Shown: positions 1 through 64,000 of the stretch, piece after piece
Numbering within the stretch: position 1 is the stretch's first letter
Layout: the number at the start of each line of letters is the position of its first letter
Source of the DNA: Agelas oroides
Taxonomy: Eukaryota > Porifera > Demospongiae > Agelasida > Agelasidae
Length of the DNA stretch: 64,000 bases
Direction of reading: 5' to 3'
Assembly (NCBI GenBank): GCA_949130485.1
Contig: OX422204.1
Span: 6,851,478-6,915,477, forward strand
Notes under the pieces: model-generated
Told to the model about the DNA's origin: nothing
The model's input: the letters and a program-made list of their open reading frames with translations, nothing else
Databases searched by the model: none
Translations under genes and position numbers: made by a program

Positions 1-33
1 TGACTATACTGTGGGGGGTGGAGTCACCCACAG

Positions 34-369
34 TTTACATTCCTGCAGATATTGAACTCCAGGGACAGGCGTGGTACCACGGCTGGATCTCACGAGAGAC
101 TGCAGAAGAGAGACTCAACAAGGTCCCATATCACTGCTTCCTCATCAGAGAAAATGATGCCACAGGAAGCACTCTTTCACTCGCCATGAAGCACCAAGGA
201 GAGATCTCACACTTCCTGATCGAGAAAGATTCTGACGGATATGAAATCACTGGAACTGATAGGAAGTTTGATACACTTCTTCAACTGGTGGATTTCTACA
301 TGACCAACTCAGTCTCGGGTGATCCACGTCACCACCTCAGTTCCCCCTGCCCACGACCCTCCTCAGATG
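34..369 (+). CDS. Gene A exon: SH2 domain
   Basis: The acceptor CCACAG ends at 33 and the donor GTGAGT starts at 370. The translated exon carries the SH2 hallmarks WYHG, FLIREN and HFLIE. It is more diverged from the gene B SH2 exon than the kelch exons are from each other. Confidence 0.9.
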
Positions 370-3300
370 GTGAGTGTAATGGAGACCATGACAAGTATCT
401 GGAGACAGTGTACCCTCATTCCCAGGCCTCCCCCTTCAGTTTGTGTTGACAATGATATAAAATGGGGAAAGCCAGGGAAGGTCTGGGACCATTAATCACA
501 TGTAGCCTCATCCCCAGGCCCTGCCCAAAAAATCTGGAAAAGGGTCACACATGCATAAATTGCTGAGTCAGCACATTATGTAACAATTACATGCCTTCTG
601 TGCGATCACGTGGTAGCCAGCTACTGTTGACAATGGTGTTACAGAGTATGGGAACAGATCTTGCCAAGGAGCGACTAGAGTCTAGTCCTGGGAGGCGAGA
701 GTAGTAGCCTATCATGTCTAAATGTGTTCCAAGTTCTGAACTTTGAGCCTTTTTCCCATTTTCAAATAGTCTTAAAATGAGACTACTAATTTCATGTGGT
801 CAAGAATGTAGTAACCGGTAATGGATGAACATGATTGGTCTATCCCAAACAAAGACTGCTCACATAGCACAGACGGGAATTTTTGCTTGATGTGTTGTCG
901 TTGTTTGAGCAATTTACATGAGAACAGACGTTTCGGCCCAACAGCCTTCATCAGCTAGAACACACTTCACAGTCCTACGTCACATCATATGCAGACAATG
1001 AGCCTTGAATTTTTGCATGTATGACCAGGCCCTTTTCCTGATTTTTTAGGTGGGCCTTGGGGATGAGGCTAAATCATAAGAGTGATGTCAGGTGGGTGTC
1101 AGGTGGATGCAGCTCACATTGGGCTCCACCCCACCACATCCACCTCACACCCACCTGATGTTATTCACATAAGACCATCAATATTTAACAGTGGGAACTA
1201 TTGTGGTGGAGGCTTGCTGTGTTGTGTTCACCCACCTGATGTTATTCACATGATCAATGGTACCAGGCCTCCCCCAAGTTTCACCACTCTTCTAGCCTCG
1301 TACCCAGGCCGTTTATAATGAACGGCCTGGGTACGAGGCTACCACTCTTCTGGTTCTGTGTATTGTTCTCAATGTAAACAAAGGAATGTAGTCTGGGAAT
1401 GGGGTCACCTACACCTGGGTACAAGAACTAACACCCACAACTACTAGTCGGGGTTAATACAGAGGTGTCCCCCTCCCCAGAACACAACACAGCAAGCCTC
1501 CACCACAATAGTTCCCACTGTTAAATATTGATGGTCTTATGATAGTTGCTCATGTGAGGAATCAGTTCCAGTGGTGACAGTTTGGTTCTTGAATGTTCCT
1601 ATGACTAGTACCATTTTAGAATGTGAAGGTCAAATGTCATAATTTGCCAGTAGGAAGACTTTTTTGGGGGTACTAGCATTATTTGCAGCCTTGTTTGAAG
1701 CATGTAAATTCCTAGTCCCCTCCCCCCAACCTTGTTTGAAGCCTGGGAATGATGCTGGCCCCCCTCCCCCCAACCTTGTTTGAAGCCTAGGAATGATGCT
1801 GGCCCCTTCCCCCAAATAGAACCTTTTGAGGTCCCAGAAGCAACCTCAGAGCAGCTGGGTTCCTCCCCTCAATCAAACAAACAAGAGAATCACATTTTGT
1901 TGTACTATCCAATTCTCTCTCTCAGATGCTCAACCATCCAGTGACACAGTTCTACCACATGCACCAGACAGCAAGGTACTCATGTAGTAGTGACTGTGTG
2001 ACTGTGTATACATGTGTACACACCCACACTGTCATGTAGTGTTGCCATGACAACATGGCATTCAGTGTTCCTACCTATCCACTGACACTCAACAATCTAT
2101 ACATTGTACACAAACCAAACAATGACTGAACAGCCCAAACAAGATCTCCCAAAAACCTTAATTAGATTGTAATGACTAGGGTCTTCCCTACAACTGTGCC
2201 AGTGTTAGAGTAGTGTCCCAGACTCCACCCTCTCATGAGGAAAAGGGTCTGGTGACTATTGAACACTTTAAAGTTGTGCCGAGTCAGCAGTACCGAATTT
2301 TGAACAAGTCATAGTTACATAATTACGTGCTTTTTGACGTAGCACTATTCATTGGCTAGCATTCAATGCTTTCACGAGTGCTTTTTCATTGGCTTGTTCA
2401 GAATTATTGACGGCACAACCAAGAAAGTGCTTGATAGTCACCAGACCATTTTCCTTATGAGAGGGTGGAGTCTGGACACGAGACTAGTATTAGAGAAGTG
2501 TCTAAGCTACTGTTGATTTCAGCTCTCTTTGGACACTAAAGCTGTACACAGTAAGCATTTCATTGAGTGGATTGACAGGTTTCAATTATCTTTACTTACG
2601 TGGTGGTATCGTGGTATCGAACAACAAATTACTTATGTTCAAAGGTAGTTGAAATCAACAGTATAATGGATACAGTATTCACAGTCTGCCACTCAATGTT
2701 CCCACTGTCAAGACAGTAAACATCCCACAAGTAGTGTGCACATACATTGTCATGTGCATGGTCCTGGAGTACATAATGGATGAGCCCCACACTAGTGGGA
2801 CTGGGTTGGGCACATGTGTATATGCTTGCTTGCAGCCACTTATCATAACTCCTTCAGAACAAACACAACTTAAAATATTTTTAGAACACGTCCACCTCAA
2901 ACAAGATGTTGATACCACTGACATTATCATTATTACATGCACACAAGATGAGATCCATTAATACAGATGCATGGCAATGTGATGTAATGTATAAACTATA
3001 TTGTCATGATGGTTACCATAGCAACACTATTAGAAAACAATAAAGAACAACCATTATTATCACAACACCATTGTGTACACATTACTAACTCATGGCTGAT
3101 ACCTTGTTCCTCTCTCTCTCCCCCAGTCTCTGCTGCTCCACCCACACTCCAGACTGAGGTGGAGGAGAGTGGCCAACCTCCCAGTAGCAATGTCAGTATA
3201 CCACATAGTGAGGATTGGGAGCACCATCTACTGTGGTGGGGGGTACACAGTCAACATTGACACAGAAAGGCAGTTGTTCCAGTACAATCCCAAACAAGAC

Positions 3301-4107
3301 ACATGGTCACAACTTCCCATTTGCCCCACTCATTACTTTGGTCTCACCCAACTTGATGGCAAGCTAGTGACAGTGGGAGGTAGCAGAATTGATAAGATCG
3401 TCCCCATCAATGATGTTTACGTATTTCAAGACTCTGAAACATGGGAGAACTCCATCATCCCACCCCTGCCCACAGCTCGCTTTTACCCAACAGCATTCAA
3501 TTACAAATCAACACTCATTGTAAGTGGAGGACTCACTCAATCGGACACTGACCCTAAATTCAGGACTTATACCAATGCAGTGGAGGTGTTTCAAACCAAG
3601 ACGTACCAGTGGTACCACGCTGAGTCTCTACCAGTTGCACACAGTGGCATGTCATGTGCAGTTGTTAATGACACATGTTATCTCATTGGAGGGGACAAGT
3701 TAGGTACTGCATCCAGACAAGCTTATTGTACATCAGTATTCAACCTGATCTCACGAGCCCTCCCACCCAACCATCCAGAGACCAGCAGTACCCCCCAAAC
3801 CTCCCCCTCACCACCCACATGGCAGGTCCTACCTGAGCGTCCACTTCATTACTCCACTGCAGCAGAGCTGGGAGGTTGCCTCCTGGCTATTGGAGGGAGG
3901 GATGACAGTGGTTCCTCATCTTCAGCAGTCCACATGTACTCTCCCAGCACCAACTCATGGGTGAGGATATCCAGTGGGGATCTACCAGTACCACGACAAG
4001 GAGCTGCTGCAACACAGTTGGAAGGGGGAGAAGTCATCTTTGTGGGGGGAGACATTAAACTAATCAGCCCCACCAAAACTGTTTTCACTGTCTCGATTGA
4101 ACAGTGA
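34..4107 (+). CDS. Gene A: SH2-kelch protein (5' end outside window)
   Basis: Three coding exons are visible: 34-369 (phase 1 to 1), 1926-1975 (phase 1 to 0) and 3127-4107 with a TGA stop. The first is a full SH2 domain: WYHGWISR start, FLIREN strand with the phosphotyrosine-binding Arg, SHFLIE strand and a PC end. The second is a 17-residue linker. The third is a 326-residue kelch propeller with six GG-doublet motifs (CGGGY, VTVGG, IVSGG, YLIGG, LAIGG, IFVGG). By family knowledge SH2 domains bind phosphotyrosine and kelch propellers bind proteins, so an intracellular adaptor is inferred. It is the tandem paralogue of gene B, so death-domain exons probably lie left of the window. The proline-rich exon of gene B has no visible counterpart here. 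Phase agrees across all joins. The exact acceptor of the first exon (34 rather than 49) is chosen by phase with gene B. Confidence 0.86.
1169..1540. mobile_element. Inverted-repeat element, 61-bp perfect arms
   Basis: Positions 1169-1229 are the exact reverse complement of 1480-1540. The 250-bp centre has no long ORF and contains the separate hairpin 1293-1341. It is absent from the gene B intron, so it arrived after the duplication or was lost from B. I see no clear target-site duplication, so the superfamily is unknown. Confidence 0.75.
1293..1341. mobile_element. TAGYCTCG hairpin element, 49 bp
   Basis: A near-perfect palindrome begins TAGCCTCG and ends CGAGGCTA. It is flanked by the 9-bp direct repeat CCACTCTTC (1284-1292 and 1342-1350), which indicates transposition. 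Confidence 0.85.
1976..3126 (+). other. Gene A intron before the kelch exon
   Basis: The intron aligns with gene B 10554-11757 and holds the 2211-2486 element. No other feature is seen. Confidence 0.6.
2211..2486. mobile_element. TAGYCTCG-family element in gene A intron
   Basis: The ends are inverted repeats of about 55 bp (left TAGTGTCCCAGACTCC, right GAGTCTGGACACGAGACTA). The flanks GTGTTAGAG and GTATTAGAG form an 8/9-matching target duplication. The same insertion lies at 10777-11045 in gene B, so it predates the gene duplication. Confidence 0.85.
3127..4107 (+). CDS. Gene A terminal exon: kelch propeller
   Basis: The acceptor CCCCCAG ends at 3126. The 981-nt exon runs to a TGA at 4105-4107 and is exactly the length of the gene B kelch exon. 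Six GG-doublet kelch motifs are spaced roughly 50 residues apart; a Ser/Pro-rich loop sits between motifs 4 and 5. Confidence 0.92.
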   Translation, partial: SLLLHPHSRLRWRRVANLPVAMSVYHIVRIGSTIYCGGGYTVNIDTERQLFQYNPKQDTWSQLPICPTHYFGLTQLDGKLVTVGGSRIDKIVPINDVYVFQDSETWENSIIPPLPTARFYPTAFNYKSTLIVSGGLTQSDTDPKFRTYTNAVEVFQTKTYQWYHAESLPVAHSGMSCAVVNDTCYLIGGDKLGTASRQAYCTSVFNLISRALPPNHPETSSTPQTSPSPPTWQVLPERPLHYSTAAELGGCLLAIGGRDDSGSSSSAVHMYSPSTNSWVRISSGDLPVPRQGAAATQLEGGEVIFVGGDIKLISPTKTVFTVSIEQ

Positions 4108-5229
4108 GGAACTGTGTAGCACTTCCATCAAACAATTCACGCACAATTCAGTTCACTGCATATCTCAAGACAGCCACAGTACTTGGTGAGGTGGAACTTA
4201 ATTTCCTCACAGAGCTACTCACTCTCACATGTATGGCTTCATTGTAGCTGTTGTGTACACTTCTTGACAGCTGTTGTTTATTTATGTTGTTATGTGTCAT
4301 GTTTTTGTGTATACTCGTGTACCACTTGATGAATAATGTAAACAAATTGAAATTTCTCTTTTGTAACATTCTTCTCCAAACACATTTACACATCATATGA
4401 GCAAGTTATAATAATTATTAATAAAGGCAATCCAAATTCAATTTTGAAACATTGTGAAAATCTTGGTCAGTTGTGTACAGTCCAACAAGCAGTTTATCAT
4501 CTCATGGTTCTCAGTGAGCATGCAGAAACAATATATAACAAAAAATGTTTCAAGTAAATTTGTTTGTTGTTGGTGCATATCAATTTGAAAGTGTACTGGA
4601 AACAGCAAAAAGAATGTTCTTTGTCAGCCGTGTGCAATTCAATGCATTCAACATTGTTTATCAGTGTGGTAACTTGGGGCCTGCATACCATCCAAAGTCA
4701 CCATTTGGGTTCCACATAGACAGACTGAATTATTCCAACAGACACACGAATATATATATACAGAAAACATACAAGTATACCTTACATAATCACAATGTAA
4801 TCATTACAGTCATATTGTCCCTTTGACGGAGTATCTTACTAGCTACTGTAACCCTCCATTGGTTAAGCATTGCATGACCTGGATAGCTACACAGCAGTAT
4901 GGGTAATCAACTCTTAACTAGACAAGGCCTGAGGACTAGCTATGAGTCATAAGCCAGACCAAACCAACCTCATCACATCAGTATCATGCACATTCCATAC
5001 TGGGGTTGACTTAGTCTCGTTCCCAGGCTGTTCCCACCTCCAGTCTGGGAATGAGGCTAGGACCAAGCTATGCTAGGAAGGGGCCCAACAAATTTTAGAT
5101 GCATACCTTCAAAGAAATAGCATTACCATTGATTCACCAAACATCCACAAATTACTAGCTACACAATATTATACTATGTACACATAATATAAAGTGCTAG
5201 TACAGTGAATTACTAAGTCTACTGGCACG
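4108..5229. other. Gene A 3' region, no further gene
   Basis: An AATAAA at 4420-4425 is a plausible polyadenylation signal for gene A. The rest is diverged copy of 12739-14149, with a short inverted-repeat motif of the TAGYCTCG type around 5014-5060. Confidence 0.55.
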
Positions 5230-6220
5230 CTAGCTTGCTGAGTCTGATGGAGCTTCAGTCGTCTTTGTGTCTTGTGCATCCTCTTCCGTTGTCTTGTCCC
5301 CTTCTGACAACTTAACACCTTCTCCTGGTTTTCCCTAGCAACAGATAGAGGTTGCTTAGCAACAAGGAATCACAAATACAAATAGTTTGTAGAATCATAG
5401 AAAGATCTCTTTCCCCTCAACATGTATAGGTTGGTTTCAAAATGTCAATTACGTATCCTACTTCCGGAGGGCAAATGTGCGATCAAGAGGCAGCTGTACA
5501 GCGGACCTTTCACTTTGAGAGAAACAGCTTCTTTTATCAATCAGCACAGATGGTGAAGACTTGACGTAGCACTTCCTTACCTGTATTTTGCACACAGCTA
5601 CACCGAACACAGAGCCCAGCTGACACTTACCTTTCAAAAGTGGAGCAACACCACGTGGAAACTATCTCTACATACACACACAGTGGTGGAGGGTGGAGCG
5701 CTCAACATCACACATTCACTCATCCACACATCCTCTGTCACACATCCACCTCTCACACACACCCCACAATAGAGCCCCTCTGTCACACATCCACCTCTCA
5801 CACACACCCCACAATAGATCGAGTCACTCTGTCACATATCCACCTCTCACACACACCCCACAATAGAGCCACTCTGTCCACACCCACACAAACACACACC
5901 AGGACGGTCACACAGACCTTCTTTTTCTTCTTCTTGTTTTTTCGTGTGGTAGAGGAGACCAAAATGGCCTGCACAAAGAAAGATGTACCAAGACAGTGAC
6001 TACAGGTCATGTCCCCTCAGTAAATAGTCCATGCAAAAAGAGGGTGTGGTGTTTTGAGTGAATTTTCTTGTCACACAAGGCGGGCGGGGTCACTTTCCAA
6101 TTTGAGAGCTCAAATCAGAGGGCATGGGAGAGGCTATTAGACTATCTCACCTTTAGATCAGGATCTTCTAATGTCAGAGAGGAGCTGATGACTTCTTGAT
6201 CAAATGGTCCGTTTGTGATC
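5230..6220 (-). pseudogene. PA2G4: Orphan 3' end of PA2G4 (three exons)
   Basis: Three - strand exons match the last three of the complete gene at 14150-15197: 6151-6220 (begins TNGPFDQEV), 5918-5968 (basic [12 protein letters not shown]) and 5230-5334 (ends APSDSAS and stop). Splice sites and phases are kept and no stop interrupts them. The upstream eleven exons are absent: beyond 6972 the sequence turns into the gene B promoter region. The fragment therefore cannot encode the pita-bread domain of PA2G4. It came with the tandem duplication of the kelch gene. It could still be transcribed or fused, but I infer a dead tail. Confidence 0.87.
5700..5885. repeat. CA/CT-rich minisatellite in orphan PA2G4 intron
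   Basis: Units of about 46 bp containing CCACCTCTCACACACA and CCCCACAATAGAGCC repeat about four times. The paralogous array is at 14575-14870. Confidence 0.8.
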
Positions 6221-6573
6221 CTGCATAACACAGTGTAACACAGAGAGATCACTATACAATAATTTGTCAACAGTGTAACACAGTGCAACACAGGGTGACA
6301 CAAGGTGAACCAGAGATGACTGTACAATGATCTGTCAAATCTACCAAATGTGCAATGATTTGAAACCATGTGCAGTCAGACGGAGATGATGTTTCCTCAC
6401 TCCACACTCGGATGGGGAAAGAAGGTTTGTCATCATTCTGCACTTCACAGCTTCCTAGTAGACCCCATCCAAGAGGAGAGGGTCTGGTGACAAACTGTCT
6501 CCTCAAGCTTCATTAAGTTAGCTGCTTTTAGAATGAAATTTCCGACTATCATCTCACATTGTAGAAAAAAAAC

Positions 6574-6872
6574 TAAGCCCAGCCCGTGTGCGCCTACCAG
6601 CGAGAAACGGTGTGGTGAACGAAGTCGAATTCCTTGGGCTTATTCCCCAAAAGTGGTAAGGACCAATGGGACTGCAAGATCGGTAATTATTACATAGCAC
6701 TTCCTTAACAATTCATTCGAGTATCCGTACCTTTTTTGAGTGGGTTGGCCGCATAACATTTTGAACATTGCTAGGTTACATTGTCGCAAAAGCGTGTGCT
6801 AGCCCAATAAATTCGACTTAGTTCACCAGATCATTTCTCCTCGTGAGAGGGTGGGGTCTGGGGACGAGACTA
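6574..6872. mobile_element. TAGYCTCG-family element with empty site in paralogue
   Basis: It ends GGGGACGAGACTA, and subterminal arms carry GAAGTCGAATT versus AATTCGACTT. Flanks are AAAAAAAAC and GAAAAAACC. The duplicate at about 15490 has only GCAAAAACC without the insert, which defines both ends. No ORF of note. Confidence 0.8.
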
Positions 6873-7259
6873 GAAAAAACCCTTCAGCTGCAATGCCGGA
6901 TGACTGGGTGGGGCCTTGGCTACATTAGCATGATGACACAACACATTGTGTACAAAGCTGGCAGCTACACTCTCAGTACGGTTCAACAGATAAATTGTCG
7001 TGCAACATGTCGACTGCTAGCTCACAATCTTCATCAGGCATATAAAATAAAGATTTTCCAACCTTCTTGTCTGGAAGGATAAACCATCTGACTTGGCCTC
7101 TGAGCTAGATCTACTTACCAGGTATCTCACGCAAGTTGATCTATTCCAGTGAATGCAGCACCTCAAGACGATAGTTGCAAGCGACAAACGCTGAATCATG
7201 GTCAGACACAGACATAGGAGATGGCAGATGTATCATAAAGGTCAAGGTTGTGATCAGTC

Positions 7260-7386
7260 ACGTGCGCCTCCAGACAAATGGGCGTATCCCGTCGCGCCAT
7301 AGATAATGGTCGCGCGCGCGGAGGAGTGAGCTTGTATCGGATCGGATCTATGCCACTATGGTTCTGGTTGTTCTTCTCTCCTCACA
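7260..7386 (+). promoter_or_regulatory. Likely gene B promoter and 5' leader
   Basis: A GC-rich, CpG-containing patch (alternating CG near 7311) lies just before the start codon at 7387, in a region otherwise about 43% GC. No TATA box is seen. Two ATGs upstream (7350 and 7358) precede the main start; the first opens a short frame that overlaps it. Confidence 0.45.
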
Positions 7387-10300
7387 ATGGACGGAGGTAG
7401 GTTTAAAGGTTGTACGGAGGGAGGCAACTTCAGGCTGGTCATAACGACATAAGTATAAAAAAGGGCTGCATCATCATGAAAACTGCAACGTTTGGGTCAA
7501 AGCATCGATTCTGTATTACACGCGTACAGTGGGTAGTCAAAGCTGCAAGGAGGTCATAATGATTGACATTGTAATGGTTCAAGTGGCAAGTGATATGTTG
7601 GTGATGAGTGGTAACAAAGGAACTCTTGTAGTTGCATATGCATCCAACTGTGAAGCATGGTCAAGTGGGCCAATGATAAGCTGCTTAGTCTCATCCCCAG
7701 ACCCTCCACACCCATTGTGTAGAGATGAGACTAGTAGCCACTTGCATCTCAGTTGTAGAAGCATTTGTTACTGGATCACAATGTGAATCAAGCAATCAAC
7801 AAATTTACAGTTAGCCTGTTGCTGCATTGCTATCCCTCTAATCCCCCCTCCCTGTGTGTGTGACTCAAGTTTACCTGTTACAACTGTGACTGGAGCTATT
7901 GTGTAGTCTTCCCTGGCTCTCAGTTAGTTCTACTTCTCACCTTAAAGGCTGCTCAGCTATAATCTCACATGGTCAACCATAGCCTCGTCCCCAGGCCCAG
8001 TTCAGGCCTGTTCGAAATATCGGAGCCCGAAATATCGAAAACGGGCTCCGATATTTCGAACGGGCCTGGGGACGAGGCTAGGTCAACCAATATTAGTCAG
8101 CTACAGCTGTGAGTAAATGTAACTACAGTAAGTTTTTGGAGGAGCAGTCTCCAGTGTGCAATGACTCAACTTTGCTGGTTTTGGTCCTGACAGTTGACCA
8201 CAGTGTCAGTGATTGTTCTTTTTCCTCTAGGTGGACGGAGTTCTTCTGGTGTCACTGACGTCTCCTCAGAAGTTGATTCCACTCCACTAGGTGTGTAACC
8301 AAACCACACAATGCTGTGGCAACAATCTATCACTACTAACAATCATTTAGCCTCGTTCCCAGGCTCTCCCGCGCGCGAATGAAAAATCGACCGCTTTTCC
8401 GTACTGCAAGCGATGGAAAGCTGGGCGGGGCCTGGGAACGAGGCTAACAATCATTTGAGACAGTGAAAAAAAATATTCTTTTGGGAGAACTTTGGGCCAA
8501 GACTAGTACAGGTAATAACTTATGAGGAGGATGGCTACTGTGATGGGGTCAGGGGGTTGCCTTGTTCCCAGGCCACTCCCAGATTTTATCTCGCAGCTGT
8601 GGAGAAACAGCTGCGAGATAAGTCTGGGAGTGGCCTGGGAACGAGGCTAGTCAGAAGGTAGAGACCGCTAAGTAGAGAGTGTAATGTCACTTGACTTTGA
8701 AACATTTTTTGGTCTTGCTGACTCAGAATGAATAACCTGTCCGATTGTAGGAAAATTGAAATATTAATATTTCTTGGGGGGAACTGTGATTTGGTGCTAA
8801 CAATACATTGCCCAACTGATGTGATGACATCACAATTACATCATCACTTGGTACCGACTGCACTGCCTTGCATTATCTGATGGTTGGTGCCCCCTTTATA
8901 TCCATCCTTGTCGGTGCCCTCCTATCGTGATCCTGGTAGATCGTGCTCTGCCCGGTGCCAAGTAGCTCTAGCTGTACAATTACCACTGTACTCTATCACA
9001 CCTTGGCTGCCTCCACGAGTTCTGTCCACTAACTATGCGTAGGACACTCTACGTAACAAGTATGCTCAAATGGTAGATCATGCTCTCATGTTCTGAGTTC
9101 TATTCCCCGGCCATGTGGGTCTGGCCTGGGAATGAGGCTCTGCACTCATACCACTGTCCTATCTCTTGTATGAGTCCTGTTTACTAACTGTGTAGGACAA
9201 TCTGGGTAACAAGTATGCTCAAATATGTTCATACAGTACTAGCTGGTTTGTGATGCATTAACCATCCACCATGCCATTTACTTCAGATCTCGATGATGAT
9301 CTCTTTGATGTGCAAAGTGAGCTAATCCCAGTCACTGCAAAATGGAGGAACATTGGTACCGCTCTGCGACTTAAAATCTGATGTCCTGGAGAGCATTCAA
9401 GTTGGGAGTGGTAGCGACCCTCCTGCTTGTCTGGCTTCAATGGTGACAGAGTGGCTGAAAAGGAATTACAATGTGCAACGGTTTGGAGAGCCAACTTGGC
9501 AGAGGTTGGTGGAGGCAGTGGGCCACCCTGCAGGTGGAGCAAACATGGCGGTTGCAAGGGACATAGCCAGGAGGCACAAGGCTGGAGGTAAGTTACACAA
9601 AAGAGCTTCTATCATAGAGCACAATGCTGCCTCTCCATCGTGGATTTGTCCACTGGAAGTAGGATTATGTTATTTACCATGGAAACCATCTATATGCTTT
9701 TCTTCAACATGTAACAGAAGCACATTCTTTCCACAGCTGTCTCCCAGCCACAAGAGTCTGCCCACACATATGATGTGGGATTTCCTGTTGAACTTCTGAG
9801 GGAGGTGTGGTATCATACTGGGATCATACGGAAGACTGCAGAGGAGCGACTTGAGCATGGTGCCAGTGGCTGCTTCCTCGTCAGAGAGAGTGAGACCAAA
9901 CCTGGCTGTTTCTCCCTGTCCCTAAAACATGCAGGAGGTGTTGCACATTTCCCTATTGAGAGAAAAGATTCTGGGCTCTACGAAGTCCCTGGAACTCACA
10001 AGGGCTTTACGACTCTTCCGGACCTGATTGAACACTTCAAACACCATCCTATCTCAGAGGATCCACACCGGCAGCTCAGCTACCCCTGTTACAAAGTTAT
10101 CCACACTGGTGAGTGAAAGTAGAAATGTTACACATGGCTAGCATGCACATTACCAGTTCCAAGCCATCATTTGGACCCTTCTTCCCTCACAGTGGAGGAC
10201 ACACCTCCTCCGGTGACCTCTCAAACTACCATCCCTCCAGTCCCTGTCCCCCGACGCCGTGTACCTTCAGGGAAACACACTACCAACACCTTCCTTAAAG

Positions 10301-12738
10301 GTAAACAGTCTCCACATGCCTCCACACTCATAATAAACTCCAACACTAGAGCTTGGTTAATGTATGTACATAATATAGCTGGCTGGTTGATGTGTGTTTT
10401 TGTTGAGCCGTTCAACATTGACAATGTAGGCAGAGGCACTGACTTCCATTACCGTATACAATGACTGATAGTTTCATTACTCAATCCACTTTCTCTCTCT
10501 CAGATGCTCAACAATCCAGTGACACAGTTCCACCACATGCACCAGACAGCAAGGTACTCATGTAGTAGTGACTGTGTGGCTGTGTATACATGTGTACACA
10601 CCCACAGTCATTTAGTGTTGCCATGACAACATGGCATTCTGTGTTCCTACCTATCCACTGACACTCAACATTGTACATGGATGACCGAGCAGCTCCAAGA
10701 AAGGTCCCCCCCAAAAAACCTCAATTAGATTGTAGTAACTAGGGTCTTCCCCCCAACAACTGTGCCAGTGTTGGAGTAGTCTCGTGCCCAGACTCCACCC
10801 TCTCACGAGGAAAAGGGTCTGGTGACTATTGAGCGTTTTGGTTGTGCCGAGTCAGCAGTACCAAATTTTGAACAAGCCAATGCTCACATACTTTTCCTCT
10901 TTTGATGTAGTCTTTTGATTTCATGGGCTAGCTTGCATGACATAGCATTGGCTTGTTCAGAATTGATGACACAACCAAGGCTGAAGCATTCAACAGTCAC
11001 CAGACTCTTTTCCTTGTGAGAGGGCAGAGTCTGGGCACAAGACTAGTATTAGAGAAGTGCCTACAATAATGTATTTACAGTCTGCCACTCAATGTTCCCA
11101 CTGTCATGACAGTAAACAAGCAGTATCCACATACGTCATGTACATGGTCCTGGAGTACATAATGGGGTGAGCCTGGGTGAGCCTCAACTATACACTTATT
11201 CGCTTGCTTGCTTGCAGCCACCTATTGTAAATCCTATTATGCAAAACAAACACAAAAATACTTATGTCAATTAAGATATTGCATAGCCATCAAGCACTGT
11301 TTTCCAAGGCTTGTTGGTAAACAAGTACGTGGAGTGAACTATACTATACAAATATAATAATTACATGTCCCATTATAATTATGTACACAAGACGAGATTC
11401 ATTAGTACAGATGTACATTGTGTGTTAGAAGGTAAAAACCATTGTGTTTATGTTCCATTTATTGGTGGACAATAGTATAGGTGAAGCTACACCCTGCTCC
11501 TCCCTGGGGAATCTTGAACCTACAGGTTCTGAGAGCATCTTGGGGGTGTGGTTTCACTTGAAAACATGCATGTACTAGGAGTGTAACCCACCTCATTGGT
11601 TGTGTGTGACGTACTTCAAAGATGGAACCCGTAGGATTCAAAATGCTCTAGGAAGGAGCAAGACATGGCCTTCCCTATTACCTACTAACACACAAAGCAT
11701 GTAGCACACATTACTTGTGCTCATGGCTGATACCTTGTTCCTCTCTCTCTCCCCCAGTCTCTGCTGCTCCACCCACACTCCAGACTGAGGTGGAGGAGAG
11801 CGGCCGACCTCCCAGTAGCAATGTCAGAACACCACATAGTGAGGATTGGGAGCACCATCTACTGTGGTGGGGGGTACACAGACAAGATTGACACATCCAG
11901 GCAGGTGTTCCAATACAATCCCAATCAAGACACGTGGTCACAACTTCCTATTTGCCCCACTCTTGAGTTTGGTCTCACCCAGCTGGATGGAAAGCTAGTG
12001 ACAGTGGGAGGTCGCAGAATTGATCAGTCCATCCCCATCAATGATGTTTACGTATTTCAAGACTCTGAAACATGGGAGAACTCCATCATCCCACCCCTGC
12101 CCACAGCTCGCTTTTACCCAACAGCATTCAATTACAAATCAACACTCATTGTCAGTGGAGGCTTCACTCAATGGGACACTGACAGTAAACTCAGGACTCG
12201 TACCAGTGCAGTGGAGGTGTTTCAAACCAAGACGTACCAGTGGTACCATGCTGAGCCTCTACCAGTTGCACACGATAGCATGTCATGTGCCATTGTTAAT
12301 GACACATGTTATCTCATTGGAGGGACCACTGGTTATGCATCCAGACAAGCTTATTGTACATCAGTATCCAACCTGATCTCACGAGCCCTCCCACCTGACC
12401 ATCCAGAGACCAGCAGTACCCCCCAAGCCTCCCCCTCACCACCCACATGGCAAGTCCTACCTGAGTGTCCACTTTCTTACTTCACTGCAGCAGAGCTGGG
12501 AGGTTGCCTCCTGGCTACTGGAGGGAAGGATGACAGTGAGTCCCCATCTTCAGCAGTCCACATGTACTCTCCCAGCACCAACTCATGGGTGAGGATATCC
12601 AGTGGGGATCTACCAGTACCACGATTCGCAGCTGCTGCAACACAGTTGGAAGGGGGAGAAGTCATCTTTGTGGGGGGATACATTAAACTAGACAGCCCTC
12701 CCACCATAACTGTTTTCATTGTCTTCATTGAACAGTGA
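7387..12738 (+). CDS. Gene B: death-SH2-kelch signalling protein
   Basis: Seven exons: 7387-7396, 8231-8290, 9287-9587, 9737-10108, 10193-10300, 10504-10553, 11758-12738. Phases match at every join, giving about 626 residues. Approximate order: acidic leader, death domain 32-122, SH2 148-240 (WYHTG, FLVRES with the binding Arg, AHFPIE), proline-rich linker with PPVPVPRRR (a likely SH3 ligand), and a kelch propeller 301-626 with six GG motifs. From family knowledge this is an intracellular adaptor joining a death-fold interaction to phosphotyrosine recognition; partners are unknown. The start is the only ATG that splices in phase to exon 2. One oddity: the death exon carries one base too many in an A run at 9373-9376, so the frame holds only if that base is dropped. 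This is either a sequencing error or a real lesion. Confidence 0.87.
7980..8080. mobile_element. TAGYCTCG hairpin element in gene B intron 1
   Basis: A palindrome of 101 bp from TAGCCTCGTCCCC to GGGGACGAGGCTA, with a nested ATATCGGAGCCCG stem. It is flanked by a perfect 9-bp duplication GGTCAACCA (7971-7979, 8081-8089). Confidence 0.9.
8348..8446. mobile_element. TAGYCTCG element in gene B intron 2
   Basis: The ends TAGCCTCGTTCCCAGG and CCTGGGAACGAGGCTA are flanked by a perfect 9-bp duplication ACAATCATT. The centre (CGCGCGCG, GCTTTTCCG) is unrelated to the other members. Confidence 0.9.
8557..8649. mobile_element. TAGYCTCG hairpin element in gene B intron 2
   Basis: A 93-bp palindrome with a long stem around CTCGCAGCTGTGGAG. 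Flanks GTCAGGGGG and GTCAGAAGG match at 7 of 9 positions. The left end is mutated to TTGCCTTG. Confidence 0.8.
9000..9240. repeat. Diverged tandem duplication in gene B intron 2
   Basis: Two units of about 130 bp share TGTCCACTAACTATG / TGTTTACTAACTGTG and AACAAGTATGCTCAAAT. No coding content. Confidence 0.6.
9287..9587 (+). CDS. Gene B exon: death domain
   Basis: The acceptor TTCAG ends at 9286 and the donor GTAAGT starts at 9588. Before the A run it reads KWRNIGTALRLK and after it SDVLESIQVG, WLKRNYNV, GEPTWQRLVEAV and MAVARDIARRH, a typical six-helix death fold. The two halves lie in different frames; removing one A of AAAA at 9373-9376 restores continuity and the phase-1 exon end. Confidence 0.85.
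9737..10108 (+). CDS. Gene B exon: SH2 domain
   Basis: The acceptor CCACAG ends at 9736 and the donor GTGAGT starts at 10109, phase 1 to 1. It contains VWYHTGIIRKTAEERL, CFLVRESE, AHFPIERK and LSYPC, all in SH2 order with the critical Arg present. Confidence 0.95.
10193..10300 (+). CDS. Gene B exon: proline-rich linker
   Basis: A 108-nt exon, phase 1 to 1, encoding PPPVTSQTTIPPVPVPRRR. The P-x-x-P-x-R pattern fits a class II SH3-binding site. Being symmetrical, it could be skipped without frameshift. It is followed by the 17-residue exon 10504-10553. Confidence 0.8.
10777..11045. mobile_element. TAGYCTCG-family element in gene B intron
   Basis: The orthologous partner of 2211-2486, with flanks GTGTTGGAG and GTATTAGAG and ends TAGTCTCGTGCCCAG / CTGGGCACAAGACTA. 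Confidence 0.85.
11046..11757 (+). other. Gene B intron before the kelch exon
   Basis: No exon is seen. The 3' end is a TC-rich polypyrimidine tract ending CCCCCAG. Confidence 0.5.
11758..12738 (+). CDS. Gene B terminal exon: kelch propeller
   Basis: A 981-nt exon with six kelch GG motifs (CGGGY, VTVGG, IVSGG, YLIGG, LATGG, IFVGG) and a TGA stop at 12736-12738. It is highly similar to 3127-4107 and of identical length. Confidence 0.93.
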   Translation, partial: SLLLHPHSRLRWRRAADLPVAMSEHHIVRIGSTIYCGGGYTDKIDTSRQVFQYNPNQDTWSQLPICPTLEFGLTQLDGKLVTVGGRRIDQSIPINDVYVFQDSETWENSIIPPLPTARFYPTAFNYKSTLIVSGGFTQWDTDSKLRTRTSAVEVFQTKTYQWYHAEPLPVAHDSMSCAIVNDTCYLIGGTTGYASRQAYCTSVSNLISRALPPDHPETSSTPQASPSPPTWQVLPECPLSYFTAAELGGCLLATGGKDDSESPSSAVHMYSPSTNSWVRISSGDLPVPRFAAAATQLEGGEVIFVGGYIKLDSPPTITVFIVFIEQ

Positions 12739-14149
12739 GGAACTGCGTAGCACTTCCATCAAACAATTCACGCACAATTCAGTTCACTACACATCTCAAG
12801 ACAGCCACAGTACTTGGTGAGGTGGAACTTAATTTCCTCACAGAGCTTCTCACTCTCACATGTATGGCTTTATTGTAGCTGTTGTGTACACTCGTACACA
12901 CTTGTGTACACTCGTACTTGTTGACAAGTTTATGAATAATGTAAACAAAATTGAATTTCTCTTTTTGTAACACATTTCACTCCATACACATGTACATGTC
13001 ACATACAATGTGATTAATCCAAGTTCAATTTCATGATACCAACATGTAATAAGTCTGAACCAGTTTTATGCTCTGTTCGGAGGTGTACTGCTCACTGGAA
13101 GACTGCCAGTAAACACACGACCCATGTAATAAGTCTGAACCAGTTTTATGTTCTGTTCGGAGGTGTACTGCTCACTGGAAGACTGCCAGTAAACACACGA
13201 CTCGTGTAATAAGTCTGAACCAGTTTTATGTTCTGTTCGGAGGTGTACTGCTCACTGGAAGACTGCCAGTAAACACACGACTCGTGTAATAAGTCTGAAC
13301 CAGTTCTATGCTCTGTTCGGAGGTGTACTGCTCACTGGAAGACTGCCAGTAAACACACGACCCATGTAATAAGTCTAAACCAGTTTTATGCCATGGGATG
13401 ATAAAACCACTTGTTGGACTGTACACAACTGACAAAGATCAGATTTTCACAATGTGTCAGCTTTTACTTATTGACGTTAACAATTTGAAAGTGGACCAGA
13501 AATGTCAACTATGTGCAGTCCAACATTATCATCCACGGGACTATCTCAGTGATCATATTTTGAGTCACTTTGGACAAAGTACCTTCTAGTGCAATGGTCA
13601 ACTACTTGTTGGACTTAACTGACATTTTAAGTACACTGTTTCTTGTTGGTGCATACCAATTTAAAGTTTACTGGCAAAAAGAGTGACACTCTTTGTCAGC
13701 TGTGTGCAGTCCATTTGTTGATCATATTGTCCCTTCAGACAGAGTCTTGCTAGCTCCATAACCAGTGAATGTCCTGGATAGACAGCTGTCAATATGGGTA
13801 ATCAACACATTACTACATTAAAAAATTGATTGTTGCAAAGAACAAGCTGGTCCCACAAGCTAGACCCAACCAACCACAGCACATCAGTATCATGCACAAA
13901 TTCATGGTTGAGTCTTGTTCCCAGGCTGTTCCCACCTCCAGTCTGGGAACGTGGGGCTAGTTGTGAGACTAGGACCAAGCTATATGCTAGAAGGGGCCAA
14001 ACAATTTTAGACACCTACCTTGCAAAGAAATTTTAATATAACATTTATTGATTGACCAAACAACCACAAATTACTAGCTACATAATATTAATACTATGTA
14101 CACATAATATAAAGTGCTAGTACAGTGAATTGTTAAGTGTATTGGCACG
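12739..14149. other. Convergent 3' ends of gene B and PA2G4
   Basis: It holds both 3' UTRs, the 80-bp array and a TAGYCTCG-like inverted motif near 13913-13960. On the - strand an AATAAA (complement of 14044-14049) lies about 100 bp past the PA2G4 stop. Confidence 0.6.
13050..13390. repeat. 80-bp minisatellite, four and a half units
   Basis: Unit includes AATAAGTCTGAACCAG and TGTTCGGAGGTGTACTG. It lies between gene B and PA2G4 and is absent from the gene A copy, so it expanded in one paralogue only. Confidence 0.9.
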
Positions 14150-17100
14150 CTAGCTTGCTGAGTCTGATGTAGCTTCAGTCGTCTTTGTGTCTTGTGCGTC
14201 CTCTTCCACTGTCTTGTCCCCTTCTGCCAACTTAACACCTTCTCCTGGTTTTCCCTAGCAACAAATAGAGGTTGCTTAGCAACAAGGAACCACAAATGTA
14301 CAGATAGAAAGATCTCTCTCCCCTCAACCAGTACAGATGGTTTCTAAATGTCAATTAAGCGTCCTACTTCCAGATGACAAATGCATGATCAAGAGGCAGC
14401 TGTACAGTGGACCTTTCAATCAGCACACTTGACATAGTACTTCCTGGCCTTTATTTAGCACATAGCTGCACTGAACACAGAGCCCAGCTGACACTTGCCT
14501 TTCAAAAGTGAAGCCATGCCATGTGGAAACTATCTATACATACATACACAGTGGTGGAGGAGGGAGCGTTCAACATCACACATCCACTCATCCACACATC
14601 CTCTGTCACACATCCCACAACAGAGCCCCTCTGTCACACTCCACCTCTCACACACATCCCACAACAGAGCCACTCTGTTCACACATCCACCTCATACACA
14701 CACCCCACAACAGAGCCTCTCTGTCACACTCCACCTCTCACACACACACACCCCACAATAGAGCCCCTCTGTCACACTCCACCTCTCACACACATCCCAC
14801 AACAGAGCCCTTCTGTCACACATCCACCTCTCACACACACCCCACAATAGAGCCTCTCTGTCACACCCACACAAGCACATACCAGGACGGTCACACATAC
14901 CTTCTTTTTCTTCTTCTTGTTTTTTCGTGTGGTAGAGGAGACCAAAATGGCCTACACAAAGAAAGATGTACCAAGACAGTGACTACAGGTCATGTCCCCT
15001 CAGTAAATTGTCTGTGCTAAAAGAGGGTCTGGTGTTTGAGTGACTTCTCTTGTCACACAAGGTGGGCCACTTTCCAATTTGAGAGCTCAAATCAGAGGGC
15101 CTGGGAGAGGCTATTAGACTATCTCACCTTTAGATCAGGATCTTTTAATGTCACAGAGGAGCTGATGACTTCTTGATCAAATGGTCCATTTGTGATCCTG
15201 CATAACACAGTGTAACACAGAGAGATCACTATACAATAATGTGTCAACACTGTAATACAATGTAACACAGCATAATATAATCACTTTGAAACCATGTGCA
15301 GTCAGACGAAGATGATGTTTCCTCACTCCACACTCGGATGGGGAAAGAAGGTTTGTCATCATTCTGCACTTCACAGCTTCCTAGTAGACCCCATCCAAGA
15401 GGAGAGGGTCTGGTGACAAACTGTCTCCTCAAGCTTCATTAAGTTAACTGCTTTTAGAATGAAATTTCTGACTATCATCTCACATTGTAGCAAAAACCCT
15501 TCAGCTGCAATGCCGGATGACTGGGTGGGGCCTTGGCTACATTAGCATGATGACACGACACTTTGTGTACAAAGCTGGCAGCTCCACTTAACTACGAATT
15601 TCAACAAAGCCTAAGAAAATTGGTTGAAGTCACCAGAACCTCTCTTCTCAGATGCAGTCTGAAAATGCGACTGTGTTTTACACTTAGTGGTGTGTGGAAG
15701 TCAGACCCTGCCGCTCACCTCTGAGGTCCATTAGGCATTAGCAGAACAGTGAACTTGAACTGTGCCACCAACTCACCTGGACATGAAAAGAAAGAGAACG
15801 CACAAATGTTACATTCTAAAGAAGGCAGTTTACTGCAGTAAGTTAGGGAGTTTTGGCAACCAATGATCTGTTGCCGACTGAAATCTCTCATTCTTTGGAA
15901 GAGGACAAAGATTGGTAGAAATCTACACCTAAAATGTCCCGTGTGACCGTCTTGTGTAGCAATCAAACGGTTGTGTGTTTTGATTACATCATTGCATTCA
16001 AAGTGCTGTAATGCCGAACTTCTGTTAAGGGGGGGACTCTCATGCACTTCAGAGATGTATGAATATCTGATACACCTATGAAGTGCTTATGAGCCCCACC
16101 CCCAACAGAAGCTCAGTAATACAGCACTTCCCACAGCAACTTTTCACCATCCCGACCGAGGCATACTGTTGACTCCCCCCCCCCCCCCCCCCCCAACCCC
16201 AAGAGGTACTTAACCCTGACCATTAATATTCAACTCTGATGCATGAGTGAATGAGTCCAGTCGTGCAGCGACGGACCTTACCTTCTTTCTCGTACAGCAC
16301 ATTATAGGGTTCCACTAAATGATGATTGAGACACTCGACCACACCCATTCTTGCCTTGCCCTCCTCCTCACATGCTCTAATTAAGAGAAAGAGTAAAATT
16401 ATGCACATGCTCTAATTAAGAGAAATGTCAAAATTACATACATGCTCTAATTTAGAGAAACAGAGTAAAATTATGTACAGACCATCTCAACTACCATAAG
16501 TCAAAGGACGTCAAAGACAGTCAATAAATGGACAACATTACCAATTACAAATTGGCAAAATGTTAAAAGCCTCAAATTTAAAGAATTTCTTTGTATCCAA
16601 ACAACCAAATAAAAACCACACAGCCACCACCTTAATTACGAAAACAAGAGCACACCATGATGTCATTGAGGTGAGCCTGAGTGACACTGTGCAGTCAACT
16701 GGAACCTTTTGCTTGTACATTACAAACATACACTTACATACATACAATGTACACTGTATGTATGCGTGTACAGTTCTGTAATTCCATACCTAAGTAATTA
16801 CCATATTGGGAGATTACGGTAATAACCATATCTTTTCGAATACACGCCGCCCTTGAATAGTCACTGCCCTCGAATAGTAGCTGCGGCTAGTATATGCAGC
16901 ACACGCACACGTATGCGAATAATTTAAGACGACGGTAAACAGGCTAGCACTAGGGCTGTTTGTGTTGTACAACTCCTTTCCATGGCTGACACCAGGACTG
17001 AGAGGCTGCACAGTACTACTGACAGCGTTTAACAGTCATCACTGTACAGCTTGTACGTTACGTACCTTATCCAGCTGCCGTTGATGTATGCGGGTTTTCC

Positions 17101-20100
17101 GAAGAAATAAACGCTGCCCTCGAATAGTAGCCGCACAAAAACGAGCAGTGAAAAAATAGCCGTGGCGTCTCATCGAAGAAATGCAGTATATACACAGTCA
17201 TGCATTGTATATATACACACAATTTTGGGATTGTCGGCTAAATATTGACATTGTCATGACAAGAAGTCCAGCCCTTCTACCACAAGACCGTTGCTTGTGA
17301 ATTGCCATCAAGTATTACAAAAACACGTAGTAGGTCACCATGCATGTTGGAGCTTGGCGGCGCATGTGACATTCTGCACTAATTCGGCACATACATATGT
17401 ATATGTATATGCATGGTTTTGTGCGTTGCTATAGAAACACTTGTACTTAGAAGCAAGAGGCTTACCTTAGTGAGAACGGCATTACAGTGAATTTATTACA
17501 TACTTCACTAAAGAAAGCTGCAGACAGGGGTGTTAAGGGGTGGAAGCGAGGGGGAGGAAGGGAGGAGGAGGGGAGGGGGTGGAAACGAGGGGGAGGAAGG
17601 GAAGAGGAAGGGAGGAGAAAGCGAGGAGAAAGGGAGAAAGAGGTTGAAAGAGGGAAAGGGAAATCATGTCGCTATTCTGTATAATGTTCTAATTAATGCT
17701 CACCTCGTGAAGCCTTCATTTTGAGGTTATAGACCTCTTCTGTCCTCTTGAATATTGTTGTTCGAGTGTCCAACTGACGTGTCTGGAGTCAAGGGAGGAG
17801 AGGTGAGGGAGGAGGAGAGGGAAGAGGAGAGAGAGGGAAGGAAGAGAGAAGGAAGGGCAAGAAGAAAGGAAGGGGAAAAAGATGGTTAGAAGATTGAGAA
17901 GGAAAGGATCTTTCACTTGCGCCAATCAACATGACCTCATACATATATATGTGTGGTTGCAGTCAGACTGATATGACATATTCCTCACGTACTCCATAAT
18001 CAGATGTGGAAAGAAGGCTTATCATTCTGCAACGCTATTGGTCAGAATACCATCACATCAGTACTGTTTACTCAACGTCAAGTCATTTATCCAAACGTTA
18101 CTCATCTAAAAACCCACAAACAACGATATTCATTTAACTTCAGTAACATCTGTTTGCACTAATGAAGAAAACAGGCTCACATTCTCACACTCCACACACC
18201 CTCACACCCTCACACCAGACCTTTCCTTCTCCTGTGCTCATGAGGATGTCCACAACGTACGCCTCATGTAACTCAAACTCGCACGTCTTGAGTTCTCGTC
18301 TGAGAAAGAATGCAGCAGGGAGCAGAAGGCAGACGGGAGAGAGAGAAATAGAGGACAAACGCACTTATATCTGTGGCAGTCCCAGAGAGAAATTGAACAT
18401 TATACCATTGTGGAGTTCAAGGGGTCGGGCTCACATAGTTCAAGGGGTGGGGCTCATGTAGTTCAAGGGGTGGGGCTCACGTAGTTCGAGGGGTGGGGCT
18501 CATGTAGTTCAAGTGTATCACCATGTATGAGTCCAAAGCTCTGTACTGCTAAACTTTCATTAAAGATGAGCTCATACGCACATTGTCATATCTGATGCGT
18601 CTAAAACATGCATGAGCCCCACCCCTTAACAAAAGTTATACCATAGCACTTTGAACATAGTGATGAACTTGAAATATGCAATGAAATGTTATTTGGTTTC
18701 TATCCAGGACTACCAGATTAAAAACACTGCATAACACGTAATTACTACGTATGATCCAATTTAACATAAGAAATTCAATGTATTTACGCTTTTCCAATTT
18801 AATGACTGAAGTCAACCTCCAACCTTTGTGGCCTTCCTACCAGTCTCACAAACAGGTGCACTTTCTTCATAGTTCGGCGAAGTTTGTGCACAATTCCAGG
18901 AAAAAACAGCTACTGTATAGCCAGAAATATTGGCGGTCTTTAAATTTGGCGGTTTGGTCCCAAACCAACCATAAAAAAATCTGGTGGAATTTAAATTTGG
19001 CGGTGGCGTCTCAGGTACATTTATCAAGGAGCGTTGTCGTCTCTCGCTTGAGGTACTTGAACAAAGCCATGAGTTCGAAAATTTACAAGATATAAAACTG
19101 GCAGCATGCTAGTGCCAAGCTAGCTACATATACAGCCGCATAGAGGGGCGCCGGACAGGCTACATGCATTACATCATTACATGTTTGCGTACGTACGAAA
19201 TAACATTGGCAGATTTTAATTTGGCGGTTTCAACCCTGACCGCCAAACCGCCAAATTTAATTCCCCATAAGAACCACAATACTAGTGAAACACACACATG
19301 AAGGCCTACTCTCTCAACCTAGGTAAGTGTTTAGCTGGTTTTTCTTAGAATTGTGTGTAGAATCAAAATATGTGGAAACAGGAAGGGGAGCTTTTGCAAG
19401 CCTTATAAGTGTATAGCTGTCTTTTCCTAGAATTGTGTACAGACCTAGTCAATCTGTAGCCAAAGAAGGCAGTAGCAAGCTAGCTTGATGTATGGTCTGG
19501 AATGCATACTAAGCTACCTAAGTGTATAGCTGTCTTTTCCTTGAATCATGTGCATACCTCAAACTCTGCAACTGCTAAAGGCAGTATCAAGTGTCCTTTG
19601 CTACCTAGGTAAGTGTATAGCTGTCTTTTCCTCGAATTGTGTACATACCTTGTCAAACTCTTGCACACCAATGAAGGCTGCACCAAGAGCTAGACAAGTG
19701 TATACAGTACAGCCGGAAATTTTGATGCAACATAAGATCTAATTTTATGTAAGAAATCCAATTTCGGGATTTACGATGAATCCAATCTAACGTAAGGTCA
19801 CAATCTAATTATTTTTTAAGCTTACGTAGAATTAGAATAATTATGGTAACTGTACATGGACCTGACAGCCTCCACCCTCTCCCCTCACACCCTCACACTC
19901 TTCACACCCTCACACCCTCACCTCTGTTGTTCTGAAGGGTTAAGGATGATAATCTTGTCAGTTTCGTACGTGTTCTTCTTGAGCTGCTGACTCATCATCC
20001 CCTCCACAGTGTTACAACTGAACTCATTCGCTACTCTCTGCATGGCGTCCGTCACTGCCATGTTCTGCAGGGGTCAAAGTACACCACACAAAGTATTGTG

Positions 20101-23100
20101 TAAATAAAATGGTACGAAACAGTAGGCACAGTTAACACTGTTGCTAAGCTCATGTACATAATAGCGATTGCTTGGGTACCACGACATCTGGCAAGGGTCA
20201 CACACAATGGCCTATCCTGTTCTCCTCCCCCCTCACCCTTCCTTCTGTTCTCCTCCACCCTCACCCTTCCTTCTGTTCTCCTCCCCCCCTCACCCTTCCT
20301 TCTGTTCTCCTCCCCCCTCACCCTTCCTTCTGTTCTCCTCCACCCTCACCCTTCCTTCTGTTCTCCTCCACCCTCACCCTTCCTTCTGTTCTCCTCCACC
20401 CTCACCCTTCCTTCTGTTCTCCTCCACCCTCACCCTTCCTTCTGTTCTCCTCCCCCCCCTCACCCTTCCTTCTGTTCTCCTCCACCCTCACCCTTCCTTC
20501 TGTTCTCCTCCACCCTCACCCTTCCTTCTGTTCTCCTCCACCCTCACCTTTCCTTCTGTTCTCCTCCCCCCTCACCCTTCCTTTTGTTCTCCTCCACCCT
20601 CACCCTTCCTTCTGTTCTCCTCCACCCTCACCCTTCCTTCTGTTCTCCTCACCCTTTATCTCACAACAGATGCTACCTCTCCCCCCCTTTCTCCTCCCCC
20701 CTCCCCCTCCACCCTTTTCCCTCCCCCTCACCTCTCCTCCAGGTACAACCATTCTGTGAGCAATCTCTGAAGCAATGTAACCTGCCTGGATGACGTCGGC
20801 ATGGCGACCAGTCACCTTACTATCCTGTGTTGGAAGGTTCATTTCAACATACTTTGAATGTCGTTGCAGTGAGAATATATCCCACAGCCTACAACATTCA
20901 AATCATGTCATACAACAATCATGCCTTTTGAAAATGAAAGGACGTTTTCTGTCATCCCCTGACAAGAACTAAAGCATTTTTCAGAGTTTGCAAATTATCT
21001 GACCCGGTAACGGTTTATTCAGTTCTTTTACAGGAGCCAGCCGACCACTCTTTGCATCCGATCACATGATCTTCAACCAATCATACTCTTTGTATGGCCA
21101 TTGAACAATCAATCTACTAAAATATCGCTTGAGGACACTCATTCCCACTTCCTCCCTCCTCCCCCCTCTCTCTCAGTTGACTACCAAAAATCTTACCTTA
21201 GAGCTACCGACAACCATAGTGTGTCCAACAGCAGCAATAAACCCATCCACATGTACCCCCAACTCCCTGAGGGGGAAATACAAAGTTTATGTAGACATGA
21301 CAGACAGACAGGCAGACAGGCACAGGCAGACAGACAAAGGCAGACAGATGGACCACCTACACCTTCACGAGGTCTCCGTTCTTCAAAGTGACAGCAGCGT
21401 CAGATCTCAGTGGTGAGAAGTGACAGACGCAGTTGTTCAGAGACACACAAGTGGGGAACGCAATCCCTGTAAACACAACAACAATCTCAGGAGGCGTTAA
21501 TTAGAACAAACTCCTAGCATGTTACATGCAGTTGGTCCCCATCTCCTGGTCACCCTAGCATATCTGATAAGTTGGCCGAAAACACATCACATGCAGTAGG
21601 TGACTTCACGTAAGGGAGATGTGGTTTGATGTTCACACACATCTATGCAATTCAATAGATTGACATTAATTCTGCACAGTAAAAATGCCGTGTTTTACTT
21701 TTTCCTCCTCTGCTTGATCCTCGACAGCTCCCCTCCTCCCCCCTCATTCCCTTCTACCTTTCTTCATCTCTTTCTCCTTCTTGTACACCTTCTTTGTCTC
21801 CTCCAGGATCATCTGGTCTCCCTTCTCACACAGGTCCACGACTAATGCTCCATCCACACACCCCTCTAGCACATGACGAAGGACTCCTGGGGATGGGGGG
21901 AGAGGGATGGGGGGAGAGGGAAAGGGGGAGGAGGAGAAGGGGAAGAGAGAGGGAGGAGAGGAGAAGGGGAGGAAAAGGGAGGAGAGGAGGAGAAGGTGGG
22001 GAGGGGAAGGAGGAAGAAATTGGAGAGGACACTGTACTCTTCATGGAATCCACTACCAACAGCAGCTGTCAATTCTACTTCCTGTGGGTGGAGTCACATG
22101 ATGTAATAGTGCTGTCAGATTACTTGGTCATGTACTTTGATTGTACTATCCACCAAGTACGAAGCACTGAACTTCCATCAAGAACAAAGCTCACATGCAG
22201 TTTGTAGATACATAATTCTATGAAGCACGTGTAAGCCCTGAAGTTCAGCAACACAGCTCTTCACATGCAATTGAAATAGCTGACAGAACAATTTCTGCAT
22301 GAGAGTGTCACATGAGTCTCGTTCCCAGGCTCACTTCCTCTTCTGGGAACGAGACTACTATCACTAGGCCAGAAGAACCGCTCCGTACCGCTCCAGGTCA
22401 TTCCTGAGTTATTAAAACTGCATTTCTCAGCTTCTTTGTTGATTTACACTCAAGATCCGGCCAGGATCAGCTCACGTTCAACATCTGCAAGCTCTTTCAA
22501 CCAAACCTGCTGGGACATTTTGCAAGCATTTTTTGTCCCACTAAAAGCTTAATGCTCAGATTGTGTGAATATCCTGCGTCAATACAGTGCGTACTGCACC
22601 GTACTCACAACAGTATCCTCTTCAAATTTCCCACTCTCTAGGCATGTCTAGTCCATAATACCATAGATCAGGAAATGTTAAAATAAATTTCACAGTTGAG
22701 ACCAACCGTGAAAATTTAACACGTGAATAAAAAGATTTACGCGGCGATGATGAACGAATAAGCGTGCGTGCATGTCCACACCTACCGAGGTAAATGTCCA
22801 ATCGACGACTACTCCTGACAGCCACAGTGTTACAGCCAGTGATATCTGGCTCTCCTGATACCTGGTAGTAGACTAAACGCTAGGAATGTTCCAGGCGCTG
22901 ATCGTCAACTGTTAAGAAAATTTCGCGGATCGAATGAACCGCAAAAATTTAACACTACGAAATTTTTTATAACGTGCAATCAAGAACCTTGGAAGGGACC
23001 GATCAAGTGATCCCACTTGTATTTCGATGTACAACAAGCAAGCAACTATCCTTGTGTGGTAATAGTTGAATGTTCTCTTGCGACATTCCTTGAGTGCATC

Positions 23101-23976
23101 ATTGCAGTGTTCCTGTCCTGAGGAAGCTTATCAAGTACAACCCTTGAGCACACAATATGTGACAGTATGCGCTCCAGAGTTGTGATGTGAATATTCAACT
23201 TAGCAGACCCTCTCAATCCTCATCCCAAGAGACCAGCAGTTTGGGATTTAGACTGTCACGTCCTACATGTAGCTGAGAGGAAATACCGTAGATTGAGAAT
23301 TTTCTTGATTTACAAATGGTAGCCACGCCTCCTTAGTCTCATAGAAAGTGTGTTTAGCTTTGTCGCATGGAATTCATCTCAATCACTTTATCATCGCTTA
23401 AAAGTTAAACTGACAGCTTGATCCTGGGTCACAGACACCTCCATAGGCAACATGTGACTACTCTTTCATTTAGTCTCGCAAGCCACACCCTGTGCAGAGA
23501 GGAAGGGTCTGGTCGCGCTGCAACCATAGAGTTGTTGCCATGGCAGAAACTTGATGTGACCAATGAGATCCGTGCTCTTCGTAGATTGTATCCATTGTCA
23601 TGGAGTAGCAATTACATCACGTGTTTAGCGGATGTCAGCATCTTATTATCTAACTGCGCTGTTCAATAACTGCATTCCTCAGTAACAACTCATTCGCTGC
23701 ATCGTGACCAGACCCTTCCTCTCTGCGAGGGGTGTGGCTTGCAAGACTATCCTTCATTTACTCTAATTTAAATCACAGATTATCATTAGATATTAACAGG
23801 CAGTTACAGCACTTTCCCTCTCAATCCCTCCTCTTCCCTCCCCTCCAACTCATGTCACAGACACCTAACTTGACTGACTTACGGTTGGCCATATCCCCCG
23901 CCATTTTGTACTTCGTTACAACCACATCCTCAGCGATAGTAGGCTCTGCTTCAGTGACTTCGGGCTTTTCCGCCAT
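14150..23976 (-). CDS. PA2G4: Proliferation-associated protein 2G4 (EBP1)
   Basis: Fourteen coding exons in transcript order: 23883-23976, 21758-21886, 21361-21466, 21197-21266, 20732-20824, 19922-20064, 18221-18299, 17704-17782, 17466-17517, 16282-16376, 15719-15776, 15128-15197, 14901-14951, 14150-14254. They total 1224 nt, 407 residues, close to the vertebrate length of about 394. Family-diagnostic stretches include [66 protein letters not shown] and the basic [12 protein letters not shown] near the C end. PA2G4 has the methionine-aminopeptidase (pita-bread) fold without peptidase activity and acts in ribosome-associated and nuclear growth control. The exon 3 donor is GTAGGT at 21360-21355, which preserves K-V-ELGVH. 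The last three exons are duplicated at 5230-6220. Identity is certain; some splice positions could shift by a few bases. Confidence 0.96.
14575..14870. repeat. CA/CT-rich minisatellite in PA2G4 intron 13
   Basis: About six units of 42-50 bp with CACCTCTCACACACA and CCCACAACAGAGCC. Paralogous to 5700-5885 but longer. Confidence 0.85.
15198..15718 (-). other. PA2G4 intron 11 with duplication breakpoint
   Basis: Similarity to 6221-6972 stops at about 15584, marking the right edge of the duplicated unit. A 150-bp stretch at 15290-15430 is shared with 6360-6510 and, more weakly, with 17950-18045, and looks like a dispersed repeat. Confidence 0.7.
16168..16195. repeat. Poly-C tract
   Basis: About 20 consecutive cytosines in PA2G4 intron 10; a G-run in the transcript. 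Confidence 0.9.
16800..17190. mobile_element. Probable MITE in PA2G4 intron 9
   Basis: It contains repeated CCCTCGAATAGTAG motifs (about 16868 and 17112) and begins with TACGGTAATAACCAT. No transposase ORF. The boundaries are not certain. Confidence 0.4.
17530..17670. repeat. Purine-rich tract upstream of PA2G4 exon 9
   Basis: GGGAGGA/GGAAGAGGA tandem units. In the PA2G4 transcript this is a long pyrimidine tract ending just before the exon 9 acceptor at 17518. A similar tract at 17795-17880 precedes exon 8. Confidence 0.85.
18420..18510. repeat. 23-bp tandem repeat
   Basis: Four units of GTTCAAGGGGTGGGGCTCA in PA2G4 intron 6. Confidence 0.85.
18900..19265. mobile_element. Probable MITE in PA2G4 intron 6
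   Basis: AAATTTGGCGGT motifs appear repeatedly on both strands (18945-19000 and 19205-19262), ending in the palindrome TTTGGCGGTTTCAACC / GACCGCCAAACCGCC. No ORF. Confidence 0.5.
19320..19710. repeat. Degenerate tandem repeat, about 100 bp
   Basis: Four units share AAGTGTATAGCTGTCTTTTCC and ATTGTGTACATACC. PA2G4 intron 6; no coding content. Confidence 0.7.
20219..20665. repeat. 27-bp pyrimidine minisatellite
   Basis: About 16 units of CCTCACCCTTCCTTCTGTT plus CTCCTCCA in PA2G4 intron 5. The long open frames across it are artefacts of the repeat. Confidence 0.95.
21888..22035. repeat. Purine tract upstream of PA2G4 exon 2
   Basis: GGGGAGAGGGA/GAGGAGAAGG repeats. In the transcript it is a pyrimidine tract directly before the exon 2 acceptor at 21887. 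Confidence 0.85.
22036..23882 (-). other. PA2G4 intron 1
   Basis: No exon was found. It holds a TAGYCTCG-like hairpin near 22317-22360, a probable MITE at about 22655-22985 (AAATTTAACAC and TTCGCGG motifs on both sides) and the element 23471-23749. Confidence 0.55.
23471..23749. mobile_element. TAGYCTCG-family element, 279 bp
   Basis: Terminal inverted repeats of about 50 bp: TAGTCTCGCAAGCCACACC and GGTGTGGCTTGCAAGACTA. Flanks TCTTTCATT and TCCTTCATT match 8 of 9. No ORF of transposase size. Confidence 0.88.
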
Positions 23977-24069
23977 CTTTGGAGGCCTTTACTGCCCGCT
24001 GGCGTTCCTTATCGGGGCTTGGCAATAGCACGGTCAACAGACTCGGCAATAATTAGGACAATTACAGCA

Positions 24070-24098
24070 CACGTGCTGCCATGCTCTGCGCATGCGCA
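24070..24098. promoter_or_regulatory. PA2G4 promoter: E-box and NRF-1 palindrome
   Basis: CACGTG at 24070-24075 and a perfect TGCGCATGCGCA at 24087-24098 lie about 95-125 bp upstream of the PA2G4 start codon. NRF-1 and E-box sites are typical of housekeeping and growth genes. No TATA box is seen. Confidence 0.6.
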
Positions 24099-24835
24099 GA
24101 CTCCGTTTATTGTGAGTGGGCGTTGGTACAGTACCGACGACTTGACGGCATGCATGATCTATCAACAGAGCCAAAACATTCACATAGATATTGGTGCACT
24201 GTACACCCACGCATTCAGAGCACACATCCGTTGATGGGAAAATTGGCTGACTTTACATGACAGCCAGTTTTGGCTAGCTAGCACTCCACTTGGCACCATT
24301 TGCATTGTAATCAGCAGTTAGTGTACATGCAGCACTTCCTCAATATTAGAGGTTGCCATGACTACCCTGCACAATCATTGGTTACATTATGTATGGGTGT
24401 TAGCTGCCCACGTCACCTTAGGCTGTTCTTAGACTGATCTGTATCCTGATTCTTCATATCTACCATGATACTCCTTTTCTTATAGTTAGCTAGCTATCGT
24501 AATTTTCACCACTCCATAAAAGTTGGACAGTTGTAGCTGATGTAGGCAGGAGACTATCTCATGGGACCCTGCAGTAGCTTACATAGCTACTCAATCGGCT
24601 TAATTTTTTGGAGCTCACAAAATTAATGTAATTCAGTGAGGTGTTGACATTATGGCACAGTTTTGACTGTAGAAAGAGGCCGTGCACACATCTAAGACCA
24701 AACATAGCACATGTGATGTTTGTTTCTCTCACGTGTCTTGTACCCAGACTACTTTTCGCAGAGCAAGTGCGAAAACTGCAGTCTGGGGACAAGACTAATG
24801 GAGAATGTAGTATAGCTAGTGCATTAGGTAGACAG

Positions 24836-24900
24836 AAGTCTCGTTCCCGAACCCTGCCAGCTTGCAGTCTGGGTGAGGGGAGAGCTCAGGGGCAATGCTA
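24836..24900. mobile_element. Short degenerate TAGYCTCG-family element
   Basis: Starts AAGTCTCGTTCCC, ends AATGCTA, with a perfect 9-bp duplication GGTAGACAG at 24827-24835 and 24901-24909. Confidence 0.75.
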
Positions 24901-25919
24901 GGTAGACAGCTAGCTGGAGGTATGTAGACCACATCCTGTAGTATTTCACTTCTTGTAATCCCCAGTGGTAGGTAGCTAAAATAACTTCCACAGAACTATA
25001 GGAGACAGTGTGACTGGGTGGGATACGAAATGTCTACATGTCAAAGGAAGTGACCTTTGCATGGTGCTGGTATGGCTTCATCCAACACTGAGAGAGGAAA
25101 TGATCCCAGAGCTAGTGGACAGGGGAGTAGGTGTTTGTGTCCTCTGTGATACCTTACATGGGCACAATGCTGGAGCCAATCAGACTAGTTGCAACGTCAC
25201 TATAATGACATCATAAGTATAGTTACATATGACCTCATAATTATAACTAGTTACATATGACATCATAAGTATAGTTACATATGACATCATGCATGTATGT
25301 AGTAACAAATTAGGTGGTATACAGTTCTGCAAAATTGGCTATCATGACACATAGCTATATGGTGTATATTGTTGTAGAAAGCATGAAAGAGGTCTATAAT
25401 TTTGTTAAAAAATTGCCCTGTTGCAGTTCAAGCATTCTTCACCATGTTGAACAGTGATAGGACAGCAATATATAACTGTTAGTTACACTAGCCTATGGGA
25501 ACATGGTGACTGCATGTTTACATGCTTTCAAAGTGAAATCACACGCACAAATGAATTTATAACAGACACAGCTAATATACTTTGCAGACAATTCAAGCAC
25601 ACTCTAAGCTACAGCATCCTGAGAAAAAAGTAGCTTAAGAACACCAATTTTAACAGTACACCTCCAAGGAGGTGATGGCCTGCAGTGGTGAAGGTAGTAC
25701 GTAGTTACGTTGCCTATGGTAACAAACATGTGTTTACATGCAAAACAAGCGTCCAATCAGAAACCATGGAGACACAGATTCTTGCAATGCTTCTACAGAC
25801 ATACACAATGTTTGTTTTGGTGTATGTGTGATGTAAAGTTCCATGCAGGGGTGCTTACAACTTGAACAGAGTGTAGTTGATAAACTTCCCACATTAGCAT
25901 CTCTTTTCATAAATCAGCA

Positions 25920-26150
25920 TTTCTGGTGAAGTTTGTTGTTTCTTTGATCTTACACATCTGCCCCTGGAGGAGCTCCTTGGCTGCATGCTTGTGGGAGAAA
26001 TGCCAGGAATGTAGCCAAATACGCCTTCTGAAAAAATGTAGCTAGCTAAAGAAAAAAGGTCCTCAATGAACTTTCAAGAAAAGCTATTTGGTAGCATTCC
26101 TTGGTCACACTGATGCAACTGAGACAACCTAAAAATGTAAGTTGAAGTAA
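25920..26150. mobile_element. Partial relative of the 62.2-kb MITE
   Basis: GCTGCATGCTTGTGGGAGAAATG, then AATGTAGCCAAATA and CAAGAAAAGC, run parallel to 62400-62590. Only one side is recognisable. Confidence 0.55.
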
Positions 26151-27170
26151 CCCAAGTGTTTTTGTTGCACTGTAGCTACGTAACATTGTTTTGTTTACCT
26201 ATATACCCCACTGCAGTGTGTTGTTTATGGAATACATTTCTTTGAGTAATCAAGTAATCAATCTCTTTACTACAAAACAACATCAAAGGATAATATTTGC
26301 AATTCCTGAACAGACATTCTGTCTGTGTTAGACTGGATGGTGACCTTAGAACCCAGCCAATCAGATTGCTACATTTTATCTGCAACCGGGAACTGCAAGA
26401 TCTTAAAAGGAAACTGCTGTAGGCTACGTGCCAATGTTTCCGTTTCGGGACTAGATCCTGTAGTCAGAGTGACATGTTTTTGCTGGCCATGTATTTACTA
26501 GCCAACTAATCAAGGGTGGGAGTGAACATGCTTATTATGGTTGGGGGCTGGTGGGTGTAGTTGCTATATTGTGGCTCTGGACTTGTATGTACATAAATAG
26601 TCCCCTGCAAGTGGGAGGCATGGCTGATAATGTGTGTACTGGCTAACACCTAGTTAAACAAACTAAACCCCACCAAAGCACTTGCAACAGGAGGATCAAT
26701 CGCAATGTGATTCAAGGACTCTAAGCACCACATGGAATCAATGCTTTATAGAGCATGATTGTTTGTAGCCCACTATATCTATGAAAGTAGATGGGAGCAC
26801 GTTAAGTTGTGACTAACTAGTACAGAAGACTTAGACAATGCACTTCTCATAAATTTAGGAAATAATAGTGTGCTCTGAGATTGAAACTTACTTTTGTGTG
26901 TAATGCAAAGTACAGGGTTACTTTTATGCTGTTGGCATGAGACAGCTGGGAACTTGGCCAAACCAGTAATGACCACAAGGTGTGCGCTTCCAACTAATGT
27001 ACTTTGCTCTATTTAAGAACTAATACTCTCTGTAAATAGCATGCCATACGCCTCACACCCAGTGCAGCAGTAGTAAGGCTTCAATGAATATAGTTAGCAG
27101 TGTCTTACAGGAAGTACCCACATGTACTGAGTGAGCACTTGGTCTGCAAAGCCATACAACTGGCCTCTGA

Positions 27171-27178
27171 TATAAAAG
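27171..27178 (+). promoter_or_regulatory. TATA box of the receptor gene
   Basis: TATAAAAG lies 189 bp upstream of the receptor start codon. A transcription start near 27200 would leave a leader of about 160 nt. Confidence 0.55.
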
Positions 27179-27359
27179 CAGACTCACTTCACAACATTAA
27201 CAGTCTCACAAGGTTTAGTTAGCCAGTAGCCAGCTAACCAATCTTGATTCGGGACAACAGCTCAGAATTATTGTTCAAGTTTGTTGCCTGAGGGATACTC
27301 GTGGCAGAACTACTGCATCATCACCCTGCAATCTGCAAAGGACCAGGAACTCCAGGGAG

Positions 27360-48905
<21,546 letters not shown>

Positions 48906-49065
48906 CTACACCATTTCATATCACATTAAAACACAAGAACTGGATGCACACTTTTGAAAGTTTATAGTTTTTTGTCGTACACTTTTTGAGTGTTTGCATT
49001 TTGAATGGAACCTTGTAATGCACACATACATGTAAAGTATCATATTTTGACTTGCTGTTGTTTGA

Positions 49066-49071
49066 AATAAA
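49066..49071 (+). terminator. Receptor polyadenylation signal
   Basis: AATAAA 161 bp past the receptor stop; copied at 55883 in the duplicate. Confidence 0.6.
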
Positions 49072-51064
49072 TTTACAAAATACAATCATATGTATAAGTG
49101 GTATTAGAGAACAATTTGACGGTGATTTGATTGCGCCAACTATATTATTACAACTGGGGTTCAGTTCACAATAAGCTTTGCCATTCCATACTTTAGCTTC
49201 CAGTAAGTGGCTTAGAGTCATCAAAACAATCATTGCCCAGTTGTTTTATGATAACAGCTTTTGGATCCGCACAGTTGTTAGTTCCGACCAGAAATCTCCG
49301 GTCTGTATAATACGTATGGACACTGAAATTATAAACAGCCATGTAAAAATTGCTGCATTTTGCAAGTATAGTAATGCTGCCAAAGTCTGATTGGTAAGCT
49401 TGGATTCCAGGTTTGTAAATCCTGCCAGCAAAAATCCTGAGCACAATTGGTAGCTGTGAGCATACAAGCATATTCCAGAGCACACTACTTCAAATGACAA
49501 AGTTGAAGTTATCGTGTGAGGCTACACATGCATACTCATGCAAAACCGTTTGAGTTATTAGTCAATGCAGTCACGAGTAGAGTACAGAATGAGTTCCAAC
49601 TCAGCCAATGCATGGTGAATCCGGTGATCAACAACTGGCATCAACATCCAACTCTTGCAAACCAGTCTCGCGGAACCAGACAGACTACTGGAATGGAGAC
49701 GACTCTGTACTTCGCATGTGCCATGCACCTTTGAGAAGGGTGTGTTGAACATGATCGAGCAAAACGACTGACTGCAGTTGGAAAGAGAGCTATTCCTCAG
49801 GTGATTTTTAACAACAATGAACTTCAACCTATAACTTGGGTAATTAAAATGTACTTCCAGTGAACTGTGAACAAGACTGGAAAGCATCTGGCCACTGTTC
49901 AATTTCTGTTGTCTCCTCTAGAAATAATTTGCCAAAGACAATCATGATAATGAGCCGTCTATTGAACAGCTATTCTGTGGGGTGGCTGGGAATGGTGTGA
50001 GAGTCTGTCATCATGTTAAGAAGACAGCAATAATTGGAAAGGAAGCTATCCTTCTGGTGACCTTTAACATCAAAAACTCCAGCCTATAGCTACAATGCAC
50101 TATCAGTGAACTGTGAACAAAAGTATCTGCCACCGTTCAATTTCATATTAGTCATAATTTGCCAGCACAATGATGGTGCACCATATAGTGAGGAATGACA
50201 ATCCAGCTACCTGGAAACTCTCAGGGAAAGTTGTCCCAGGAATGGGCAGCAATTAGAGCAAGCTTATGTTGTCCTGACAGGTAGCCAAAAAGATGCAGAG
50301 ATCCATACTTAACTGCCTATGGAGCTCAAGTTTAATATGCAAGGGTGAAGCAGTAAGACTTGCCTTGGTGGCGGACATTGAAACAGTGACCTTATAGGAA
50401 AATCAAAGCTGAAATGAGTCTAAGCAGATGCAAACAAGACCAAAAAATCGAAATACCATGCTCTTCAGTGACATACAACTTTAACTCATGGCATCATCGA
50501 CTAATGAGTAATTCATGGTACAAACCATCGTGGAGACACTACACTATAGATGTTGAACCAGTTAGTATATGTCGTGACCGCTTGGATGCAGGAAGATTTA
50601 GACAAGTAGAGGATACCATTTTATTTCTGACATGGCATGAGGTGCAGGACACAGAACTGCACATGCGCACTAGATCATATAAAAATCATTACCAACTATG
50701 ACATCATACATTATACTAGCTACATTAGTTACAACAATAATCAAGACACCACAGCATACTTGAACAATTTGCTCCAACCATGGCACAAGACACCATTCCT
50801 TCGCAAAGGACATCTAATTACTTTCATGTTGTCACTGTTTAAAAATTAATGTAATTTTTAAACAAAAGTGGGGTGTTCCACCTATAATGGTGTGTTATCA
50901 TTCACATGCAGGCCTTCCCACTGAAAAAGTCCTAGCCTTCTTGTGTTAGTATATCAATTTTTATTTTTGTACATATTTTGGTATTCTGTGATGATTTCTG
51001 CACCTTAATTATGCAGGACTCTCAGGGAGACCAGCCACTGGCTGATGAGACATTTCCTTAAAAT

Positions 51065-51139
<75 letters not shown>

Positions 51140-51224
51140 CCTACCTACCTATCTACCTACATACCTACCTACCTACCTACCTACCTCCCTACCTACCTAC
51201 CTACCTACCTATCTATCTATCTAC

Positions 51225-51283
<59 letters not shown>

Positions 51284-51293
51284 CCTACCATAA
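51065..51293. repeat. (ATCT)/(ACCT) microsatellite, left copy
   Basis: Tetranucleotide run with an internal CTAC-rich block. Confidence 0.97.
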
Positions 51294-52309
51294 AAGCTTA
51301 CAGTTTTCACACTTGTTAATAAACACTCCAGTAGTACAGTTGCAGTTGTAGTGACTCGAGCACAAAAGTTCATGCTGGTGACTATTAGTGGTGGCTTTCC
51401 TCAGGCTTTATAAGTTGTAGCACCAAAATAAAACTCTCACAACTACCAGTCTCTTCAGTCTGTCTGCAACTGGGCCACTTTCCTTACAACATTCATCACT
51501 CAATCTCTGGAGAAGAGGTTTGCAACAGAAGGTTATGTGTCAAATATGGCCATTATGGGATTTTTGATTTTATATGGGGATTATATATGAACTGTAGTCT
51601 TGTCAAACTGCAATGTGTATTATGATATCCGTCGGCTATATCATGGGCCACCCTGGGAACATGTGGTAGGGGACCTGAGGAAAAATTGAAGATTGAATGA
51701 ACTTGACTCAAGTGTGCTGAAATCCAAGAACCAAGTGACCTTGTTTGTAAACTACAGTTGCAATAGTTTCTATGACCTTCATTCTTGCAAAAATGTATTC
51801 AGCAAACAGAAAGTTATGTGCCAAATATGGCCATTATGGGATTTTTAAATTTTATATGGGGATTATATAATTATGAACATACCTTTAACAGATATCCACG
51901 CGAGTGGTTCACCTATTTTTATACTCTACCAATGAAAAATAATCAATTGCATTGGTGCTTGCTAAATTTACTTGTCAAAAGTCACTTCAAACTGTCAATT
52001 CTTCTATGGGGAAAATGTATTGCAACATAAAATAACAGCTAATACAGTCTTTTGACAGCTATAACCTTGAGTGGTCCAAGCATTTTTGCACAGGATACAT
52101 CAAGTGAAATCCATCAGTACCACTAGTTTTATAGCGAAGCTTCAAAAGTCACTTGAACCGAATATCGCCCAATTTTTGACATTTGACCCTTTCAAGGCAA
52201 GGCAAATTGGCTAAAGATAGCTTTGCGGCACGAACTATTACAGTCCAGCTTTCATAGTTCTAGCACAACAGATTTGAAATTGGTGCACCTTTGATTTTTT
52301 CCTTTGAGC

Positions 52310-52960
52310 CCTACATGTGGCTTCATTGGAAACTGTATCCTGTCAAACTGCAATGTGTATTATGATATCAGTCAGCTGTGTCATGGGCCATCCTGTAGTA
52401 TGATATCAGTCAGCTGTAGCTACCACGGGCCATCCTGGGAACATGTGGCTTCATTGGAAGCTGTGATCTTGTCAACAAAAAGCTACAATTCATGTAGTAT
52501 GATATCAGTCAGCTGTGTCATGGGCCATCCTGTATTATGATATCCGTCAGCTGTAGCTACCATGGGCCATCCTGGAAACATGTGGCTTCATCTGAAACTG
52601 TGGTCTTGTCAAACCACAATCTGTATTATGATATCCATCAACTGTATCATGGCCATCCTGGGAAGTATGTGGCTTCATTGGAGACTGTAGTCTTAGCTGT
52701 AGCTACCAAGGGCCATCAAGGCCTGGAAACATGTGGCTTCATTGGAAGCTGTGGCTACAATTCATGATATCAGTCGGGCTGTATCATGGGCCATCCTGGG
52801 AACATGTGGCTTCATTGGAAACTGTGGTCTTGTTAAGCTACAATCTGATTAGGATATCAGTCGGGCTGTATCATGGAAACTGTGGTCTTGTTAAGCTACA
52901 ATCTGACTACGATATCAGTAGGGCTGTATCATGGGCTTCTTTGGAGGGTATACATCCGTA
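52310..52960. repeat. Degenerate 80-90-bp repeat, left copy
   Basis: Units with TGATATCAGTCAGCTGT, GGGCCATCCTGGGAACATG and GGCTTCATTGGAAACTG. The right copy is at 59117-59767. Confidence 0.85.
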
Positions 52961-53044
52961 GTGCAGGTTTTTTATTGCTCACATTAAAGTATTCACACCA
53001 GAAGCCAATGGTAGAATTGTTGCACACCCAGACATACCGTAAAC

Positions 53045-53292
53045 AGATGGGCCCCAAAGTGGCTACCCTAGTTACAGACACACTGCAAAGGAGACAGATG
53101 GGCCCCAAAGTGGCTACCCTAGTTACAGACACACTGCAAAGGAGACAGATGGGCCCCAAAGTGGCTACCCTAGTTACAGACACACAAAGGAGACAGAAGG
53201 GCCCCAAAGTGGCTACCCTAGTTACAGACACACAAAGGAGACAGATGGGCCCCAAAGTGGCTACCCTAGTTACAGACACACAAAGGAGACCG
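53045..53292. repeat. About 50-bp minisatellite, left copy
   Basis: Five units with ATGGGCCCCAAAGTGGCTAC and CTAGTTACAGACACAC. A stray unit is at 54050-54095. Confidence 0.95.
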
Positions 53293-53579
53293 GCTGTCAG
53301 AAGCTATCATATATCCCACCTAGTATAGTTTTGCCTATACAACAGGTGGGGATTTACTGTGATAATTTCCCTCCCTGAGGGCTACAAGGGAAATTATGGC
53401 TCATAATTTCCTCTCCATGTATTTTTAGTTTACAGTCTACTGCATTGTCAGACTATAGTACAGATTTTACATCATTTTACTGTGACAGTAAATAGTATTG
53501 AAGTTACTGTAAGCACTTGCACATGTACAGATGTGTTTACAGTAATAACAACAAGGAACAATCAGGTGGGATATATAAT

Positions 53580-53696
53580 AGTTATAGCACAGGTGGCCAG
53601 GGATTTATGGCTGTAGTAAACAAACCTCGTCCTTGGGCTACGCCCTCGGACTCGGTCTGTTTACTGCCATAAATCCCTGGCACCTGTGCTATAACT
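53580..53696. mobile_element. Foldback element, left copy
   Basis: Arms AGTTATAGCACAGGTG and CACCTGTGCTATAACT, with GGGATTTATGGC / GCCATAAATCCC inside. Right copy at about 60387-60500. Confidence 0.75.
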
Positions 53697-54800
53697 ATAA
53701 CTAAATGCCTTATGTTGGTCACGACAGAGGAGATCAAGGGGAGACTATAAACACTGGACCCGGACCGAGGACCCGATCGAGGATCGAAGACTGGGGACCC
53801 AAGGACCTAGCTGTGTTGCACTTAGCTTTTATGACAGAAATGCAACTACAAGCAACTCAGTGTGTCAATGTTCTAAGCTCAAACTTACGCCTTTGTCATT
53901 GTGAGAGTCATAGAGTCCGCATTGTTATACACACAAAAGACACATGTTCTAAGCTCAAACTTACGCCTGTGTCATTGTGAGAGTCATAGAGTCCGCACTG
54001 TTATACACACAAAAGACACTCTTCACACCAGATTGTGCCATTTCACATTATGGGCCCCAATGTGGCTACCCTAGTTACAGACACACAAAGGAGACAGAAG
54101 CTATCTAAATGCCTTATGTTGGTCATGGCAGAGGAGATCATGGAACATCTGTTAGGATGACATCACAACTGCATTACAAACTTAACATGTACAGTTTATC
54201 TAATATGCTTAGGATTTATTATACCCACTATTCCTAGCCTTCAAACCAGAGCTACATTTTCTAGTCAACTCAGCCATGCTATAAACACATTGCCACACGC
54301 ATGGTTCTGGACCTCAGCCATGCTATAAACACATTGCCACACGACCTGTCGACATAGGGCTTTGTTATACATTATCATATTCACAAATCCTCTCGTTTTA
54401 TGCTCAATGCTTCCACTTCCCAAAATTACACTGACATATTCCACCCAGACCTAGATCTGCTTTCTCCCCTATCAATGCATAGTGAAGTGTGTAATTTTGT
54501 GTGAAGTGTGTAATTTTCAGTGGCTTGTCAGTTGGCTCCTGCATAAATGGTTCTCAGTGTTACCAACTTGATATCGAAAAAATGTTTGCTGATGTTTTCA
54601 AGGTACTCCCAGTCACCTGAGAGTAAGGGCCTATCTGACATGAGTTGACCACATTAGTAGATTAGTACATTAAAATGCTGCCACAAGTCTGTCACCGGCT
54701 GCAAGTAAAGAGACCGCATAAACAGTGGGCAGTTTTAAATCTGGGGCTTCCTACTTGACAGGGCGTATGCCTTACCACAATTGCTTTTGTAAGGAATAAC

Positions 54801-54981
54801 TACAGCAGATTGCAAAAGTCTTGCAAGCTGAACGGTGGAAAACCGCAATTGATTTACTGTGTTTGATCCAAGAGGAAGGGCATGCTGAGGTGGGAAAGAT
54901 AATCAGATTCATATGTGGTAAATCAATTGTGGTTTTCCACTGTTCAGTTTGCTTGTTGCAAGACTTTTGCAGTCTGCTGTA
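54801..54981. mobile_element. Foldback element, 181 bp
   Basis: Arms of about 65 bp: TACAGCAGATTGCAAAAGTC and GACTTTTGCAGTCTGCTGTA. Only in the left duplicate's flank; no ORF of its own beyond repeat-spanning frames. Confidence 0.8.
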
Positions 54982-55664
54982 TTACGCCATGATACCAGTG
55001 AACTGCATTTTGATAAACCTTTTTTAGCTTACCTCACATCTTGTCAAATATGACCACACAGTAGCTAACATGGTGCTTGGTCCACATGTGTTTTGTGGTG
55101 TTCATAAGTAGCAATGAACTGTGTTTTGCTAAAGCCTATACTACCCAAGTTTTTACCTACGTACCACTGAATTCTAAAGTGTTTGAGCCAAGGAAAACCT
55201 GCAGCACTAACCTCTTATGAGCATCTTGGGGTGCTGTAATTGCTTTTGTTACACCCCAAGATGCAACTTAAGAAACCACAAAACTCTGAACTCTAAGGCT
55301 TTCTACTTCAGGTCTTGTAGCTAAGTAGCAGTGAACTTTGTTTTCCTAAAGCCTACTAACAAAGATTTCACCTATGTATAGCACTAAACTCTAAAGTATC
55401 TATAGGTATCTATAGCTATAAAGACCTTCACTATTACTGTAGCAAGTTATTTTCACCAAGAAGGTTGGTTATAGGTTTCCACACAGTGTGGAAACCCAGC
55501 ACTGAAATCTAGGCTCCATGACCATCGTGAGGTACAGTTTAGACTTGGAGTAATACAGAGTTTATGCTTATACTCATTGTACTTTTGCAACTCTGCACAT
55601 TAATCATGCATAGAATGTGTAAGTCTGTGACTTCACATGTCGCTTCTCTCAATCTCCACACCAG

Positions 55665-55722
55665 GCACATTCAAGACAGCGATACTCTGCCTGCCAAAGA
55701 GAACTTGGGTAGTGACTTGTAA
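55665..55722 (+). pseudogene. Orphan copy of the receptor's last exon
   Basis: Identical to 48848-48905, including its acceptor, but no upstream receptor exon precedes it. It could serve only as an alternative terminal exon for the receptor gene. Confidence 0.85.
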
Positions 55723-57882
55723 CTACACCATTTCATATCACATTAAAACACAAGAACTGGATGCACACTTTTGAAAGTTTATAGTTTTTTGTCGTACACT
55801 TTTTGAGTGTTTGCATTTTGAATGGAACCTTGTAATGCACACATACATGTAAAGTATCATATTTTGACTTGCTGTTGTTTGAAATAAATTTACAAAATAC
55901 AATCATATGTATAAGTGGTATTAGAGAACAATTTGACGGTGATTTGATTGCGCCAACTATATTATTACAACTGGGGTTCAGTTCACAATAAGCTTTGCCA
56001 TTCCATACTTTAGCTTCCAGTAAGTGGCTTAGAGTCATCAAAACAATCATTGCCCAGTTGTTTTATGATAACAGCTTTTGGATCCGCACAGTTGTTAGTT
56101 CCGACCAGAAATCTCCGGTCTGTATAATACGTATGGACACTGAAATTATAAACAGCCATGTAAAAATTGCTGCATTTTGCAAGTATAGTAATGCTGCCAA
56201 AGTCTGATTGGTAAGCTTGGATTCCAGGTTTGTAAATCCTGCCAGCAAAAATCCTGAGCACAATTGGTAGCTGTGAGCATACAAGCATATTCCAGAGCAC
56301 ACTACTTCAAATGACAAAGTTGAAGTTATCGTGTGAGGCTACACATGCATACTCATGCAAAACCGTTTGAGTTATTAGTCAATGCAGTCACGAGTAGAGT
56401 ACAGAATGAGTTCCAACTCAGCCAATGCATGGTGAATCCGGTGATCAACAACTGGCATCAACATCCAACTCTTGCAAACCAGTCTCGCGGAACCAGACAG
56501 ACTACTGGAATGGAGACGACTCTGTACTTTGCATGTGCCATGCACCTTTGAGAAGGGTGTGTTGAACATGATCGAGCAAAACGACTGACTGCAGTTGGAA
56601 AGAGAGCTATTCCTCAGGTGATTTTTAACAACAATGAACTTCAACCTATAACTTGGGTAATTAAAATGTACTTCCAGTGAACTGTGAACAAGACTGGAAA
56701 GCATCTGGCCACTGTTCAATTTCTGTTGTCTCCTCTAGAAATAATTTGCCAAAGACAATCATGATAATGAGCCGTCTATTGAACAGCTATTCTGTGGGGT
56801 GGCTGGGAATGGTGTGAGAGTCTGTCATCATGTTAAGAAGACAGCAATAATTGGAAAGGAAGCTATCCTTCTGGTGACCTTTAACATCAAAAACTCCAGC
56901 CTATAGCTACAATGCACTATCAGTGAACTGTGAACGAAAGTATCTGCCACCGTTCAATTTCTATATTAGTCATAATTTGCCAGCACAATGATGGTGCACC
57001 ATATAGTGAGGAATGACAATCCAGCTACCTGGAAACTCTCAGGGAAAGTTGTCCCAGGAATGGGCAGCAATTAGAGCAAGCTTATGTTGTCCTGACAGGT
57101 AGCCAAAAAGATGCAGAGATCCATACTTAACTGCCTATGGAGCTCAAGTTTAATATGCAAGGGTGAAGCAGTAAGACTTGCCTTGGTGGCGGACATTGAA
57201 ACAGTGACCTTATAGGAAAATCAAAGCTGAAATGAGTCTAAGCAGATGCAAACAAGACCAAAAAATCGAAATACCATGCTCTTCAGTGACATACAACTTT
57301 AACTCATGGCATCATCGACTAATGAGTAATTCATGGATACAAACCATCGTGGAGACACTACACTATAGATGTTGAACCAGTTAGTATATGTCGTGACCGC
57401 TTGGATGCAGGAAGATTTAGACAAGTAGAGGATACCATTTTATTTCTGACATGGCATGAGGTGCAGGACACAGAACTGCACATGCGCACTAGATCATATA
57501 AAAATCATTACCAACTATGACATCATACATTATACTAGCTACATTAGTTACAACAATAATCAAGACACCACAGCATACTTGAACAATTTGCTCCAACCAT
57601 GGCACAAGACACCATTCCTTCGCAAAGGACATCTAATTACTTTCATGTTGTCACTGTTTAAAAATTAATGTAATTTTTAAACAAAAGTGGGGTGTTCCAC
57701 CTATAATGGTGTGTTATCATTCACATGCAGGCCTTCCCACTGAAAAAGTCCTAGCCTTCTTGTGTTAGTATATCAATTTTTATTTTTGTACATATTTTGG
57801 TATTCTGTGATGATTTCTGCACCTTAATTATGCAGGACTCTCAGGGAGACCAGCCACTGGCTGATGAGACATTTCCTTAAAA

Positions 57883-57883
57883 T

Positions 57884-57974
<91 letters not shown>

Positions 57975-58035
57975 CCTACCTACCTATCTACCTACTTACC
58001 TACCTACCTACCTACCTACCTACCTACCTACCTAC

Positions 58036-58086
<51 letters not shown>

Positions 58087-58096
58087 CCTACCTACC
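57883..58096. repeat. (ATCT)/(ACCT) microsatellite, right copy
   Basis: Partner of 51065-51293; the block lengths differ between the copies. Confidence 0.97.
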
Positions 58097-59116
58097 ATAA
58101 AAGCTTACAGTTTTCACACTTGTTAATAAACACTCCAGTAGTACAGTTGCAGTTGTAGTGACTCGAGCACAAAAGTTCATGCTGGTGACTATTAGTGGTG
58201 GCTTTCCTCAGGCTTTATAAGTTGTAGCACCAAAATAAAACTCTCACAACTACCAGTCTCTTCAGTCTGTCTGCAACTGGGCCACTTTCCTTACAACATT
58301 CATCACTCAATCTCTGGAGAAGAGGTTTGCAACAGAAGGTTATGTGTCAAATATGGCCATTATGGGATTTTTGATTTTATATGGGGATTATATATGAACT
58401 GTAGTCTTGTCAAACTGCAATGTGTATTATGATATCCGTCGGCTATATCATGGGCCACCCTGGGAACATGTGGTAGGGGACCTGAGGAAAAATTGAAGAT
58501 TGAATGAACTTGACTCAAGTGTGCTGAAATCCAAGAACCAAGTGACCTTGTTTGTAAACTACAGTTGCAATAGTTTCTATGACCTTCATTCTTGCAAAAA
58601 TGTATTCAGCAAACAGAAAGTTATGTGCCAAATATGGCCATTATGGGATTTTTAAATTTTATATGGGGATTATATAATTATGAACATACCTTTAACAGAT
58701 ATCCACGCGAGTGGTTCACCTATTTTTATACTCTACCAATGAAAAATAATCAATTGCATTGGTGCTTGCTAAATTTACTTGTCAAAAGTCACTTCAAACT
58801 GTCAATTCTTCTATGGGGAAAATGTATTGCAACATAAAATAACAGCTAATACAGTCTTTTGACAGCTATAACCTTGAGTGGTCCAAGCATTTTTGCACAG
58901 GATACATCAAGTGAAATCCATCAGTACCACTAGTTTTATAGCGAAGCTTCAAAAGTCACTTGAACCGAATATCGCCCAATTTTTGACATTTGACCCTTTC
59001 AAGGCAAGGCAAATTGGCTAAAGATAGCTTTGCGGCACGAACTATTACAGTCCAGCTTTCATAGTTCTAGCACAACAGATTTGAAATTGGTGCACCTTTG
59101 ATTTTTTCCTTTGAGC

Positions 59117-59767
59117 CCTACATGTGGCTTCATTGGAAACTGTATCCTGTCAAACTGCAATGTGTATTATGATATCAGTCAGCTGTGTCATGGGCCATCC
59201 TGTAGTATGATATCAGTCAGCTGTAGCTACCACGGGCCATCCTGGGAACATGTGGCTTCATTGGAAGCTGTGATCTTGTCAACAAAAAGCTACAATTCAT
59301 GTAGTATGATATCAGTCAGCTGTGTCATGGGCCATCCTGTATTATGATATCCGTCAGCTGTAGCTACCATGGGCCATCCTGGAAACATGTGGCTTCATCT
59401 GAAACTGTGGTCTTGTCAAACCACAATCTGTATTATGATATCCATCAACTGTATCATGGCCATCCTGGGAAGTATGTGGCTTCATTGGAGACTGTAGTCT
59501 TAGCTGTAGCTACCAAGGGCCATCAAGGCCTGGAAACATGTGGCTTCATTGGAAGCTGTGGCTACAATTCATGATATCAGTCGGGCTGTATCATGGGCCA
59601 TCCTGGGAACATGTGGCTTCATTGGAAACTGTGGTCTTGTTAAGCTACAATCTGATTAGGATATCAGTCGGGCTGTATCATGGAAACTGTGGTCTTGTTA
59701 AGCTACAATCTGACTACGATATCAGTAGGGCTGTATCATGGGCTTCTTTGGAGGGTATACATCCGTA
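59117..59767. repeat. Degenerate 80-90-bp repeat, right copy
   Basis: Near-identical to 52310-52960. Confidence 0.85.
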
Positions 59768-59851
59768 GTGCAGGTTTTTTATTGCTCACATTAAAGTATT
59801 CACACCAGAAGCCAATGGTAGAATTGTTGCACACCCAGACATACCGTAAAC

Positions 59852-60099
59852 AGATGGGCCCCAAAGTGGCTACCCTAGTTACAGACACACTGCAAAGGAG
59901 ACAGATGGGCCCCAAAGTGGCTACCCTAGTTACAGACACACTGCAAAGGAGACAGATGGGCCCCAAAGTGGCTACCCTAGTTACAGACACACAAAGGAGA
60001 CAGAAGGGCCCCAAAGTGGCTACCCTAGTTACAGACACACAAAGGAGACAGATGGGCCCCAAAGTGGCTACCCTAGTTACAGACACACAAAGGAGACCG
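59852..60099. repeat. About 50-bp minisatellite, right copy
   Basis: Partner of 53045-53292 with the same unit number. Confidence 0.95.
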
Positions 60100-60543
60100 G
60101 CTGTCAGAAGCTATCATATATCCCACCTAGTATAGTTTTGCCTATACAACAGGTGGGGATTTACTGTGATAATTTCCCTCCCTGAGGGCTACAAGGGAAA
60201 TTATGGCTCATAATTTCCTCTCCATGTATTTTTAGTTTACAGTCTACTGCATTGTCAGACTATAGTACAGATTTTACATCATTTTACTGTGACAGTAAAT
60301 AGTATTGAAGTTACTGTAAGCACTTGCACATGTACAGATGTGTTTACAGTAATAACAACAAGGAACAATCAGGTGGGATATATAATAGTTATAGCACAGG
60401 TGGCCAGGGATTTATGGCTGTAGTAAACAAACCTCGTCCTTGGGCTACGCCCTCGGACTCGGTCTGGTTACTGCCATAAATCCCTGGCACCTGTGCATAA
60501 CTAAATGCCTTATGTTGGTCACGACAGAGGAGATCAAGGGGAG

Positions 60544-61199
60544 ACTATAAACACTGGACCCGGACCGAGGACTGGGGACCCAAGGAGCGGGACCAGAGGA
60601 CCTAGCTGTGTTGCACTTAGCTTTTATGACAGAAATGCAACTACAAGCAACTCAGTGTGTCAATGTTCTAAGCTCAAACTTACGCCTTTGTCATTGTGAG
60701 AGTCATAGAGTCCGCATTGTTATACACACAAAAGACACTCTTCACACCAGATTGTGCTATTTCACATTATCTGCTAGCTTCCTGCATCCTTTCTTCACTC
60801 TGCAAACCCAAGAATAGTCTCCTTTATTGCATGCAAAGGTCACATACATAAGTGTCTCGAGACTCTCTCGCTTTGCGTGTGCAAGTTTAGTGATCTGGCT
60901 TTGCAAAACTGACCGTAGGCTGCTCTGAGGATCAAAGAAGTCAGAGGATAGTTTGAAATAGCAGTGTCTGCTATAAATAATGCCTTTGGTGTGCATAGTG
61001 ACGGCATACAAGAGTTTGGGCTTGTAGCATTGGCACTTGACTGTGTAGTTGTACTGTGACTGCTGCACTGAGTGCAACACAGCCCTCAAGGCTCTGGGTC
61101 CTCGGGTCCGTGGGTCCTCGGGTCCTCGGATCCCCAGTCCTCGGGTCCTTGGGTCCTTGGATCCCCAGTCCTTGGGTCCCGGGTCCAGTGTTTATAGTT
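60544..61199. mobile_element. MITE with GGACCC-rich inverted termini
   Basis: Left ACTATAAACACTGGACCC and right GGGTCCAGTGTTTATAGT are inverted, followed by degenerate GGACC/GGTCC runs and GCTGTGTTGCACT on both sides. About 656 bp. The left duplicate (from 53744) keeps only part of it. Confidence 0.75.
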
Positions 61200-61234
61200 A
61201 CCTGAAATCAAGAGACTTTTTTTTAATTTTTTAT

Positions 61235-61415
61235 GTATTCCTAGCCAAATGATTATCCATTAATCTTTTTATGTATTCCTAGCCAAATGATTCCAAATGT
61301 TTATCAATCTTTTTATGTATTCCTAGCCAAATGATTCCAAATGTTTATCCATTAATCTTTTTATGTATTCCTAGCCAAATGATTCCAAATGTTTATCCAT
61401 TAATCTTTTGCCAAA
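61235..61415. repeat. About 48-bp tandem repeat, four units
   Basis: Units with TTTTTATGTATTCCTAGCC and AAATGATTCCAAATG. Confidence 0.9.
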
Positions 61416-62008
61416 CACTCCAAATCCACATGGATGCAAAACATAGATTAACTGGTATATAAATGGTTTCAATTTTGCAAGGACAATAACTGCTGCTCAC
61501 CAAAACAGAGTAGCCAGAGCTACATTTTCTAGTCAACTCAGCCATGCTATAAACACATTGCTACACACATGGTTCTGGACCTCAGCCATGCTATAAACAC
61601 TATAAACACATTGCTACACACATGGTTCTGGACCTCAGCCATGCTATAAACACTATAAACACATTGCCACACGCATGGTTCTGGACCTCAGCCATGCTAT
61701 AAACACATTGCTACACACATGGTTCTGGACCTCAGCCATGCTATAAACACTATAAACACATTGCTACACACATGGTTCTGGACCTCAGCCATGCTATAAA
61801 CACTATAAACACATTGCCACACGCATGGTTCTGGACCTCAGCCATGCTATAAACACATTGCTACACACATGGTTCTGGACCTCAGCCATGCTATAAACAC
61901 TATAAACACATTGCTACACGCATGGTTCTGGACCTCAGCCATGCTATAAACACTATAAACACATTGCCACACGCATGGTTCTGGACCTCAGCCATGCTAT
62001 AAACACTA

Positions 62009-62847
62009 CACTGCAAAAACAAGTTGGTTATTTTAACCACACAGTGGTTAACCTGGTTGCAGACAAACTGGAGAGACAGTGGTTATGAGAGGTTTGCTTT
62101 GGTACCGAAGTCTAATTGCATAAGGCAACCCAAGATGTAGCAGCCCAATTCATCATACAACCACAATACACTGACAACCCTCAGAACATCTGTGAGGGAA
62201 TCACCTGCTTGCACACTGTAAAAACATTTAGGTTACTTCAACCATATTCCGGTTATCTCAGTTGCATGTGCATGTGGTGTACACATCATGAAGTTCAAGG
62301 AATGCTTCCAAACAGAAGACCTTGAAATCAAAATGTTGAGAAGCTTCTCTTTTAATTAAACCCAGTCTTCTTTTCAGAACACCTATCAATTATCATTTCT
62401 GGAAAAGGTTTGGTTGCATACTTATGGTAGAAATGCCAGTAATGTAGCCAAATAGGACTTCTGATAGTAATTTAACTAAAGAAGTTCTTGGATGGAATTT
62501 CAAGAAACCTTTTTAGAAGCATTCCTGAGACTTTTGATAATGATACCACTCTGGTGCAACTGAGCAAACATGGTTAAAGTAACCTAATTTTTTTTACAGT
62601 GCATTAGGAGCATGAAAGGTCCTTACCGCAACTTTGAAGTGCATTTGTATTGACTCATTCACAGATGTTCTGAGGGTTATCAGTGTATTGTGGTTGTAAG
62701 AGGAACTGGGCAGTTGCATCTTGGGTAAATCCTTATGCAATCAGTCTTCCATACCAAAGTAAACCTCTCGTAACCACTGTCTCTCCACTTTGTCTGCAAC
62801 CAGGGTAACCACTCTGTGGTTAAAACAACCAACTTGTTTTTGCAGTG
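62009..62847. mobile_element. Outer MITE with about 190-bp inverted arms
   Basis: Left arm CACTGCAAAAACAAGTTGG (62009-62200) is inverted at 62660-62847. Flanking TA on both sides suggests a TA target. Its centre is occupied by a second element. Confidence 0.85.
62214..62601. mobile_element. Inner MITE nested in 62009-62847
   Basis: Ends CACTGTAAAAACATTTAGG and (reverse) CACTGTAAAAAAAATTAGG, with matching GTTACTTCAACC / GTTACTTTAACC next to them. A partial relative is at 25920-26150. Confidence 0.8.
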
Positions 62848-63235
62848 ATATAAACACATTGCCACACGCATGGTTCTGGACCTCAGCCATGCTATAAACA
62901 CTATAAACACATTGCTATACGCATGGTTCTGGACCTCAGCCATGCTATAAACACTATAAACACATTGCCACACGCATGGTTCTGGACTTGTCGACATGAG
63001 GACTTTGCTATACATTATCATATTCACAAATTTCTGTAATTCTCATTTTATGCTCAATCCTTCCACTTACCAAAATTACACCGACATATTCCACCCACAC
63101 TTAGATCTGCTTTCTTAGCTTCCCTATCCACAACTTGTGAAGTGTGTAATTTTCAGCTCCTAGCTGCATAAATGGAAAGAAGGTTGTCTGCTACCGGCTT
63201 GATATTGGAAAACATTTTGCCGATGTTTTGACTAA

Positions 63236-64000
63236 ATGCTTCGTCATCATCAATTTTCAGTCCCCACTGACATGTATTGTGCATGACTATAAATAGGTTA
63301 TTGTTTGCATTTTCTTCAGATAACAACTCAAGCTTTCAGGCAGACGTTTTCTGATACCCCCGAGAACCTTCATTTTACGGCTTTATAATTAGTGGTTGTG
63401 TGTGGTATTGGAGACAACCAGAAAGCACACATACACATATGCTTAGTAGGAATTTAGCATAAAATTTGAGTCTTGAGGATGAGGTGGGTAGGGGGTGGTG
63501 CTTAGCTACCTACCAATGATTTCTCTGGCTCTTCCAAGTATTTTCTAACAAGGTACCCCATGGTAATGAAGCGGATTTTAGGAAACCCCAGGAAACCCTC
63601 CTCGCTATGCCCCTGAGCCCCTGGGCTAGAAGGCAAACCACACCATGCTAATTATCGCACAGTCTACTCATAGTATGACACAAGCTAGACTCTCAAACAA
63701 AAAGTGCAGCCCGTTTGAAAACTTATCATAACTATCGGTTTTTTATTCTACCCACAGCCACTGTGTAGTTTAAACAACACATATGTACCAAGTCATTTTG
63801 TGGTGCATAATTACTTTCCCTAACCTTGTCCTCGCCCTTTGAAGTCATGAAAATTCTTCTCACATGAGCGCAATATCCCTGTCCGAAACTAGAATAAGAG
63901 ATATACTAACTGTTAATTGTCCAGCCAACAGATGAGCAGTGTTTACAGTACACAATGTTTAACAACTACACATGTAGAGCCTATAGTTGCATACTCTGTT
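63236..64000. other. No gene seen
   Basis: Neither strand shows a long ORF, splice-consistent exon or strong repeat here. Confidence 0.5.

Follow-up and report, generated by a model that had tools for sequence, protein, structure and literature searches.

The interval from 7387 to 12738 in the window raises the question of whether Agelas oroides joins a death-fold-type module, an SH2 domain and a kelch propeller in one protein and, if so, which part would sense and which would signal. The window, the whole stretch of 64,000 nucleotides that we analysed (C22:6851478-6915477), comes from a genome of 259 Mb in 141 contigs. Seven exons, E1 to E7, can be chained across the interval, and the six introns between them are all GT-AG, with E7 starting in phase 0 (Table 1).

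Table 1. Exons of the window gene (copy B, E1 to E7) and of the neighbouring copy A, in window positions.
Feature	Position	Strand	Remarks
Copy A SH2 exon, second type	49..369	+	About 44% identity with E4; most likely of several possible boundaries
Copy A E6 equivalent	1926..1975	+	From alignment to E6
Copy A kelch exon	3127..4107	+	86% protein identity to E7
E1	7387..7396	+	10 nt, start codon exon (M D G)
E2	8231..8290	+	60 nt, phase 1-1
E3	9287..9587	+	Death-like exon, 301 nt; frame broken, in-frame TGA at 9379-9381
E4	9737..10108	+	SH2 exon with FLVRES, 372 nt, phase 1-1
E5	10193..10300	+	Proline-rich linker PPVPVPRRR, 108 nt, phase 1-1 cassette
E6	10504..10553	+	50 nt, phase 1 to 0
E7	11758..12738	+	981 nt, predicted six-bladed kelch propeller and stop codon; DA/BC loops hypervariable

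Much of this chain is repeated elsewhere in the genome. E4-E5-E6-E7 with conserved splice sites recur at loci L056 and L057, E3-E4-E6-E7 with a degenerate E5 occur at L055, and E6 is 50 nt long in all eight other copies aligned. At the 5' end, a 65-nt stretch around E1 is 95% alike at L011, where it lies 5' of an E2-like exon, and E2-like DNA was found at 19 of the 27 other death-exon loci searched (at L024 after the death exon, not before it). Because paralogs share the order of the exons, their splice sites and phases and an E6 of 50 nt, the chain is, on this comparison, more than chance, and the suggestion in the earlier note that the gene probably belongs to a family is supported. The introns also contain short inverted repeats around GCCTCGTTCCCAGGC together with a 56-nt pair (7980-9138 and 10777-11045), which look like MITE-like hairpins. 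Tandem arrays with periods of 80 nt and 28 nt are present just 3' of the gene (12965-13444) and at 20 kb (20171-20738), respectively.

The weak point of the chain is E3. The earlier note had the exons chaining in phase to give death, SH2 and kelch in one protein; the splice sites agree with this and the phases match those seen elsewhere, but E3 is frameshifted. The frame that enters it from E2 stops at the TGA within the domain, and the remainder of the domain is open in another frame. E3 is 301 nt long in the window versus 297 nt in L058 and L060; the death exon of L055 is also 297 nt if a GC donor is used, and that of L059 is 303 nt by alignment, with no AG acceptor there. Among 30 other distinct genomic places examined, the death-like exon is open in 29 and has a TGA in one (L027). 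Since its E3 frame is broken, the window copy cannot encode a Death-SH2-kelch protein as it is sequenced, and the combination in one protein is supported instead by paralog gene models with a death-fold-type module. Omitting E3 leaves an open SH2-kelch frame of 526 aa.

The identity of the first domain is also less secure than the label "death domain" implied. Pfam Death gave no match for the window E3 read through the break, and weak matches for 7 of 27 paralogs, the best with an E-value of 0.0078 (16.8 bits versus a cut-off of 22.6); a rescan of ten paralogs gave two matches. A death-exon profile searched against the PDB found no death domain. Positions 44-91 of profile A1 matched CLK2/CLK3 kinases over about 48 residues (E 2.5e-6, whole chain), a likeness that we judged to be chance convergence because it covers half of the exon only and some paralogs weakly match Death. 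In a genome search with PF00531, none of the 150 listed candidates out of 870 coincided, by eye, with the listed death-exon places, and that search therefore did not confirm the label. A single-sequence model of the unbroken part of E3 is helical (pLDDT 58.7). The death label for E3-type exons is thus sub-threshold, plausible but not proven, and a genuine death fold in the first exon is something we infer. "CARD-like", used below for an alternative first exon, is a label given from the look of the sequence; Pfam CARD did not match the two CARD-like members scanned, and a profile of this exon found no CARD in the PDB.

Both exon types are abundant, with at least 150 matches in the genome for the death-like exon (150 of 624 candidates scored) and 107 for the CARD-like exon; such a wealth of death-type exons is in keeping with a sponge. 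The death-like exon also occurs with partners other than SH2-kelch, for example at L018, where it precedes a RING-like finger (Pfam E 7.8e-5, below cut-off). The death-like exons upstream in L058 and L059 may or may not belong to the SH2-kelch genes there, because a CARD-like exon lies nearer to the SH2 exon in L058 and a copy of E6 follows the death-like exon in L059. In L059, ORFs that by eye resemble P-loop GTPases (L059:2578-3929) separate that death-like exon and its E6 copy from the SH2-kelch gene.

The SH2 and kelch identities, by comparison, are certain at the level of sequence. E4 matched the Pfam SH2 model with an E-value of 2.7e-20 (72.7 bits versus a curated cut-off of 21), and its nearest solved SH2 domain is from SHP2 (PTPN11; E 4.6e-21). 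The FLVRES-type arginine, a phosphotyrosine-binding motif, is present in all 11 SH2 exons from the ten sequences examined, and the SH2 exon has 43 matches in the genome. The linker that follows was originally described as an SH3 ligand. SH3 ligands have the consensus PxxPx[RK] or [RK]xxPxxP, and PPVPVPRRR in E5 contains no strict class I or class II motif, so in the strict sense this description fails for the window gene; the L044 linker has two class II motifs.

E7 matched the Pfam kelch model with an E-value of 5.5e-32. Among solved kelch domains, designed SAKe propellers come nearest, followed by KLHL20, KBTBD10, KLHL2 and Keap1 among others. An AlphaFold2 model of moderate quality (pLDDT 59.8, pTM 0.64), when searched with Foldseek, gave a best match with an E-value of 1.7e-14 and matches to KLHL proteins and Keap1 at about 1e-13, the closest folds being SAKe, KLHL and Keap1. 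By sequence and predicted fold alike, E7 qualifies as a six-bladed kelch propeller. Copy numbers for this exon rest on a DNA-level search of the genome, which gave 19 matches. These correspond to 15 separate exon-like places, of which two are in the window, plus three short weak matches on C7. We rejected the reading of this set as pseudogenes because 10 of 11 full kelch exons are open.

Paralog gene models show the complete architecture. When modelled from a selected ATG to where the kelch frame ends, the genes have no internal stop at L044 (C10; 562 aa), L056 (C16; 610 aa) and L057 (C22; 611 aa); in all three a CARD-like first exon replaces the death-like exon and is followed by SH2, proline linker and kelch. 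At L055 (C22:4.62 Mb) a Death-SH2-E6-kelch chain reads without a stop for 572 aa beginning at E3; its death exon is followed by a GC donor, and the E5 donor is lost. L044 carries its proline linker and a divergent kelch domain (32% identical; Pfam E 5.5e-30) in one open exon, after introns of 102 and 87 nt, which makes transcripts that end before the kelch domain unlikely. The large intron between E6 and kelch in L055 contains two helicase ORFs on the minus strand (L055:5240-6833), RecQ-like by eye (DEAD E 1.6e-10, Helicase_C E 9.2e-13) and perhaps from a mobile element.

We looked at same-strand neighbours up to 12 kb from the 16 strongest SH2 places (E <= 1e-15). Upstream, 13 of them have a death-like or a CARD-like exon, no such exon was found for two, and one has N. 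The link is loose at two of the 13, C22:6830237, whose upstream exons lie at distances of 7 and 11 kb, and C22:4984041, where the upstream CARD-like exon has a stop. The kelch exon lies downstream within 12 kb at 8 of the 16. These counts cover 44 of the 150 death-like, 12 of the 107 CARD-like and 22 of the 43 SH2 places, so that more neighbours are possible. Kinase-coiled-coil exons, too, are followed by this kelch exon, at C22:6534333-6541103 (L048-L049) and 6559309-6568322 (L051-L052), the kinase matching Pfam with an E-value of 7.3e-39. As the kelch exon is common to Death-SH2, CARD-like-SH2 and kinase genes, one propeller exon family appears to sit downstream of three or more types of signalling chassis.

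The window itself contains a second SH2 and kelch set (copy A), spanning 49-4107, from which a tandem pair had been proposed. This is true only of the 3' half of the gene. E6, kelch and downstream blocks are 89-98% alike between copies A and B (98% for E6 and 92% for E7 in DNA), and the blocks run to about 6570 and 15496, respectively. The two SH2 exons, however, are only about 44% identical, whereas E4 of copy B is 92% identical in DNA to its counterpart in L057 and 91% to that in L056. Upstream of the window, C22:6848600-6851477 (L061) reads N up to the window start, which hides the N-terminus of copy A. Judged from these alignments, the window gene is a chimera with a 5' half like L057 and a 3' half that duplicates copy A, and kelch exons have evidently been exchanged between genes.

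Whatever the family does, the window copy may itself be a decaying chimeric duplicate without function, a serious possibility that we nevertheless hold to be the less probable outcome. Its chimeric origin fits such decay, as does a frameshift in E3 when the exon is open at 29 of 30 other places. Its SH2 and kelch exons are still open, however, E3 can be left out in frame, and the frameshift may reflect an allele or a mistake in the reads or the assembly.

To characterise how the propeller evolves, we fitted codon site models to ten kelch paralogs, using our own implementation with branch lengths fixed from M0 and leaving out L008 (stop), C22:6532485 and C22:6557460 (partial), C22:4977479, C1:30437630 and the divergent L044. 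M2a (lnL -4070.8) was strongly preferred to M1a (lnL -4173.5; 2ΔlnL 205), with omega of 7.0 at about 10% of sites and 0.165 at about 57%, and the M7-M8 comparison gave a 2ΔlnL of 223. The signal is also found with a tree built from non-selected codons (2ΔlnL 237), in the two halves analysed apart (82 and 125), in the seven SH2-linked kelch exons alone (103), and blade by blade, each of the six being significant when given a tree of its own (p from 0.0055 to 1.4e-10). Simulated nulls reached at most 2.73 in nine single-tree runs and 13.05 in 15 runs with six joined trees. The same sites vary in the kinase-linked exons (L048-L049, L051-L052): when sites were picked in SH2-linked copies, the held-out kinase-linked pairs had a pN/pS of 2.69 at those sites versus 0.68 elsewhere. 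When sites were picked without copies A and B, the A/B pair had 21.5 nonsynonymous versus 2.5 synonymous differences at them, and 37 nonsynonymous and 12 synonymous differences outside them, which is about neutral.

The selected sites are not spread evenly over the fold. When the 23 sites with posterior >0.9 were mapped on the AlphaFold2 model, with some strand limits set by hand where the model is unclear, 5 were in DA loops, 12 in BC loops, which also contain indels, and 6 in strands; five of the strand sites are near strand ends adjoining DA/BC loops, and residue 164 is in a D strand. None of the 23 falls among the 55 residues of AB or CD loops (hypergeometric P of 1e-4 for DA/BC enrichment and 0.01 for AB/CD absence). 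In Keap1 the DA and BC loops together form the substrate face on one side of the propeller (PMC4668279), and the ligand face of KLHL20 is likewise DA/BC (PMC6720452). On the alignment and the predicted fold taken together, the putative binding face of the kelch domain evolves unusually fast.

The SH2 domain behaves differently. Control analyses of eight and six SH2 sequences, made without the second SH2 type (copy A, L058, L059), gave no diversifying signal (2ΔlnL 0), and omega in the close set of six is 0.23. Pairwise dN/dS is 0.12-0.24 among six close SH2 exons and 0.72-1.25 among close kelch exons, the two ranges coming from different gene pairs. Within same-gene pairs it is 0.15 for SH2 and 0.43 for kelch between window copy B and L057, and 0.49 and 0.62 between copy B and L055, where the contrast is smaller. 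Diversification may extend beyond the kelch domain, as the death exon (15 of 30 places) gave a weak signal (2ΔlnL 8.2, p 0.017).

Since the ligand face diversifies while the SH2 domain is conserved, which is the pattern expected of a sensor, we read the kelch domain as a diversifying sensor rather than an output, although rapid kelch evolution by itself shows neither an immune role nor a ligand. We lean towards placing the window gene in a multigene family whose products are probably cytosolic and act in recognition. Each would begin with a death-fold-type module, either death-like or CARD-like, continue with an SH2 domain of functional type and a proline-rich linker, and end in the six-bladed kelch propeller. 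The DA/BC-loop face of the propeller would bind a variable ligand and so act as the sensor. The SH2 domain would dock the protein on phosphotyrosine, or phosphotyrosine would gate the protein through it, and the death-fold module would then nucleate assembly with matching death-fold partners. We infer each of these functional elements, from cytosolic location, ligand and phosphotyrosine binding to assembly and a role in immunity or allorecognition.

The propeller could instead be a substrate-recruiting arm as in KLHL proteins, tracking fast-evolving endogenous partners rather than non-self, with the protein serving as a regulated adaptor. The closeness of its fold to SAKe, KLHL and Keap1 propellers and the shared use of the DA/BC face are in keeping with this, but the scanned exons yielded neither BTB nor any other E3 domain, and the same kelch exon is common to kinase, CARD-like-SH2 and Death-SH2 genes. 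We regard a substrate arm as unlikely. Less probable again is the arrangement proposed in the earlier note, read here as one in which the input comes from phosphotyrosine and death-fold assembly while the propeller serves as a conserved output. It agrees with the domain order and with the retention of FLVRES in the SH2 domain; an output would, however, be expected to be conserved, and here it is the SH2 domain that is conserved and the propeller face that has diversified, which is why we dropped it as the leading view. An artefactual origin of the kelch signal, through gene conversion, faulty alignment or relaxed constraint, is very improbable, since, for all the evident exchange of kelch exons and the indels in BC loops, recombinant nulls stay far below the observed value, the signal persists per blade and in held-out sets, and more than half of the sites are under low omega.

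The sensor reading places the family beside several known systems without matching any of them. Like Keap1 and KLHL20, its members have a six-bladed kelch with a DA/BC ligand face, but an SH2 domain and a death-fold-type module stand in place of BTB and BACK, neither of which was matched in the exons of these genes that were scanned, and the face is diversified among paralogs of one genome. The SH2 domain shares its fold and FLVRES with those of SHP2, SYK and ABL, SHP2 being the best PDB match; these genes have no phosphatase or kinase, and death-fold-type and kelch partners instead. Sponge NLRs (NLRC, NLRD) also form an expanded family with CARD or DEATH N-termini, as described in PMC12909245, in which the terms SH2 and kelch occur zero times; they are defined by NACHT and LRR, and neither was found in the exons scanned here. 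The closest logic appears to be that of the fungal HET-E/HET-D NLRs, which have hypervariable propeller-forming WD40 repeats, varied N-termini and exchange of repeats between members (PMC4986451). The fungal proteins have a central NACHT and WD40, whereas the Agelas oroides family has SH2 in the middle and kelch. A literature search returned no paper on a sponge protein with death domain, SH2 and kelch, nor on kelch with an SH2 domain in Porifera, and a broader one no such architecture in titles or abstract starts, subscription papers lying mostly outside both.

In early-branching animals, NLRs are the usual place to look for diversified intracellular recognition. Our results suggest a little-known kind of intracellular recognition protein. 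It is possible, and we put it forward tentatively, that a repertoire of kelch propellers with hypervariable faces serves a sponge-type animal in intracellular recognition of non-self or in allo-recognition, the propellers being exon-shuffled among Death-SH2, CARD-like-SH2 and kinase-coiled-coil chassis and without NACHT or LRR. What the kelch loops bind is a testable hypothesis, for which L044, L056 and L057 are candidate genes. If the reading is true, recognition would have a second scaffold in this propeller family, which would parallel by convergence the hypervariable WD40 repeats seen in fungal NLRs and would represent an innate recognition system built without NACHT or LRR.
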